The translations under genes and the position numbers were made by a program. The notes below the pieces were generated by a model, which worked only from the letters and a program-made list of their open reading frames with translations, was not told the origin of the DNA and did no database searches. Positions 1 to 64,000 of a stretch of 64,000 nucleotides of DNA are shown here, piece after piece. Source of the stretch: Clostridia bacterium (GTDB taxonomy: Bacteria; Bacillota; Clostridia; Lachnospirales; Cellulosilyticaceae); NCBI GenBank assembly GCA_029239755.1, contig JARBUI010000001.1, positions 124,001-188,000 on the forward strand, read 5' to 3'. Each line of letters starts with the position of its first letter. Position 1 is the first letter of the stretch.

Positions 1-68
1 TTCCATCATAGTCAAAAAATATTGTCTTTATGCTCTTAAAGGGTATCAAAATTCAGCTCACTCCAATA

Positions 69-530
69 TTAAAACTGTTTAAGAAGATTTGCCATTTCTA
101 TAGCAGTAACAGCGGCATCATAGCCTTTGTTCCCAGCCTTCGTACCAGCTCTTTCTATTGCCTGTTCGATTGTATCTGTTGTCAAAACACCAAAGATTAC
201 AGGGAGTTCAGTATCAAGAGATACATGAGCTATTCCTTTTGTTACTTCATTAGATACATAATCAAAATGAGGTGTAGACCCCCTTATAACTGCCCCAAGA
301 CATATTACAGCATCATACTTTTTAGACTTAGCCATCATTTTAGCTGCAAGAGGTATTTCAAAAGCACCTGGCACCCAGCTCATTTCAATATCATCTTCTT
401 TAGCTCCATGTCTTATAAGAGCATCCATTGCTCCTGCTACAAGCTTAGCTCCAATAAATTCATTAAATCTTCCTGTAACAATACCGAACTTCAATCCTTT
501 TGCGATTAAATGACCTTCAAATGTTTTCAT
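69..530 (-). CDS. ribH: 6,7-dimethyl-8-ribityllumazine synthase
   Basis: Penultimate enzyme of riboflavin synthesis: it condenses 5-amino-6-ribitylamino-uracil with 3,4-dihydroxy-2-butanone 4-phosphate to give lumazine. The 153-residue length, the N-terminal [10 protein letters not shown] segment, the [11 protein letters not shown] motif and the [14 protein letters not shown] substrate loop are typical of the family. The ATG at 530 is chosen over an upstream in-frame start because GGAGGAG lies just before it, inside the last codons of ribBA; the two genes are 1 nt apart. Last gene of the rib operon, so it is under the FMN riboswitch at 3681-3787. Confidence 0.97.
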
Positions 531-531
531 C

Positions 532-1743
532 TTATTGCTCCTCCTCAAAGTTTAACATATGTCCAAGTTTTTGCTTCTTCGTCTTTAAATAATGTTCATT
601 TTTTTCATTATGATTCATCTGTATAGGTACCCTCTCTACAACTTCTATTCCAAATCCTGAAAGTCCCTTAAGTTTTTTAGGATTATTAGTCATGAGTTTT
701 ACCTTAGTAATACCAAGATCAGCTAATATTTGCGTGCTTATGCTATAATCTCTTAAATCTTCTTTAAAGCCTAAAGCAAGGTTCGCTTCTACTGTATCAA
801 GTCCCTGATCTTGAAGGGCATATGCCTTTATTTTATTAATAAGTCCTATTCCTCTTCCTTCTTGTCTCATATAGACTAAAACGCCTCTTCCTTCAGCTTC
901 AATAGCTCTCATTGCCTGTGCATATTGTTCTCCGCAATCACATCTCAGTGATCCAAAGGCATCTCCCGTAAGACATTCCGAGTGAACCCGCACAAGTACC
1001 GGCTCACCGCTTGCAACATCTCCTTTAACAAGTGCAACATGATGTTCTCCATTTAATATGTTTTCGTAACCAACTATTTTAAACTCTCCATACCTAGTAG
1101 GCAGTGCTGCCTCTGAAGCCTTTTTGATACTGACCTCATGTCTGCGTCTGAAAGCTATTAGGTCTGCTATAGTTATCATTTTCAAATGATGCTTCTTCAC
1201 ATACTTTATAAGTTCTGGTACTCTTGCCATCTTACCATCTTCACTCATAACCTCACAAATGACTCCAGCTGGATAAAACCCCGCAAGCTGCGCTAGATCA
1301 ACTGCAGCTTCTGTATGACCAGCTCGCTTTAGCACCCCGCCTTCCTTAGCCTCAAGCGGAAACATGTGTCCCGGTCTTTTAAAATCGTCCTCCGTCGCTA
1401 TTGGATCTATCATCTTTTGCACAGTAACTGCTCTTTCAAAGGCTGATATGCCAGTTGTAGTATCCACTGCATCAACAGACAATGTAAAAGCTGTTTGATG
1501 AGAATCTGTATTTCTCTCAACCATTGGACGAATATTAAGTTCCTTTAGTCTCTTCCCCGCAATTGGCATACAAATAAGCCCTCTGCCGAATTTGGCCATA
1601 AAATTGATAGCCTCAGGCGTTGCCTTCTCAGCTGCCATTAGGAGATCTCCTTCGTTTTCTCTGTCTTCATCATCCACAACTACTATCATTTTGCCTTCTT
1701 TGATATCTTCAATTGCTTCTTCTATTGTATTAAATCTATACAC
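532..1743 (-). CDS. ribBA: Bifunctional DHBP synthase / GTP cyclohydrolase II
   Basis: Fusion of RibB (ribulose 5-phosphate to 3,4-dihydroxy-2-butanone 4-phosphate, residues about 1-200) and RibA (GTP cyclohydrolase II, about 205-403), which supply both precursors of lumazine. Visible motifs are [11 protein letters not shown] and the GHTEAA segment of RibB, and the RibA zinc site [15 protein letters not shown] followed by the RQEGRGIGL segment. The start is set at GTG 1743, preceded by AGGAGGAGG at good spacing; an in-frame upstream start at 1782 would overlap ribE and separate the gene from this site. Third gene of the ribD-ribE-ribBA-ribH operon. Confidence 0.97.
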
Positions 1744-1762
1744 TTTCCATCCTCCTCCTAAA

Positions 1763-2413
1763 CTATAAAAATCCGTTCTCACTTAAAAAATTTATATCTA
1801 TATCTTTTTTTCTTGGCTTTTCATCATGAGATCTAAATAATTTTTCTATATACTTACCCATCATATCGCACTCCAAATTAACTCTCTCACCTGCTTTTTT
1901 TCTAATAAGAGTGGTTACTTCTTTGGTATGAGGGATAACAGATACCTTAAATAGTTCTTCATCTACATAAGCTGCTGTTAAACTTACACCATCTATTGCA
2001 ATAGAACCCTTTAAGATGATATATCTTAATATTTCTGGACCTGGTTCTATAGTAATCCATATTGCATTATCTTCTTTTTCATAGCTTTTTACGATCCCCA
2101 TACCATCTATATGACCGCTTACTATATGTCCGCCTAACCTGTCACCTACCCTTAGGGCTCTTTCAAGATTAACTTCATCCTGTCCTTTTAGGAGATGCAG
2201 ATTGCTCTTTCGCATAGTCTCAGCCATGACATCTACGGAAAAACTATTTGATTTAAAGTCCGTAATGGTCAGACACACGCCATTTGTACTGATACTGTCT
2301 CCAAGCTTTGCTTCCTTTAAAACTTTATTTGCCTTAATTGTGATTCTTGCTGATTTGGCACCTTTGACGACTGATTCAACTGTGCCAATTTCCTCTACCA
2401 GCCCTGTAAACAT
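1763..2413 (-). CDS. ribE: Riboflavin synthase alpha chain
   Basis: Last step of riboflavin synthesis: dismutation of two lumazines into riboflavin and the pyrimidine precursor. The N-terminus [10 protein letters not shown] is the family signature, and two lumazine-binding repeats are visible (about 1-90 and 95-190), each with a [15 protein letters not shown] motif; the first ends in SGHIDG. ATG 2413 is used because MFTGLVEE is the normal start, although GTG codons lie in frame just upstream and the ribosome site (GGTGAGG) is close. The start overlaps the 3' end of ribD by 38 nt, suggesting coupled translation. Confidence 0.96.
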
Positions 2414-3518
2414 CTCCCTCACCACTCTCTTTTATATAGCCTTCAATCATAATATCCTCACCAAAACTTTGCACTTTGATATCATTTAAGATAATGGCAT
2501 CCTTCATCAAGGTCCTTCCAAGCCCTCCTACGGAAGTCTTGGCCTCTCTGCCTCCTATGATTTTGGGAGCAATAAAAGCATTGACCTTATCAACGATGTT
2601 TGCTTCTAACGCTGAATAGTTAAGTTCACTGCCTCCTTCAAGAAGAACACTGTCTATTTTTCTTTTCCCAAGTTCTTTCATGAGATATTTTAAATCAACA
2701 CCGTTATCTGTTAAGGGTGTTATAATAATTTCTGCTCCTTTGCTTTCAAGAGCTTTAAGCTTTTCTTTTTTAGCAATCTCAGTAGCAGCTATAATGGTAT
2801 GTGCATTTGACTCCATATTTAATACATTTGCCTCCAGAAAAATTTTGGCACTCGTATCTACTATAATTCTCACAGGGTCCTTTGTATCACCTTCCTTCAA
2901 TCTTGTATTTAAGAAGGGATCATCCTGTAATATTGTATTTGCTCCAACCATTATTCCTGATACCCTGTTTCTTAGGCTGTGCACATAACTTCTTGATACT
3001 TCATTTGTAATCCATTTAGAATCTCCTGCTCTTGTTGCTATTTTGCCGTCTAGTGTCATAGCCGTTTTGAGTATACAAAATGGAAGATTGGTTGTTATAT
3101 ACTTTAAAAATATCTCATTGAGTTTTTTGCTTTCTTCTTCTAATACACCAGTAACCACTTCTATCCCATGTTCCTTTAAGAGTTTAATACCTCTGCCTTC
3201 TACCTCAGGATTAGGATCCTCCTGAGCTATAACAACCTTTTTAATACCCCTATCAAGTATTGCGAGTGCGCATGGAGGAGTCTTGCCATAGTGTGAACAA
3301 GGTTCTAGCGTCACATACATAGTTGCTCCCCGAACATCCTCTCTTGCATTTCTAAAGGCATTAATTTCAGCATGAGGCCCTCCATAAACCTGATGATAAC
3401 CTTCTCCTATAATCTTTTCATTTTTGACTATAACTGCTCCTACAAGAGGATTAGGATTAACATGACCAACACCTTTTTGGGCTAGTTCTAAAGCTCTTTT
3501 CATATACTTAATGTTCAT
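2376..3518 (-). CDS. ribD: Bifunctional diaminohydroxyphosphoribosylaminopyrimidine deaminase / reductase
   Basis: Second and third steps of riboflavin synthesis. The N-terminal cytidine-deaminase-like domain (about 1-145) carries the zinc motif HAEINA and the second zinc segment TLEPCSHYGKTPPC. The C-terminal NADPH reductase domain (about 146-380) contains the KTAMTLDGKIA segment and a late EGGSELN segment. ATG 3518 is preferred over upstream in-frame starts because AGAGGTG sits 8 nt before it. First gene after the FMN riboswitch and its terminator; the stop lies inside the start region of ribE. Confidence 0.96.
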   Translation of the reverse strand: MNIKYMKRALELAQKGVGHVNPNPLVGAVIVKNEKIIGEGYHQVYGGPHAEINAFRNAREDVRGATMYVTLEPCSHYGKTPPCALAILDRGIKKVVIAQEDPNPEVEGRGIKLLKEHGIEVVTGVLEEESKKLNEIFLKYITTNLPFCILKTAMTLDGKIATRAGDSKWITNEVSRSYVHSLRNRVSGIMVGANTILQDDPFLNTRLKEGDTKDPVRIIVDTSAKIFLEANVLNMESNAHTIIAATEIAKKEKLKALESKGAEIIITPLTDNGVDLKYLMKELGKRKIDSVLLEGGSELNYSALEANIVDKVNAFIAPKIIGGREAKTSVGGLGRTLMKDAIILNDIKVQSFGEDIMIEGYIKESGEGDVYRAGRGNWHS

Positions 3519-3584
3519 ATTCATAACACCTCTTGATATATTGTTTCCCACTATCAATAAATTTACGTCATGTATAAAAAATAA

Positions 3585-3608
3585 AAGCCCTGAATCTCTT
3601 CAGGGCTT
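3585..3608 (-). terminator. Intrinsic terminator of the FMN riboswitch
   Basis: A perfect 10-bp stem (arms 3585-3594 and 3599-3608, 4-nt loop) is followed on the minus strand by a U-rich run. Its 5' arm, read as RNA, contains GCCCUGAAG. This is the exact complement of CUUCAGGGC at the 5' edge of the aptamer (plus positions 3777-3785), so an antiterminator can form when FMN is absent. Confidence 0.92.
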
Positions 3609-3680
3609 AATATGAGCATATGTAACTATTTACCATTTATCTCTTTAAATAACAATAAATGATTTTAGCTTAGTGCTGTC

Positions 3681-3787
3681 ATCTTCTTTCATCCAGACTG
3701 TACTGTTGGCTTCGGAATTTAACCGAATCTGCCTTACGGCTCGCGGGCTTTAACCGCCAGTGGGGAATTTCACCCCGCCCTGAAGAT
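3681..3787 (-). promoter_or_regulatory. FMN riboswitch (RFN element)
   Basis: Read on the minus strand, the region contains the conserved RFN blocks: GGGGUGAAAUUCCCC, GGCGGU, GCCCGCGAGCC, AAUUCCGAAGCC and the closing CUGGAUGAAAGAAG. The P1 helix pairs AUCUUC (plus 3782-3787) with GAAGAU (3681-3686). The 5' strand of P1 overlaps the antiterminator sequence, so P1 formation with FMN and antitermination are mutually exclusive. Expected effect: FMN lowers ribDEBAH transcription. Confidence 0.96.
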
Positions 3788-3809
3788 TTTATTCAATTTG
3801 TTGTTTCTA

Positions 3810-3838
3810 AATTTACCATTAAGTAACACTTTTGTCAA
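3810..3838 (-). promoter_or_regulatory. Promoter of the rib operon
   Basis: On the minus strand TTGACA (plus 3833-3838) and TAAATT (3810-3815) are separated by 17 nt, about 20 nt upstream of the aptamer. The -35 box overlaps the last codons of the GGDEF gene. Sigma-A-type by sequence. Confidence 0.7.
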
Positions 3839-4836
3839 CATGCACTTGTGCTTTCTTTATTTATGCTTACTCTATTTCGACCATTAAGTTTGGCCTCATA
3901 TAAAGCATGATCAGCACACGCTATAAACGTTTCAATACTATCTGAGGCTTCTGGAATAATAGTAGCAGCCCCAAGACTCGTTGTCACATATGTATTAACC
4001 TCGGAATGGGCATGCGGCATACCTAATGCCTCAATATTTTTTCTAATCGTCTCCGCAATCTGGCTAGCCCCAGAACTATCAGTGTTAGGAAGAACTACAA
4101 CAAATTCTTCGCCCCCATACCTTGCCGCAAAATCCCGAGTACGCTTGAGAGAGGAAAAAATGCGTTTTGCAACACTAATGAGACATTCATCTCCTTTTAA
4201 ATGACCATAATGATCATTATATAGTTTAAAATAGTCTATATCAATCATGATGACGGACAGTGATTTCTTTTCTCTTACTGCTTCCTGCCAGCTCATCTTC
4301 ATGTACTCGTCAAAATTTCTTCTATTCGGTATACCTGTAAGGCCATCAAGATTTGATAGAGAAAGAAGCTTTCCGTTTGCCTCCTGAAGTTCAAGAATTT
4401 CTTTTAATTTTTTTTCAAGCTCATCAGCTTTATCTTTTAGCTCTTTTGATTGCCTGTAAAGATTTAAAAATACATTGACTTTACTTTTTAATATAACAGG
4501 CTCTATAGGTTTAAATAAGTAGTCTACCGCTCCTATTTCATATCCCTTAAACATATATTTTTGCTCTTTATAGATAGCTGTTACAAATATAATGGGAATA
4601 TGTCTTGTTTTTTCACTGCCTCTCATAAATTCCGCTACTTCAAACCCATCCATATCAGGCATTTGAATATCAAGTAATATCAGAGCAAATTCATGTTCAA
4701 GCATTAAACCTAAAGCCTCATTTCCCGAGTCAGCCTTAATGATATTACAACCAAAATCCTCTAATAATCCTTCAAGAACTAAAAGGTTTTCAGGCCTATC
4801 ATCTACAATAAGTATATTGACATTATTATGATCCAC
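3835..4836 (-). CDS. Receiver-GGDEF response regulator (diguanylate cyclase)
   Basis: An N-terminal receiver domain (about 1-120) with the phospho-acceptor Asp in LLDIQMPDMDG (about residue 56) and the KP signature in YLFKPIE is followed by a coiled-coil linker (about 130-160) and a GGDEF domain (about 163-325). The active-site motif is GGEEF (about 241-245), a catalytically competent variant. An RxxD product-inhibition site (RTRD, about 232-235) precedes it. It should make cyclic di-GMP when phosphorylated. The GTG at 4836 is chosen because GAGGTG precedes it by 6 nt and it follows the cheB stop by 1 nt. Last gene of the signalling operon, so the likely output of the hybrid kinase. Confidence 0.9.
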   Translation of the reverse strand: MDHNNVNILIVDDRPENLLVLEGLLEDFGCNIIKADSGNEALGLMLEHEFALILLDIQMPDMDGFEVAEFMRGSEKTRHIPIIFVTAIYKEQKYMFKGYEIGAVDYLFKPIEPVILKSKVNVFLNLYRQSKELKDKADELEKKLKEILELQEANGKLLSLSNLDGLTGIPNRRNFDEYMKMSWQEAVREKKSLSVIMIDIDYFKLYNDHYGHLKGDECLISVAKRIFSSLKRTRDFAARYGGEEFVVVLPNTDSSGASQIAETIRKNIEALGMPHAHSEVNTYVTTSLGAATIIPEASDSIETFIACADHALYEAKLNGRNRVSINKESTSAC

Positions 4837-4837
4837 T

Positions 4838-5410
4838 TTATTCACCTCGCCTTATTAAACGATTTAATAACTGCCCTATATCATCTAATGGTAGTACATG
4901 ATCTACCTTTGATGCTTTTATTGCCATGTTTGGCATAATAGGTGACTCAGCAGTTTCTGGTTCCTGCACAATAGTGAGTCCTCCTCGTTCTTTGATACGC
5001 CGCAGTCCTATTGCTCCATCACCATTTGCCCCAGTAAGAATAATTCCAATTAATTTATCCCGATAGGTATCAGCTGCTGATTCAAAAAGGACATCTATCG
5101 ATGGTCTTGCGTAATTAATCTTTTCATCTACCGATAATGTCAAGGTACCATCCTTTTCTACCATGAGGTGATAGTTAGGCGGTGCCAGATAAACACACCC
5201 AGGGCTAGCCCATTCTTTATCATCGGCTTCCTTTACCTGAATCTTACATAAATGATTTAAGTGCTTCGCAAGGAACCCATCTGATCTAGCGCTTAAATGC
5301 TGTACAACCAGTATCGGAACCAAGAAATCTTTAGGTAATACAGTAAGAATTGCTCTTAGTGCATCCATTCCTCCAAGCGAAGTACCCATCACTATAGCTT
5401 CATATTTCAT
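4838..5410 (-). CDS. cheB: Stand-alone CheB-type protein-glutamate methylesterase
   Basis: A 190-residue methylesterase domain without a receiver domain. The catalytic triad is visible: Ser11 in GTSLGG, His38 in VQHLS and Asp131 in TGANGDGA. Family members demethylate or deamidate glutamates on chemoreceptors. Here there is no receptor gene in the operon; the neighbours are CheR, a hybrid kinase and a diguanylate cyclase, so it may act on a kinase-associated sensor instead (inference). A GGGGGA ribosome site precedes ATG 5410. Confidence 0.93.
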   Translation of the reverse strand: MKYEAIVMGTSLGGMDALRAILTVLPKDFLVPILVVQHLSARSDGFLAKHLNHLCKIQVKEADDKEWASPGCVYLAPPNYHLMVEKDGTLTLSVDEKINYARPSIDVLFESAADTYRDKLIGIILTGANGDGAIGLRRIKERGGLTIVQEPETAESPIMPNMAIKASKVDHVLPLDDIGQLLNRLIRRGE

Positions 5411-5460
5411 ATCTATTCCCCCACAATCATTTATATAAATGATCTAGTTTACTCTGAGGA

Positions 5461-6309
5461 CTAAATCCCAAACTTTTTTTGAAACACTCTCTGTTTCAAA
5501 TCAATCGCCTTAAACTTTTCTTCACAACTTGAAAATCTTAGGCTTTCTTTAGATCCTAGGCATAATATCCCTCCATGACATAAGCTTTCATGAAAAAGAC
5601 TAATGACCCTATTTTGGAGTTCCTTATTAAAATATATAAGAACATTACGGCATAGGATAATATTCATTTCGCCAAATATACCATCTGTAACAAGATTATG
5701 ATCTGCAAAAATAATTTTCTCTTTTAGACTTGGATCTACTATAACAGAATTATATTTTGCCATATAATAATCTGAAAACGAAGTGGTCCCTCCAGCTTGT
5801 TGATAGTTATAGGTATACTCTTTAATACTTTCAATAGGGTATATACCCTCTTTTGCCTTCTCAAGTACTACTTCGTTAAAATCTGTTGCATAAATTTGAC
5901 ACCTATCATATAACCCTTCTTCTTTAAGAAGTATAGCCATTGAGTATACTTCTTCACCTGTTGCACAGCCTGCATGCCAAATCTTCACAAATGGATAGGT
6001 TTTTAAGATAGGTATTACCTCTCTTCTAAGAGCCCTATAAAAATTAGGATCTCTAAACATCTCAGTAACATTGATTGAAAAATCTAATAATAAAATTTCA
6101 AAAAAACTTCTGTCATAAAGAGCCTTATAAAGCATCTCTGAGATACTTGCAAGTCCAGAAATAGAAAGCCTTCTCAAAACCCGCCTTTTTATATGCGCTT
6201 TAGAATAATTCCTAAAATCATATCCATACTTTAGGAACAATCCTTCTACTAAAAGGTTTATCTCAATATCTTCATTATCCATGTTTAATACTCTAGTGTC
6301 TTTCATCAT
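5461..6309 (-). CDS. cheR: CheR-type protein-glutamate O-methyltransferase
   Basis: SAM-dependent methyltransferase of the CheR family, 282 residues. It has an N-terminal helical domain (about 10-80) and the Rossmann SAM domain with the GCATGEEVYS motif and the ILCRNVLIYFN motif. It should methylate glutamates on a receptor-like protein; CheB next to it would reverse this. The start codon overlaps the stop of the hybrid kinase gene (ATGA), indicating translational coupling. A separate cheW-mcp-cheA operon lies at 53.4-57.4 kb without its own cheB or cheR, so this pair could also serve that receptor. Confidence 0.93.
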   Translation of the reverse strand: MMKDTRVLNMDNEDIEINLLVEGLFLKYGYDFRNYSKAHIKRRVLRRLSISGLASISEMLYKALYDRSFFEILLLDFSINVTEMFRDPNFYRALRREVIPILKTYPFVKIWHAGCATGEEVYSMAILLKEEGLYDRCQIYATDFNEVVLEKAKEGIYPIESIKEYTYNYQQAGGTTSFSDYYMAKYNSVIVDPSLKEKIIFADHNLVTDGIFGEMNIILCRNVLIYFNKELQNRVISLFHESLCHGGILCLGSKESLRFSSCEEKFKAIDLKQRVFQKKFGI

Positions 6310-9300
6310 TTATATAACCATACCCTTAAAAGTGATATTAGTCTATCGATTTCAATTGGTTTTGTTAGGTAATCATTTGCTCCTGCTTCAATACACTTCT
6401 GTCTGTCTTCCTTCATCGCTTTTGCTGTAAGAGCAATAATAGGCTTTTTAGAAAACCTTTTATCTTTTCTAATTTCTCTTATAGCCGTATAGCCATCCAT
6501 CTCAGGCATCATAATATCCATTAAGACTAAATCAATATCCGTATGTTCTTTTAACTTATTTAGTCCTTCTTTTCCATTTCGTCCTACAGCAATCTTCATA
6601 CCTCTTTCTTCTAGGATACTTGAAAGTGCAAATACATTTCTCATGTCATCGTCAACAATTAATATTTTTCGTCCTTGCAAAGACTCTTCCTTTTCTAGGG
6701 TTGTACGAATAATTTTTTGCTTTTTATCATCATTTTTTGAATCTAGTCCATGAAGAAATAAATTTACCTCAGCAACAAGCCGTTCTTTGGATTGTTTCCC
6801 TTTAATAATAATACTTTTAACATATTTTTGGAGTTTAAGTGCATCCTCTGGCGACAGTTGATCTTGTGTATAAATAATAATAGGCATATGAGTTAGATGT
6901 TCATGTGCTGCTTGCTCTAAAAAGTTTAGCCCTGATATATCCTTAGTGTTTATGTCTAATATCATACAATCAAACTCTTCTGTTTTTAATAAATGAATAG
7001 CATCCTTTGCTGTATCTGCTGATGAAATTTTAGTATCCTCTTTATATATAATTTCGTTTATACTCTCTTTATCATTCTCATTTATCCCTACTATTAATAT
7101 TTTCTTAAAATTTTCCGCAGCAACCCTTTCAATCTGTGTAAATACCTGTTGGATTTTTTCTATACTTACAGGTTTTTGCATATAGCCTATCACACCGTCT
7201 TTTCTACTGCTGTCACTCGTATCATCATTTCCCGAAAGAATATGAATAGGAATATTGGTCATACCAGCTTCTTTTAGCCTTGCAATGACTTCCCAGCCGT
7301 TTATATCAGGAAGTCCTATATCCAATAAGATTGCATCTGGTCTATGTTTCTTAACAGACAGAATACCTTCTTCACCATTTACCGCAAGCGTGCAGTTATA
7401 TCCTCTTTCTCCCGCAAGTTCCTGCAAAATATTAGCAAAGTGATGGTCGTCTTCAATAATAAGAAGTGATTTTTCCTTCTCTGATGCAATTTCTTTTTGA
7501 TGCATTTGCTCATTTTCTAAGTTTACCATGTCTTTTGTATCCTTACTGACTTGTATGCTCTTAGAGACTTCTTGAGTTTCTTGGTTTATCGAAGATTTTA
7601 ATGGAAGAAGCAAAGCAAACGTACTTCCTTCTCCTTCTTTGCTTATTAATTGAATACTGCCCCCTAATAGCTTTGCAAGCTCTTTTGTAATAGACAGCCC
7701 AAGTCCTGTTCCGCCATATTTCCTGCTAATCGTCCCATCTGATTGTTTAAAAGCTTCAAAGACAATAGAGTGTTTATCTTCTCTAATACCTATTCCTGTA
7801 TCTGATACAGAAACAGAGATTGTCTCTTTATCTTTGCAGGATATTTCAAGCCTTACTTCTCCCTTTTCTGTAAACTTAAAAGCATTAGATAAAAAGTTAT
7901 TAGTTATCTGCTTAACCTTATGCGCATCAGTTAAAATAAATTCCGGCAGTTCCTTATCTACTACTATTTTAAAATCCAACCCTTTATTCTCACTAATTTG
8001 GCTAAAAGATTTTTCCATATCGTAAGCTAATTCCTTAAAACTCATAGGTTCCAAAAGAACATCCATCTTTCCTACCTCAATCTTTGAAAGATCGAGCACA
8101 TCATTAATCAACCTTAGAAGCTCCGAGCCTGAAGAGTGTATTGTACTGGCAAACTCCAGCTGCTTTTCAGTAAGAGGTGTCTGGTCTTTTTTATTTGCCA
8201 GAAGCTGAGACAGCACCAATATACTATTAAGAGGCGTTCTTAGTTCGTGTGACATGTTAGCCAAAAACTCTGTTTTATACTTATTAGCCACTTCCAGTGC
8301 TTCAGCTTTTTCCTGAATCTCTTTTTGAGCTTCCAGAAGATATTCATTCTTTTTATTGATATCACTTTTTTGTTGTTCTAGATTTCTTGAATGCTCTATA
8401 AGCTCTTCATTAATAACTCTTAATTCCTCTTGCTGTGCTTGCAGTCTTTCTTCTGACTCCTTTAGTGCTCTTGTCTGCTCTTCAAACTCTTCGTTACTTT
8501 GTCTAAGCTCTTCTTGCTGAACCTGGAGTTCTTCGGACTGTATAAGTGTTTTATCAAGAAGTTCTTCAGTTTTTAATCTAGCCTTAAGTGAACTTACGCT
8601 AATTGCAATTACTTCGCCAACTTCAGCTAAAAATACTTGCTGAATTGGTGTAAACTCCTTAAATGATCCAATTTCCATTACACATATGACTTCGTTATTA
8701 GCTATACACGGCACGACAATAATATTCTTAGGCACACTTTCTCCTGCACCTGATCTTATCTTAAAATAATCTTTTGGAACATCTGAAACTAAAATATTTT
8801 CCTTTGTTAGTATAGCCTGGCCTACAATGCCTTCTCCTATGTGAACTCTATCTAAAACTTCATTATATTTTTTATACGCATAGCCACCTTCAAGTTCATA
8901 GATGTTATCGTCTGATTTAATGTACAATGTTCCAATATCAGCATTAAGATATCTTGCTACATAGCATATAATATTACAGCTGAGGGTTTTGATATTATGC
9001 TCTCCGCTCATTTTTTCACTTAATTCTGCCTGACCTGTTTTTAGCCAGCTCTGATTTTTATTCTCTGTCATAATAATCTGCAGTTTTTCCATAAATTTAT
9101 TAAAAAACTTTGCCATTTCTCCTAGTTCATCTTTCGAGTCTACCTTTAGTCTTACTTCTAGGTCTGCTTCACCTTCTGAAATATCTCTAAAAGTATCAGT
9201 AACTGTCTTAACTGGAAAAACAACCATCTTAATAATACCTATGGAAATTATAATTGATAAAAGAAGCGCTAAAGCTGCTACAATGACCATCTTAGTGATT

Positions 9301-10184
9301 AAAAGCTGATACTCTCTTTTTACGATAGGGTCATAGCTTGATTGTTCTTCTATAATTAAAAGTTTGATATCTTCTGCTACTGCCGAGACTTCTGCTCCTA
9401 TTTCACGCTGATGACTAATAACGTCATTTCTATCTTTTATTACTGATGCTATTTTTATAAAATTTGTAACATAAATCTCTTTATCTGCTTCGATGCGTTC
9501 AAGAAGAGCCTTATCATTATCCCCCGTAGAAGAACTTTTCAGATAATCTATCTGCCGATCCATTTCTGTAAATAACTTCATTACTTTATCTGTTCTTTCA
9601 AAGTCATTCAGTTCTAGAAAACGTGAAACCTCTAATCTTGCTGCTAACAGATTATTCAGAGCTTTCCCACTCCTGTATAAATGTTGCTCATTGTTATGAA
9701 TACTAGCTGTTTCTAATATCTGCAATAGACTTTTTTCAATTTCAGGTCCTTTATCTGCCAAAATATCATACAAATCAGCCTTCTCATTATTATATGTAAT
9801 TATTTTATTAAAGTCGTCTTTGTATTCCCTTGAATGGGCTAAAATACGCTCCATGTTTTTTTGTTCTTCAACACCCTGCATACCACCGTTAAGTTCAAAA
9901 ATAAATCCTTCCATCTTTTCAAATCGCGCCTTAAAAGTATCCTTATAAGATTCCTCTCCCAGCTGTATAAATTTTTCGGCGGCAAGGCGGCTCTCTAGTA
10001 AATTAGCTTGTATCCTTCCAACAAGCATTTGATTTCTAGCGATTTCTGTATACATAGAAAAAATATTATTTAATCTTGCTATCCCAAATAGCGAAAAAAC
10101 AACTGAAATCATTAGTAAGATAAGAATGACGCCAAATCCAATAGATACTTTCGTTCGCAGCTTTAAATTTTTTAATAATCTCAT
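6306..10184 (-). CDS. Hybrid sensor histidine kinase with three receiver domains
   Basis: A 1292-residue membrane sensor. In order: transmembrane helix (about 13-34), extracellular helical region (about 35-295), second helix (about 300-322), HAMP (about 322-375), GAF domain (about 385-535), glutamine/glutamate-rich coiled coil (about 540-640), HisKA with the phospho-His in NMSHELRTPLNS, ATPase domain with GTGLGLSI, then three receivers. Receivers 1 (DDHHF, LLDIGLPD) and 3 (DDDMRN, LMDIMMPEMDG) look complete. Receiver 2 keeps an Asp (MILDINTKD) but has lost the acidic pocket (GINEND), so it is probably degenerate. The operon continues with cheR, cheB and a diguanylate cyclase. Confidence 0.92.
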   Translation of the reverse strand: MRLLKNLKLRTKVSIGFGVILILLMISVVFSLFGIARLNNIFSMYTEIARNQMLVGRIQANLLESRLAAEKFIQLGEESYKDTFKARFEKMEGFIFELNGGMQGVEEQKNMERILAHSREYKDDFNKIITYNNEKADLYDILADKGPEIEKSLLQILETASIHNNEQHLYRSGKALNNLLAARLEVSRFLELNDFERTDKVMKLFTEMDRQIDYLKSSSTGDNDKALLERIEADKEIYVTNFIKIASVIKDRNDVISHQREIGAEVSAVAEDIKLLIIEEQSSYDPIVKREYQLLITKMVIVAALALLLSIIISIGIIKMVVFPVKTVTDTFRDISEGEADLEVRLKVDSKDELGEMAKFFNKFMEKLQIIMTENKNQSWLKTGQAELSEKMSGEHNIKTLSCNIICYVARYLNADIGTLYIKSDDNIYELEGGYAYKKYNEVLDRVHIGEGIVGQAILTKENILVSDVPKDYFKIRSGAGESVPKNIIVVPCIANNEVICVMEIGSFKEFTPIQQVFLAEVGEVIAISVSSLKARLKTEELLDKTLIQSEELQVQQEELRQSNEEFEEQTRALKESEERLQAQQEELRVINEELIEHSRNLEQQKSDINKKNEYLLEAQKEIQEKAEALEVANKYKTEFLANMSHELRTPLNSILVLSQLLANKKDQTPLTEKQLEFASTIHSSGSELLRLINDVLDLSKIEVGKMDVLLEPMSFKELAYDMEKSFSQISENKGLDFKIVVDKELPEFILTDAHKVKQITNNFLSNAFKFTEKGEVRLEISCKDKETISVSVSDTGIGIREDKHSIVFEAFKQSDGTISRKYGGTGLGLSITKELAKLLGGSIQLISKEGEGSTFALLLPLKSSINQETQEVSKSIQVSKDTKDMVNLENEQMHQKEIASEKEKSLLIIEDDHHFANILQELAGERGYNCTLAVNGEEGILSVKKHRPDAILLDIGLPDINGWEVIARLKEAGMTNIPIHILSGNDDTSDSSRKDGVIGYMQKPVSIEKIQQVFTQIERVAAENFKKILIVGINENDKESINEIIYKEDTKISSADTAKDAIHLLKTEEFDCMILDINTKDISGLNFLEQAAHEHLTHMPIIIYTQDQLSPEDALKLQKYVKSIIIKGKQSKERLVAEVNLFLHGLDSKNDDKKQKIIRTTLEKEESLQGRKILIVDDDMRNVFALSSILEERGMKIAVGRNGKEGLNKLKEHTDIDLVLMDIMMPEMDGYTAIREIRKDKRFSKKPIIALTAKAMKEDRQKCIEAGANDYLTKPIEIDRLISLLRVWLYK

Positions 10185-10324
10185 ATTTGCATACCTCTTT
10201 CACAGACATATATATCAAGAATCTTATCCCTGTTCACTACTGCTTTCCCATAGTACTATTATAATTTACATCACTAGTTTTCTCTACCATTTTCGTCAAT
10301 TTTCGTGTGTTTCTATATTTTACC

Positions 10325-10351
10325 AGAGCTTATTCTTTTTAAATAAGCTCT
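10325..10351 (-). terminator. Possible hairpin terminator after gshF
   Basis: A 10-bp inverted repeat (10325-10334 with 10342-10351) overlaps the gshF stop codon. The downstream run is A/T-rich but lacks a clean U-tract, so termination is uncertain. Confidence 0.35.
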
Positions 10352-12642
10352 AGTACCTTCAAAACATTTTGTGCGATATTTCTCTCAGTCCCCTTATAAG
10401 GAAAACAATGAATATGAATAGCTGGATTAAAATTTATTTCTATAATCGAATAGCTGCTCTCCTCATTCTTATAATCTTCTAACATCATATCAACACCGCA
10501 AAACTTAGCTCCTGCTGCTTTAGCTGCTTTTACCGCAATCTGCTTAAACTTACTAGGAATACTGTCAGTATAGTCAATGCTGTCTCCTCCTGTACTAATA
10601 TTAGAGTTTTCTCTAAGATATACTATCTCTAGAGCCTTAGGAATTGTGTTAAAATCCATTCCTTTTTGTTTTAAAAAGAGCTCGCTGCTTGTATCCAGCT
10701 GAATCTTCTCCAATGGTGTTTTATAACCCTTTCCCCTTAACGGATCTTTGTTTTTTGCTTCTACGAGCTCCGCTATCGTATGAATCGCATCCCCTTCTAC
10801 ATTAGCTGGTACGCGGTGAAGGATGCCGGCAACTTCATCTCCTATAACCAAAAATCTATATTCCTTACCTTGTGCAAACTCTTCAATAAGAACAGTATTA
10901 TCATGTTTAAAGCCTATCTCAAGAGCACGTTCTATATCTTCTTTAGGCGCTCCATTTGGGAAAATGCTGATACCTGTTCCAAAATTTGTTGACTTAGGTT
11001 TTACTACAATGGGAGTGTTTTCATATTTAAGAGCAGCAGTCCTAATGTTCTCTTTGATACTAAGTTCTATTCCCTTTGGTACACATACATCATGCTCTTC
11101 TAATACCTTTTTTGTAACTGTTTTATTTTCCATTATCAGCATTGTGATATAACTGTCTTTAGATGTTTTAGTAGCTTGCTTAACATACTCTACTTTATCT
11201 CTTTTTCTAAGGGCTATGAAATTATCTAGAGGATCCAGCACTTCAACTTGAATGCCTGTTTTAATGGCTTCCTTCATAAGAATCTGTGTTGAAAGTTCAA
11301 GATGCTCATATCCTTCAAGTTTATATCTATTATGATAGGCACTTTGTCTATATTCCTTCGCTAACCTAATATGTGCTGGCAAATAACCTTCTTCTTTGGC
11401 TCTCTCAGCCATCTGATAAGCATAGGTTTGTTTTGAATCAAGTACTTTTTGTCTCATTTTCTCTATAAGACTTTCTCTATCAAGACACAGTACTTCACTC
11501 ATATTTTTCACTTCATCAAGTATATTAAGAGCCCATTCTCTTTTAGTCGTTTCTTCGCCGTCTTTTATGAGGCATACATTTTCCATTCCACCTTTAGAAA
11601 TTAACTTTTGATTAAATAGGGCATCTTGCTGCCACTCTTTATAATTTGTTTCTTCTTTAAGCAATAGATAAAGCATAAAAATATGAATAAAATCTAAATC
11701 ATCTAGACTAATGCCTCCTTTTTCAAATGGATTAATATCTATACTTCTAATCTCTATATATTGAATGCCATCCTCTGTTATTGAGTTTAAAAGATCTTTG
11801 TTATCTTTTGCTTTTGGTCTGATTTGTGTATAGAGCTCTTTGTGACTTTGTATAGTGTTTTCTTTAACAAAGTCTTCTATGCTTTTAACATAGCTTTCTA
11901 CACTCGCATAATCAGGAAATAAATCAGTATGATTTTTATAACCGCATTCTCCATTACGATAAGATATGGCTCCCTCATTTGAAAAGCTGTCTCCCTTAAT
12001 AGGTATTAACCCTTTTGTACAAGTCTTAGTATAGCTGCTATGAATAATAGGCGCTGCTCCTGTAAGGTAAATAAGAAGCCATCTATATCTTAAATAGTTT
12101 CTTACTACTTTTAGATACAGACTGTCCTTAAACAACTTATACCCCATACTGGGTTTTTGGTATGCATATAACTTTTTAAATAATATATCATCAAAAGAAA
12201 AATTATAATGAATCCCTGAAATAAGCTGCTTTTTTCCGCCATATTTCTTAAATAGCTTTTCTCTGTATTCTCTAGCTTTTTTACATTCTCCGCAGTCACT
12301 ATATTTAGCAATGGGTATATGCTCATCTTCTGGTATATCACAGGGCATAGACTGTGGCCATAAATATTCATCACCTATTTCAAGCGCTGTAATATCATAA
12401 AGTGCATTTATAAAATCATAAGTTTCCTTAGTTGTTTTAAGTGCAGGGGTAATAAGCTCTACTTGACTTTCTGAAAAGTCTGTAGTGATGTAGGGGTTTA
12501 ACAACTTATCACCAAATACTTCCGGATGATTCGTAACAGCCAGTTTTCCATCCCTATTTATGCGAAGAGCTTCTCTTTCTATCCCAAACCTCCCGCTTAA
12601 GAGTTCTTCCTTATCAAATAGTTCTCTAAATAAATCAAGCAT
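10339..12642 (-). CDS. gshF: Bifunctional glutamate-cysteine ligase / glutathione synthetase
   Basis: Makes glutathione from glutamate, cysteine and glycine in one polypeptide. The N-terminal part (about 1-450) is a GshA-type ligase with GRFGIEREALR and the SFSNEGAISYRN segment. The C-terminal part (about 480-767) is an ATP-grasp domain with VVKPKSTNFGTGI and the late FCGVDMM and IIEINFNPAIH motifs. The ATG at 12642, preceded by GGAAGGAG, is chosen over an in-frame upstream ATG at 12687; about 767 residues is normal for GshF. The start overlaps the MATE gene stop by 8 nt, so marR, MATE and gshF look like one operon linked to oxidative or toxic stress. Confidence 0.95.
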   Translation of the reverse strand: MLDLFRELFDKEELLSGRFGIEREALRINRDGKLAVTNHPEVFGDKLLNPYITTDFSESQVELITPALKTTKETYDFINALYDITALEIGDEYLWPQSMPCDIPEDEHIPIAKYSDCGECKKAREYREKLFKKYGGKKQLISGIHYNFSFDDILFKKLYAYQKPSMGYKLFKDSLYLKVVRNYLRYRWLLIYLTGAAPIIHSSYTKTCTKGLIPIKGDSFSNEGAISYRNGECGYKNHTDLFPDYASVESYVKSIEDFVKENTIQSHKELYTQIRPKAKDNKDLLNSITEDGIQYIEIRSIDINPFEKGGISLDDLDFIHIFMLYLLLKEETNYKEWQQDALFNQKLISKGGMENVCLIKDGEETTKREWALNILDEVKNMSEVLCLDRESLIEKMRQKVLDSKQTYAYQMAERAKEEGYLPAHIRLAKEYRQSAYHNRYKLEGYEHLELSTQILMKEAIKTGIQVEVLDPLDNFIALRKRDKVEYVKQATKTSKDSYITMLIMENKTVTKKVLEEHDVCVPKGIELSIKENIRTAALKYENTPIVVKPKSTNFGTGISIFPNGAPKEDIERALEIGFKHDNTVLIEEFAQGKEYRFLVIGDEVAGILHRVPANVEGDAIHTIAELVEAKNKDPLRGKGYKTPLEKIQLDTSSELFLKQKGMDFNTIPKALEIVYLRENSNISTGGDSIDYTDSIPSKFKQIAVKAAKAAGAKFCGVDMMLEDYKNEESSYSIIEINFNPAIHIHCFPYKGTERNIAQNVLKVLELI

Positions 12643-13954
12643 TCTTATACTCCTTCCGAACTTTAAAGTTATACACCAGATAGGCAATACTGCCTTTTAA
12701 AATACTTGAAACAGCAATACTTAACCATATACCATTCACTCCCCAAAAGAGTATAAACAGCATAGCAAGCGGTATACGCAAGATGGTAAAAACAATGCTG
12801 ATGGCAGCTGGTATTTTAGGCATACCAAGGCCCGTAAAGACTCCGTTTGAAATCATTTCTATATTACCGAATATTTGTGCCATACCTACGATGCGAAGAT
12901 AGCTGCTTACAATTACAATGGTATTTTGCTCTTTGACAAATATCCTAGCCAGCTGCGCCGGCATTACAAAAAACAAAAAAGCTGCCAGTAAGGAATATAC
13001 CGTTCCTATTACAAGTGCTGTCCTATATCCCTTATGAATACGATGATATTTTTTAGCACCGTAGTTTTGACCTGTGAAACTAGCTACGGCTCCGTTTAAT
13101 CCCCCTACTACCATAAAACTGATAGATTCTATTTGAAATCCAATCTTTTGAGCTGCTATAGCATCTGAACCAAATCTTGCTATCATTCTAGCTAAAATAA
13201 TCCCCACCAGAGTGAACAGAATTCTTTGGACCGCCATTGGAAACCCCAAGTATATGACTTCTTTTACCATTTTATATTTAATACCCATCTTGCTTTGATA
13301 TCTAAAAAGATTCTCTCCTTTGATATTAAACAAAGCAAACATGACCATATTAGCAATGAGGGTAGCAATCCCTGCCCCTAATATCCCTAACTTAAAACTA
13401 TAGATAAGCAAGGGATCCAAAATAATATTCATTACTACACCTAATGCGTTAATCTTAAAGGCTCCTTTTGTATTCCCAAAGCTTCCTAATACCCTTGTGT
13501 AGAACATATTAAAAAAAGAGAAAAATAAAATAGGTATATTAATAAGCAGATAAATATAAGCATTTCTTTCCACATCTGCATGATTTAGTTTTAAAAAATC
13601 TATAAAAACTTTTCCAAATAATAGGAGTATCATGCCATATAACAAGCTTATGGCTAAGTTTAGCATAAGTCCAGCGTTCATATAGGCTGTTACCCCTTGC
13701 TCATCCTTATTCCCAGCAGCATGGGCTATCTTTATGCCTGCTCCTGTGATGACAAGTGCATTAATTGCATAGCCTAAAGTTATAAAGAATCCCGATGAAC
13801 CAATACTAGCTACCGCATGACTGCCTAAACGCCCCACCCACATCATATCCACAAGATTATAGGTTAGCTGTAAAAAGGAACTTCCCATAATTGGCAATGC
13901 AAGAGCAATAATGACCTTAATAATGCTTCCTTCAGTTAAGTCAATCTTCTTCAT
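12635..13954 (-). CDS. MATE family multidrug exporter
   Basis: A 439-residue membrane protein with about 12 predicted hydrophobic helices in two halves. Characteristic MATE segments are ALPIMGSSFLQLTYNLVDMMWVGRLG near the N-terminus and GSDAIAAQKIGFQIES in the middle. It exports cationic drugs or metabolites using an ion gradient. The start overlaps the marR stop by 4 nt (ATGA), so the two are coupled, and MarR is the probable repressor. Confidence 0.92.
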   Translation of the reverse strand: MKKIDLTEGSIIKVIIALALPIMGSSFLQLTYNLVDMMWVGRLGSHAVASIGSSGFFITLGYAINALVITGAGIKIAHAAGNKDEQGVTAYMNAGLMLNLAISLLYGMILLLFGKVFIDFLKLNHADVERNAYIYLLINIPILFFSFFNMFYTRVLGSFGNTKGAFKINALGVVMNIILDPLLIYSFKLGILGAGIATLIANMVMFALFNIKGENLFRYQSKMGIKYKMVKEVIYLGFPMAVQRILFTLVGIILARMIARFGSDAIAAQKIGFQIESISFMVVGGLNGAVASFTGQNYGAKKYHRIHKGYRTALVIGTVYSLLAAFLFFVMPAQLARIFVKEQNTIVIVSSYLRIVGMAQIFGNIEMISNGVFTGLGMPKIPAAISIVFTILRIPLAMLFILFWGVNGIWLSIAVSSILKGSIAYLVYNFKVRKEYKNA

Positions 13955-14397
13955 TCATTATGCTCCTTATAGGCTTTTAATGCCTCCGTAAATAGGGTAA
14001 AACTCTCAATAACCTGTTCTCTCTTTTCTTCAGGAACAAGTTCAAATATTTCAGTATAATAATCATTACATTTGTTTTCAATAGTCTCATAAAGCTTGTG
14101 TCCTTTATCCGTAAGTGTCAAGCTTACATATCGCCTGTCTGAACAATTGGTAATTCTATCTATCAAACCCGCTTCAACCATTCTATTTGCTGTCCTGCTA
14201 AGTGTACTTGAGTCTATCCCTAAAGCATCAGCAAGATTAACTATACACACTTCTTTTGTCTTCCCAAGCTCTGCAAGGATTTGAGCCTGAGCTAAAGTAA
14301 TTCCGCAGCAGCCGACTTCTTCCTTCATTCTCCAACTCATATCATATTCTAATTGATTTATTTTTTCTCTTAATAATTTTACCTTTTTTAAATCCAT
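13951..14397 (-). CDS. MarR family transcriptional regulator
   Basis: A 148-residue winged-helix regulator. The helix-turn-helix is about residues 45-80 (LADALGIDSSTLSRTANRMVEAGLI) and the wing follows (CSDRRYVSLTLTDKG). A CC pair at residues 29-30 (EEVGCCGITLAQ) could be a redox switch, as in some MarR members; this is inference. ATG 14397 has GGAG 6 nt upstream. Its own promoter (14483-14510) is overlaid by two direct repeats, a likely autoregulatory operator. Confidence 0.93.
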   Translation of the reverse strand: MDLKKVKLLREKINQLEYDMSWRMKEEVGCCGITLAQAQILAELGKTKEVCIVNLADALGIDSSTLSRTANRMVEAGLIDRITNCSDRRYVSLTLTDKGHKLYETIENKCNDYYTEIFELVPEEKREQVIESFTLFTEALKAYKEHNE

Positions 14398-14451
14398 TGG
14401 CTTCTCCTTTCCTACTCTTTTATTCTAAGTAGATAGTTTCTGCTTATTTAA

Positions 14452-14510
14452 TTGTTTTATACAATAGTTGTATCATGCATCTATTGTATCATGCATCTCT
14501 TTTTTGTCAA
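14452..14510 (-). promoter_or_regulatory. Promoter and candidate MarR operator
   Basis: On the minus strand TTGACA (plus 14505-14510) and TACAAT (14483-14488) are 16 nt apart. A 15-bp direct repeat (14468-14482 and 14484-14498) overlaps the -10 region and each copy contains the palindrome ATGCAT. An imperfect palindrome TTGT-N5-ACAA, the usual MarR style, lies just downstream near 14452-14464. Which of these MarR binds cannot be decided by reading. Confidence 0.6.
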
Positions 14511-14589
14511 TGAACAATTAAGCATTGAATGTAAGATTATTTTATTGTATAATAAAATCTCAAGATGGAAACAATTAACTTTATCTTGC

Positions 14590-14662
14590 TGGGATGTGGC
14601 TCAGGTGGTAGAGCGCTTGTCTGGGGGGCAAGAGGTCGCGGGTTCGAGTCCCGTCATTCCAA
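14590..14662 (+). tRNA. tRNA-Pro (anticodon GGG)
   Basis: Full cloverleaf: 7-bp acceptor TGGGATG/CATTCCA, D arm GCTC...GAGC, anticodon stem CTTGT/GCAAG with loop CTGGGGG (anticodon GGG), T arm CGGGTTCGAGTCCCG. The 3' CCA is not encoded (CT follows the discriminator A). A hairpin terminator follows. Confidence 0.95.
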
Positions 14663-14671
14663 CTAAATAAT

Positions 14672-14723
14672 AAAACGCTATATACATTGAGATGTTCCTG
14701 ATCCCAATACATATAGCGTTTTT
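14672..14723 (+). terminator. Terminator after tRNA-Pro
   Basis: Long inverted repeat with arms AAAACGCTATAT (14672-14683) and ATATAGCGTTTTT (14711-14723), ending in a T-run on the plus strand. Confidence 0.8.
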
Positions 14724-14766
14724 GCATTTTCACAATAATTTTCTATTGCCGCATCCGACGGATTTG

Positions 14767-15009
14767 TTAATCCCTAATCTTCTCAATGATTTTAATAACA
14801 TCTTTTGGTTTTAAAACCTTTCCAAAAGAAACAACCTTTTCATCAATAACCAGTGCTGGAGTACTCATAACCCCATAAGCCGTAATATCTTTAAAATCTG
14901 TTACTTTAACGATTTCCGCCTCCATATTCATTTCTTTTAAAGCCATCTCAGTGTTTTCTTTTAAAGTAATACAATTTTTACACCCTGACCCTAAAATCTT
15001 AATTACCAT
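14767..15009 (-). CDS. Small thioredoxin-like redox protein
   Basis: An 80-residue protein of the 'redox-active disulfide protein' type. It has a thioredoxin fold with the active site GCKNC near residue 9-13 and the cis-proline segment MSTPALVIDEKVV. It sits 25 nt after the permease gene and under the same ArsR-controlled promoter, so it may supply electrons for, or sense, the substrate of that permease (inference). AGGAGG precedes ATG 15009. Confidence 0.9.
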   Translation of the reverse strand: MVIKILGSGCKNCITLKENTEMALKEMNMEAEIVKVTDFKDITAYGVMSTPALVIDEKVVSFGKVLKPKDVIKIIEKIRD

Positions 15010-15034
15010 AGTGAATCCCTCCTAAAAATTATAT

Positions 15035-16039
15035 TTAAAAACCTAAATACCCAAAAGCATTAAAGGAGTATCCAATAATAAGAATTCCAGTTGTTACAAT
15101 CCCTGCAAATATTAAAAGCAGGTTTATTTTAACTACTTTTTTCAGCATAATCATAGATGGAAGCGACAATGCCGTAACAGCCATCATAAAGGAGAGTGCT
15201 GTCCCAATTCCTACTCCTTTTAAAACCAAAGCTTCTGCGATAGGCAATGTTCCAAAAATGTCCGCATACATTGGAACGCCAACAAAGGTAGCTAGCAGAA
15301 CAGAATACCATTTATCCTCACCTAGCACTGCCGCTATCACTGGCTCTGGAATCCAGTTATGGATGGCAGCACCTATTCCTACCCCTATCAAAATGTATAA
15401 CCAAACCTTTTTTATAATATTTAACACTTGATCTTTAGAAAAGTCTATCCTGTCCCTAGTTGTTAACTCTTCCTGTTCAACTTCAAGTACTTTATTGCTG
15501 AAAACGAACGACTCCACATACTTTTCAAGTTTTAACTTGCTAATAATAGTGCCTCCAATAACTGCAAGTATAATGCCTACCACAACATAGGCTAGTGCGA
15601 TCTTCCAGTTAAATATACTAGCGAGCAGTATAACAGATGCCAAATCAACTAAAGGTGAGGATATTAAAAATGAAAATGTAACACCAATTGGCAGCCCTGC
15701 ACTTGTAAATCCTATAAAGAGCGGAATGGATGAACAGGAGCAGAAAGGTGTCACGGTTCCTAAAAGTGCCCCTAGTATATTTGCCGAAATACCATTAAAC
15801 CTGCCTAGAATTTTTTTAGTTCTCTCCGGCGGAAAAAAGCTTTGTATATATGAAATTCCAAATATCAACACTGATAGCAATATAAATATCTTTACAACAT
15901 CATAAATAAAGAAGTGGATACTTCCTCCAAGCCTGCTCTCTGCATCTAATCTAAATACATATTTTACAAGCAATGCGACTAAGTTACTTAGCCACTCCAT
16001 CTTTAGTAATTGACTGTTTAGCCATTCAAATAATGACAA
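15035..16039 (-). CDS. ArsP/YraQ-type permease
   Basis: A 334-residue integral membrane protein with about 8-10 hydrophobic segments. It carries the cysteine motif TPFCSCSSIPLF characteristic of the permease family that includes organoarsenical exporter ArsP. A second conserved segment is GVPMYADIFGTLPIAEAL. It starts at TTG 16039 behind a strong GGGGGTG site. The context of an ArsR regulator upstream and a small thioredoxin downstream fits export of a thiol-reactive metalloid or related compound; the exact substrate is not shown. Confidence 0.88.
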   Translation of the reverse strand: MSLFEWLNSQLLKMEWLSNLVALLVKYVFRLDAESRLGGSIHFFIYDVVKIFILLSVLIFGISYIQSFFPPERTKKILGRFNGISANILGALLGTVTPFCSCSSIPLFIGFTSAGLPIGVTFSFLISSPLVDLASVILLASIFNWKIALAYVVVGIILAVIGGTIISKLKLEKYVESFVFSNKVLEVEQEELTTRDRIDFSKDQVLNIIKKVWLYILIGVGIGAAIHNWIPEPVIAAVLGEDKWYSVLLATFVGVPMYADIFGTLPIAEALVLKGVGIGTALSFMMAVTALSLPSMIMLKKVVKINLLLIFAGIVTTGILIIGYSFNAFGYLGF

Positions 16040-16064
16040 AAAATCACCCCCTCATATCTTGCTT

Positions 16065-16361
16065 TTATTGACTATATTCAGTGACCTTTACACCAATATC
16101 TCTGAACCAGTTGACTAGTAAATCTACTCTACTTTTAGCAATAGAGTATTTCATCCAAACACCATCTCGTCTGCTGATTACTAAACCACTTTCACATAAT
16201 ATTTTCATGTGGTAGGAAAGAGTAGGCTGTGTTATGTTGAACTCTTCGAGTATCTTACAAGCACAAAGTTCCCCTTCCGAAAGCAAATCAAAAATTTTCA
16301 CTCTCGTTTCATCCGACAGCGCTTTCATAAGCAGCGCATATTCTGCATAACCTTTATCCAT
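16065..16361 (-). CDS. ArsR/SmtB family repressor
   Basis: A winged-helix regulator of 98 residues. The HTH region is LCACKILEEFNITQPTLSYHMKILCESGLV. The CAC pair at the start of helix alpha-3 is a candidate metalloid-binding site as in ArsR-type sensors (ELCAC). ATG 16361 is preferred over the ATG at 16370, which abuts the AAGG ribosome site. It heads the arsR-permease-thioredoxin operon, and its promoter lies inside a large inverted repeat. Confidence 0.92.
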   Translation of the reverse strand: MDKGYAEYALLMKALSDETRVKIFDLLSEGELCACKILEEFNITQPTLSYHMKILCESGLVISRRDGVWMKYSIAKSRVDLLVNWFRDIGVKVTEYSQ

Positions 16362-16397
16362 TGTATTCATCCTTTCTTAGACTACAGTTCACACATA

Positions 16398-16444
16398 GAC
16401 AATCATCTATATCCAGTATATTCCTAGACATAGATAATTGTCAA
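16398..16444 (-). promoter_or_regulatory. arsR promoter embedded in a 19-bp inverted-repeat operator
   Basis: Minus-strand TTGACA (plus 16439-16444) and TATACT (16415-16420) are 18 nt apart. Both lie in an inverted repeat with arms 16398-16416 and 16424-16442 (19 bp, 3 mismatches, 7-bp spacer). This is an ideal position for repression by the adjacent ArsR protein. Confidence 0.8.
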
Positions 16445-16602
16445 TACCCTTTTTTATCCAGTTCACTTCCAACTTTAAAACCTCATACTGTTCAATATTC
16501 CTCTGTAAAAATAAAAAAGCAACAGATTATATACCTTTTTCGGGTAAAGATCCATTGCTCTTATTTCTATAGGCCTACGGCCTAACAAAAGTATCTTTTT
16601 AG

Positions 16603-16782
16603 TTATTTTGCAAACTTAATAGCATAATACAAATACATTACTTCCCAATAAAATTTATCTATTGGGACACTGTTTGTTGTATATAGTCTATATAATTCCA
16701 GCAGCATATTGTATAAAGAACTTTTAGGAATGTAAACACTATCCTCGACTATGGAACGTATAAATAGATCAATCATCTGCAT
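16603..16782 (-). CDS. Hypothetical protein, 59 residues
   Basis: A small reading frame starting at ATG 16782, with AGAGGTG 6 nt upstream. The product is rich in aromatic residues and hydrophobic helices (MLLELYRLY, YWEVMYLYYAIKF). It has no recognised family. It lies alone between the arsR promoter and the zinc-ribbon gene. The good ribosome site supports it, but expression is unproven. Confidence 0.5.
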   Translation of the reverse strand: MQMIDLFIRSIVEDSVYIPKSSLYNMLLELYRLYTTNSVPIDKFYWEVMYLYYAIKFAK

Positions 16783-16867
16783 GAATGGCACCTCTAATCT
16801 ATTCTCTTTACTAATATGTATTACATCTTACCATTGTCCTATTCTCATTTCATAAGATAAGCCAAAA

Positions 16868-16900
16868 GCTCTCATCCGCTTAACAGATGAGAGCTTTTAT
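16868..16900 (-). terminator. Bidirectional hairpin terminator
   Basis: Arms AAAAGCTCTCATC and GATGAGAGCTTTT flank a 9-nt loop just after the stop of the zinc-ribbon gene. Either strand has a short T-run. Confidence 0.8.
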
Positions 16901-16904
16901 TGTT

Positions 16905-17183
16905 TTATGATTCAAGTTTAATCTTTGATACTTTATGACAAGAACTGCATAAATAGTTTGCACCATCTGCCATTACTTCTTGTATCTCCATAAATTCTCC
17001 GCAGTGTGGGCATGGCCTATAGCGCTTAAGTCCATAAGGCAAAGCCCCTGTTTTATCATTGGATAAACGTTTTTTATCAGCTGTTACTTTATCAAATTCT
17101 TCCATACGCTTTGACACGTCTTCTGCTGCAAATTGTTTTTCAGAAACTTTTTCGAAATCCTGCATTCTTTTTTCAATGCTCAT
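16905..17183 (-). CDS. Zinc-ribbon protein, 92 residues
   Basis: The N-terminal half is charged and helical, with an imperfect repeat (RMQDFEKVSEKQ and RMEEFDKVTADK). The C-terminal half carries two CxxC knuckles, CPHCGEF and CSSCHKV, forming one zinc ribbon. The function is unknown; DNA or RNA contact or an adaptor role would be usual for such ribbons. ATG 17183 follows GGAGGAG. A single-gene unit with its own terminator. Confidence 0.75.
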   Translation of the reverse strand: MSIEKRMQDFEKVSEKQFAAEDVSKRMEEFDKVTADKKRLSNDKTGALPYGLKRYRPCPHCGEFMEIQEVMADGANYLCSSCHKVSKIKLES

Positions 17184-17266
17184 AACTGCTCCTCCTGTAT
17201 CCTATAACCGTGAGAGTTCAAATTCTTTTTACATTATAGCATACATTTACACGTTATAAATAGGAT

Positions 17267-18913
17267 TTAAGAGATAAGAGCATGGCCAATTTCCGCTATA
17301 CTCATTGATGCTTTTTGTACTAGTGCCATCAGCTCTTCTTGTGTCATTTTAAACAAGTATTGTACATTATCTTGTTTGGACTGAATATCTGATGCTTTGA
17401 TAGCCTGAACATCATACTTTCCTTCTAATGTCAGACCATAGTTTTCACCATAACCATCTGCACTTAGTAAGATGTTATGCATATTTACACTAACATTCTT
17501 ATGAGTCTTATTAAGATTCATTGTTCCTTCTAAGAGCGCAGAAAACTCTGCTTCATCTTGAGTTCCCATACTTGCTTTTAGTACGAGGTTATTTTCTTTT
17601 TCCTCCGTATTATAGTTTATATCTAAATTCGCCTGACCTACCGTGCTTTCATTTTCAGTAACTTGAATACTCATATGATGTTGTAACTGACCCGTCATCT
17701 CGCCATAGTTGCTGTCCGACTTAACCAGCAGCCCCATTTGTTCTTCATCACTTTTCATAGTTAATGCTATTTGGGCTGAATCTGTGATAAAATGATTGCC
17801 TAATAATGCTGTATCAAGCACGATCTCCATGACTTCTCCATTCATGCCTAGTGAAGCTTCCGAAATGGTTTCTGCGATATGCTTCTTATCATCTATCATC
17901 AGCTTTGTTTTTAGACCCATAAAATCTATCTTATCAATTTCTTTATTAAATTCATCTATTGTTTTATTTATGTTTGCCTTAAGCGTTTCACCTCCAGCAG
18001 TTGTTTGCATAGCATCTATAGTACTGATGTAATCGCTAAAAGCTTCATCCTGCATACACATGCTAAATACATCCTTGATATAGCTTTTAATTTGATCCTC
18101 TTCAAAAACTAGCTCATAGGCCTTATATGTCTTACCAGTATTACTGCCCTTAGCATTTGCTTTACCTATATATTTTACATCTGCTTGTTTGAAGGCTTCT
18201 TTGCTTCTTTCGGTAACTTTCTTAACAAGTTCCTCATTAACTTCTTGTTTAGAGTATGTCTCAAAATATTCTTTTACAGCATTGTAGCCCGCTTCATCTA
18301 TAGACTGCCCTGTTAGGGTATATAAAGCCGACTTATTATAGTCTTCAATAAACGTCCCCAGATTAACAGAGATATATTGTTCAAACAATTTAGGGATAAC
18401 TATCCCGACTTCCTGTTGATTTTTATAAACTTCAGCAGCGATTAGTTCAAGACTGTCTTGATTAATAGCTAAATATCCATTAATATGACTTCCGGTCTTA
18501 TCTTTTTTAAGTTCTCCAGATACGCCTATACCCCGTATAATCCCCTTAAGCCCTTCTGTCCCTTCACCTTCCATATCTTTTAGTTTCAGTTCAAAATAAT
18601 TTTGCACGGCTTCACTTTGCATAATTTCTTCTCTTAGTGTAATACCCAGCATCTCATTGGCATCTTTAGTTTCTTTCACTAAATCTTTTTGAGTTATTTT
18701 AATCGCATCTGCAACAAACACCTTAGGTAATACTATGGGAACTACTACTTGAGCCAGTGCTGCTCCTGCAATACAAATACCAATTATGACTGCTACCATT
18801 TTAACTGCAGCTGCGCCTCTTATCTTTTTATGTAAGTTTTCTTCTTTTTTAACTGATACTACATTTGTATCATCTTGCATATTGTTATCACCCAGTAAGT
18901 TGTTATCTGACAT
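17267..18913 (-). CDS. Membrane-anchored protein of unknown function, 548 residues
   Basis: The N-terminal 30 residues are polar, followed by one transmembrane helix (about 37-58, VKMVAVIIGICIAGAALAQVV); the rest (about 60-548) should lie outside the membrane. The outer part alternates helix-rich and strand-rich stretches and ends in the repeat-like MNLNKTHKNVSVNMHNILLS region. I do not recognise the family with confidence; similar uncharacterised proteins occur in Lachnospiraceae. It follows the transglutaminase gene by about 90 nt and may be linked to that envelope operon. Confidence 0.7.
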   Translation of the reverse strand: MSDNNLLGDNNMQDDTNVVSVKKEENLHKKIRGAAAVKMVAVIIGICIAGAALAQVVVPIVLPKVFVADAIKITQKDLVKETKDANEMLGITLREEIMQSEAVQNYFELKLKDMEGEGTEGLKGIIRGIGVSGELKKDKTGSHINGYLAINQDSLELIAAEVYKNQQEVGIVIPKLFEQYISVNLGTFIEDYNKSALYTLTGQSIDEAGYNAVKEYFETYSKQEVNEELVKKVTERSKEAFKQADVKYIGKANAKGSNTGKTYKAYELVFEEDQIKSYIKDVFSMCMQDEAFSDYISTIDAMQTTAGGETLKANINKTIDEFNKEIDKIDFMGLKTKLMIDDKKHIAETISEASLGMNGEVMEIVLDTALLGNHFITDSAQIALTMKSDEEQMGLLVKSDSNYGEMTGQLQHHMSIQVTENESTVGQANLDINYNTEEKENNLVLKASMGTQDEAEFSALLEGTMNLNKTHKNVSVNMHNILLSADGYGENYGLTLEGKYDVQAIKASDIQSKQDNVQYLFKMTQEELMALVQKASMSIAEIGHALIS

Positions 18914-19003
18914 CTTGTTCTCCTAACTTTATTTTTATCCAAAAGTCTCAAAGGACCTTGAGACATCATTTTACCATTTAAGTCATGAGATTACTATATG
19001 ATC

Positions 19004-21298
19004 CTATAAGAATCTATACCTTATTAGGCAAGTAAAATATTCCATTAAGCCAACTCGTTTTTTAGATGCCTTTAGCAGCTCATATCTGAAACTCAGCATT
19101 TTCTCTTTATCTTCCTTAGTTAATTCTAGCTGACTATATCTGGCAACTAGAAATAATTCGGTTATTTCTCCGAAAGTAGTCTCTTGAAAACTGATGAGTC
19201 TATCTACCCTTCTTGCAAAAACCTTTTCCGTTTCTCCTAACCTAATAGAGAGATCTTGATGTGAAAGCAGCTTCAAATAGACGTTATACAAATAAAGTAT
19301 TGCCGCTCTGCAGTTCATTTTTTCAAGCCTGCGTTTTCTCATCTTATAAAGAAGGATGACACCTCCAAGTAATCCTAGTATAGTCCCTCCGATGATTACC
19401 TTGTAGATATGAAATTGTCCTCTACCATCTAAAGTTATTGTAGGAATCTCGCCAGTATAGGATCCTTGCCCATTTCTCATAGCCTCCTCCATACTAAACT
19501 CACTTCCTTCTATTGTTTCTGAGTGCCTATATGGAGGTGTTGCCTCAAAGATTATCCATCCCATCCCTTCAAAATAAACTTCAACCCATGCATGAGCTCT
19601 TTTATTTGTAACCCAATAAGCCGTTTGACCCGCTTCCGGCGTTTTAGGAAGCACATAGCCTTCCACATATCTGCTTGGAATGCCAATACTTCTTGTTAAT
19701 ATAGCTAGGGCCGATGCAAAATAAGTGCAGTATCCCTTTTTATTTTCAAATAAAAATTGATCTACAAAATCTCTCTCTTCCTTGGGATTACCTGGCCTGA
19801 GGGTATAAAAGTAATATTCTGTAAGATATTCTTCTATCGCTTTGACCCTGTCATAATTATTGTTTTTCCCTTGAGTAATAGATCTCGCTAATTCTTTTAT
19901 TCGTATGGGCAATGCTTCTGGAAGCTGCGTATAGTGCCCAGTTATAATTGCTGCATGATCTGACCACTTAGTAATAGCTTCCATATCATCAGGATACTCT
20001 TCTTTTATCTCATTATAAAATCCAACTTTGCTTTTTCTAATGACCTTTTTAAACCTATCACTTGTATAGTGAGGCTCATAAAACTCAGCCGTATAAGTAA
20101 AGTTTTTGTTTGCAGCTTTCTTTAAACTTAGAGCATCTGATTGTATTAGGTAAACATCTCTCTTAAAACTTGTGATATCAAATGACTCCATCTTAGAAGG
20201 TATAAAAAGAGACTTTGTACTCATATTAATATATCTTACATGAGCTGTATTTTTATCAAATAAAGTCTCTATACTGTCTTCATTATTACTTAGCCACTTA
20301 ACCCCTTCTATGGTTTCAGTAGTATCTTCCAGTCTTTCATCATTTAAATCAATCACTACTGGCTCTTCTTGTGTATTTTCCCATGCATTCCCCGTATAGA
20401 CATCATAGGATATAGCTTTTAGGTAAGTAGGATAGGGTGTTTCTACCTTAAGTACAGTAATATCCTTGAGTGTTATATCACCTCCCAAAAGGCCATCATT
20501 TTCCTGAAACCCTGCTGATTCAACTGAGAAGTTATCTGCAATATAATAATACTGTTTCCTCACAAGAAAATCTGTAAGATCATGCAGCCATTTAGATTGG
20601 TAAGGATAAAAATTTGCAAGAACTGCTCCGCATATTAAAATAACTGTTCCTATGTAAATACTTGTTTTCATAAAGGCTTTATAGGTGCCGTTACTCATTT
20701 CGTCTAGTTCTTTTTTTAAAGAAAAGTATCTGCTCTTAAAAAAATAAATAAGACTTGTAAAGATAAACAAGTATAGTGCGATCGGACTAATTGCTCTTCT
20801 TTGCGTCACTTCAAACCCAAAAAGTGAAGCCCCTCCCATAAAGAGCAGTGAGAATTGAAACCTTTTTATCGTAAAGATGTAAATAATGCATGCTATCACT
20901 ATGCACAAGATGATTACAAAATAGCTGCTATAGCTATCTCCTTCTACTGGGTAACCCGATACACACCTTATAACCCATTTAGCAAAGTGTATTGCCTGCT
21001 CTAAGAGTGATTCCCAAGCAGAACTAATCCTATGCTTCTTGTATAAAAAAAGGCTTTCACCTGCTGCGCAAACAGCAAGGGAAATACAAGTTATCACTAG
21101 TGTAAGCTTATTCATTAAAATAACGCACCATATACTTAGAACTATCATAGTAACTGCCATAAGTTTAAGAGGTGAGAACTTAAGTGCTAAGGCAAAAACA
21201 ATCATATAGGTTAAACTAAATGTCATAAAACACATCCATATAAACCAAGTAAAGCTATCCATTATTTTTTGTTTAGTGTTTGATTTTATTATTTCCAT
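19004..21298 (-). CDS. Transglutaminase-like membrane protein (TgpA type)
   Basis: About 764 residues. The N-terminus has about six to eight hydrophobic segments (to about 225), then an extracytoplasmic region with a transglutaminase core: Cys in NKKGYCTYFASALA, His in NKRAHAWVEVYFEG, and third position FEATPPY. Most relatives have Asp (FDPTP) there, so Glu replaces the usual acid. A further helix (about 635) and a cytoplasmic tail resembling DUF4129 follow. ATG 21298 lies behind GGAG; a GTG at 21310 is possible. Third gene of the MoxR-DUF58-transglutaminase operon, a common trio of unknown substrate in envelope maintenance. Confidence 0.88.
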   Translation of the reverse strand: MEIIKSNTKQKIMDSFTWFIWMCFMTFSLTYMIVFALALKFSPLKLMAVTMIVLSIWCVILMNKLTLVITCISLAVCAAGESLFLYKKHRISSAWESLLEQAIHFAKWVIRCVSGYPVEGDSYSSYFVIILCIVIACIIYIFTIKRFQFSLLFMGGASLFGFEVTQRRAISPIALYLFIFTSLIYFFKSRYFSLKKELDEMSNGTYKAFMKTSIYIGTVILICGAVLANFYPYQSKWLHDLTDFLVRKQYYYIADNFSVESAGFQENDGLLGGDITLKDITVLKVETPYPTYLKAISYDVYTGNAWENTQEEPVVIDLNDERLEDTTETIEGVKWLSNNEDSIETLFDKNTAHVRYINMSTKSLFIPSKMESFDITSFKRDVYLIQSDALSLKKAANKNFTYTAEFYEPHYTSDRFKKVIRKSKVGFYNEIKEEYPDDMEAITKWSDHAAIITGHYTQLPEALPIRIKELARSITQGKNNNYDRVKAIEEYLTEYYFYTLRPGNPKEERDFVDQFLFENKKGYCTYFASALAILTRSIGIPSRYVEGYVLPKTPEAGQTAYWVTNKRAHAWVEVYFEGMGWIIFEATPPYRHSETIEGSEFSMEEAMRNGQGSYTGEIPTITLDGRGQFHIYKVIIGGTILGLLGGVILLYKMRKRRLEKMNCRAAILYLYNVYLKLLSHQDLSIRLGETEKVFARRVDRLISFQETTFGEITELFLVARYSQLELTKEDKEKMLSFRYELLKASKKRVGLMEYFTCLIRYRFL

Positions 21299-21303
21299 AA
21301 GTT

Positions 21304-22512
21304 TTAACACTCCAAAATAGATTGAATATCATCGTTAATCTCTACTTTATATACCCTAACATTCATTTCTTGTAATGCTAAAATGATTGTTTCCCTGTCT
21401 GCCTTTTGAGCCTCATTTGATGGAACAATATCTGCCGGTGAAATATAGAGTAGTAGGATTGAATACCCCTCATGGCGGCACATACTTATTTGACCGTATA
21501 TTTTTTCGTTAAGGTTTGATGTAACCAAAACAACAGTATTTCTTTCTGTCCCTCCCCCTAAGGCGAGCTTTACTGTATCTGAAAACTCTATTTGACTTTC
21601 AAACTTTATCTTAAATAAAGTATGATAAAGACTTTCAAAATAAGAATAGTCCACTGCTTTTTTCTTCGTCATCTCATGATCATGGTATATTAAATTTACT
21701 TCTAAGTTATGCTGCAGACAATAATGTATAACAGCAATAGCTGCCTCAACAACCTTATCTTCTAATATAGTATTTTGAATGAGTGTATAAGGATTCTCAG
21801 TTAAATCCAAAAGCATAGTTGCTCCCACTGTAATGGTACTATCAAAATTTTTGACCATGATTTCATCTTTTTTAGCACTTAACTTCCAATGAATTTTCTT
21901 AATACTGTCACCATAAGCATATTTTCTCATTTCAGATATTGTAATTCTGTCCTCTTCCTTACCACTTAGTACTCCTTCTACATAGGATAATTGATTAGTA
22001 CAGATGGGAAATTGACTTAAAGTAATAATTCTTGGATAAACAGTAATATACTTAGGCTCTAATACTTGATATTTAAAACTCAAGAGACCCAGAAAATCCT
22101 TAATTTGAATTTGTTTAAGTCCAACCTCGTAGTACCCTCTGTAGAGGCAATCTATCTCAAAATCATATCGCCCTCTACTAAAAGGTAAAACAGCTATTTT
22201 TTTTGTTTTAAAGTGTTTTGTAAAAATAGTGTCTACTCCATAAAATAATATTTCAATGTATGGATATAAAATTTTAGTTTCATTCACAATATCCACATTA
22301 AAATGCACCTTTTCTCCTTTAGTTACAAACTTCTTATCCACGCCTTGCAAATAGCTGAATTTAAAATAAATATACAGCGTATAACTAAAAGATACAGCAG
22401 CAATAAGCAAAATGGTATAAAAGAATAACGATGAAACAATGCCTGGATAAAAGTAAGAGAAAGTCATAGCTAATACTAAAAAAGTGCCATACACTACTCT
22501 ATTTCTTTGCAT
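21304..22512 (-). CDS. DUF58 family protein
   Basis: A 402-residue protein with two N-terminal hydrophobic helices (about 7-48). Its DUF58 core includes the signature YGDSIKKIHWKLSAKKDEIMV and a von Willebrand A-like segment (ATMLLDLTENPY). It typically partners a MoxR ATPase and a membrane transglutaminase, as here. Its start overlaps the moxR 3' end by 14 nt. Confidence 0.9.
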   Translation of the reverse strand: MQRNRVVYGTFLVLAMTFSYFYPGIVSSLFFYTILLIAAVSFSYTLYIYFKFSYLQGVDKKFVTKGEKVHFNVDIVNETKILYPYIEILFYGVDTIFTKHFKTKKIAVLPFSRGRYDFEIDCLYRGYYEVGLKQIQIKDFLGLLSFKYQVLEPKYITVYPRIITLSQFPICTNQLSYVEGVLSGKEEDRITISEMRKYAYGDSIKKIHWKLSAKKDEIMVKNFDSTITVGATMLLDLTENPYTLIQNTILEDKVVEAAIAVIHYCLQHNLEVNLIYHDHEMTKKKAVDYSYFESLYHTLFKIKFESQIEFSDTVKLALGGGTERNTVVLVTSNLNEKIYGQISMCRHEGYSILLLYISPADIVPSNEAQKADRETIILALQEMNVRVYKVEINDDIQSILEC

Positions 22513-23455
22513 GATGGTTCACCACTGGTACTCTTACTTTACTGATACTGTCTTTTATAATATCTGCTCCTGTTACTTTTTTGAGCTTAGCCTCCTGACG
22601 CAGTAATATTCTGTGAGCTAATACCGGCAGTGCCATTTTTATAACATCATCCGGAAGCACATAATTTCTTTCATTATAAAAAGCCCATCCTTGCGCTGCT
22701 CTTAAAAGATTAAGAGACCCTCTGGGACTTGAGCCTAATATAGCCTCTTTATGTCTCCTTGTTTCTTCTATGAGGTTAACGATAAAGTAATAGATGCTGT
22801 CATCTGCATAAACTTCTTTTATTTGTTTATGTATTTGTATGATTTCCCCGCCATCTGCAACTGCCTGAAGGTCGGCAAGCGGGCTTTTCACCTTAAAACA
22901 CTTTAATAGCTGCATCTCTTCTTCTGCGGTAGGATACCCCATACTAATCTTCATAAAAAATCTGTCAAGCTGGGCTTCGGGAAGTGGAAATGTCCCCACA
23001 TACTCAACTGGATTTTGTGTTGCTATAACCATAAAAGGCTCTGGCATCTTATAGGTATTGCCATCTACTGTTATTTGTCCTTCTTCCATAACTTCTAGTA
23101 AGCTGGACTGCGTTTTTGGTGATGTACGATTAATTTCATCTGCCAAAATAATTTGATTAAGAATAGCACCTTTTTTGTAATCAAATTCTCCTGTTTTTTG
23201 ATTATAAATTGAGAATCCTGTTATATCTGTAGGCAGAATATCAGGTGTAAATTGAATGCGTTTAAAAGTACTGTCAATCGACTTTGCCATAGCCAGTGCT
23301 AAACTTGTTTTACCTACTCCCGGAACATCCTCTATAAGTACATGTCCCTTGCAGATAAATGCTATAACCATGAGTTCAACTGCCTCACGTTTGCCTATAA
23401 TGACCTTTTCTACATTTTCAATGACATCTTTGATAACCCTTACTGATTTCTCCAT
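22499..23455 (-). CDS. MoxR family AAA+ ATPase
   Basis: A 318-residue AAA+ protein with Walker A GVGKTSLA, Walker B ILADEINR, sensor region VIATQNPVEYVGTFPLPEAQLDRF and a C-terminal helical lid with SSPRGSLNLLRAAQ. MoxR proteins act as chaperones or activators for partner proteins containing metal-ion-dependent adhesion-type domains, here probably the DUF58 product. Strong GGGGGAG site before ATG 23455. Heads the operon. Confidence 0.93.
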   Translation of the reverse strand: MEKSVRVIKDVIENVEKVIIGKREAVELMVIAFICKGHVLIEDVPGVGKTSLALAMAKSIDSTFKRIQFTPDILPTDITGFSIYNQKTGEFDYKKGAILNQIILADEINRTSPKTQSSLLEVMEEGQITVDGNTYKMPEPFMVIATQNPVEYVGTFPLPEAQLDRFFMKISMGYPTAEEEMQLLKCFKVKSPLADLQAVADGGEIIQIHKQIKEVYADDSIYYFIVNLIEETRRHKEAILGSSPRGSLNLLRAAQGWAFYNERNYVLPDDVIKMALPVLAHRILLRQEAKLKKVTGADIIKDSISKVRVPVVNHHAKK

Positions 23456-23602
23456 GTGAAAATCTCCCCCAAGCTACATAAGAATAAAATCATTTATTTC
23501 TATAATATCACAATTTTCAAACACTTAATAACCCTCTATCTTGTGATAATGATGCAAAAAATTGCTCACCTTCTTATGGTGAGCATGAATAAATCATTTA
23601 AT

Positions 23603-24457
23603 TTATATGTTTCCTAAAATCACCTTATGAAGATATCTTCCTGCAGTTTCTTCTGCTTTTCTCATAAAACTTATATCAGTTGGAGCACTTTGAAGCTTAT
23701 ATCTTGGGAAATATCTTGAAAGGTGCAAAGGTATATCAGGGTTTACGGTATTTAGAAATCTTGCAATTTCTTCTACTTCCTCCAGACTGTCATTTTCTCC
23801 AGTAACCAGTAACGTTGTGATCTCCACATGACATGCCTTTGCAGCCATTTCGATAGTCTTTAGGACAGGATTTAAACTTCCTCCGCAAAGGTCTTTATAG
23901 TATCTCGTACTGAAGCTTTTTAAATCAATATTCATGGCATCTATATAGGGAAAGAGCTCCTTTAAAGGCTCCTCACTGATATAGCCATTTGTTACAAGTA
24001 CAGTAGATGCGTTCTTATCTGCTTCTTTTAGAAGTTTGGCTGAATCATAAACGTATTCATACCAAATACTTGGCTCGTTATAGGTAAAGGCAATGCCTAT
24101 ATTATTTTTAGTTGTCATCACTGTCTCCACCAAATCTTCTTTTGGCACAAATGTACTTTGGGCTACTGACTGAGAAATACTGTAGTTTTGACAAAAGTCA
24201 CAAGTAAAGTTGCATCCAAAACTGCCTACAGATAAAATCTGTGTGGAAGGTCTAAAATAGTAAAGCGGCTTTTTTTCTATAGGATCTAAGGAAATAGAGG
24301 TAACTTCTCCATAATTGATGGTGAAGAGTTTTCCATCTTCATGTATTCTTACATTACATTTACCAAAATGTCCATCTTTAATGACACAGTTGTGAGGACA
24401 CAAAAAACAGTGAACTTTATCCTTGATCTTTTCATAAAACAATGCTTCAGTTTTCAT
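23603..24457 (-). CDS. amrS: AmmeMemoRadiSam system radical SAM enzyme
   Basis: A 284-residue radical SAM protein. The cluster-binding motif CNFTCDFC sits near residue 80, and an extra N-terminal cysteine set (CFLCPHNC and a later GKCNVR) is typical of this subfamily. The TIM-barrel SAM motifs NEPSIWYEY and NIDLKSFS are visible. It is followed upstream by a gene fusing the other two parts of the system, 16 nt away, so both are co-expressed. The chemical role of this conserved trio is not established from sequence. Confidence 0.93.
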   Translation of the reverse strand: MKTEALFYEKIKDKVHCFLCPHNCVIKDGHFGKCNVRIHEDGKLFTINYGEVTSISLDPIEKKPLYYFRPSTQILSVGSFGCNFTCDFCQNYSISQSVAQSTFVPKEDLVETVMTTKNNIGIAFTYNEPSIWYEYVYDSAKLLKEADKNASTVLVTNGYISEEPLKELFPYIDAMNIDLKSFSTRYYKDLCGGSLNPVLKTIEMAAKACHVEITTLLVTGENDSLEEVEEIARFLNTVNPDIPLHLSRYFPRYKLQSAPTDISFMRKAEETAGRYLHKVILGNI

Positions 24458-24473
24458 CGTATCAATCCTTTAT

Positions 24474-25880
24474 CTAGTCCTCTTTGTGACGAATGACTTC
24501 AAATTTTTGAATACTATAGGCTTCATAAGGCTTTATGCCTGCTTTTTCAAGAGCAATAGAAATCTGTTCTTCTACTGTATTTACCCCTTCTAAATCCGGA
24601 AGTAAAAGTCCTGTCTTCCCTCCATTTTTCACGATGACCCCATATTTCTTTGGATCTAATTCTTCCTTTATACATGAAACGGGTTCTGTCAGAACATCCA
24701 CCGAAAAATCAATATCTAAAAGCTCCTCTTTTTCTACTTCATAAAACCTTGGGTCATGAAGGCCTGCTTCAATAGCATTACGTATAATTTCTTCTGCAAT
24801 ACTCCCCGTTGCTGGAAATATCGTTCCAATACATCCCCTTAGCTCCCCATGTTTTTTAAGAGATACAAAAACACCTCTTTGGGTATTTTTCATTTCTTCC
24901 GTGACATAACTTGGAAGCTGACTTATTCTTTTTTCTGTGTTTAAATACACTGTAAGACTTTCTCTAGCAAGTCTCACATAAGGATCACTTTGCTGATGTT
25001 TCTTTTCATAAGCTGCTCTTCGAAGCCCCTCAAGTTCCTGCAGCTTAGAAGCATCCTCTGAAATAATATTAAACTTCATAACCCCATAACCTACTCCAAA
25101 AGTTCCTTCATAACTTAAGAGCTCTCCGTTAAATTTCTTTCCTTCAAGTGTGCCGAGTAAAATAGCTGCAGAGCGTCTGCCGCATTCTCCAGCCTCACAC
25201 ACCATTTCTTTATCCATAGTAAAAACGCCTGTTACATCTCCAGCTGACAAATGGCGAATAAATTCAGTATCAAACTTTTCACCAAAGGGGCTATATTCAT
25301 AAGGCCCCTTTTCTTTTAATTTATGAGATAAATCTCCACTTGCTATAAAAACTGCTTTTTCGTCTATCTCTTCTACTGCCCTGCAAACAGCCATCCCGAA
25401 CTTATATAAATCAATATCATCTAAAGCAGCATAAGTAATGTGTACAAGCTTGTAATCTTTATAATACTTATTAATGAAATAAAGTGGAACCATGGCCCCA
25501 TGGTCTAAATAAACAGAAGTATTATATTGGTTTAAGAGAGAATGCGTTGCCATAACAACGGAGATATTCTCACTGTATGAAAGTTCATAAATTTTACTAG
25601 TAAGAGCTTTGTTAATACTAAGCTTCATAGAGATTTCCTTAAATCCAAAGTCTTTCAAATCACCATATATTTCATCCTCATAACTTAATGCAATCGCATT
25701 TTGAAACATTGTGCCATGAGGCGTTACAAGTATAATCGTACTTGGTGCTTTTTGGGTAATCTCCGTCGCTATACTATGCAAGCTTGCACTAGTCGCACTA
25801 ATCTTTTTTTCTTCACCTTTACCTATTTCCGGAAGCACAATAGGTGGGTGCGGAAGCAAATAAAAACCTTGTAAACTCAT
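24474..25880 (-). CDS. AmmeMemoRadiSam system protein, Memo and AMMECR1 fusion
   Basis: A 468-residue fusion. The first part (about 1-265) is the Memo/extradiol-dioxygenase-like domain: LPHPPIVLPEIGKG, LVTPHGT and a metal-type segment IASGDLSHKL. The second (about 290-468) is the AMMECR1 domain with the signature FVSLKKHGELRGCIG. ATG 25880 is chosen since GAGGTG precedes it by 6 nt. The fusion and the adjacent radical SAM gene make a full AmmeMemoRadiSam module. Confidence 0.93.
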   Translation of the reverse strand: MSLQGFYLLPHPPIVLPEIGKGEEKKISATSASLHSIATEITQKAPSTIILVTPHGTMFQNAIALSYEDEIYGDLKDFGFKEISMKLSINKALTSKIYELSYSENISVVMATHSLLNQYNTSVYLDHGAMVPLYFINKYYKDYKLVHITYAALDDIDLYKFGMAVCRAVEEIDEKAVFIASGDLSHKLKEKGPYEYSPFGEKFDTEFIRHLSAGDVTGVFTMDKEMVCEAGECGRRSAAILLGTLEGKKFNGELLSYEGTFGVGYGVMKFNIISEDASKLQELEGLRRAAYEKKHQQSDPYVRLARESLTVYLNTEKRISQLPSYVTEEMKNTQRGVFVSLKKHGELRGCIGTIFPATGSIAEEIIRNAIEAGLHDPRFYEVEKEELLDIDFSVDVLTEPVSCIKEELDPKKYGVIVKNGGKTGLLLPDLEGVNTVEEQISIALEKAGIKPYEAYSIQKFEVIRHKED

Positions 25881-25974
25881 AATAATCACCTCGCGAACTT
25901 ATTTATACTGAGTATACCTGTTAGTTTGACCTATTTACAAGATTACATTCTTATAATAATCTGATGGACATGCG

Positions 25975-26013
25975 AAAAAGTCCCAATACCTTTTTTGGGT
26001 ACTGGGACTTTTT
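25975..26013 (-). terminator. Terminator after tRNA-Arg(CCT)
   Basis: A long stem made from AAAAAGTCCCAATACC and GGTACTGGGACTTTTT (one mismatch region) ends in a T-run on both strands. It follows the tRNA on the minus strand. Confidence 0.85.
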
Positions 26014-26024
26014 GCTGCATTTGA

Positions 26025-26098
26025 TGTTCCCGGCGGGAATCGAACCCACGGCCTACCGCTTAGGAGGCGGTCGCTCTATCCTTCTGAGCTACGGAAAC
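26025..26098 (-). tRNA. tRNA-Arg (anticodon CCT)
   Basis: On the minus strand the acceptor GTTTCCG pairs with CGGGAAC, the D arm is GCTC...GAGC, the anticodon stem-loop ACCGC-CTCCTAA-GCGGT gives anticodon CCT, and the T arm is GTGGGTTCGATTCCCGC. Discriminator A; the 3' CCA is not encoded. Confidence 0.95.
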
Positions 26099-26172
26099 AT
26101 TGAACTAATACTTTTACTGCAACTATTATAGTACATTTTTATATGCTTTTCGTCAAGTCTTTATTTAATGCC

Positions 26173-26219
26173 AAATAGGTATTTGACTTAAATAACTTTT
26201 TAACGTCAGATACCTATTT
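26173..26219 (-). terminator. Hairpin terminator after the 27.1-kb gene
   Basis: Arms 26173-26187 and 26205-26219 form a 15-bp stem with one mismatch; the inner arm overlaps the stop codon of the preceding gene. No clear U-tract, so efficiency is uncertain. Confidence 0.55.
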
Positions 26220-27092
26220 AACTATAATGTTCCCTTGGAGCCAGCAGGTTCCCATAAATCTCATACCAACACTCGGCTGTCCTACAAGAATATTTTTATT
26301 GATCATGAGTTCAAGAGGCATATCATTTACATTGAGCACAAATAAGTACATCTCTTCACCGGTTTTTTTATTCTTCCTAGTGCTAATCTCTGTGATTTCG
26401 CCTAGTATCGCATAAGTTGCATCAACTAAAGTAGTAGGAACGAAATAACCGCTCATAATAGAAAGAAAATCCTCTTCCATCATACGTTCTTTAAGCTGTT
26501 CATCTAATTCTCTTTCCTCTTGCTCCAGCTGCTCTTTGGCATCTTCATCGCCTTCTCTGGCTCTTTGAATCATGACCTTGAGTTTTTCCCGCTCCTCTTT
26601 TTCAATAACTTCTTCTTCCTCATTTTTTTCAATGGGAAGAATGACTGTCCCCTCCATTGCGAGCCCCGCCACTTTAATTTCATTAAAAGTCTTTTTTGTA
26701 TTAAGGGCTTCGATATATTCTACAACATTTTGAAGCCAAAATATAAATTGCATACCTGTTTCTTTTTCTTCACAGACTGCATAATACGTGTATTCATCAT
26801 CAACGCACTCTACAACTAAATCTTCTACTTGTGTAATATGATGGGACTCAACATAAGGCTCACATTGCTCAACTTGGATTTTAGTATCTTTTTGGCCTGC
26901 TTTTACCACAATCCTAACCATTACATACGTATCTTCTGCAAATACCTTTGAATATTCTGCCAGTATGTCGCTATTTTTCATACGGCTAGCTATTTGCTTA
27001 GTAGGTGCATCCAAAATTTCTCCGACTATATCCTCAATCTTATATTCAGTATCTGCCTTTGAAAAGCCTACTGCTGTAATTGGAGATTCCAT
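26214..27092 (-). CDS. Uncharacterised protein, possibly DUF3881-like
   Basis: A 292-residue soluble protein. The N-terminal segment ITAVGFSKADTEYKIEDIVGEIL resembles the opening of DUF3881 proteins of clostridia (low confidence, from memory). A strongly charged coiled-coil-like stretch (about 165-215, KEEREKLKVMIQRAREGDED) lies in the middle. The C-terminal part looks strand-rich and ends in MRFMGTCWLQGNIIVK. ATG 27092 follows GGGGGG by 6 nt. Single gene, function unknown. Confidence 0.65.
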   Translation of the reverse strand: MESPITAVGFSKADTEYKIEDIVGEILDAPTKQIASRMKNSDILAEYSKVFAEDTYVMVRIVVKAGQKDTKIQVEQCEPYVESHHITQVEDLVVECVDDEYTYYAVCEEKETGMQFIFWLQNVVEYIEALNTKKTFNEIKVAGLAMEGTVILPIEKNEEEEVIEKEEREKLKVMIQRAREGDEDAKEQLEQEERELDEQLKERMMEEDFLSIMSGYFVPTTLVDATYAILGEITEISTRKNKKTGEEMYLFVLNVNDMPLELMINKNILVGQPSVGMRFMGTCWLQGNIIVK

Positions 27093-27314
27093 ATTCATCC
27101 CCCCTCTCGTTCTATCTATTTATAATCATTTATTGACTCATCTCTATTTTTTACAAATAATTATCATTCCTATTATACAGAGCCTATTTATAACTTTCAA
27201 GTTATTTTATATTGCTCTTTATTAAATATATCTTTTTATCTATTATAATATGTATAAAAAATAGAGTAAAAAACAAAAGCTATGATACTTCTCATAGCTT
27301 TTGAAAATCCATAT

Positions 27315-28043
27315 TTAGCAGAGTCCATTTATGATATCATTGAGTGTGTCTGGATAATTCGTAATAATAGCATCTACACCTAACTCAATCATTTTTTTCA
27401 TATCCTCTATTTTATCTACTGTCCATACTGTTATCTTTTTGCCGATACTATGAATGGTATCAATAGCCTCTTTATCAGCTGATTCATAACAAAAACAAAT
27501 AGCATCTGCATATCTGTAGTCTCTTATATCCCATGGTACTTCTTTGCAAAGCAGTCCAGTTTTTATCGTTACATCTAGCAGCTTAACCTTTTTCAGCGAT
27601 TCCCCGCTATAGGAAGTTAAAATAACTTTATCCTGAAGAGCAGATTCCTTTACTTTCTCTACTATCTTTTCTTCTATCCCTTTGTATTCATCCTCACTAT
27701 CCTTAAGCTCAATGTAAAGTCTAACATTATACTTTTTTACTAGATCAAGTGCAAGATCAACCGATGATATCTTTTCGCCTTTATATTTAGGATGATATTT
27801 TACTCCTGCATCAAACTGCAGCACCTCTTCAAGAGTATAATCTTTAATAAACCCTGTTCCTGTAGTCGTACGATCTAATTTATCATCATGTATAATAACT
27901 AATTTGCCGTCTTTGGTCATATGAGTATCTACTTCTATCCCGTCACAATACCCCTCAGTCAATGCCTTGACAAATGCTATGTTAGTGTTTTCCGGATACT
28001 TACCGCTAAATCCTCTATGTGCAATATTAAGTACTCTGTCCAC
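27315..28043 (-). CDS. ugpQ: Glycerophosphodiester phosphodiesterase
   Basis: A cytosolic GDPD-family hydrolase of 242 residues that splits glycerophosphodiesters into an alcohol and glycerol 3-phosphate. Motifs: HRGFSGKYPENT (catalytic His and first Glu region), EVDTHMTKDGKLVIIHDD (metal and second catalytic His) and a late VWTVD segment. No signal peptide. GTG start at 28043 behind GGAGGG. Confidence 0.93.
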   Translation of the reverse strand: MDRVLNIAHRGFSGKYPENTNIAFVKALTEGYCDGIEVDTHMTKDGKLVIIHDDKLDRTTTGTGFIKDYTLEEVLQFDAGVKYHPKYKGEKISSVDLALDLVKKYNVRLYIELKDSEDEYKGIEEKIVEKVKESALQDKVILTSYSGESLKKVKLLDVTIKTGLLCKEVPWDIRDYRYADAICFCYESADKEAIDTIHSIGKKITVWTVDKIEDMKKMIELGVDAIITNYPDTLNDIINGLC

Positions 28044-28382
28044 TCTTTACCCTCCTTTATATGTGTATGATTTATTTAAACTTCCTTTATTATAAGTTAT
28101 AAGACTAGTTTATAGGATGATTATATACCATTTTCATAAAATGCCACAAGAAATTCTGTGACTTTTTATGTTTTTTTATTTATAATCAGTGTTATGCAAA
28201 GAAATAACTTACAAAAATAATTTATGAACTATTATTCGCTAAAGATTACATAGAATAGAGTGATTCTGTTACCTATTTATGTATAAATATCAGAAGACAT
28301 AGTCTAATTGTACTAATTAGCTCATTAGAAATATGGTTCTCAAAATTAAAGATTTTATTCACTTAGTTTGCCTGCTGCTCTT
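28044..28382. other. Intergenic stretch without a supported gene
   Basis: About 340 AT-rich bases between two minus-strand genes. An imperfect hairpin near 28143-28160 is followed on the plus strand by T-runs. I see no reading frame with a good ribosome site and no RNA family. Confidence 0.6.
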
Positions 28383-29315
28383 TTATCTAAAGTGTACAGC
28401 AGGTGATTCTGATGTAAGCTCTTTAAATATAAATCCTTGCTTTCTTAACTCCTGCACAATTTGAGGAAGTGCTTCTACTGTTGAAGTTTTAACAGCTGCA
28501 TCATGCATTAATATAATGGCATGCACTTTATCCTTGGACTGACTTAAAACAGTATCGACTATTATTTGCTTATCCTCATTAGCTTTGTTAGCATCTCCAG
28601 AGTCTACGTTCCAATCAAAATAGGCAAAACCGTCTTTTTGAATTTTAGGGATGATTTGTTCCATAATATCAAATCCGCTATGCTTTTTGCTTATATTGTT
28701 ATTAGATCCTCCAGGGAATCTTAATACACTTGGTCTTACTCCCGTCATACGTTGAAGCATATCCCTTAAGTCATGAATATCTTTCATAAAACTATCGACA
28801 TTTTTATAAATTTCATTATATTTATGTGTGTTAGAGTGAACAGCCAGCGTATGGCCCTCCTCAACAATTCTCTTATAAATAGCTTCTTGGTTATAATCCC
28901 CTACAACAAAGAAAGTGGCTTTGACCCCATTAGCTTTAAGAAAATCCAATATTTTAACTGTATTTTTGCTAGGCCCATCATCAAATGTAAGGTAAGCATA
29001 TTTTTTGCTGGTATCTTCTAAATTAATATTTTCATTTGGATTATTCTTTTTTATTTCACTTAATTTTTCTTCTAACGTTATCACTTGGCTTTTTAACTCA
29101 TCCTCTTTTGCTACAATTTCCTCTACGTCTTTCTCTAGATCTGTTTGAGCTGTCTCCAGAGTACTTAATTCACTTTTAGTTTGTTCTAACTCATCAACTT
29201 TAATAATTGTCTGATGCGCTAAAAAAACAGTTGAACATATAAAAATAATAGCTAAAAAGAGAAAACTTAAAGTCTTTCCAACCTGAGATTTTTTCCGCCT
29301 ATTACGCAGCTTCAT
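28383..29315 (-). CDS. Membrane-anchored polysaccharide deacetylase
   Basis: About 310 residues: a basic N-terminus, one transmembrane helix (about 15-35, LSFLFLAIIFICSTVFLAH), a coiled coil (about 45-95) and a NodB domain (about 105-300). NodB motifs seen are YLTFDDGPS (metal Asp), VHSNTHKY (metal His pair) and RFPGGSNN. It probably deacetylates peptidoglycan or another wall glycan. ATG 29315 is chosen over the GTG at 29324 from ribosome-site spacing. The small coiled-coil membrane gene 36-46 nt upstream is likely co-transcribed. Confidence 0.92.
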   Translation of the reverse strand: MKLRNRRKKSQVGKTLSFLFLAIIFICSTVFLAHQTIIKVDELEQTKSELSTLETAQTDLEKDVEEIVAKEDELKSQVITLEEKLSEIKKNNPNENINLEDTSKKYAYLTFDDGPSKNTVKILDFLKANGVKATFFVVGDYNQEAIYKRIVEEGHTLAVHSNTHKYNEIYKNVDSFMKDIHDLRDMLQRMTGVRPSVLRFPGGSNNNISKKHSGFDIMEQIIPKIQKDGFAYFDWNVDSGDANKANEDKQIIVDTVLSQSKDKVHAIILMHDAAVKTSTVEALPQIVQELRKQGFIFKELTSESPAVHFR

Positions 29316-29360
29316 TGATGTCACCTACTCCTATTAATATATAATATTTCTTTTTAACTT

Positions 29361-29690
29361 TTAATCCTTCTTTACGACTTTGTTATCCTTTAACATAGAA
29401 TCTGGAATAATAACAGGCTCAAATCTCAGTAATTGCTCATTAAGCACAACTATCCTCTTTTCGTAAAGTTCTTGATTTTCTTCAGATGTACTTCTTTGTT
29501 CCTGTAACTGCAAGGTATTTTGTTTTATATTTTCTATGTTGATTTGATTTGTAGTTATCATTTTATTAACATAAAAAAAACCACTCACTAATGCTATTGT
29601 GGCTATAAATCCAATAATCGTTATGGTTATCAGTACCATCAAAAAAACATTTTTCTTCTGCCTATGCCCTGAGCTGATATAATATTTCAT
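29361..29690 (-). CDS. Small membrane protein with coiled coil, 109 residues
   Basis: One transmembrane helix (about 15-40, VFLMVLITITIIGFIATIALVSGFFYV) after a basic tail, followed by a predicted coiled coil (about 45-95, rich in Q, E and L). The architecture copies the N-terminal half of the deacetylase encoded directly downstream, so the two could pair through their coiled coils (inference). No recognised family. Confidence 0.7.
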   Translation of the reverse strand: MKYYISSGHRQKKNVFLMVLITITIIGFIATIALVSGFFYVNKMITTNQINIENIKQNTLQLQEQRSTSEENQELYEKRIVVLNEQLLRFEPVIIPDSMLKDNKVVKKD

Positions 29691-29887
29691 TTTTATGCAC
29701 TTACCCTTCCTTAATATGTATAATTGTGTCTCTTTTTAAATTATACTATGTTTTAGTGTAATTTAAAATACTGTTTGTATACTATTCATTGGTATTTACT
29801 AGCAGAATATTTTTCCTGATACCTAAGCAGGAAAAAACTGCTAAATCTCAAGAGACAAAATTCATAACTTATTAGATAAGTCTAAGT

Positions 29888-29919
29888 ATTTAAGGTTGAT
29901 TTAAGGTTCCCATTATAGA
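29888..29919 (+). promoter_or_regulatory. Promoter with two-component-type direct repeats
   Basis: The 10-bp sequence ATTTAAGGTT occurs twice (29888-29897, 29899-29908) with 11-bp periodicity, ending 5 bp before a -10-like TATAGA (29914-29919). This spacing is typical of OmpR/PhoB-class response regulators replacing a -35 box. It faces the tiny ORF at 29979. Confidence 0.5.
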
Positions 29920-29978
29920 ATAGTGCTGTAAGATACACAAAATAAAATGATGCCTTATTTGATAATGGAGGAAATAGG

Positions 29979-30026
29979 ATGAAAAAGGCTATATCTGTGT
30001 ATATGCCTTTGACGAGAATTAACTAA
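29979..30026 (+). CDS. Candidate 15-residue peptide gene
   Basis: ATG 29979 lies 7 nt after a perfect GGAGG (29967-29971) and encodes MKKAISVYMPLTRIN. It has its own upstream direct-repeat promoter and a 16-bp terminator hairpin 23 nt after the stop. The peptide is basic at the start and amphipathic. It could be a signal, leader or regulatory peptide. No family is recognised and translation is unproven. Confidence 0.45.
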   Translation: MKKAISVYMPLTRIN

Positions 30027-30049
30027 AGTACATTCCTCTGCTTTATAAT

Positions 30050-30101
30050 AATAAATAGATAAGCCATGTATCTGCTGATAGCTAAGGCTTATCTATTTAT
30101 T
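30050..30101. terminator. Bidirectional terminator between two tiny genes
   Basis: A perfect 16-bp stem (30050-30065 with 30086-30101) with a 20-nt loop sits between the convergent 15-residue and 46-residue genes. U-rich sequence follows better on the minus strand. Confidence 0.75.
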
Positions 30102-30160
30102 AAATGCTTTTATTCATTTATCTTCTGAATACTTAGTGACAGTAGCTCTTTTCTTATACT

Positions 30161-30301
30161 TTATTTGTTAAAAACCTTTAGACTAAATATTTTTTCTTGA
30201 TTAGCCTTATTTAGTATAAGGGCTCCTAAATGACCTAGTCCATCCATGATAACTTTTCTTTCTTCATTACTAATGGTTGTTCTTTCACTTTGTGTCTTCA
30301 T
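30161..30301 (-). CDS. Small hypothetical protein, 46 residues
   Basis: ATG 30301 follows AAGGAG at 8-nt spacing. The product starts MKTQSERTTISNEERK, continues through a helical LGHLGALILNK segment and ends FSLKVFNK; it is polar, helical and has no membrane segment. No family is recognised. The strong ribosome site, clean stop and downstream terminator support a real gene. Confidence 0.6.
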   Translation of the reverse strand: MKTQSERTTISNEERKVIMDGLGHLGALILNKANQEKIFSLKVFNK

Positions 30302-30437
30302 AACACCATCTCCTTACCTATTGATATCGTATAGTATGCTCATTTAGACACTATTTATAAAAAAAATTGATTCTGCAAGGTAACTAACTCTTAGTTAATT
30401 TAAAATATAAGGTATCTCAAGTTTTTTAAAGATTCAT

Positions 30438-30953
30438 TTATTGAATTAAATCCTCTACTGTCTTAAGGGTATCTTTTGCAGCAATTCTTGAGCGAAAGTA
30501 TTCATCTAATAATGTAATTCTCTCTACATCTGTATCTGCAGCAGCTAATACACTTAGGGTCAATAAGCCATTTTTGATAAAATTAAGAGCGTTTGAAATG
30601 AGCAGTACATCTCTATTTTGAGTGCTAATGCTCGGTATATTTTCTGAGTATTCTTCAATCCTTCTATTAAGCCTGTCTATATTATTATTTATACGCGTAA
30701 TATTAGGCAAAAGTCCTCCTTGGCTTAAGGGCTGATTATTTAAAACAAGCTGCGCTATATTAAATACTTGACTCTGTATCTCAGTTATTTCATAAATGAA
30801 CTCTCGAATAATTTCTTTATGTTCAGATGAGGAAACAGGAGTAGGCGTAGGAGGCACTGAAGGAGCAGCCGCTCTTAATGGAATATCCGCAAATACAATA
30901 CCAATGGATAAAATTAAAGCTACTAATGATTTAAACCTAATGATGTGATTCAT
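30438..30953 (-). CDS. Secreted or anchored hypothetical protein, 171 residues
   Basis: An N-terminal signal peptide (about 1-29, FKSLVALILSIGIVFADIPLRAAA), then a short proline-rich linker (PSVPPTPTPV) and a mostly helical domain (about 45-171). The ribosome site AGAGGTG precedes ATG 30953. There is no lipobox. Function unknown; the helical bundle could be a surface or envelope domain. Confidence 0.7.
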   Translation of the reverse strand: MNHIIRFKSLVALILSIGIVFADIPLRAAAPSVPPTPTPVSSSEHKEIIREFIYEITEIQSQVFNIAQLVLNNQPLSQGGLLPNITRINNNIDRLNRRIEEYSENIPSISTQNRDVLLISNALNFIKNGLLTLSVLAAADTDVERITLLDEYFRSRIAAKDTLKTVEDLIQ

Positions 30954-31058
30954 GGGGCACCTCTAGTAATTTATATAGCTATCCTTTTTAAAGTACCCAG
31001 TTTAAAATAAGAGTATGTATTTATTTTAGAGCATAAATAAAATCATGTACAAAACAAA

Positions 31059-31108
31059 AAAGAGAGATTACCTTTGTATCCGGTGCCGCTCAAAGGTAAT
31101 CTCTCTTT
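31059..31108 (-). terminator. Terminator after tRNA-Arg(TCG)
   Basis: A perfect 18-bp stem (31059-31076 with 31091-31108) followed on the minus strand by a T-rich run. Unusually strong. Confidence 0.92.
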
Positions 31109-31114
31109 AATTAA

Positions 31115-31188
31115 CGCACGCAGTAGGATTCGAACCCACGACCCTCTGATCCGAAGTCAGATGCTCTATCCAGCTGAGCTATGCGTGC
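31115..31188 (-). tRNA. tRNA-Arg (anticodon TCG)
   Basis: On the minus strand: acceptor GCACGCA/TGCGTGC, D arm GCTC...GAGC, anticodon stem CTGA(C) with loop CTTCGGA giving anticodon TCG, T arm GTGGGTTCGAATCCTAC. Discriminator G; CCA not encoded. Confidence 0.95.
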
Positions 31189-31237
31189 TAACGTATTAGA
31201 TTCTATCACAAATCTAAACGCGTTACAACTCATCAAA

Positions 31238-31318
31238 CATTTTTTTTAAGGGTTTCATACTTTATTAAAGAGTTTTAAGTGCTTTTTTTCTTTAATTAAG
31301 CGTATCAGCTACACAAGT
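31238..31318 (-). pseudogene. Decayed copy of the 3' end of the 41-kb tetR gene
   Basis: This stretch aligns with 40983-41060, the last codons of the TetR gene at the other end of the restriction island, in the same orientation. Shared blocks include ATTAAAGAGTT, AAGTGCTTTT and ATTAAGCGTATCAGCTACA. Read on the minus strand it would encode DTLN then, after a 1-nt insertion, KEKKHLKLFNKV, matching the TetR tail DTLNKEEKHLELFNRVW, and stops where Trp should be. It is therefore a remnant, about 85 percent identical by eye. Confidence 0.75.
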
Positions 31319-31450
31319 CATATTAAAAAGAATTATCATATGAGCATCTGACTAATTGTCAGATGTTATTCTATCAAACTTCACTATTTTTTAATAGGGC
31401 TATACTTATATTTCTTATTTATTTCCGTAATCTTATATACTCTTAGCAAT

Positions 31451-31481
31451 AAAAACAGCAGACTATTCGTCATCTGCTGTT
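31451..31481 (-). terminator. Terminator after hsdR
   Basis: Stem AACAGCAGA/TCTGCTGTT (31454-31462 with 31473-31481) followed on the minus strand by TTTTTATTG. Confidence 0.85.
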
Positions 31482-31491
31482 CTTCCCTCTT

Positions 31492-34400
31492 TTATAGTAT
31501 TTGTTCACAATTATTTTTAATATTTGCTACAACACCCATAATTTCTCTAGCTTCATTCATGTTATCCTTAAATAAAGTTGTAATACTTCCCAAACTTTTA
31601 AAAGGCTCTTCCATAAGCACTCTATTATCTTCTATCATTCCGTTAGCTACAACATAGTCTACAATAAGTTTTACGTACCTTATCTGGATAACATTAAGCT
31701 TTTCTTCACTTAGGAAATTACTGAAAGCCTCATTAGCTGCTCCCCTATCAAGCCCCACCAGTTTTCTTACAAGTTTACTAACTGGTGTATCACCGTATTC
31801 TTTTTGATACTCTGCCTTGCTTCCTAGTTCTTGCCATAAAATACGTTCTAAGGTTTTAATATCATCTTTTGTGAGCTGCTTGTTATTTCTAAGCTTATAA
31901 ATAGCTAATTCATCCTTATGTTCTTTAAGATAATGCTCTACCTTTTTCTTGTAGTCTTTTAAATCATTAGTATTATACATTGCCCCATTTTCATTGATTT
32001 CTAGTATCTCATCTTTGAAGTTAGTGTAGTAGATGTTCCTCTTACTCTTTTCAATAAACTTAATAAGCTCTCTTAAAGCAATTCTTACTTCTTCTAATTC
32101 AAAAAGATCTGCGGTTTCCCAGAACTCATCTGTCTGTACCTTAGTAATGATATACTTTTGTTCCATTACCTGTGGAACTGTTCCGAGTTTAGAAAGTTCC
32201 TCAGCTGTTTGTACAATACTTCTAATTGGTTTTGTTGCATTTCTATTTTGCAAGTAAGCTAAATCTACAGTATAGACAAGATAATCAAATCGCTTAGCTA
32301 ACTCATCATCATTAATAGGTGTAATGAGTGGTGAGATGTGTTCTTTTATTTCAGCCATACTTCCTGTTCCTAAAGTCTGCCACGCATCCTTATTTTTGTA
32401 GGTTTCTACATATCTTTGATGCATCTTTACTCTAAAACTTTCTTCATTCAGACTTTTTACTCCACCCATGAGCTCATTTAGAAGTTCTTTTCTATATGCT
32501 ATATAGTCTTCTTCTTGATATTTGATATCTTGGAGTTCTCTCATTATATCAAGTTTGGTATTAAAAATCTTCTCCGTTAAGCTTTCACCACTCTTTGTTT
32601 CCATCCCTTTAGGCGTTGCTCTGAAAAACTCAAAGTTATTACAGAAATCAAAAATCAAGAAGCTTTCTTTGTCCATTCCTGCTCCTAGCAGCTCTTTGCA
32701 AAGTCTTGTTCCTCGTCCAATCATCTGCCAGAACTTAGACTTTGAGCGTACCTTTTTAAAGAAAACAAGATTCAATATCTCAGGGATATCAATCCCCGTA
32801 TCAAGCATATCTACTGATACAGCTATCTGGGGTAACTTCTCTTTAGTACTAAAGTCATCTATAAGCGTATCTACATAATTAATGCTGTAATCAATCTGTT
32901 TAATAAAGTGTTCCCCATACTCAGGGAAAATCTTCTTAAATCTATCTACGATAGCTTGTGCATGACGACTGCTTTTAGCAAAGATAATAGTTTTGCCTAA
33001 TTTATCTCCACCTTCAACGCTTAGCCCCTTTTCCATAAGCTTATTAAGTACCATATCGATGGTATTAGCATTAAAGAGCCATTCATTGATGGCATTACTA
33101 GAAACAGTATCATCTACCGTTTCATCATCTTCAAAGGTCTTCTCAAACTCTTCTTTTTCCTCGTCGCTTAAATCATCATAATGAATACCATCTTCCATAA
33201 TTTTAGATTTTATTTCTATGGTATTATAATCAACTAAGTACTCATCTTCCACAGCTTTTTCTAACTCATAAGCAAAGGTAGGTACCCCATTTTCCATTTC
33301 AAAGATACTGTAGGTATTCTTATCAATCTCATCTTTTGGTGTCGCAGTAAGTCCTAGAAGCATAGCATCAAAGTACTCAAAGATATCTTTGTACTTCTTA
33401 TAGATACTTCTATGGCTTTCATCAATAATAATAAGATCAAAGTGAGCAGGAGTGAAAAGCTTCTTTCCATCTTTTCTTTTTGCGTCATCAATGGCGTTCA
33501 TCATCGTTGGATAGGTAGAAAAAATCATGCGGGATTGCTCTGGATTATCTTTGTTATCAAGAAGATTACAAAGTGTAAGACTTGGCAGTAGATTATTAAA
33601 ATTATTCTTAGCTTGCTTAACAAGAGCCTTCCTATCTGCAAGGAATAAAATATTCTTCACATAATTGTGTCTAGTAAGTACATCAACTATAGAGATGGCC
33701 GTTCTTGTCTTGCCGCTGCCTGTTGCCATAACAAGAAGCATCTTTCTATGTTTAGTATCTATCGCATTACAAGCAGCCATAATGGCTTCTTTTTGGTAAT
33801 AACGGTTTGAGATATTATCATTAATAGTTACATTTTCAAATGACACCTTACTGCTTCTTCTGTCCACTATGAGCTGCAATTCATCTTTAGTAAAGATACC
33901 AGATACACGTCTTTGAGGATATCCTTCTGCATCATTGACATAATTAACTTCAAACCCATTGGTTGTAAAGATAAGAGGTCTTTGTCCGTATTGATTATGC
34001 AAGCAATCAGCATAGAGTTTAGCTTGCTGTGAGCCTACATTCGGGTCTTTACTTGTTTTCTTAGCTTCCACTACTGCAAGAGGCCTTCCATTATTACCAT
34101 AGAGGACATAATCTACAAAACCTGTTCCTGTAGCATTTGGCATACCTTGTACAGGTACTTCTGCCACGCAGTCCCGACCTATTTCCCAACCTGCGAGTTT
34201 AAGTTCAATATCTATATATCTGGCTCTTGTCTCAGCTTCGCTTAATTCATCTACTTCAAAATCATAGCTCTCTGTAATAGCTTTTCTTTGTCCAGTCATA
34301 GCCTCTCGTAAAGCTTCATTTTCTTTACGAATCTCTTCAATCTTCATATCTTTGGAACTTAGTCTTTCATAAAGATCTTGGAGTTCCTGTGGTCTAGTAC

Positions 34401-34839
34401 GTTTTTCTTCTCCTGTGAGCAGGATCCTCTCATCAAAATCTGTACAAGTATATTCCTCTGCATAGCAGTAATCAATCCATCTAACTAGCTCATGCAAGTT
34501 TCTAAGCGCAAGGACTGCCTCATCCCTTGAAATAGTCGCACTGGTATGCACAGCCGTATTCCCAAGCCTGGTAATATACTTAATAAGCGGAAATAAATCT
34601 GGATCTATAATTTGTCTAAATGTCGGCTCATGAATGAGACTCGAGATATTGTCTTGATAAGGCACAGTCAGATCATTATCACAGCTATACACCCATTTTA
34701 CCGCAAGCTCTGCAGCACGCCTCGAAAGAATAGCACAAGTAGCCGGTGAAACAAGAAGACTTTTTTCGGCCTCTATACAGCTATTTACAAAACTCTTAAA
34801 ATTTCCCTTACTTTTTAAAAAATCAAAGTTCGTACACAC
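31492..34839 (-). CDS. hsdR: Type I restriction endonuclease R subunit (EcoEI-like)
   Basis: A 1115-residue motor-nuclease. In order: DUF4145-like N-terminus (about 1-120), PD-(D/E)XK nuclease with FVDYVLYGNNGRPLAVVEAKK (about 235-275), SF2 translocase with Walker A ATGSGKT (about 370) and DESH (about 475), TATPK, a second RecA-like lobe with IGRGTRL (about 715), and a C-terminal HsdM/HsdS-binding region (about 850-1115). GTG start 34839 behind AGGGGG. It looks intact. Together with hsdM and hsdS it would cut unmodified DNA far from its recognition site. It is separated from hsdS by about 3 kb of accessory genes. Confidence 0.95.
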   Translation of the reverse strand: MCTNFDFLKSKGNFKSFVNSCIEAEKSLLVSPATCAILSRRAAELAVKWVYSCDNDLTVPYQDNISSLIHEPTFRQIIDPDLFPLIKYITRLGNTAVHTSATISRDEAVLALRNLHELVRWIDYCYAEEYTCTDFDERILLTGEEKRTRPQELQDLYERLSSKDMKIEEIRKENEALREAMTGQRKAITESYDFEVDELSEAETRARYIDIELKLAGWEIGRDCVAEVPVQGMPNATGTGFVDYVLYGNNGRPLAVVEAKKTSKDPNVGSQQAKLYADCLHNQYGQRPLIFTTNGFEVNYVNDAEGYPQRRVSGIFTKDELQLIVDRRSSKVSFENVTINDNISNRYYQKEAIMAACNAIDTKHRKMLLVMATGSGKTRTAISIVDVLTRHNYVKNILFLADRKALVKQAKNNFNNLLPSLTLCNLLDNKDNPEQSRMIFSTYPTMMNAIDDAKRKDGKKLFTPAHFDLIIIDESHRSIYKKYKDIFEYFDAMLLGLTATPKDEIDKNTYSIFEMENGVPTFAYELEKAVEDEYLVDYNTIEIKSKIMEDGIHYDDLSDEEKEEFEKTFEDDETVDDTVSSNAINEWLFNANTIDMVLNKLMEKGLSVEGGDKLGKTIIFAKSSRHAQAIVDRFKKIFPEYGEHFIKQIDYSINYVDTLIDDFSTKEKLPQIAVSVDMLDTGIDIPEILNLVFFKKVRSKSKFWQMIGRGTRLCKELLGAGMDKESFLIFDFCNNFEFFRATPKGMETKSGESLTEKIFNTKLDIMRELQDIKYQEEDYIAYRKELLNELMGGVKSLNEESFRVKMHQRYVETYKNKDAWQTLGTGSMAEIKEHISPLITPINDDELAKRFDYLVYTVDLAYLQNRNATKPIRSIVQTAEELSKLGTVPQVMEQKYIITKVQTDEFWETADLFELEEVRIALRELIKFIEKSKRNIYYTNFKDEILEINENGAMYNTNDLKDYKKKVEHYLKEHKDELAIYKLRNNKQLTKDDIKTLERILWQELGSKAEYQKEYGDTPVSKLVRKLVGLDRGAANEAFSNFLSEEKLNVIQIRYVKLIVDYVVANGMIEDNRVLMEEPFKSLGSITTLFKDNMNEAREIMGVVANIKNNCEQIL

Positions 34840-34865
34840 TAGAAATCCCCCTTTTCTATGCTGCT

Positions 34866-35160
34866 CTATAAACTTTCTTCCAGCTCTTCAATACTTGGTA
34901 ATGTCCCCTTTAACTCTTCTGGAATAAGATCTGATATCTTCTCACTATACCAAAGGCGCTGTCCTTTATCTTTTACTTTTTCCATTAACGTAATATTGCG
35001 CACCAAGGAATTTGTGCAAGCACCTCTTGCACAAATTGAAATCTGCATATTCCTCTACAAACTTTCGAACCCCAACCTTGCTCCTCTTGAACTGCAAAAT
35101 ACTGCGTTCTATATACCAGTACAACAAACAAGCTCCCTATTAACTGCTAATACATATCAT
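34866..35160 (-). pseudogene. Decayed DUF1016 (YhcG-type) nuclease-family gene
   Basis: Reading the three minus frames in turn recovers a collinear DUF1016 N-terminal domain: AVNRELV, LLYWYIE, QEEQGWGSKV, RKFVEEYADF, QFVQEVLAQIPW, then RNITLMEKVKDKGQRLWY, followed by a PEELKGTLPSIEEL tail. Each block needs a frame change, so at least four frameshifts are present. The central and nuclease parts are missing between RLWYSEK and the tail. The 60-residue open frame at its end is only the last block. DUF1016 genes often sit between hsdS and hsdR in type I loci, as here. Confidence 0.82.
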
Positions 35161-35264
35161 TTTTTCTAATACATGACCACTCCTAAAATAATACTCCTTT
35201 TAAGGTTCTCTGCATAAGTGAGTTAAAGTTGTTTTCAAGTTGTGTGAGACTTTTTTGCATTTCA

Positions 35265-35288
35265 AAATTTCAATTTGTCGACTTGTTG
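35265..35288 (-). repeat. 24-bp direct repeat, silent hsdS copy
   Basis: Identical to 37995-38018 in the active hsdS, encoding VQQVDKLKF-region codons. One extra A directly beside it (plus strand) creates the frameshift of the silent copy. Confidence 0.88.
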
Positions 35289-35802
35289 CACAAAGGTGGC
35301 AAATTGATTTTGAAGTTCAATTGGAGGTACTGGAATATATATTGCATTTAATTTTGCAATAGTAAGACGGGTAATTGCAGCACCACCCATGTTAGCTCTT
35401 ATTTTATTATAGGTTTCCTCATTATTTAAAACATTGCACAAGTAATATCCATTTATTTTCGAACGGTCTTGCTTAAGTAATGCGACACTGGACAGCAAAC
35501 TAAATTCCTCATCTAATGTATTAACCATTGCAATCCCTGTCGTTGCACCATCTTTAATATATAGTACATCTCCTTGCTCTGGATTACACCTAGAATAAAT
35601 GCCCTCATGAATCTCTTTTTTTATATATGTGATATTTGAAAAATCAAATCCTGAGCGCTTTATATTCTTTGCAGTAACATACTTATAATCTCCTACTGCA
35701 TAGCTTTCAGGTGAAAAATGAGTTCCATCAGTTAATTTTATACACACCTCTTTTAAACTTAGTTCCTTCCATTTACAAGGGTTTGCTACAGGATTCCCGA
35801 AT

Positions 35803-35822
35803 ATCTCGATAAATTGGGATTT
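35803..35822 (-). repeat. 20-bp direct repeat, silent hsdS copy
   Basis: Identical to 38524-38543 in the active hsdS and in the same orientation. It encodes part of the central conserved segment (SQFIE). Sequence similarity to the active gene ends exactly at 35822, the junction with unrelated DNA. Confidence 0.9.
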
Positions 35823-35837
35823 GAATTAGATTTATGT

Positions 35838-36296
35838 TTAATACTCAACCTTTCCAGCTAAGTAAGTTTCCAATATAAACTGTGGGTTTTCAAAATAAAA
35901 GCTTCCATTATAGTCATCGATTAAATCACAAATGAAAGAGTTATAAACTTCAAACAAAGCTTCAATTACTTCAATTTTTTTTGTAGCAGCCACTCCAATA
36001 ATTAGCCGTTTATACACTTTACCTATATCCCAGTGTGTGGGAATTGCATAGTTGCATTGCTTTATATTGTCAAAAGTCCCCTCCAAGATTTTACTTTCTT
36101 CACTAAACTCTTCGGCAACCTGTTCTATATTATAACTGTGATAGATATCTGCCAAATCATATATTTTTTCAATTCTTTCTTTGCCAAGTTTTTTTACAAC
36201 ATAACTTCGTCTATTTTTTGTGTTTCTGGCAATATAATCAATCAAACTACATACGAAAAATAAATCGTTGGTTTTCTTATCTTCTCTGCCTATCAC
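35838..36296 (-). CDS. Partner protein of DUF3990 (DUF3791-like N-terminus)
   Basis: About 152 residues, soluble. The N-terminal 60 residues (NDLFFVCSLIDYIARNTKNRR...KIYDLADIYHSYNIEQVAEEF) resemble small DUF3791-type proteins that accompany DUF3990 genes in clostridia (from memory, moderate confidence). The C-terminal part (about 85-150) has a second helical unit. The start is GTG 36296, which overlaps the DUF3990 stop (GTGA) and is served by AGGAGG, so translation is coupled to the upstream gene. An antitoxin or modulator role is inference. Confidence 0.65.
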   Translation of the reverse strand: MIGREDKKTNDLFFVCSLIDYIARNTKNRRSYVVKKLGKERIEKIYDLADIYHSYNIEQVAEEFSEESKILEGTFDNIKQCNYAIPTHWDIGKVYKRLIIGVAATKKIEVIEALFEVYNSFICDLIDDYNGSFYFENPQFILETYLAGKVEY

Positions 36297-36757
36297 CTTA
36301 TTACCTCCTGACACTCACGATATTTCAAACACTTAATTGCTTCATCAGTACAAAAATTTATCTGATGGGTTGGATATTTAAATTTTGCCATAATCCAAAA
36401 CTGTTCTCTGGTAATAATTCCATCAACGTAATCAGATATAAAATTATAGATCTGATCATTTGCCATAGCACCAATAACAATATCATAAATATGTTGTTTT
36501 CCATGTCTACAATCTACGATAAAGTCAAGCCACTCTTCTGTCATTTCTTTAAATTCCATTATTTTTAAGGAATTATTTATTTGTAGCTCGTAAATATTTA
36601 TTATAGGCGTATTATAACGCTTGGCCCATCTTTCCGCCTGTTCTTTGATAATCGTACAATAAAATCCATTACCAAAATCTTTCGTGTACTGCCCAGATTT
36701 TACATATGGTTCCTTAACTCTTGTATAACTACCATGATACACTACCATTTTTGACAT
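36293..36757 (-). CDS. DUF3990 protein, ADP-ribosyltransferase-like
   Basis: A 154-residue protein. The opening MVVYHGSYTRVKEP and the segment TKDFGNGFYCTIIKEQAERWAKR are DUF3990 hallmarks and resemble the H-x-S and GxY strands of ADP-ribosyltransferase folds. A C-terminal acidic candidate (FCTDEAIKCLKY) could supply the last catalytic position. Gene order recombinase, DUF3990, coupled partner, inside a restriction island, suggests a toxin-antitoxin-like or defence pair (inference). AGGGG precedes ATG 36757. Confidence 0.75.
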   Translation of the reverse strand: MSKMVVYHGSYTRVKEPYVKSGQYTKDFGNGFYCTIIKEQAERWAKRYNTPIINIYELQINNSLKIMEFKEMTEEWLDFIVDCRHGKQHIYDIVIGAMANDQIYNFISDYVDGIITREQFWIMAKFKYPTHQINFCTDEAIKCLKYRECQEVIR

Positions 36758-36815
36758 TTCTTATTCCCCTTTATTCTAATCACCTTAATCTAATATTTAA
36801 TACCACTAATTTATT

Positions 36816-37808
36816 TTAGCTAATGAATTTCTGATGCGCTAGCTTTACATTATTTTGGCTAACCATAGCATATTGCAAGGTTGTATCAATCTTGGTATGT
36901 CCCAGTAGTACCTGCACTTGTTCTATTGGCATGCCTTTATCAATAGCTCTTGTTGCTAATGTACGACGAAACTTATGAGGATGTACCTTAACAATATTTA
37001 ATTTTCTGCCTAGCTCTCTTAATCTAATTTCTACACCACTTATTTTAAGCCGTTTATAAGGCTGGTTTAAAGTAACAAATAATGCTTCATTACAATCTGT
37101 ACGATCTTCTAAGTATCTTTTTAAATGTATTTTTGTTCTTGCATCAAAATAAACCTTTCGTTCTTTATCTCCTTTTCCTAAAACAATACATTCTCTTTTT
37201 ATAAAGTCTACATCTTGTATATTTAACTGGGTTAATTCCCCTACACGCATACCAGTAGAAGCTAAAACATCTATTATTGCTAAGTCTCTTATGGTGCTGC
37301 AGTGATCACGCATCATTTCCAGCTCTTCATCAGTGTAAGTTTCTTTAACTGTACACCCCGTACGAATTTTATGAATACGTCTAGCAGGACTTTTTAAAAT
37401 ATAATTTTCATCTTCCAGCCAAGAGAAGAAGCTGGATAAAATTCTTCGAATATTATCTAGGGTTACCTTACTTACTTTGCTATTTTGTTGATACTCTGAA
37501 AGATACACTCTTAAATCTTCTGTTTCTATCTGTTTGACAGGCTTATCCATCCTTTTAAGCATAGTTTCTAAAGTTGTTCTATAGTATCCTATGGATTTTT
37601 CTGAACATCCTTCTACTCGTTTAGCCTCTAAAAACACCTGTACTAGTTCCTTATTAGAATCGATGTTACTCATTTCAAGCTTTTCCAAGCCTCGTATTTC
37701 TTTTCCTAAAAATACATTTTCAAGAACTTTGTGTAACAAGTACATTTGCTCATTATTTAATATAGTTCCCATCTGTTGCTTAATTTCATTTTTTATTTGA
37801 TTTACCAT
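36816..37808 (-). CDS. Tyrosine recombinase within the hsd locus
   Basis: About 330 residues. An N-terminal SAM-like DNA-binding domain (about 60-150) is followed by the catalytic domain with all expected residues: Arg in STGMRVGELT, Lys in GKGDKERKVYF, H-x-x-R in HPHKFRRT, His in LLGHTKI and the nucleophile Tyr in TTLQYAM. ATG 37808 (AAAGGGG upstream) is preferred over an upstream start at 37889. It lies 103 nt after the active hsdS and before the silent half-hsdS, as do recombinases that switch hsdS recognition domains in other phase-variable type I systems. Confidence 0.9.
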   Translation of the reverse strand: MVNQIKNEIKQQMGTILNNEQMYLLHKVLENVFLGKEIRGLEKLEMSNIDSNKELVQVFLEAKRVEGCSEKSIGYYRTTLETMLKRMDKPVKQIETEDLRVYLSEYQQNSKVSKVTLDNIRRILSSFFSWLEDENYILKSPARRIHKIRTGCTVKETYTDEELEMMRDHCSTIRDLAIIDVLASTGMRVGELTQLNIQDVDFIKRECIVLGKGDKERKVYFDARTKIHLKRYLEDRTDCNEALFVTLNQPYKRLKISGVEIRLRELGRKLNIVKVHPHKFRRTLATRAIDKGMPIEQVQVLLGHTKIDTTLQYAMVSQNNVKLAHQKFIS

Positions 37809-37910
37809 AATTAATACCCCTTTAATTCTAGAGTTTAAGTATTTTTCATACTTCCCAAGAATTAACATATTAATCGGTTCATATACCAATATAAAATTAC
37901 ATCCAGCTAC

Positions 37911-39104
37911 CTAAATAAATAATTCTCCTTTAAACGCCCTTTGCATGAGTGAATTAAAGTTATTTTCTAATTCTATGAGACTTTGCTGCATTTCAAATTT
38001 CAATTTGTCGACTTGTTGAACGAAAGTAGCAAATTGTTTTTGCAGTTCAATTGGTGGAACAATTGCCCTTAACTGTCTAATCTTTCCTTGAAACAAATTA
38101 GCTTGAGATGATTGATTAATAGATTGCAATATTTGTTGTTGAGTATAATTTGAATCTACAAGGTATTCAAAAAAAATAGGGTTAACTTGAGTTGTTAGAC
38201 GCAGTATTGCAACACTTCTAACCATTTGAAACTTAATATTTTCAGGTACCCTACATACTCTCCCAACACTTCCAGAACACGATATTAATATATCATCTGC
38301 TTGAGGTATAATTCTCTTTGAAATTCGTTCATATTCTTCCTCACCTATGAAGTCTACATCATCTAACTTCAAGCTGTGCTTTCCAACATTTCTTGCTGAT
38401 AATAGGTAAATACCTTTATTTATACGTTGAGGTGTAGAATGTTCTCCATCTGTGATAACTTCACATAAATTCTCGTACCTTTCAATTAACCATCCCTTAG
38501 GATTAGTAACAGGGTTCCCAAACATCTCGATAAATTGGGATTTAATAAGCTCATCACAAGATTCAATTTGTTCTTTTCTTTTATTTATTAATTCTAGGGA
38601 TTTATCTAATATACACGCAATCTTCTTCTGACTTTCTAGCGTTGGAACAAGCACTTTATACTTCTCAAAAAATGTAGTCGGTACTCTCTTTTGACCTGCA
38701 CTTCCTGTCATATGCGCTTCCGCAGTTTTTCTAAAAACTTGAGCCTTTGTTATATAATATAACCACTTACTATCAATCTGGCTTTTAGGTCTTAATACAT
38801 GAAATTCTGTTGAACCAAACCCTATGTTATTTACAAGATTATTGACTAAGGCTCCTTTCCCATTTTCCATACAAGGTGTTATTTTTGCTAGCAGTACATC
38901 CCCATTTTTAAAGTACGTAAACCCCCCTTTTACTTCTCTAAGCTCTCTTATTTCTGATAAATCGACCGTTCCCTTATCTGATACATTACTCATAGGGACA
39001 AATGAAATTTTTGTTTCTTCATGTATATCAGCAATTTCTTTTTTAGATGGATTAATTTCACATATATCAGATAGTGGTTGGATTACATTGAACTTTTTAG
39101 TCAT
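37911..39104 (-). CDS. hsdS: Type I restriction-modification specificity subunit
   Basis: A 397-residue S subunit. First recognition domain about 1-155, central conserved coiled coil about 160-200 (KIACILDKSLELINKRKEQI...SQFIEMFGNPV), second recognition domain about 205-350, distal conserved coiled coil about 355-397 (QFATFVQQVDKLKFEMQQSL). The start ATG 39104 is 2 nt after the hsdM stop with GGAGG upstream. Exact repeats of the silent half-gene lie at 38524-38543 and 37995-38018, bracketing the second recognition domain. Confidence 0.95.
   Translation of the reverse strand: MTKKFNVIQPLSDICEINPSKKEIADIHEETKISFVPMSNVSDKGTVDLSEIRELREVKGGFTYFKNGDVLLAKITPCMENGKGALVNNLVNNIGFGSTEFHVLRPKSQIDSKWLYYITKAQVFRKTAEAHMTGSAGQKRVPTTFFEKYKVLVPTLESQKKIACILDKSLELINKRKEQIESCDELIKSQFIEMFGNPVTNPKGWLIERYENLCEVITDGEHSTPQRINKGIYLLSARNVGKHSLKLDDVDFIGEEEYERISKRIIPQADDILISCSGSVGRVCRVPENIKFQMVRSVAILRLTTQVNPIFFEYLVDSNYTQQQILQSINQSSQANLFQGKIRQLRAIVPPIELQKQFATFVQQVDKLKFEMQQSLIELENNFNSLMQRAFKGELFI
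37995..38018 (-). repeat. 24-bp direct repeat, active hsdS copy
   Basis: Partner of 35265-35288, 2730 bp away. Together with the 20-bp repeat it brackets the second recognition domain. Confidence 0.88.
38524..38543 (-). repeat. 20-bp direct repeat, active hsdS copy
   Basis: Identical to 35803-35822. It marks the boundary between the first and second halves of hsdS and is 2721 bp from its partner. Confidence 0.9.
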
Positions 39105-39105
39105 A

Positions 39106-40566
39106 CTACTTATCCTCCAACATTTCAGCTAGTTCTTCAATCCCAGCTGTGATATCCATCTCTAGCTCTCTGATTTTTTGTAGGATTTCTTTTGGGTGAG
39201 CGTATTCTACTTCTTCATACTCAATCTCTTTGTACTTATTGATACTTAGGTCATAGCCATTATCTCTTATTTCCTTTACACCTACAAAGAAACTTGCCTC
39301 TGTACGTTTTCTGTCTGCTTCTGCTTCTAAGTTATTAAACCGTGCAATAATATCTGGTATATCATTGGTTTCAATAGGCTGTCTTTTATCATCTAGTGAA
39401 TAACCATCTGCTTTCATATCGTAGAACCAAACTTTATCTGTACCGCCTGCTCCTGTCTTGGTGAAGATAAGAATAGCTGTACTTACCCCGGCATAGGGCT
39501 TAAATACCCCACTTGGCATGGAAATAATCGCCTCTAGTTTATTATTATCTATGATTTCTTGTCTTATTTGTTTATGGGCATTGCTGCTTCCAAAAAGCAC
39601 ACCATCTGGAACAATTGATGCACATCTTCCGCCTACTTTAAGACTTCTAAGAATCAACGCTAGAAATAGTAATTCTGTTTTCTTTGTCTTCGTTATTTTG
39701 AGTAAGTCTGCACTGACTGCTTCATCGTCTAAAGAGCCTTTAAATGGCGGATTTGCGAGAACAAGCGTATATTTCTCTCTATCCGTGTTTTGCTCTGACA
39801 AACTATCTTTATATTCAATATGAGGATTCTCAACTCCATGAAGGAGCATATTCATAGCGCCAATACGCAGCATGGTTCTGTCCATATCAAAGCCATAAAA
39901 CATGTGATTGTTAAAGTGGTCTTTAAGCCCTGCATTAAGAAATAGGTTTGCATGATTCTCTCTTAAATACTCCTGTGCAGCGACTAAGAAGCCTGCACTC
40001 CCCATAGCTGGGTCTACTATAATATCACTTGGACTTGGCTTCATGAGCTTTACCATCATCTCGATAATATGTCTTGGTGTACGAAACTGTCCGTTCGTTC
40101 CCGCTGTAGCTACCTTAGAAAGCAGGTATTCATAAAGATCTCCCTTAGCATCTCTATTCTCCATGTCAATACTATCAATGCCATCTACAATCTTAGAAAG
40201 CATCTGAGGTGTTGGAATCTTAAAGATAGCATCTCCCATGTATTTTGCATAAGCAGAGTCACCATCTTGGTGAAGATTCTTAATAAATGGAAATACTTCA
40301 TTAAGCATAATATGATACATTTTAGCTGCTTCCATATTCTTAAACTTACTCCATCTTAGATGCTGCTTATCACTCGGAAACATCCCCTCATAAGTTAGCC
40401 CAAGAAATACCACTTCATTTTCCTTAACCGTTTCAATATCATCAAGCCCTTTAATAAAGAGCAAATAAGTAAACTGTTCAATAACTTCTAAAGGATTTGT
40501 AATCCCCCCTGTCCAAAAAGTCTCCCAAATTTTATCTACTTTATTTTTAATTTCACCAGTAATCAT
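39106..40566 (-). CDS. hsdM: Type I DNA methyltransferase (N6-adenine) M subunit
   Basis: A 486-residue M subunit with an N-terminal helical domain (about 1-140) and a methyltransferase domain. The SAM site is VDPAMGSAGFLVAA and the catalytic motif is NPPF (LVLANPPFKGSL). It methylates adenine in the sequence specified by HsdS and also serves in the restriction complex. ATG 40566 is chosen over 40578 since GGAGG lies just before it. First gene of the island operon. Confidence 0.96.
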   Translation of the reverse strand: MITGEIKNKVDKIWETFWTGGITNPLEVIEQFTYLLFIKGLDDIETVKENEVVFLGLTYEGMFPSDKQHLRWSKFKNMEAAKMYHIMLNEVFPFIKNLHQDGDSAYAKYMGDAIFKIPTPQMLSKIVDGIDSIDMENRDAKGDLYEYLLSKVATAGTNGQFRTPRHIIEMMVKLMKPSPSDIIVDPAMGSAGFLVAAQEYLRENHANLFLNAGLKDHFNNHMFYGFDMDRTMLRIGAMNMLLHGVENPHIEYKDSLSEQNTDREKYTLVLANPPFKGSLDDEAVSADLLKITKTKKTELLFLALILRSLKVGGRCASIVPDGVLFGSSNAHKQIRQEIIDNNKLEAIISMPSGVFKPYAGVSTAILIFTKTGAGGTDKVWFYDMKADGYSLDDKRQPIETNDIPDIIARFNNLEAEADRKRTEASFFVGVKEIRDNGYDLSINKYKEIEYEEVEYAHPKEILQKIRELEMDITAGIEELAEMLEDK

Positions 40567-40578
40567 CAATTCCTCCAT

Positions 40579-40982
40579 CTATTTACACTCTGTAATACAG
40601 CAGCTTATTTTCTGACAATTTATTCTTTAACTTATTATAACAATGTTATTATAGCATTACTATAGCTATATCAACATACTATAAGGATTTCCATAATAAG
40701 AACTAATACTAATTTTTCAATCTATATATAAGGTCTGAAAGATTATGTCATTTATTAATCGTTTTCTATATATCTTTAGTTACATATCTCTTCAACAACA
40801 TAGCTTGTGGGAGGGAAGGGGAGTTTTCGGATTGACTTGGAGCCCCGCCGACGGAAAGCCGAAGGCTCCCCTTCCCTCCCATAAGCGGACCTTAGAAAAA
40901 CACCTTAAAGTATCAAAAAAAGACACCTCATTATAGTCTCAAAACTATAACAAGATGCCCTATCAAATAACCCCACACATTT
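40579..40982. other. Right edge of the restriction island
   Basis: About 400 bases between hsdM and tetR. The first 220 are AT-rich and would contain the hsdM promoter; no clear pair of boxes stands out. The GC-rich hairpin at 40808-40881 fills the middle. No convincing gene. Confidence 0.6.
40808..40881. repeat. GC-rich long hairpin of foreign composition
   Basis: A perfect 16-bp inverted repeat (40808-40823 with 40866-40881) extends inward by 7 more pairs including two G-U (40824-40830 with 40859-40865), giving a 23-bp stem around a 28-nt loop. It is far richer in G and C than its surroundings. It could be a small mobile repeat, an RNA element or a recombination end; I do not recognise it. 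Confidence 0.8.
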
Positions 40983-41627
40983 TCAAGCCTTCCATACCCT
41001 ATTAAAGAGTTCCAAGTGCTTTTCTTCTTTATTAAGCGTATCAGCTACATAAGTAGCAGCAATGACTCCTGTACAAAGGGCTGCAAGTTCCCTATTTGAT
41101 GCTTTAAGTGTAATCTCTCCTTTTTCTTTCGCCTCTATGCAAAGCTGCTCAAAGATTTTACCCATTGTAAGTGAATTGTAGTAAGCATATTCATCTTCTT
41201 CTATTCCGTTAAAAAAGTATATGAATTCGGCATCAATAAGCTTCATCTCATTGGCCTCTTCGCCTACATTAAGAATGACATTAATATAACTGTCCAAAAA
41301 TCTGCTATACTGCTTTTCCTCACTAAACCATGCATAGATATCTTTTAATTTGTCCTCTAAAGACATGTCCTTATCCCATAACTTAATCCTAAGAGCTATT
41401 TTGATTGTGAAAATTCTTAGATAGTAATGAAAAATATGGTCTTTAGTAGAAAAATAATTAAAAAAAGTTCCTCTTGATATCTGTGCTTTTTGGCATATTT
41501 CATCTACTGTAATGGCAGAGAACTCTTCTTGTTTAAGAAGATTCGTCACTGCTTTTAAGATAGTTGTTCTGGTTTTTACAAAATTAATCTTTCTTAAAGA
41601 AAAATTTTCTAGTGATTGATACATCAT
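40983..41627 (-). CDS. TetR family transcriptional regulator
   Basis: About 214 residues. N-terminal HTH (about 15-60 of the protein) reads ITVDEICQKAQISRGTFFNYFSTKDHI, followed by a helical ligand domain with no recognised ligand. ATG 41627 lies downstream of AAGGAG; an alternative start at 41648 would overlap that site. It is divergent from the carboxypeptidase gene, and a 14-bp palindrome overlaps that gene's -10 box, so it may control it. A decayed copy of its 3' end lies at 31238-31318. Confidence 0.9.
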   Translation of the reverse strand: MMYQSLENFSLRKINFVKTRTTILKAVTNLLKQEEFSAITVDEICQKAQISRGTFFNYFSTKDHIFHYYLRIFTIKIALRIKLWDKDMSLEDKLKDIYAWFSEEKQYSRFLDSYINVILNVGEEANEMKLIDAEFIYFFNGIEEDEYAYYNSLTMGKIFEQLCIEAKEKGEITLKASNRELAALCTGVIAATYVADTLNKEEKHLELFNRVWKA

Positions 41628-41752
41628 TATAAATAAATCTCCTTCCAAATTTCCAAAAATATTTCTTCTAAAGTATGGTCTATTTTCAGCATAATATTCA
41701 TTTTTGTTAAATTTATTTATTTTGCTCTAAAGGAAATAGGATGAGAGAACAT

Positions 41753-41790
41753 TTGCAAATCATTATTAAAATGGTATAATGTATACATTA
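41753..41790 (+). promoter_or_regulatory. Promoter of the carboxypeptidase gene with palindromic site
   Basis: TTGCAA (41753-41758) and TATAAT (41775-41780) are 16 nt apart. The perfect palindrome TAATGTATACATTA (41777-41790) overlaps the -10 box, a plausible operator for the divergent TetR. Confidence 0.65.
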
Positions 41791-41838
41791 GACTAATATT
41801 ACATTTTTTTACAATAGCATTATAGAAAGGAATTATCA

Positions 41839-43209
41839 ATGTACAAAAAATATGTCAGTTTCTTCGTCGCCTTAACATTTATATGTTTTTCTATAGCTGC
41901 AAAGCCTCTTCCTCCAATCAGTGCTGAAGGGGCCATACTTATAGAGCCTAAAACGAATACGGTCCTCTACTCAAAGAACGCAAATGAAAAATTTTACCCA
42001 GCTAGTACAACAAAAGTTCTTACTTCTCTTATTTTATTAGAAGACATGCCTCTAGGCACGACAATTACTAAAACTAAAAATAGTATACTTAATGTGCCAT
42101 CTGACAGCAGTCAAATAGGCATTAAGGTTGGTGAAAAGTACAGTTCTCTAGAGGGGCTGTATGCTGTGCTTCTTGCTTCTGACAACTTTGTTTCTTATGA
42201 TATGGCTGTTAAAAATGCCGGAAGCCAAAAAGCCTTCGCAAATAAAATGAATGAAAAGGCCAATTCTCTTGGGGCATTATCTTCACATTTCGTCAATGCT
42301 CATGGCTACCATCATCCGGATCATTTTACAACGCCTTTTGATTTATCTCAAATAGCAAGAGCTGCCTTTAACAATACTATGTTTTCAAAAATTGCAGGGA
42401 CTAAGGAACATGTTTTTAAAACCCAAGATACGTCCCATGAAATTCCTTTAAAGCATACAGCACTTTTATTAGATCCAGAAAGTCGTTTCTATAATCCTAA
42501 TGTAGTTGGAGCTAAAACAGGGTTTCACACACCTGCCAAACGCACCCTGGTTGCTAAGGCTAAATATGATAATATTGAACTCATAGGGATTGTTATGAAA
42601 ACGGATAATCCTCACCAGTTTGAAGATATGAATGCCTTATTTGAATATGGCACACAAAACTATAGCTTAGTGGCAGATCAAAATGGTATAAACTCTATAG
42701 TTAATCACTCTTATTCCCAGTGGGCAAAGCCTTATGTGGACTTTGCATTAGAAAAGGAATGGATTACAAATACAACAAAAAACTATACAGACTCTATCAC
42801 AAGACGAGAATTTGTAAATCTGTTAAAAGCTTCTCTCCCTGACGAGCTTAAAAGCTTATCCGATGAATATATTGATTATGATGGTGATTCTATATTCAAG
42901 GAAAACTTACCTACGAGCCGCAAAGAAGTAGCCCTCATATGTTATAATCTTTTAAACAAACTAAGTAAAGCCCCTAAGAATATACCCCTCACTCCAAACA
43001 TCCCTGATATTTCAAATGTATCTGAGGCATACAAAGATGCTATTTATTTCGTTGTGAGTACTGGAATCCTAGGCCAAAATGATACTGCTTTTAATCCAGA
43101 GGGACTTATAACTTACGAGCAAGCTCTTAGTATACTCTATCGATTAAGCCCTATTATAAATCTTTATCATTCCTATAGTCTGAACCGATTTTCTCCTTCA
43201 CAGCTGTGA
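41839..43209 (+). CDS. D-alanyl-D-alanine carboxypeptidase with SLH-like tail
   Basis: A 456-residue secreted peptidase S11 enzyme trimming the terminal D-Ala of peptidoglycan stem peptides. Signal peptide about 1-22. Active-site motifs: STTK (56-59), SDN (114-116), KTG (226-228). The usual C-terminal membrane anchor region is replaced by about 165 residues resembling S-layer homology repeats (AKPYVDFALEKEWITN, SITRREFVNLL, YKDAIYFVVSTGILG), suggesting attachment to the cell wall. ATG 41839 behind AAAGGA. Confidence 0.93.
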   Translation: MYKKYVSFFVALTFICFSIAAKPLPPISAEGAILIEPKTNTVLYSKNANEKFYPASTTKVLTSLILLEDMPLGTTITKTKNSILNVPSDSSQIGIKVGEKYSSLEGLYAVLLASDNFVSYDMAVKNAGSQKAFANKMNEKANSLGALSSHFVNAHGYHHPDHFTTPFDLSQIARAAFNNTMFSKIAGTKEHVFKTQDTSHEIPLKHTALLLDPESRFYNPNVVGAKTGFHTPAKRTLVAKAKYDNIELIGIVMKTDNPHQFEDMNALFEYGTQNYSLVADQNGINSIVNHSYSQWAKPYVDFALEKEWITNTTKNYTDSITRREFVNLLKASLPDELKSLSDEYIDYDGDSIFKENLPTSRKEVALICYNLLNKLSKAPKNIPLTPNIPDISNVSEAYKDAIYFVVSTGILGQNDTAFNPEGLITYEQALSILYRLSPIINLYHSYSLNRFSPSQL

Positions 43210-43240
43210 CCTGCGAACTATTAGAAAAAAATATAGCAAA

Positions 43241-43285
43241 AAATAGCCTATAAAGCATTTGAAACATTTGCTTTATAGGCTATTT
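43241..43285. terminator. Bidirectional terminator
   Basis: A perfect 17-bp stem (43241-43257 with 43269-43285) between the convergent carboxypeptidase and TM2-domain genes; T-rich runs follow on both strands. Confidence 0.85.
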
Positions 43286-43297
43286 AAGTCGTTAAAA

Positions 43298-43750
43298 TCA
43301 ATCTTTAAGTGGTACACCTTTTGCATCATATGGCACTTGACCACAAAGTATAAGTATACCATCAACAAATGGCCAGATAGCTCCAAGACCACAAGTAAAT
43401 ATACTTACTAAAAGCTGTGCAACCCCTATCCCCGTATACCCTAAATAAAACCTGCCGACACCAAACCCACCCAAAAATATTTGTAAGAGTCCAGCTACAA
43501 CTTTTGATTTTTGTTCTGGCATACCATTATAAACAGGCTGCTGATACTGGCTGTATTGTCCTTGACCACCGTATTGGCCTTGGCCGCTATACTGACTTTG
43601 GTCATTATATTGACTCTGTCCACTATATACATATGGGTCACTATATTGTACAGGCTCGCCACTTACATCAGAACTTTTCTTTGGTTCACCGCAATTTGGA
43701 CAAAACTTTGTTTCTTCACTCATTTCATTTCCACATCTGGCACAAAACAT
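43298..43750 (-). CDS. Zinc-ribbon TM2-domain membrane protein
   Basis: A 150-residue protein with an N-terminal zinc ribbon (CARCGNEMSEETKFCPNCG), a Gln/Gly/Tyr-rich low-complexity linker with QYSGQGQYGGQ-type repeats (about 35-75), and a TM2 domain (about 80-150) with two transmembrane helices around a conserved GRFYLGY turn. TM2 proteins are common in Firmicutes and lack an assigned function. GGAGGGG before ATG 43750. Confidence 0.88.
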   Translation of the reverse strand: MFCARCGNEMSEETKFCPNCGEPKKSSDVSGEPVQYSDPYVYSGQSQYNDQSQYSGQGQYGGQGQYSQYQQPVYNGMPEQKSKVVAGLLQIFLGGFGVGRFYLGYTGIGVAQLLVSIFTCGLGAIWPFVDGILILCGQVPYDAKGVPLKD

Positions 43751-43914
43751 TTTTTACCCCTCCAAACGGATCGTTTCATACTAACATCTATACTTCTTTT
43801 ATACTACCATATTTTCTCTGTTTCATTCAATAGAAAAAATGTGGTATATTTAGAACTTTTAAACTTTCAGGACATATATTATGAGTAGAAGCTTATAAGC
43901 AAAGGAGATAACGT

Positions 43915-44625
43915 ATGAGTACTGAAATTCGCAAAGACTTAGATGAACTTCATCCAAAAGTTAAATCGCTCGCTCTTAAACTACTTGAGGAATGCAAAAA
44001 AGAAGGTCTTAATATTAAAATAAGTGAAACGTATAGAACCACAGACAGGCAAGACTATCTTTACGCACAAGGCAGAACCCGTTCTGGCAGTATCGTTACT
44101 TACTCCCGTGGCTCCTCCATGAGTTCTTATCACCAATGGCGATTGGCCTTTGATATTTATAACGATGTCCCTGGCGATGCCTATAACCTTGATATTCTTA
44201 ACAAAGCAGGAGCTATAGGCGAACAACTTGGCCTCGAATGGGGTGGCAGCTGGCAAGGATTTAGAGATACGCCACACTTCCAGTATACGTTCGGTCTATC
44301 CATCGCAGACCTGCGTTCCGGCAAAAGGCCTCCTGAGGTTTTTGATCAAATCTATGAAGAGGCCGTTAAAGCGCTATTCGAGAAAAAGATTATTAATACC
44401 CCTTCAGTATGGATCAACTTAACAAACATTCATCCTAAGTATACCCAAGGTCTCATTATCAACATTGCAAAGTATTTTAATAAAAAAGTGGTTTCATACA
44501 ATGATGCTGTTCAGGAACTGGCTGATCGTAAGATCATCAATTCTCCAAATGTATGGTTAAATACATCTGATTTTCCTATTAAGAATATAATGGCACTTAT
44601 TAAAAAAACTGCTTTGACTCTATAA
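43915..44625 (+). CDS. M15-family L,D- or D,D-peptidase (endolysin-like)
   Basis: A 236-residue zinc peptidase without a signal peptide, resembling phage endolysins and CwlK-type L-Ala-D-Glu peptidases. Zinc ligands are His73 and Asp80 in SYHQWRLAFD and His121 in DTPHFQY. The conserved Gly of the S-x-H-x-x-G-x-A-x-D pattern is replaced by Arg76. The C-terminal region holds a tandem repeat (about 150-190 and 196-235; EKKIINTPSVWIN and DRKIINSPNVWLN) that may bind cell wall. A terminator follows directly. Phage origin is possible, but no other phage genes are nearby. Confidence 0.88.
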   Translation: MSTEIRKDLDELHPKVKSLALKLLEECKKEGLNIKISETYRTTDRQDYLYAQGRTRSGSIVTYSRGSSMSSYHQWRLAFDIYNDVPGDAYNLDILNKAGAIGEQLGLEWGGSWQGFRDTPHFQYTFGLSIADLRSGKRPPEVFDQIYEEAVKALFEKKIINTPSVWINLTNIHPKYTQGLIINIAKYFNKKVVSYNDAVQELADRKIINSPNVWLNTSDFPIKNIMALIKKTALTL

Positions 44626-44631
44626 CCTGTA

Positions 44632-44679
44632 AAAAAGACATTCTGGCATATCACAGTGTGAATGCCAGAATGTCTTTTT
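44632..44679. terminator. Bidirectional terminator
   Basis: A perfect 18-bp stem (44632-44649 with 44662-44679) with A-run and T-run flanks, shared by the M15 peptidase and the convergent MATE gene. Confidence 0.9.
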
Positions 44680-44682
44680 ATT

Positions 44683-46029
44683 TTATCTTGTTACGTTTCT
44701 AATCCATTTGCCGCTTTTAACTCTAAATAGTGAAGCAATAACTTTTATGATTTCATCACATCTAAGAGCAATAAAAACAAGTGGAATAGACAGTTTAAAA
44801 ACAATAGCTGCCAAATAACCTAGTGGAATAGCTATAAACAATAAAAAGATAATATCTGCAATAAGAACAAACTTAGTATCTCCTCCCCCTCTAAGTATCC
44901 CTATCATAAGGATAAAGGCTAATGACTGAAATAAGAGGATAACAGAACTTACTGCTATAATCTGCATAGTTACTATTTTTGTGGTTTCTGGAACTTTATA
45001 AAGCATAAGGACATAAGGTCTAATAGTAAACATAATAACCCCGCCTATAATGCCAAGCATAACAGCTAAGATAACTAAAGTATTTGCATATTCTTTGGCC
45101 TTTTCGTACTCTTGTGCCCCTATTGTATTCCCTATAATAACCGCTCCCGCATTCCCTACTCCCATAATAAATATCGCCACAAACTGCCATACAACATTAT
45201 TAATATTATTAGCGGCTACTACTTCTTCTCCCATTTTAGCTACAATAAACGCAATAGCCGAAGAACCTAACGCCCACAGAAGCTCATTGAGTACAACAGG
45301 ACCACCGATCAGCGTGAAATCTTTTAGTAAAATGAAGTCCGTGTGAAGCAGACTTTTAGCCTTAAATTTGATTTTCTTTTCATAAAATATCATAAACACT
45401 AATACAATCAAAAATTCAGTCATACGAGCTATAGTTGTTGCAATTGCAGCTCCTTTTACCCCTAAAGCGGGTGCCCCAAGATTACCAAAAATAAGTACCC
45501 AGTTTAGAAATACATTCACAATAAGAGAAGCCGTATAGACAATGACTGATATTTTAACTGTTTCAACAGATCTTAGGACATTAATCATGATATTAGTCAT
45601 TGCAAAAAAGATATAGCTGACAAAAATGACTTGTAAATACTCTGCTCCTAGATCTATAATAACAGGATTTTCAGTAAAGATACCCATAAATTGCTTAGGA
45701 ATAAATAAGGCTACCCCCATAAAAAGTATGGAAAAGACAATACTTACCTTCCCCATGATAGAGATGATTTTATGGATCGCACCTACGTCTCCTTTTCCCC
45801 AATACTGAGCAACAAATATATTGCCTCCGCTCCCAAGTCCAAACATAAGAATCATAAAAACAAAAAAGAGCTGATTAGCCAGTGAAACGGCTACTAACTG
45901 GTCTTGCCCCATCCATCCTACCATAACAGAATCTGCCATGCTTACTGCAAAAGTAATTAGATTTTGGCAAGCTATTGGAACAGCTATTGATAAAATAAGC
46001 TTATAAAAGTTTCTGTCCTTCGTAATCAT
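44683..46029 (-). CDS. MATE family exporter
   Basis: A 448-residue membrane protein with about 12 helices; family segments include CQNLITFAVSMADSVMVGWMG near the N-terminus, and it has a KWIRNVTR tail. It is not closely similar to the MATE at 12.6-13.9 kb. GGAGGGG before ATG 46029. Single gene; substrate unknown. Confidence 0.91.
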   Translation of the reverse strand: MITKDRNFYKLILSIAVPIACQNLITFAVSMADSVMVGWMGQDQLVAVSLANQLFFVFMILMFGLGSGGNIFVAQYWGKGDVGAIHKIISIMGKVSIVFSILFMGVALFIPKQFMGIFTENPVIIDLGAEYLQVIFVSYIFFAMTNIMINVLRSVETVKISVIVYTASLIVNVFLNWVLIFGNLGAPALGVKGAAIATTIARMTEFLIVLVFMIFYEKKIKFKAKSLLHTDFILLKDFTLIGGPVVLNELLWALGSSAIAFIVAKMGEEVVAANNINNVVWQFVAIFIMGVGNAGAVIIGNTIGAQEYEKAKEYANTLVILAVMLGIIGGVIMFTIRPYVLMLYKVPETTKIVTMQIIAVSSVILLFQSLAFILMIGILRGGGDTKFVLIADIIFLLFIAIPLGYLAAIVFKLSIPLVFIALRCDEIIKVIASLFRVKSGKWIRNVTR

Positions 46030-46154
46030 TTTGAAATTCCCCTCCTATCCCCACCCAAAGTTTATAACGTTATCATTTGAGCATAGACATAATCATAACA
46101 TATGTTTTTGTACTAATGCAAAGCTATTTATTAAAATAAAGAAGTACATTATAA

Positions 46155-46189
46155 AAGAGATAGTTTCTATTAATAAAAAACTATCTCTT
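46155..46189 (-). terminator. Terminator after serS
   Basis: 12-bp stem (46155-46166 with 46178-46189) followed on the minus strand by TTTTATAATG; 27 nt after the serS stop. Confidence 0.75.
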
Positions 46190-46215
46190 CATATAGTATG
46201 ATTTACTTATTCAAT

Positions 46216-47496
46216 TTATTTTGGCATTTCTATTTTAGCTATGCCGCCCATATAAGGTCTTAGCGCCTCTGGTATAATCACTGAGCCATCAGCTTGCTGG
46301 TAATTTTCTAAAATCGCAGCTGTCGTACGTCCAAGAGCTACTCCGCTGCCATTTAAAGTATGCACAAATTGTGCTTTGTCTTTAGCATCATTTTTAAATT
46401 TAATGCTTGCACGTCTTGCTTGGAAATCTTCAAAGTTTGAGCAGCTTGATATTTCTACATATCTGTCATAGCTTGGCATCCATACTTCAAGGTCATAGGT
46501 CATTGCAGAACTAAAACCAAGATCTCCTGTGCAAAGTCTTACAACTCTATAAGGAAGTCCTAATGATTTAAGCACATCTTCTGCATCATTAGTAAGTTTT
46601 TCCAGCTCTTCATAAGATTCTTCTGGTTTTGCAAATTTAACGAGTTCTACTTTATTAAACTGATGCTGACGGATAATACCTCTTGTATCTCTGCCTGCTG
46701 AGCCAGCTTCAGCTCTGAAGCATGCTGTATAAGCACAATGTTTAATCGTGAGCTCATTTCCTGAAAGAATTTGTTCTCTGTACATATTTGTAACTGGAAC
46801 TTCTGCTGTTGGAACTAGAAAATAATCTGTCCCTTGAATTTTAAATGCATCTTCCTCAAATTTTGGAAGCTGCCCAGTACCTGTCATACTTTTTCTATTA
46901 ACCATAAAAGGAGGGAATATCTCTGTATAACCATGTTTATCTACATGCATATCAAGCATGAAGTTCATGAGCGCTCTCTCAAGTCTTGCTCCTAGTCCCT
47001 TATAGAATACAAATCTTGAGCCAGTTACTTTACCTGCTTTTTCAAAATCCAGTATATCTAAACCTTCTCCAATATCCCAGTGTGCTTTAACTTCAAAATC
47101 AAACTTCGGCACTTCTCCCCACTTACGCATTTCTGCATTATCGGCATCACTTGCTCCTACTGGCACTTTAGCATTTGGCAGGTTTGGAAGAGTCATAAGA
47201 ATGACTTCAAGCTTTTCGTCAATTTCTTTTACTTCATTGTCAAGGTTCTTAATTTCATCTGAGAGTTCTTTCATCTCTGTAAAAATGGCTGTTACATCCT
47301 TGCCTTCTTTTTTCATAACAGGAACTTGCTTTGAAACAACATTTTGTTTGTTTTTAAGCTGCTCAACTTGCTGCAGTAATTCTCTTCTTCTAACATCAAG
47401 TGCCGTAAACTCATCAAGATTATAGCTTCCGCTTCTTGTCCCAAGAGCTTTTTTTACACCTTCTAGATCTGAACGTAATAATTTAATATCTAACAT
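46216..47496 (-). CDS. serS: Seryl-tRNA synthetase
   Basis: A class II aminoacyl-tRNA synthetase of 426 residues. The N-terminal tRNA-binding coiled coil covers about 30-105, then the catalytic domain with the serine-site TAEVPVTN segment, motif 2 ([21 protein letters not shown]) and motif 3 ([16 protein letters not shown]). ATG 47496 is chosen over an in-frame GTG three codons earlier. Controlled by the T-box leader directly upstream. Confidence 0.97.
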
Positions 47497-47566
47497 ATCC
47501 TTCACCTCTTCGTATAGTATGTCTTATTAAGAATACTGACAAGCCCACAGGCTTGCCCATGCAACG

Positions 47567-47765
47567 CAAAAAAGTCCTTTTATTCATATAAGCATGAATA
47601 AAAGGACGGATGAACCCGTGGTGCCACCTTTGTTTATTAGTAGAGTAACTACTAACCTTGTAAGCTGCTATAAAGGGCAACTCCCTTCTGATTTATCACC
47701 AGAGACTCCAAAAGCAGAACACCTTAGCCTGTTTACTAGTTTGCACCTGCCACTAGCTCTCTGAA
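47567..47765 (-). promoter_or_regulatory. T-box leader of serS with terminator
   Basis: On the minus strand the conserved T-box block AGGTGGCACCACGGG (near plus 47610-47625) precedes a terminator with a perfect 14-bp stem (47574-47587 with 47594-47607) and a U-run. Stem I is closed by CAGAGA/TCTCTG. A serine specifier (AGU, overlapping UCU) sits at the base of its 3' side; which one is read cannot be settled by eye. Uncharged tRNA-Ser should favour antitermination. Confidence 0.92.
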
Positions 47766-47824
47766 AAACATTTCTAAAGCTTTTCTTTTATCATCGTCAT
47801 AATATTAAGTATACAATTGGTTAT

Positions 47825-47853
47825 ATTATAAAATATACTCAGTTAAAAATCAA
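47825..47853 (-). promoter_or_regulatory. Promoter of the serS T-box transcript
   Basis: Minus-strand TTGATT (plus 47848-47853) and TATAAT (47825-47830) with a 17-nt spacer, about 60 nt upstream of stem I. Confidence 0.75.
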
Positions 47854-47904
47854 GGAAGCTAATTTATTTTTTAAAGTTTGTATAAAATCAATTTTTACTG
47901 TTCA

Positions 47905-47990
47905 TACTACTATCGTACCAAGTGTGAGGTACATCGCTAAATCCCCCCTCAACCTAGGTTTCTCCCCCTGAAGCCTAGGTCCTTTTTTTA
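47905..47990 (+). ncRNA. Candidate C-rich small RNA
   Basis: A plus-strand transcript ending in a strong terminator is implied although no plus-strand gene lies upstream. The terminator has an 11-bp stem (47952-47962 with 47970-47980, one G-U), a 7-nt loop UCCCCCU and a T7 run. An unpaired UCCCCCCUC precedes it (near 47942-47950). Both C-runs can pair with Shine-Dalgarno sequences, as in C-rich sRNAs of Firmicutes. No convincing promoter was found, so the 5' end is a guess. Confidence 0.45.
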
Positions 47991-48018
47991 TTATTTTACA
48001 CATCAGCCTATGATGAGC

Positions 48019-48456
48019 TTAAAGCGTCTTTGAAATGACCCACTTATATAGAAAAGACTGTTTATTATAATCCATAGGTGGATGATCGGGAAAGAGCCTT
48101 ATCATTCTTATACTATAGACACCAACCACAATAGCTACCAGTATTATCCAAAACATCCTGTTGCTATGATTATCTTTAAATATCCGTCCTTTTAAAAAAA
48201 CTCCTATGATAACAACAAAAGGTACAATCCAAAAAAGTGGATGCCAACCGAAAGCTGCTTTAAAATCCATTTTTAAAAAAGAAAGCCAGGCTCTAGTTAA
48301 GCCACATCCGGGGCATGGTATACCTATTGTGTATTTAACGATACATTTAATATCTGATACATAAAACAGAAGTGTTGCAATGCCTATTAAGGCTATAGTA
48401 ACAAAAAAAACCTTTAAGTTTTGTTTAATTAGTTGTCTAATGTTTTCTTTTAGCAT
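48019..48456 (-). CDS. DUF2752 membrane protein
   Basis: A 145-residue protein with about three transmembrane helices. The DUF2752 signature is clear: IPCPGCGLTRAWLSFLKMDFKAAFGWHPLF. Function unknown in the family. The final residues form a short cytoplasmic tail. A single-gene unit. Confidence 0.88.
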   Translation of the reverse strand: MLKENIRQLIKQNLKVFFVTIALIGIATLLFYVSDIKCIVKYTIGIPCPGCGLTRAWLSFLKMDFKAAFGWHPLFWIVPFVVIIGVFLKGRIFKDNHSNRMFWIILVAIVVGVYSIRMIRLFPDHPPMDYNKQSFLYKWVISKTL

Positions 48457-48855
48457 AGTCCTTTCCTCTACTTTTCTTACATTTTTAATAAATAAATAGT
48501 ATTATATCACAATATCTTGGTAAAAACTTATGTTTCTTAAAACTTCGTTTAATATTTAACATACTTTTTTTATAATTATTTGTCTTTTAATCAAGTTTTT
48601 TGACCTATTTTTGCTATGGACAGTTTACTCCTTAAGCCTTGTATACAGTATACGTATTAATTCGAAGATTGACAACATATTTTTCTTATGTTAGCATCAG
48701 ATTATAGTAAATCATTAAAGACTTCCAGAAATAAGTCTTATATTTTTAAGTAAGATTGTTAAAAAAATAACACAAGCTTCATAAAATACACTAATACTAT
48801 TTTTAAAAAGATACACACTATATAATAGTCGTTCAACCATAAGGAGGAGATTAGA
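48457..48855. other. adhE upstream region
   Basis: About 400 AT-rich bases. Two candidate promoters read toward adhE: TTGACA with TAGCAT (48669-48697) and a TATAAT at 48821-48826 with a poor -35. A candidate Rex site lies between them. Nothing else is recognised. Confidence 0.5.
48756..48773 (+). promoter_or_regulatory. Candidate Rex operator upstream of adhE
   Basis: TTGTTAAAAAAATAACAC approximates the clostridial Rex consensus TTGTTAA-N4-TTAACAA; the left half is exact, the right half matches at 5 of 7 positions. Rex is an NADH/NAD-responsive repressor of fermentation genes, and adhE is its usual target. Confidence 0.45.
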
Positions 48856-51471
48856 ATGTCTGAAAACAAAAAAAGCAAAACTGAAACACCTGCAGTAGAT
48901 GCAGCAGCAATGGTTAATACTCTCGTTAAAAATGCAGAAAAAGCACTAGACGCATACATGTCACTTTCTCAAGAACAAATTGATGAAATTACAAAAGCCA
49001 TGGCTCTTGCTGGTTTATCTGAACAAATGTATCTTGCAAAACTTGCTGTCGAGGAAACTGGCCGTGGTATATTTGAAGATAAGGTAACAAAAAATATTTT
49101 TGCAACTGAATATATCTACCACAGCATTAAATATGATAAAACAGTAGGTGTAATCGATGAAAATGAAGATGAAGGGTATATGGAAATCGCAGAGCCAGTA
49201 GGTATAGTAGCCGGTGTTACACCTGTAACCAACCCAACTTCTACAACAATGTTCAAAGCTATTATTAGTACAAAAACCCGTAACCCAATTATCTTCGGGT
49301 TCCATCCATCAGCTCAAAAGTGTTCGTCTGAAGCCGCTCGTATTTTAAGAGATGCTGCTGTTAAAGCAGGGGCTCCTGAGCACTGTATCCAGTGGATTGA
49401 ATATCCATCTATTGACGCAACTAACGCGCTTATGAATCATCCAAATGTTGCTATGATCCTTGCAACAGGCGGTTCTGGTATGGTTCGTGCAGCATACTCA
49501 TCAGGTAAGCCTGCGCTTGGTGTTGGCCCTGGTAATGTACCTGCTTTTATTGAAAAAACTGCTAACCTTGAAAGATCACTTACAGATCTTATCTTATCAA
49601 AATCATTTGATAATGGTATGATATGTGCTTCTGAACAAGCAGCTATTATAGAAGCTCCTATTTATGACAAAGCCGTTGAATTTATGAAAAAACAAGGATG
49701 CTACTTTGCCACAAAAGAAGAAGTTCAAAAGCTTGAACCTGTTGTTATTAACCCAGTTAAGCAAATGGTTAATGCTGATATCGTAGGTAAATATCCTTAT
49801 GAAATAGCAGCTCTTGCAGGTATTACTATCCCTAAAGAAACCAAAGTACTTTGCTGTGAAATAGAGGGTGTTGGATCTGCGTATCCATTATCTCGTGAAA
49901 AACTTTCTCCAGTCCTTGCTGTTGTGAAAGCCAAAGATGCTGAAGAAGGTATTCAAATGGCTGAAACTATGGTAGAACTTGGTGGTCTTGGTCACTCATC
50001 TGTTATTCACTCTAATGATGATGCTATTATCGAAGACTTTTCAAAAAGATTAAAAACAGGACGTATTATCGTTAACTCTCCTTCAACTCATGGAGCAATT
50101 GGTGATATTTACAATACAAATATGCCATCTCTGACACTTGGCTGTGGTTCTTATGGTCGTAACTCTACGACATCTAACGTAACAGCAGTAAACTTAATTA
50201 ATAAGAAAAGGGTGGCGAAGAGACGCGTGAATATGCAATGGTTTAAGATTCCAGAAAGAATTTACTTTGAACAAGGTTCTGTTCAATATTTAGCTAAAAT
50301 GCCAGATATCTCCCGCGTACTAATTGTAACAGATCCTATGATGGTACAACTAGGATACGTTGAAAAGGTAACTTACCAACTCAATAAAAATTCAAATAAA
50401 GTAGCAATAGAAATCTTCAGTGACGTTGAACCTGATCCAGACCTTGTAACAGTACGTAAAGGCTGTGAAATGATGAGATCTTTCAAACCAGATGTTATCA
50501 TCGCTCTTGGCGGCGGTTCTCCAATAGATGCCGCAAAAGCAATGTGGTTATTCTATGAAAGTCCAGAAGCTGACTTTGTTGGTATGGCTCAAAAATTCTT
50601 AGACATTAGAAAACGTGTTTATAAGTTCCCTAAAATGGGTCACAAATCAAAATTCGTTGCTATTCCGACAACATCAGGTACAGGTTCTGAGGTAACATCT
50701 TTCGCAGTTATTTCTGACCGTTCAAAAAATATGAAATATCCTCTTGCTGACTACGAGCTAACTCCAGACGTGGCAATCATTGACCCTGAGTTTGTAATGA
50801 CTGTTCCAGCTGCAGTAACTGCTGATACAGGTCTTGACGTATTAACTCATGCTATTGAAGCTTATGTATCCATTCTGGCTTCTGATTATACAGATGCACT
50901 TGCAATTAAAGCTATTCAATTAGTATTTGAATATTTACCACGTTCTTATAAATTTGGTGCAAAAGACCCTGTAGCAAGAGAAAAAATGCACAATGCTTCT
51001 TGTATTGCCGGAATGGCCTTTACAAATGCATTCCTTGGAATTAATCACTCACTTGCTCATAAGTTAGGAGCAGAGTTCCACATTCCTCATGGCCGTGCAA
51101 ATGCAATACTTCTTCCACATGTTATTGCATACAATGGCGTAACAACACCAACGAAGTTTACAAGCTTCCCTAAATACGAAAAATTTATTGCTCCAGAAAA
51201 GTATGCAGAGATCGCACGTAGCCTTGGACTTAAATCTTCTACTCCTGAAGAAGGTGTAAAATCACTTATTAAAGCTATCCAGGACCTAATGAAAGAGCTT
51301 AATGTGCCTGCAACAATTAAAGAAACAGGTATTGATGAAAAAACTTACATGGCAGCTATCGGTGATCTAGCTTATAAAGCATTTGAAGATCAATGCACAA
51401 CAGCTAATCCTCGTCTTCCAAAAGTAATTGAACTAGAAGAGCTTTATAAAAAAGCCTATACTGGCAAATAA
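48856..51471 (+). CDS. adhE: Bifunctional acetaldehyde-CoA / alcohol dehydrogenase
   Basis: An 871-residue fusion reducing acetyl-CoA to acetaldehyde and then ethanol with NADH. N-terminal aldehyde dehydrogenase domain (about 10-440) with the catalytic Cys in [11 protein letters not shown]; linker with [23 protein letters not shown]-terminal iron alcohol dehydrogenase (about 455-870) with the [13 protein letters not shown] nucleotide motif and the iron-binding [18 protein letters not shown] segment. AGGAGGAG before ATG 48856. Its codon use looks more biased than its neighbours, as expected for an abundant fermentation enzyme. Confidence 0.97.
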
Positions 51472-51506
51472 TATCGTTTATATATTCCCCTTACCCTCAA
51501 ATATAT

Positions 51507-51552
51507 AAAAAACAACAGAGGCAAGCACGAACACTTGTCTCTGTTGTTTTTT
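51507..51552. terminator. Bidirectional terminator after adhE
   Basis: A 19-bp stem (51507-51525 with 51534-51552, one G-U pair) with A-run and T-run flanks, between convergent adhE and the lipoprotein gene. Confidence 0.92.
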
Positions 51553-51577
51553 ATTAAATTCAACTTTTATTTATGTA

Positions 51578-52066
51578 TCACATCACTCTTACATCCAAAA
51601 ACAACTTATGCATTACATCACTTGTATTAAGGATAAGGATTTCTATAACTTGATTTTTTCTACTCACTTGTATGGTTATTTGATCCTTCATTTTTACTTT
51701 TTCATTTTTAACAAGAACGATGTATTCAAGGTTGTATTTAAATTTTGTTCTGTCCTTTAGTTTTATTTTACTTACCTGCTTAATCTTTATTGCTGTTGTG
51801 TCTTTGGCCTTTGACATGCGGTGAAATTCAGGATAAATATAACTCATTTGACTTGTGATAAATTGTTTGTACCCATCTTCTGAAAAGTACTGTTCAAATT
51901 CACTAGGTATTTGATCTTTGTTCTTTTCAGCATTTTGATAGGTATTGCAGCTTATCATCTTTGTAATCAGCTCTTCTATTTTTTCCTCTTGTGTATCTTT
52001 TGTACATCCTGCTAGAAGTAATATCCCCATGACTCCTATTAGCAGCTTTATGAAAATCCTTTTCAT
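51578..52066 (-). CDS. Lipoprotein of unknown function, 162 residues
   Basis: A lipoprotein signal peptide with lipobox LLAGC (Cys about 21). The mature part is polar, with a helical first half (EEKIEELITKMISCNTYQNAEKN) and a strand-rich second half (TAIKIKQVSKIKLKDRTKFKYNLEYIVLV). No family is recognised. It follows the 249-residue unknown gene by 1 nt, so GNAT, unknown gene and lipoprotein form one operon. Confidence 0.75.
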   Translation of the reverse strand: MKRIFIKLLIGVMGILLLAGCTKDTQEEKIEELITKMISCNTYQNAEKNKDQIPSEFEQYFSEDGYKQFITSQMSYIYPEFHRMSKAKDTTAIKIKQVSKIKLKDRTKFKYNLEYIVLVKNEKVKMKDQITIQVSRKNQVIEILILNTSDVMHKLFLDVRVM

Positions 52067-52067
52067 C

Positions 52068-52817
52068 TTAATCCCCTTTTTTATAGAGATAGGCGCGGCC
52101 TTTTTTACCTATACGTTCTATAGCATTTACATAAGTAAGTATATTTAGTGCTGTCTGAGCATTCCTTAAACTTAGTCTCGTATGCTCTTTAAAGTCTTTG
52201 GCAGTAAACTCCTTCTCCAGTGTATCAGGTATAAGCTTAGCATAATCATTTATGGACTGTATAGTTATTTCATCTATTATTTCTATCGGCACCCTATCTT
52301 TGCGATGAGCTCCTCTTTTTTTATCATAACTCCAGCCGTTTAAAAGCTTATATTCTTCTATATTAATAAGCATAATACATAAAGAAAGATTAGGATGGAG
52401 AAGAAATTCCTTTATCCTATAGAGTTCAAAAAAGATTTCATAAGGGGTTCCTTTTTTAGGTGACTTTCTCTTTTGGCTGACTTCTCCTGTTTCTAAATTG
52501 ATCCAAGATACCCATTTAGTATAAGAAACTGGATAGACAACCGTTACCTTCCCATAGGCCAAGAAACAGCTAAGCTTTTTACTCAGCTTTGCAAAGGCCC
52601 TTGTTTGTATTTCTATCATTTCTCCAGGCCTCATAATATCAGCTACAAAGCCCCTGTTCTTTGCTTCATGCATGCTTTCGTCAGGCTCCATGTAGTATTT
52701 AAGTACTGCATGAAGTGTGCCTTCTTTTAAGGTTCCTATTCCTATTTGCTTTTGGCTCCCCTGGAGGACTCTTTCCTTCGCCCATTCAAATCGCTCCTTA
52801 TTCACTCTTGGTTCCAT
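52068..52817 (-). CDS. Uncharacterised protein, possibly PD-(D/E)XK-like, 249 residues
   Basis: No named family is recognised with confidence. The segment VADIMRPGEMIEIQTRAFAKL, with D...E-x-Q on adjacent strands, and the following VTVVYPV strand resemble a PD-(D/E)XK nuclease core. A conserved-looking RKSPKKGTPYEIFFELYRI follows. The C-terminal 70 residues look like a winged helix (FKEHTRLSLRNAQTALNILTYVNAIERIGKKGRAYLYK). The start overlaps the GNAT gene by 20 nt and lacks a strong ribosome site, so an internal start is possible. Confidence 0.6.
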   Translation of the reverse strand: MEPRVNKERFEWAKERVLQGSQKQIGIGTLKEGTLHAVLKYYMEPDESMHEAKNRGFVADIMRPGEMIEIQTRAFAKLSKKLSCFLAYGKVTVVYPVSYTKWVSWINLETGEVSQKRKSPKKGTPYEIFFELYRIKEFLLHPNLSLCIMLINIEEYKLLNGWSYDKKRGAHRKDRVPIEIIDEITIQSINDYAKLIPDTLEKEFTAKDFKEHTRLSLRNAQTALNILTYVNAIERIGKKGRAYLYKKGD

Positions 52818-53265
52818 TTACTTTTTCATACTCATACATAAAGTAATTACATTCTTCCATGCCTAAATTTTGATAGGTCTTCTTGGCTGTATGATTTTCC
52901 TTTTCTACATAGAGTCTAATGCCTACTATTTGTTCATCTTGGTCACAGATTTCTTTAACAGTGTTATAAAGCGCTTTGAATACACCTTGTTTTCTATAGC
53001 TTGCATCTACATAAACACTTTGTACCCATAGATAGACTCCATTTCTCCAATCACTCCACTCATAGGTATACATAATTTGACCAACAACCCTGCCTTCTAT
53101 TTCACAGACATGATAGATACCCTTCCCTTCGTCTTCTAAAAGAGCCCTTACTCCTTTGGTTAACCTCCTCATATCTAGCAGCTTGTCCTCTGTTTCTCTG
53201 GCTAAAAGATAGTTATATTCTGCTATCATTTCTAAATCATTTATAGTTGCTTTTCTAATTTTCAT
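52798..53265 (-). CDS. GNAT family N-acetyltransferase
   Basis: A 155-residue GNAT-fold enzyme with acetyl-CoA. Core elements seen: IRKATINDLEMIAEYN at the start, VVGQIMYTYEWS, the pantetheine-binding strand and loop QSVYVDASYRKQGVFKALYN, and the C-terminal LYVEKENHTAKKTYQNLGM. The substrate cannot be told. AGGAG before ATG 53265; first gene of its operon. Confidence 0.9.
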   Translation of the reverse strand: MKIRKATINDLEMIAEYNYLLARETEDKLLDMRRLTKGVRALLEDEGKGIYHVCEIEGRVVGQIMYTYEWSDWRNGVYLWVQSVYVDASYRKQGVFKALYNTVKEICDQDEQIVGIRLYVEKENHTAKKTYQNLGMEECNYFMYEYEKVNGTKSE

Positions 53266-53335
53266 TTGAGTTCTCCTACTTTTGTTTTTCTTTCATCTTA
53301 CCATAAATAAAACAGATAGATAAGTAATAACCCAC

Positions 53336-53360
53336 AAAAAGGGCAGGTACAAGACCTGCC
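53336..53360 (-). terminator. Terminator after cheA
   Basis: Stem GGCAGGT/ACCTGCC (53342-53348 with 53354-53360) followed on the minus strand by CTTTTTG. It resembles two other GGCAGG hairpins in the window. Confidence 0.85.
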
Positions 53361-53368
53361 TCTCAATA

Positions 53369-55315
53369 TTACTCGTTAGTCATTATAAGCGTCATCACAT
53401 CTATCATCAGACTAATGCTTCCATCCCCTAATATCACACAGCCTCCTATCCCCCTATCTCTTATCGTATATTTTGAAAGATAAATAGGCAGTGCCTTAAC
53501 TACAACTTGTTGTTCTCCCAAAATGCAATCTGCAAAAAGGCATATAGATTTATCTCCGCTCTCCACAAGTAATATAATACCTTGTGATATTTTTATTACC
53601 TCTGTGTCTACACTAAAATGTTCATGAAGCCTTAGAACCGTATAGCACTTCCCTCTTATCATGATCATTTCATAGCCCTCTGGATCGATAATGACATCTT
53701 TTTCATCTGCTTTAAAAGCTTCTTTAATAGCTATAGTTGGAATGGTATAAGTAGAATTTCCGACTGATATACCCATTCCTCCTACAATAGCCAGCGTGAG
53801 AGGAATTTTGATACTCATGGTTGTTCCTTTTCCTTGCACGCTCTCAATAGAAATATTTCCTCCGATTTCATCTATATTTTTCTTTACAACATCCATTCCT
53901 ACGCCACGGCCTGAAAACTCTGTAACTTCCTGATTAGTAGAAAACCCTGGGAGAAGTATGAAGGAATAAATTTCTTTTTGGCTTAGGTCACGTTCTGCCT
54001 TGTTAATGAGTCCAGACTTTCTAGCTTTATTTAATATTTTCTCTGCATCTAATCCTTTCCCATCATCTGAAATTCTGATCAGAACATCTCCACCTGTATT
54101 TTGTGCCTCTAAGATAATCCTTCCCATTTGTTCTTTACCTTTTTGCTCCCTCTCAGCCGACATTTCGATACCATGATCTACCGCATTTCTAATAAGATGC
54201 ATCAGAGGATCAGAAATGTGATCAATAATATTTTTGTCTACTTCCGTTTCTTCTCCCAAAATAATAAGCTCTACAGATTTACCAAGCTTTTTGCTCATAT
54301 CTCTTACAAGTCGCTCCATCTTATGAAATGTAGAGGCTATAGGGACCATCCTTATGGACATCACAATATCCTGAAGTTCATCTGTCAGTTTTCTAAGCTG
54401 TCTTGTAGTCTTATTAAAGTTTGGAAGGGATAACCCTTCTAAATCAGGATTTTTAATAACCATTGACTGGGCAATGACAATTTCACCCACAAAATCCATA
54501 AGTTTGTTAAGTTTAGAGATATTAACACTGATAAGACTTTGTTTATTTTTTTCTTTGATATCTTCCTTCCCTTTATATTCTTTATCTATCATTTTATCTT
54601 TTTGAGCAGCAGTCAAGTAAGCCTTGTCTGCTGCTAATTCATAAGACTTAACATATAAAGCCTGCTCAAAAACTTGAGTCAAAGCTTCCTTATCCATATG
54701 AGATGAAAAATAAATCTCAAATCCATTTTTAATAATCTCCTCTGAAGCATTACTGTTTTCTATAATATCCTCTGGTCTAAAAGAAATTTCCTCACAATAC
54801 TCTTTTAAGTTATGCACAATGTTAAATGCTCTTATATTCTCCATGCCAGCTCCTTCTTCAAAGAGTATTTTTGCAGCATATTTTTGGTCAGGACTATGAG
54901 AGCTATTCTTTTTCATTACCATTATCGTTTTCTTTAGTTCAGCAAGAAGTTCTCCCTCATCTTTCATTTCTTTTCCGTTTTGTATGTTTTCTATTTGTTC
55001 CCTAATAAAGTCAACAGTTTTTAAAACAATATCGTAAATAATAGAATAATTCGCAGCAAGTGTTTGATTTTCTCTTATAAAATAAAATAAATCTTCTACT
55101 TCATGGGCAACAGCTGCTATATTATTAAACATCATCATAGCCGCAGAGCCTTTTATGGTATGCATCATTCTAAAGATTTCATTGATATTTTCTATACCTA
55201 TTTCATTATTCTTTTCCGAGAGAAGAAGTATTTCTTCAAGTTCTTCTAAAAATTGGCTAGTCTCAAACAAAAACATTTCTAATAAGGGATCTCTATTTGT
55301 AGATGCATCTTCCAT
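53369..55315 (-). CDS. cheA: Chemotaxis histidine kinase CheA
   Basis: A 648-residue kinase. Domains: Hpt with phospho-His52 in MMHTIKGSAAM (about 10-115), a reduced middle region (about 130-240) where a CheY-binding P2 domain would sit, dimerisation helices (about 260-330), ATPase domain with RNAVDHGIE and GRGVGMDVV (about 335-510), and a C-terminal CheW-like domain (about 515-645). Last gene of cheW-mcp-cheA. No CheY gene is adjacent, so phosphate may pass to a distant receiver. Confidence 0.94.
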   Translation of the reverse strand: MEDASTNRDPLLEMFLFETSQFLEELEEILLLSEKNNEIGIENINEIFRMMHTIKGSAAMMMFNNIAAVAHEVEDLFYFIRENQTLAANYSIIYDIVLKTVDFIREQIENIQNGKEMKDEGELLAELKKTIMVMKKNSSHSPDQKYAAKILFEEGAGMENIRAFNIVHNLKEYCEEISFRPEDIIENSNASEEIIKNGFEIYFSSHMDKEALTQVFEQALYVKSYELAADKAYLTAAQKDKMIDKEYKGKEDIKEKNKQSLISVNISKLNKLMDFVGEIVIAQSMVIKNPDLEGLSLPNFNKTTRQLRKLTDELQDIVMSIRMVPIASTFHKMERLVRDMSKKLGKSVELIILGEETEVDKNIIDHISDPLMHLIRNAVDHGIEMSAEREQKGKEQMGRIILEAQNTGGDVLIRISDDGKGLDAEKILNKARKSGLINKAERDLSQKEIYSFILLPGFSTNQEVTEFSGRGVGMDVVKKNIDEIGGNISIESVQGKGTTMSIKIPLTLAIVGGMGISVGNSTYTIPTIAIKEAFKADEKDVIIDPEGYEMIMIRGKCYTVLRLHEHFSVDTEVIKISQGIILLVESGDKSICLFADCILGEQQVVVKALPIYLSKYTIRDRGIGGCVILGDGSISLMIDVMTLIMTNE

Positions 55316-55337
55316 TTTCTCTCCCTCCTAAGCCAGA

Positions 55338-56939
55338 CTAATACAAATACTTATCATGATTATTGCCGTTAAGTATTATGCGCTCTTCTTTTAACTTAAA
55401 CCTGCCTATTACCTGCTTAAGAGCCTGTGCCTGACTATATAATTCTTCACTAGCAGCTGCACTTTGCTGAGCTGTTGCTGAATTAGTTTGAACTACCCCC
55501 GAAACTTGTTCAATTCCTTTATTGATTTGCGTTATAGCTGCAGCTTGATCACTTGATGAGAGTGCAATTTCACCTACCAGCTTTGCAGCCTCTTCTATAC
55601 CTAAAACAATGTTATTAAATGCAGCTGCTGTTTCTTTCGCTGTTTTAGTTCCCGTTTCAGTCTTTTGTATAGATCCTTCTATCATAAGGGTTGTTTCCTT
55701 TGCAGCATTGGCACTTCTGGCAGCTAAATTTCTTACTTCTTCGGCAACAACTGCAAAACCTTTCCCGTGTTGTCCTGCTCTTGCAGCTTCTACAGCTGCA
55801 TTTAAGGCAAGTATATTCGTTTGAAATGCAATTTCTTCAATAACTTTGATAATTTTAGAAATACTTGAAGAAGAAGCATTAATTTCCTGCATAGCACTTA
55901 ACATCTCCTTCATCTGTTTATTACCCTTTTCAGCATTTTCTTTAACACTTAGAGCCACCTTATTTGCTTTATCAGCATTATCAGCACTATGCTTTGTTTG
56001 TGCGGCTATTTGAGAAATAGCACTAGTTAACTGTTCTATCGCACTAGCTTGCGCAATAGCCCCTTCCGATAGGGCAGTGCTCGCGTCTGATACCTGTTTT
56101 GCTCCAGCTGTCACTTGCTCTGATGACATATTTATCTCGCTAAAAACGTGACTTACATTGTCTATCATTCTCCCAAATGCTTGGCTAAGCATACCGATTT
56201 CTTCTTTACTTTTAGTCTCTATTACAACATCAAAATCTCCTTTTGCTACTTGATCTGATACTTCTACAAGTTTAATAAGAGGTTTTTTAATAAGTGCACT
56301 TAAAAAGATTCCTAGTAATACAGCGATACATACTGCACTTGCTATTGTAATAATCATAAAGAGGATAGCCGTTTGGCCTATCTGCATATTTCTTTGCGCC
56401 TTCTCAGCAGTATCTTGAACTTTTAAGTCTATGAGCTTTTGGATGGCACTTTGCGTATCCTGAGTTGCCTTATCCCATGCTCCCCCTTTGACGAAAAATT
56501 TAAATGCCTCTGTATTCCCCTTAGTTAAAACTGTCTGAATAGCTTCGTTCATAATTTCTGTATAGCTCTTATAAGCTGCTTCAAATTCTTCATAAGCTAT
56601 CTTCATTTTATCCGATACAATATAGCTGTCCCGTTCATTTATTAGTATTTCTATTTGGCTTTTATCCTTTTTAAGCTCCTCATAAGCTTCTTGTTTTGAC
56701 TGATCCGTAGCAGCCAGCATCATTGATCTGATATTAACCCGTTGTTTTTGGAAGTGCTCCGCTATATCCGAAACCTTTGCTAACGGAATAGCCCCATACT
56801 TATACAGATCACTGTCAACCTTTTCCATGCGAATAATATTGATAATACCTATAATCCCAACTAAAGATGCCAGCATAGCTATAAGAACAAATCCCCAGAT
56901 AAGCTTAGTTCCTATTTTTAAATTTCTTATTCCTTTCAC
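55338..56939 (-). CDS. Methyl-accepting chemotaxis protein
   Basis: About 533 residues. First transmembrane helix (about 12-34), an extracellular four-helix-bundle sensor (about 35-185, 4HB_MCP type), second helix (about 190-215), HAMP (about 215-265), and a cytoplasmic signalling domain with the hairpin tip [22 protein letters not shown] in full. GTG 56939 behind GGGGG is preferred over a TTG upstream, giving the usual [13 protein letters not shown] opening. Partner of the flanking cheW and cheA products; the ligand is unknown. Confidence 0.93.
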
Positions 56940-56984
56940 AGTTTTCCCCCATCCTCTCTTTAACAAATACTTACTTGCATGAGC

Positions 56985-57449
56985 TTAATTTTCTTCAAGC
57001 AGACGTTCGCCATCAATAATAAGTTTTATATGTTGTCCTGTCTTTCCCATTCCTTTAATGTATTTGTTTTTTTCACCTAACTTTTCATTTGGAGGCAAAA
57101 CGATGTCCTCTTCCGGGATGCTTACCACCTCCGACACTTGATCAACGATAAGTCCTGCTTCAACATCATTAATTGTAACAACGATAATGCATGTACGATC
57201 ATTATATGGTATCTGATTTTTATGGAACTTAGTACGCATATCAATCACAACTATAATCTTTCCTCTTAAGTTAATAATCCCCTTGATATATTTAGGAACA
57301 TCAGGTACTATCGTTATAGGCTGTATCCCTATAATCTCTGTGACATATTTAATCTCAATACCAAAGAAATCTGAGTCTAATGCAAAGGTAAGGTATCTAT
57401 CTTTCTGCGCATCTTCTTGTTCTGTTATGTTATTTTCAAAATGTGCCAT
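56985..57449 (-). CDS. cheW: Chemotaxis adaptor CheW
   Basis: A 154-residue adaptor coupling receptor to CheA. CheW features: YLTFALDSDFFGIEIKYVTEI, IKGIINLRGKIIVVIDMR and GLIVDQVSEVV. GGGAGG before ATG 57449. First gene of the cheW-mcp-cheA operon. Confidence 0.94.
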   Translation of the reverse strand: MAHFENNITEQEDAQKDRYLTFALDSDFFGIEIKYVTEIIGIQPITIVPDVPKYIKGIINLRGKIIVVIDMRTKFHKNQIPYNDRTCIIVVTINDVEAGLIVDQVSEVVSIPEEDIVLPPNEKLGEKNKYIKGMGKTGQHIKLIIDGERLLEEN

Positions 57450-57543
57450 AGTTTATCCTCCCATTTCATTTTTTTACATTATTTTTGTTTGTACATTTTA
57501 TGCGGCTTATAGGACAAAAGTTCCCAAATCTCCTTGCATACAA

Positions 57544-57587
57544 AAAGAAGGTTTCAAAAGCTGAACTGAGCCTTTGAAACCTTCTTT
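57544..57587 (-). terminator. Terminator after coaBC
   Basis: A perfect 15-bp stem (57544-57558 with 57573-57587) with a T-rich run on the minus strand, 50 nt past the coaBC stop. Confidence 0.85.
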
Positions 57588-57639
57588 CTCCCCCTTTTAA
57601 CTTATTTGTTTACACTCACTCAGCTTTTCAAAAAAAGCA

Positions 57640-58824
57640 TTAAAGCGTTGCCCGCACCTTATCCAGTATGATATTAGCCAGCTCTGTCTTACTCATCATA
57701 GGATACTGGTTGGATACTCCATCTTTATCAATAATAGCTGCAATATTTGTATCCCCTTTAAAGCCTGCATTTTCTTCACTAATATTATTAGCTACTATAA
57801 AGTCCAGATTCTTCTTTTCTATTTTCTCTTTAGCATAGGTGATAAGATTATGCGTTTCAGCAGCAAAGCCTACTAGTATCTTATTCCCTTTTTTCGCCCC
57901 TAAACTCTGTAAAATATCTGGATTTCTAGTGAGTCTAATCTGAATATCCTCTCCAGACTTCTTTATTTTCATGTCGCTTACTTCAGCTGGTCTATAATCT
58001 GCTACTGCTGCTGCTTTAATAACCACATCAGCCCACTGAAAGTTTTGATTAACAGTCTCGTACATATCCATAGCACTTTGAGTATTAATTCTTTCGACTC
58101 CATCCGGACACAAGAGATTAGTAGGCCCTGAAACAAGCTTAACATTTGCTCCTCTTTTTACTGCTGCTTCTGCTATAGCATAGCCCATTTTGCCTGATGA
58201 ATGATTTGTAATGTATCGCATAGGGTCTATGGCTTCTATCGTTGGCCCTGCTGTTACCATAATATTTTTACCTTCTAGGTCCTTCTTTTCTTCTAAAAAG
58301 CTTAAAACCTCTTCTACAATGACTTCGACTTTTTGAAGTTTCCCTTTTCCCAAGTCTCCGCAAGCTAGAAATCCGCTGTCTGGCTCAATAAAGTAACAGC
58401 CTTTATTTTTTAGGAAAGTAATGTTTTCCTGTACAATGGCATTTTCGTACATAGCTGTATTCATAGCAGGTGCAAATAGGATAGGACATCTTGCTGCCAT
58501 TAAAGTTGTTGTTAGCATATCATCAGCAATCCCATGGGCTGCTTTACCAATAACATTTGCAGAAGCAGGCGCTATTAAAAATAAATCTGCTCTTTTTGCA
58601 AGAGCAATATGCTCAACTTCCCAGCTTTTTGTTCTTTTAAAGGTATCTGTTACGACTTCATTATTTGAAAGGGTTTCAAAAGATAAGGGGGTAACAAACT
58701 CGCATGCATTCTTCGTCATAATAACATGCGTTTCAATTCCCTTTTTACGCAGTGCACTTATGATATCTAATGCCTTGTAGGCTGCAATACCACCTGTTAC
58801 ACCCAATACAACATGTTTTTTCAT
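57640..58824 (-). CDS. coaBC: Phosphopantothenoylcysteine synthetase / decarboxylase
   Basis: Bifunctional coenzyme A enzyme of about 394 residues. The flavin decarboxylase CoaC part (about 1-180) has VTGGIAAYKALDII, the catalytic His in WEVEHIALAKRAD, the PAMNTAMY motif and the ACGDLGKG flap. The synthetase CoaB part (about 185-394) has ITNHSSGKMGYAIAEAA and KAAAVADYRP. ATG 58824 fits the GGAG spacing better than the overlapping GTG. It lies directly downstream of a pantothenate-type ECF S component, so uptake and use of the vitamin are grouped. Confidence 0.96.
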   Translation of the reverse strand: MKKHVVLGVTGGIAAYKALDIISALRKKGIETHVIMTKNACEFVTPLSFETLSNNEVVTDTFKRTKSWEVEHIALAKRADLFLIAPASANVIGKAAHGIADDMLTTTLMAARCPILFAPAMNTAMYENAIVQENITFLKNKGCYFIEPDSGFLACGDLGKGKLQKVEVIVEEVLSFLEEKKDLEGKNIMVTAGPTIEAIDPMRYITNHSSGKMGYAIAEAAVKRGANVKLVSGPTNLLCPDGVERINTQSAMDMYETVNQNFQWADVVIKAAAVADYRPAEVSDMKIKKSGEDIQIRLTRNPDILQSLGAKKGNKILVGFAAETHNLITYAKEKIEKKNLDFIVANNISEENAGFKGDTNIAAIIDKDGVSNQYPMMSKTELANIILDKVRATL

Positions 58825-58866
58825 CACTTTTCTCCTACTTAGTTTATTCTAATGGCTTTTAAAATA

Positions 58867-58922
58867 GGCAGGCACTTAAGGCCTGCCACTACGGATTCTA
58901 ATGTACGGACTTGTCAGTCCGT
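58867..58922 (-). terminator. Two tandem hairpins between panT-like gene and coaBC
   Basis: A first hairpin GGCAGGC/GCCTGCC (58867-58873 with 58881-58887) and a second ACGGACT/AGTCCGT (58905-58911 with 58916-58922). Only a weak T-rich run follows on the minus strand. They could terminate partially or serve as a processing site between the two genes. Confidence 0.6.
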
Positions 58923-58929
58923 GGTTTAG

Positions 58930-59556
58930 CTACTTGTTATTTTTTACTAGTAAAGGTGAAATTGTTTTCCCTATTGTTACTGTAATAAGCGCAGCAACGA
59001 TTGCTTCTGGGACTCCATTAACACCGATGATTCCCATTATAAATTTGAATAGTACATCAAAAGCTATTTCTTTAGCTGCTGCATAGCTTTCTCCAAAGAA
59101 CAAGTAAATACCTCCCATAACCATGAGTGTATTTGTAAGAGACCCTACTAGTCCTGCTATAATGTAAGCCAAAACTTTAGACTTATCTAATTTCATAACA
59201 GCTTTAAAGCTATAATGAGCAGTAACCCCTATAAGTATTCTAGGCACCATAACGATTACAAGACTCCAAATATTTCCACTCATCTCACCTACTGAGTAAA
59301 ATGGTGAAAATACAAATGAAGTAACTGTCGGATTGATTGTGTTAATCACAAGTGAAGTAAGTCCAAAGACTGCTCCTAATACTGCTCCGGCTCCTGGTCC
59401 AATTAAAATCCCTCCTAGAATAACAGGGATATGTACTGTTGTGGCTCTTGTCACGCCTATAGGAATAAATCCAAGGGGTGTGCACGCAAGAATGACCTCT
59501 ATTGCTGCAAATACAGCAATCAGTACAAGCTTTTTTGTGTCATACGTTTGTTTCAT
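58930..59556 (-). CDS. panT: ECF transporter S component, probably for pantothenate
   Basis: A 208-residue membrane protein with about six helices; the opening KKLVLIAVFAAIEVILACTPLG and the GPGAGAVLGAVFGLTSLVINT segment are typical of ECF S components. Being next to coaBC suggests pantothenate (context inference). The energising EcfA/EcfT module is not here, consistent with group II ECF systems sharing a module. AAGGAGG before ATG 59556. Confidence 0.8.
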   Translation of the reverse strand: MKQTYDTKKLVLIAVFAAIEVILACTPLGFIPIGVTRATTVHIPVILGGILIGPGAGAVLGAVFGLTSLVINTINPTVTSFVFSPFYSVGEMSGNIWSLVIVMVPRILIGVTAHYSFKAVMKLDKSKVLAYIIAGLVGSLTNTLMVMGGIYLFFGESYAAAKEIAFDVLFKFIMGIIGVNGVPEAIVAALITVTIGKTISPLLVKNNK

Positions 59557-59738
59557 GAAATTTCCTCCTTAACTACCGCTCTTTTATAAAGATGCAGCGT
59601 TTTAAAATATATTGAACTTCTTATCTATAAAAAAGAGTACTTATTATATAAGCACTCTTTTATTATTTTAAAGGTATTCTTTTAAAATGTCTAGTCACTG
59701 GTAACTTTTTACTTTATTGTTCATCATATTTTCTTAAA

Positions 59739-60542
59739 TTAAAATACCGGAATAACGCTTCCTTGATATTTTTCTTCAATGAATTTTTTAACTTCCGCGC
59801 TTTTTAAAGCTTCAATCAAAGCCTTAATATCTTCACGGCTTTCATCACCTTTTCTAATGGCTAGTATGTTAGCAAAAGTTTGCGCCGCAAGAGAATCTTT
59901 TTCTTCTTTTGCAAGAGCATCTGTAGCTGCGTTAAGTCCTGCCTCTATTGCATAGTTCCCATTAATAACTGCTAAATCAACATCTGCTAAAACTCTGGCA
60001 ATTTGTGCTGCTTCAAGCTCTTGAATTTTAATGTTTTTAGGATTTTCAATAATATCATTCACTGTTGCATTAAGTCCTGCATCAGGATTAACCTTAATTA
60101 GTCCATTTGTTTCAAGTAAAAGCAGTGCCCTTGCTTCATTAGTTGTATCATTTGGTACTGCAATGGTTGCGCCCTCAGCAAGTGCATCAAGGCTCTTTGT
60201 TTTACCAGGATATAGCCCTAATGGTTCATAGTGAACCGCAGCTGCTGAAATGATATTGGTTCCATTTTTAGCATTAAAATCATCTAGATAAGGCTGATGC
60301 TGAAAGTAGTTAGCATCTAATTCCTTGTTTTCTAATGTGAGATTAGGCTGTACATAATCAGTAAATTCTTTGATTTCTAATTCATACCCTTTTTCTTTAA
60401 GTACTTCTTTAGCTGCTCCTAATATCTCTGAATGAGGTACTGGCGAAGCCCCTATCACAATCTTCTTATCTTCCTTTGCACACCCTGTAACAAGTGAAAG
60501 TGCAAGTCCTGCAACTGATAATACTGTAATTAATTTTTTCAT
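59739..60542 (-). CDS. metQ: Methionine-binding lipoprotein (MetQ/NlpA family)
   Basis: A 267-residue substrate-binding lipoprotein with lipobox LVTGC (Cys21). NlpA motifs: IVIGASPVPHSEIL, FTDYVQPNLTLENKELDANYFQHQPYLDDF and VPNDTTNEARALLLLE. It delivers methionine to a MetNI ABC transporter, but no metN or metI is adjacent, so the transporter is elsewhere. AGGAGG before ATG 60542. It lies downstream of a SAM-I riboswitch, with a short ORF between. Confidence 0.93.
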   Translation of the reverse strand: MKKLITVLSVAGLALSLVTGCAKEDKKIVIGASPVPHSEILGAAKEVLKEKGYELEIKEFTDYVQPNLTLENKELDANYFQHQPYLDDFNAKNGTNIISAAAVHYEPLGLYPGKTKSLDALAEGATIAVPNDTTNEARALLLLETNGLIKVNPDAGLNATVNDIIENPKNIKIQELEAAQIARVLADVDLAVINGNYAIEAGLNAATDALAKEEKDSLAAQTFANILAIRKGDESREDIKALIEALKSAEVKKFIEEKYQGSVIPVF

Positions 60543-60716
60543 CTTCTAATCCTCCTGATATTTATAATTTATTTTTTACTTCTTATACAACTTCTAACCG
60601 ATTAACCTACAACACCTGGTGACTTACCTGCTCTTATATACTAATTTTTACTCTTTATCCTTAGCTTCTACATTTAGCTCACATATTTCAGCTAATAGCC
60701 ATAATACTAGTCTTCT

Positions 60717-60806
60717 TTATCGCCCGTTTCCATCATCAATATCATTCCCAGTATGTACTGCAGGAGTATTAACCCCGAACTCTTTACCAAATTTAATGTC
60801 TGACAT
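60717..60806 (-). pseudogene. Short ORF, probable stump of a Cys/Met-metabolism PLP enzyme
   Basis: ATG 60806 follows a perfect AGGAGG; 29 codons encode MSDIKFGKEFGVNTPAVHTG then NDIDDGNGR and stop. KFG...NT-AVHTGNDID resembles the N-terminus of O-acetylhomoserine sulfhydrylase or cystathionine lyase type enzymes, where AVPIYQ would follow. Such genes are standard SAM-riboswitch targets. The frame continues 22 more codons after the TAA without enzyme-like motifs. It could instead be a leader peptide. Confidence 0.4.
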
Positions 60807-60887
60807 ATGATTTCGCCTCCTTCTTTCTTTTAATCCATCTAGCTTTTTACTTCAAATAACCACTTTTATATTTCCTAACCAACAACT

Positions 60888-60924
60888 AAAAACCCCCTCT
60901 TATCTCTTAAAAGATAAAAGGGGG
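60888..60924 (-). terminator. Terminator of the SAM riboswitch
   Basis: Stem CCCCCTCTTATCTCTT/AAGATAAAAGGGGG (60893-60908 with 60911-60924) with a T5 run on the minus strand. The terminator 5' arm can alternatively pair with the 3' strand of P1 (AAGATAA/TTATCTT). Confidence 0.9.
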
Positions 60925-60950
60925 CAAGTACACTAAGTTAAATACTACTC

Positions 60951-61051
60951 CTTATCTTTCAGAAACCTTGTTCTGTTGGATTTAGCACCGTACATCTTCA
61001 TGCGGTTGCTGAGATATCATAGGGCCAAGTCCCTCCATCTCTCATGATAAG
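60951..61051 (-). promoter_or_regulatory. SAM-I riboswitch (S-box)
   Basis: Read on the minus strand: P1 CUUAUC (plus 61046-61051) with GAUAAG (60951-60956), AUGAGAGAUGGAGGGACU, the GGCCCUAUGA segment, CAGCAACC and the closing AAGGUUUCUGAAAGAUAAGGAG are all S-box elements. High SAM should promote the terminator at 60888-60924, reducing downstream metQ. Aptamer intact by eye. Confidence 0.95.
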
Positions 61052-61082
61052 TTTTTATTATTCGATTTTCTTATTGATTGTT

Positions 61083-61111
61083 AGTATACACTTAGCTTAT
61101 GAGAATGTCAA
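61083..61111 (-). promoter_or_regulatory. Promoter of the SAM riboswitch transcript
   Basis: Minus-strand TTGACA (plus 61106-61111) and TATACT (61083-61088) with a 17-nt spacer; about 30 nt upstream of the aptamer. Confidence 0.85.
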
Positions 61112-61229
61112 TAGTTTCCCTAGTTTTTTTATAATTTTACTGGGTTATAAAATACATCAAACCTAATATAGCGCTTATTAAATAGGCCTATTTGATCCAT
61201 TTCTAGCAAGATAAACTTTTCTGCTTTAT

Positions 61230-61273
61230 GAAAAAAGCAGCTTCGAAATGTTATTTTCTAAAGCTGCTTTTTC
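61230..61273 (-). terminator. Terminator after the uracil permease gene
   Basis: Arms 61230-61243 and 61261-61273 (GAAAAAAGCAGCTT / AAGCTGCTTTTTC) form a stem about 14 nt past the gene stop. Confidence 0.75.
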
Positions 61274-61286
61274 AATATCCTGTTAT

Positions 61287-62585
61287 TTATTCTTTTTCAT
61301 TCATTATTCCAAGCTTATCAAATAGGATAAATACGATGCTAAGTGATATACCTACAACAGTTGCAAGTCCCATTCCTGTTAATGGTACTTGTCCAATATT
61401 AACAGATATTCTGCTAAGTCCAACAATAAATACTACTGAGGTAAGAATAAGATTTCTTGATTTTGAAAAATCAACTTTTTCTTCTATAAAGGTTCTAAGT
61501 CCTGATGCAGCGATCATACCAAACAGCAGTAAACTAGTTCCCCCTATTACAGGTGTTGGAATACTTCTGATAAGTGCTGATAATGTTCCGGAAAAACCTA
61601 ATACAATAGAGATAAGTCCTGCTCCGCACACAACATAAACGCTGTATACTTTTGTAAGTGCCATAACTCCTATGTTTTCTCCGTAAGTTGTAGTAGGTAC
61701 GGAGCCAAACAGACCTGAAAGAGCTGTTGATAAACCATCTCCTAGAAGTGATCTATGAAGCCCTGGATCTTTAGCAAGATCTCTTCCTACTATACTGCTT
61801 GTTACCTTTAAGTGTCCAATATGTTCTGCTATAACAACAAACGTCGCAGGTAAAATAGTAAGAATAGGTGTCATATCAAATTTTGCTACTTTAAAACTTG
61901 GAAGTACGAATAGCTGTGCCTGGCTTACAGCTTCGAAGCTTACTTCTCCCATGAAATAGGCTGTTATATATCCAACGACTACCCCAATAAGAATAGGTAT
62001 AATCTTTAAAAATCCTTTTAGTAAAACATTTGATAATATAATTGTTAAAAGCGTTACCATAGATATTACTATCCATGTCATATTAGATTCTGTAGGGTTA
62101 TTACTAAGTCCTACTGCAAAACCAGCCATATCGGCTGCTGTAGGTGCAAGTTCAAGCCCGATAATGGTTACAATAGCTCCCATAACAGCTGGCGGAATAA
62201 TCTTATTAATCCAGCCTGTTCCTGTGTACCCTATAATAATAGCTACTGCCGCAAAAGCTAAACCTGAAACAACAAATCCACTTTGAATAGTTTGAAAATC
62301 ATATCCAGCATTCATAAGTACAAAACTTGGTGTCAAGTATGCAAAACTTGATCCGAGAAATGCCGGTATACCTCTTTTAGTGATAAATGCGTAAAGCAAT
62401 GTCCCAATACCGTTAAAAAATAAAACTGTAGCTGGATCAATGTTAAATAAGATAGGAACTAAAACAGATGCCCCAAACATAGCAAATAGATGCTGCAGGC
62501 TTAATGGAATAGCCTTTTTTAGTGGAACCTTTTCATTGACATCCACCTTCAAAGTTGTAACTTGTGACTTTCCTGAACTTGACAT
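61287..62585 (-). CDS. uraA: Uracil/xanthine permease (NCS2, UraA-like)
   Basis: A 432-residue NCS2 transporter with about 14 membrane segments. Recognisable regions: PLSLQHLFAMFGASVLVP, GSSFAYLTPS, the substrate Glu region VVIAEHIGHLKV, and SVPTTTYGENIGVMALTKVYS. Uracil is the likely substrate by closeness to UraA, but other nucleobases are possible. GGGGGA before ATG 62585. Own promoter at 62636-62664. Confidence 0.9.
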   Translation of the reverse strand: MSSSGKSQVTTLKVDVNEKVPLKKAIPLSLQHLFAMFGASVLVPILFNIDPATVLFFNGIGTLLYAFITKRGIPAFLGSSFAYLTPSFVLMNAGYDFQTIQSGFVVSGLAFAAVAIIIGYTGTGWINKIIPPAVMGAIVTIIGLELAPTAADMAGFAVGLSNNPTESNMTWIVISMVTLLTIILSNVLLKGFLKIIPILIGVVVGYITAYFMGEVSFEAVSQAQLFVLPSFKVAKFDMTPILTILPATFVVIAEHIGHLKVTSSIVGRDLAKDPGLHRSLLGDGLSTALSGLFGSVPTTTYGENIGVMALTKVYSVYVVCGAGLISIVLGFSGTLSALIRSIPTPVIGGTSLLLFGMIAASGLRTFIEEKVDFSKSRNLILTSVVFIVGLSRISVNIGQVPLTGMGLATVVGISLSIVFILFDKLGIMNEKE

Positions 62586-62635
62586 AAAATATTTCCCCCT
62601 TCTTAGCCTCTCTGGACTAAATTAAAATCTTCTAA

Positions 62636-62664
62636 AATATATCATTTTTCGTGATAAATATCAA
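62636..62664 (-). promoter_or_regulatory. Promoter of the uracil permease gene
   Basis: Minus-strand TTGATA (plus 62659-62664) and TATATT (62636-62641) with a 17-nt spacer. Confidence 0.65.
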
Positions 62665-62698
62665 GCATAATCCTATTAAAAATAATAAATATGAAAAC

Positions 62699-62724
62699 AT
62701 TGACAGACCTTATGGCCTGCCAAT
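62699..62724 (-). terminator. Terminator after metY
   Basis: Arms 62699-62709 and 62714-62724 form an 11-bp stem (ATTGGCAGGCC on the minus strand, one G-U) with a 4-nt loop followed by TGTTTTC. Confidence 0.8.
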
Positions 62725-62768
62725 GTAGATTACAGAAAATTTATACCGCTCAGAATCAATAAAAACCA

Positions 62769-64000
62769 CTAAATTTGACTTAAAGCATTTTCGATATCTG
62801 CTAAAAGGTCGTTGATATCTTCAAGGCCTATTGACAGACGAATAAGATCTTTTGTTACGCCTGCTGCAATAAGCTGCTCGCCATTTAACTGTGCGTGTGT
62901 AGTACTGGCTGGGTGAATAACAAGAGATTTGGCATCTGCCACATTTGCAAGCAATGAGAAGATTTCAAGTTTATTAATAAACTCTACAGCTTTGTCTTCA
63001 TCTTTAAGTCCAAATGTAAAGATAGCTCCTGTTCCTTTTGGGAAATACTTTTTGGCAAGTTCGTAGTAGCTGCTGCTTTTAAGTGAAGGATATTTTACCC
63101 ATGCTACTTTGGGATGGTTCTCTAAGAATGCAGCTATTTTTTGTGCATTCTCAACATGTCTTTCTACTCTTAACGAGAGTGTTTCAAGTCCTTGTAAAAG
63201 CATGAAAGCATTAAATGGGCTGAGTGCTGCTCCTGTATCTCGAAGAAGCTGTACTCTTGCTTTAAAAATAAAGGCAAGCGGGCCAAATGCATCTGCATAA
63301 ACTAGACCGTTATAACTTGGATCAGGTGTTGTAAAGCCTTTAAACTTACCGCTCTTAGCCCAATCAAAATTGCCTCCGTCTACAATAAGTCCCCCCATAG
63401 TTGTCCCATGGCCGCCTATATATTTTGTTGCCGAATGAACAACAATATCTGCTCCAAACTCAATAGGTCTAATAAGATACGGTGTCCCAAATGTGCTGTC
63501 TACTATAAGCGGAATACCATTTTTATGAGCTATATCAGCCACTGCTTCTATGTCCACTATATTAATACTAGGATTGCCTAATATTTCAATAAAAATAGCT
63601 TTTGTTTTTTCATTAATAGCTGCTTCAAAGTTTTCTGCCTTATCAGGATCTACAAACTTTGTTATAATGCCGTAGTTAGGCAGCGTATTAGCTAGTAAAT
63701 TATATGTTCCTCCATACAAGGTACTTGCAGCTACTATTTCGTCCCCTGTACCTGCTATGTTCAAAATAGAATAAGTGATAGCAGCTGAACCTGATGCCAC
63801 TGCAAGGGCCGCTTTCCCGCCCTCCAGCAGCGCAATTCTTTTCTCAAGTACGTCTGTTGTCGGGTTCATAATACGTGTATAAATATTCCCTAATTCCTTA
63901 AGCCCAAATAAGTTAGCTGCATGTTCTGTACTGTCAAAGACATATGAAGTTGTTTGATAGATAGGAACTGCTCTCGATTTTGTAACAGGGTCTACATCCT
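62769..64000 (-). CDS. metY: O-acetylhomoserine sulfhydrylase (partial, N-terminus outside window)
   Basis: A PLP enzyme making homocysteine from O-acetylhomoserine and sulfide. The frame runs unbroken past the window edge; the visible part starts [22 protein letters not shown]. Key segments: [22 protein letters not shown], the PLP-lysine region [13 protein letters not shown], and the C-terminal [21 protein letters not shown] and [20 protein letters not shown]. About 410 residues are visible, so only the first 15-25 are missing. Whether it is SAM-regulated cannot be seen because the leader is outside the window. Confidence 0.93.

Follow-up and report, generated by a model that had tools for sequence, protein, structure and literature searches.

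The stretch of DNA analysed here, hereafter the window, comprises 64,000 nt of contig JARBUI010000001.1 (positions 124,001-188,000, forward strand), and all coordinates refer to it. Around its position 48,000, the minus strand carries serS (46216-47505), the T-box of serS (47599-47803) and a DUF2752 gene (48019-48456), followed on the plus strand by adhE, which starts at 48856. Between the T-box and the DUF2752 gene lies a plus-strand stem-loop (47952-47980), for which the original prediction had proposed an 11-bp stem, a loop with a C-only core, a T7 run and a second unpaired C-run upstream. All four features were recovered: the stem arms ACCTAGGTTTC and GAAGCCTAGGT form 11 pairs around the 7-nt loop TCCCCCT (UCCCCCU in the RNA), CC follows, and a T7 tract (47983-47989) completes an intrinsic terminator, while the second C-run is a C6 stretch (47943-47948) left unpaired in the predicted fold. 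As had also been stated, no plus-strand gene ends just 5' of the element, both neighbours being encoded on the minus strand. A terminator acting on the minus strand, already dismissed in the original prediction, is unlikely because the sequence that follows the stem on that strand, TTGAGGGGGGATTTAGCG, has no T-run. Elsewhere in the window, an FMN riboswitch (3677-3791) and a SAM riboswitch (60949-61053), both on the minus strand, scored above the Rfam thresholds.

Two parts of the element had been overlooked, a 5' hairpin (47915-47932) and a promoter (47880-47909). With these included, the predicted transcript is an sRNA of about 75 nt on the plus strand (47915-47989), supported by its fold, its identity within the family and two covariance models, R1 and R2; its start is inferred about 6-8 nt 3' of the -10 element. 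The 5' hairpin, GUACC-AAGUGUGA-GGUAC, has a stem of 5 bp that is predicted by folding and backed by covariation across the order, as is the terminator hairpin. The two are joined by the 19-nt linker AUCGCUAAAUCCCCCCUCA (47933-47951), which contains the motif C6UCA, is unpaired in the folds, is nearly invariant in the family and is presumed to be the pairing region. An 80-nt segment (47914-47993) folds at -23.5 kcal/mol, compared to a mean of -11.4 kcal/mol for dinucleotide shuffles (z = -5.3; none of 200 shuffles equalled it). The C-rich stretches, C6 in the linker and C5 in the terminator loop, are both unpaired in the folds and conserved.

The promoter is of the forespore type, with GTATA (47880-47884) and CATACTA (47903-47909) separated by an 18-nt spacer, and the 5' hairpin begins six bases further on. 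It is an exact match to the published sigma-G consensus of B. subtilis, GNATA...CAWAMTA, and overlaps a weaker sigma-F-like site (sigma-F consensus GTATA/GGNAANAMTR; PMC3416734). Similar elements precede sporulation genes of Epulopiscium, a relative (PMC3416734). The position of the promoter relative to the RNA is constant in nearly all members of the window's family, some of which have GGCAATACTA, an exact sigma-F -10 element. A strict sigma-F or sigma-G site was found in 28 of 56 members, compared to 2.7% of controls. In some other families the promoter is shifted upstream, and the 5' domain is longer to match. Judged by these consensus matches, exact for sigma-G in the window and for sigma-F in relatives, the promoter would be read by sigma-F and sigma-G. 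In the Vallitalea members (L071-L077, family f22), the 5' stem arms GTACC/GGTAC are kept but enclose a longer insertion, and the distance to the sigma-F-like promoter upstream is correspondingly greater.

The original prediction had named absence of the hairpin from close relatives as a finding that would count against it. Every one of the 23 relatives searched from the window's family carries the element, at 91-99% identity, which with the window's own genome makes 24 of 24. R1, built from 24 sequences, matched in 65 of the 392 genomes of the order, and the broader model R2 matched in 89 of the 392, with one copy per genome and 45 of 174 genera represented; many of these 89 carriers had not been used to build R2. 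A pattern scan of genome contigs, which also gave some probable chance matches in unrelated phyla, added names to the carriers, among them Cellulosilyticum ruminicola, Sporanaerobium hydrogeniformans, Defluviitalea phaphyphila, Vallitalea and termite-gut Defluviitaleaceae, all of them Lachnospirales. When R2 was run across the class (392 genomes, E<=0.001), the only match was in the window's own genome; few genomes from the carrying families were in that sample, and therefore it does not set a firm outer limit. No second copy of the element was found in the genome with the pattern TCCCCCNTCAA. Partial 3' copies, consisting of TTCTCCCCCTGAAACCTAGGTC and a T-run, were seen at two further loci, L096 (genome G006, approximately 1501-1528) and L097 (genome G022, approximately 551-578). 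Both are preceded by the same sequence of about 160 nt, as if a mobile element had entered the terminator hairpin; they look like copies that have decayed or been interrupted, and the member counts do not include them.

Conservation and covariation in relatives, proposed earlier as a check, bore the prediction out: the linker is invariant, and across the order both stems show compensatory changes. Over the family the 5' hairpin and the linker are both nearly invariant; the 5' stem does not vary there at all and is therefore uninformative on covariation at that level, whereas across the order all five of its pairs show double changes. In an alignment of 39 sequences fitted to the model, 97% of the cells were paired, double changes occurred in 15 of 16 pairs, and the covariation score was 0.629, compared to 0.199 for shuffled and at most 0.124 for slid versions. 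Moreover, distant members folded singly gave the same two hairpins with an open linker. Terminator-like hairpins are frequent in this region (7 found, 1.6 expected), which would fit a hairpin that arose by chance or is no more than an orphan terminator; given the conserved promoter, 5' hairpin and linker, the compensatory changes, and the presence of the element throughout the family and in 89 of the 392 order genomes, we regard that explanation as having next to no probability. The element represents a genuine sRNA family, one that the databases and open papers searched do not describe.

The genes around the RNA vary between families. In about 17 loci serS is the divergent upstream neighbour, and in about 14 adhE follows downstream in the same orientation; the recurrence of these neighbours in many loci shows descent from one locus. 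The same recurrence would be expected if the RNA served adhE in cis, as a leader or attenuator, or arose as a by-product of the T-box region of serS. However, in the window the minus-strand DUF2752 gene separates it from adhE, 870 nt away, and the RNA has a promoter and a terminator of its own. Furthermore, in many members neither serS nor adhE occurs within 1.5 kb, yet the RNA and its promoter are kept, and many members in family f4 have unrelated neighbours, which implies that the RNA is not the leader of either gene; we therefore consider a leader or by-product very unlikely. An independent plus-strand C-rich sRNA, as originally proposed, is supported by family-wide presence, covariation, the conserved promoter and the changing neighbours. 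By its sequence features, namely its own promoter, an intrinsic terminator and no fixed neighbour, the element is a predicted stand-alone sRNA gene.

No Rfam family matched the RNA, a relaxed threshold giving only a partial T-box fragment. The closest analogue, in regulation and in C-richness, is CsfG (S547) of B. subtilis, with which it shares a sigma-F/G-type promoter, unpaired C-rich stretches, an intrinsic terminator and occurrence in spore formers. CsfG has CU-rich stretches in its loops and between its helices, and its conservation in endospore formers has been reported (PMC3574147, PMC8216469); PMC8216469 and PMC9147052 report no identified mRNA target for it. The RNA might thus be a clostridial CsfG diverged beyond recognition, an idea that the same inferred regulators and the shared C-rich character would favour. 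On the other hand, model RF00516 (ylbH, whose reverse strand is CsfG) gave no match on either strand of 47750-48100 at E<=5 and nothing above the cut-off anywhere in the genome, while one of the controls, which included B. subtilis, scored above the cut-off. The CsfG consensus, read indirectly from the RF00516 model, extends over about 122 nt and forms three hairpins, with a CGUUUCCCCAU loop (UUUCCCCAU when written as the architecture looked for here), a UUUCUCCUCU linker and a UUU-loop terminator in the ylbG-ylbH locus. In contrast, the Lachnospirales RNA has two hairpins, the linker AUCGCUAAAUCCCCCCUCA with its C6UCA motif and a C5 terminator loop, and its neighbours are serS, DUF2752 and adhE. 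Since architecture, sequence and locus all differ, a diverged clostridial CsfG appears improbable.

RoxS/RsaE and FsrA likewise have C-rich regions in unpaired parts, and one such region of RoxS blocks a ribosome-binding site (PMC4409812). However, these sRNAs are controlled by ResDE/NO and by Fur, respectively, rather than by sporulation sigma factors, and the Rfam search of the window matched neither. The sRNAs linked to sporulation in Clostridioides difficile resemble the RNA, by description, as small RNAs acting on sporulation in Clostridia; PMC10267692 describes them at sporulation initiation and ties them to Hfq.

A sigG profile match was found in 87 of 89 carriers of the RNA, compared to 192 of 303 non-carriers (Fisher p ~1e-12, a value that ignores shared ancestry), and the association is partly due to that ancestry. 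The two carriers without sigG are a 68%-complete genome and the genome with the weakest R2 match. Within family f22, the RNA is likewise missing from the five genomes listed as lacking sigG, and those listed with sigG carry it. Several large families, and many families in all, have sigG but not the RNA, which implies that it is dispensable for sporulation in general. Together with the promoter, these patterns mark the RNA as very probably a forespore RNA, a link to sporulation that the original prediction had not made; few sRNAs are known to act inside the forespore. The RNA and its promoter are also present in a single-contig genome of the window's family (G012, locus L026) that is probably Epulopiscium sp. 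type B. This bacterium makes live offspring and not spores, and carriage of the RNA there suggests a role beyond resistant spores.

Pairing of the C-rich stretches with Shine-Dalgarno regions is plausible, with one good predicted target. A pattern search returned a candidate pairing site behind sigG, where TATGGGGGG(T)ATTTAGTGATGATG, which takes in both RBS and start codon of a gene in the YlmC/YmxH family (TIGR02888), is predicted to pair with CAUCGCUAAAUCCCCCC of the RNA through 17 bp with one bulge. Because ymxH had been noticed partly through its neighbour, we ranked the RBSs of 425 genes from approximately 464 kb, part of the genome. ymxH came first of the 425 at -29.1 kcal/mol, followed by -23.2 kcal/mol for the next gene, with a mean of -11.0 kcal/mol. 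In four related genomes, in which the spacer sequences differ, the pairing scored -28.2, -26.8, -26.5 and -25.3 kcal/mol. When linkers were shuffled with the C6 run kept, none of 1000 reached the five-genome mean for ymxH; over all 425 genes, shuffled linkers gave some gene at or below -29.1 kcal/mol in 18 of 300 trials. The original prediction had pointed to G-rich ribosome sites as targets, and the prediction for ymxH is strong in five genomes but not outside their subclade: in the other genera and families tested the ymxH pairing is weak or ordinary, though the invariance of the linker reaches further. The idea that ymxH is a universal target was rejected on account of this weak pairing and of the finding that, in the other members of the order examined, mostly no ymxH was found directly behind sigG. 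We therefore treat ymxH as a candidate target in a single subclade.

Poor conservation of the ymxH pairing beyond the subclade would also be expected if the main action of the RNA were to bind a protein or structured partner, or to serve as the sponge of another RNA, and the near-invariance of the 5' hairpin and linker in the family exceeds what variable mRNA targets would need. Nevertheless, the stretches that are both conserved and unpaired consist of C-runs that could pair with G-rich RBSs, the way in which such C-rich regions act in RoxS (PMC4409812), and we give a main action other than mRNA pairing only a minor share of the probability.

In our preferred reading, which we hold to be likely, the element is a stand-alone gene for a trans-acting sRNA of about 75 nt, made in the forespore by sigma-G RNA polymerase, and in relatives also by the sigma-F enzyme. 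Its linker and terminator loop would pair with G-rich ribosome-binding sites and thereby keep chosen mRNAs from being translated. For this organism, the strongest target prediction is the RBS with the start codon of ymxH, a sporulation gene directly behind sigG. In B. subtilis, ymxH is listed in the sigma-E (mother-cell) regulon. It is conceivable, if speculative, that the RNA helps to separate the two sporulating compartments, a sigma-G-dependent RNA in the forespore silencing ymxH, which from its place directly behind sigG would be read through there, and that it may act in live-offspring relatives as well. With its retention in at least 45 Lachnospirales genera, its sigma-F/G-type promoter and a concrete predicted target beside sigG, this sRNA offers a testable way into RNA-based control of the late stages of sporulation in clostridia.

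The region downstream of sigG was also inspected in the genus Cellulosilyticum. There ymxH is apparently frame-broken in one genome (G006, locus L196) and was not found downstream of sigG in another (G020, locus L202); in both, GGGATTTAGCGA, the GGGATTWAG(T/C)GA stretch of the ymxH RBS, remains.
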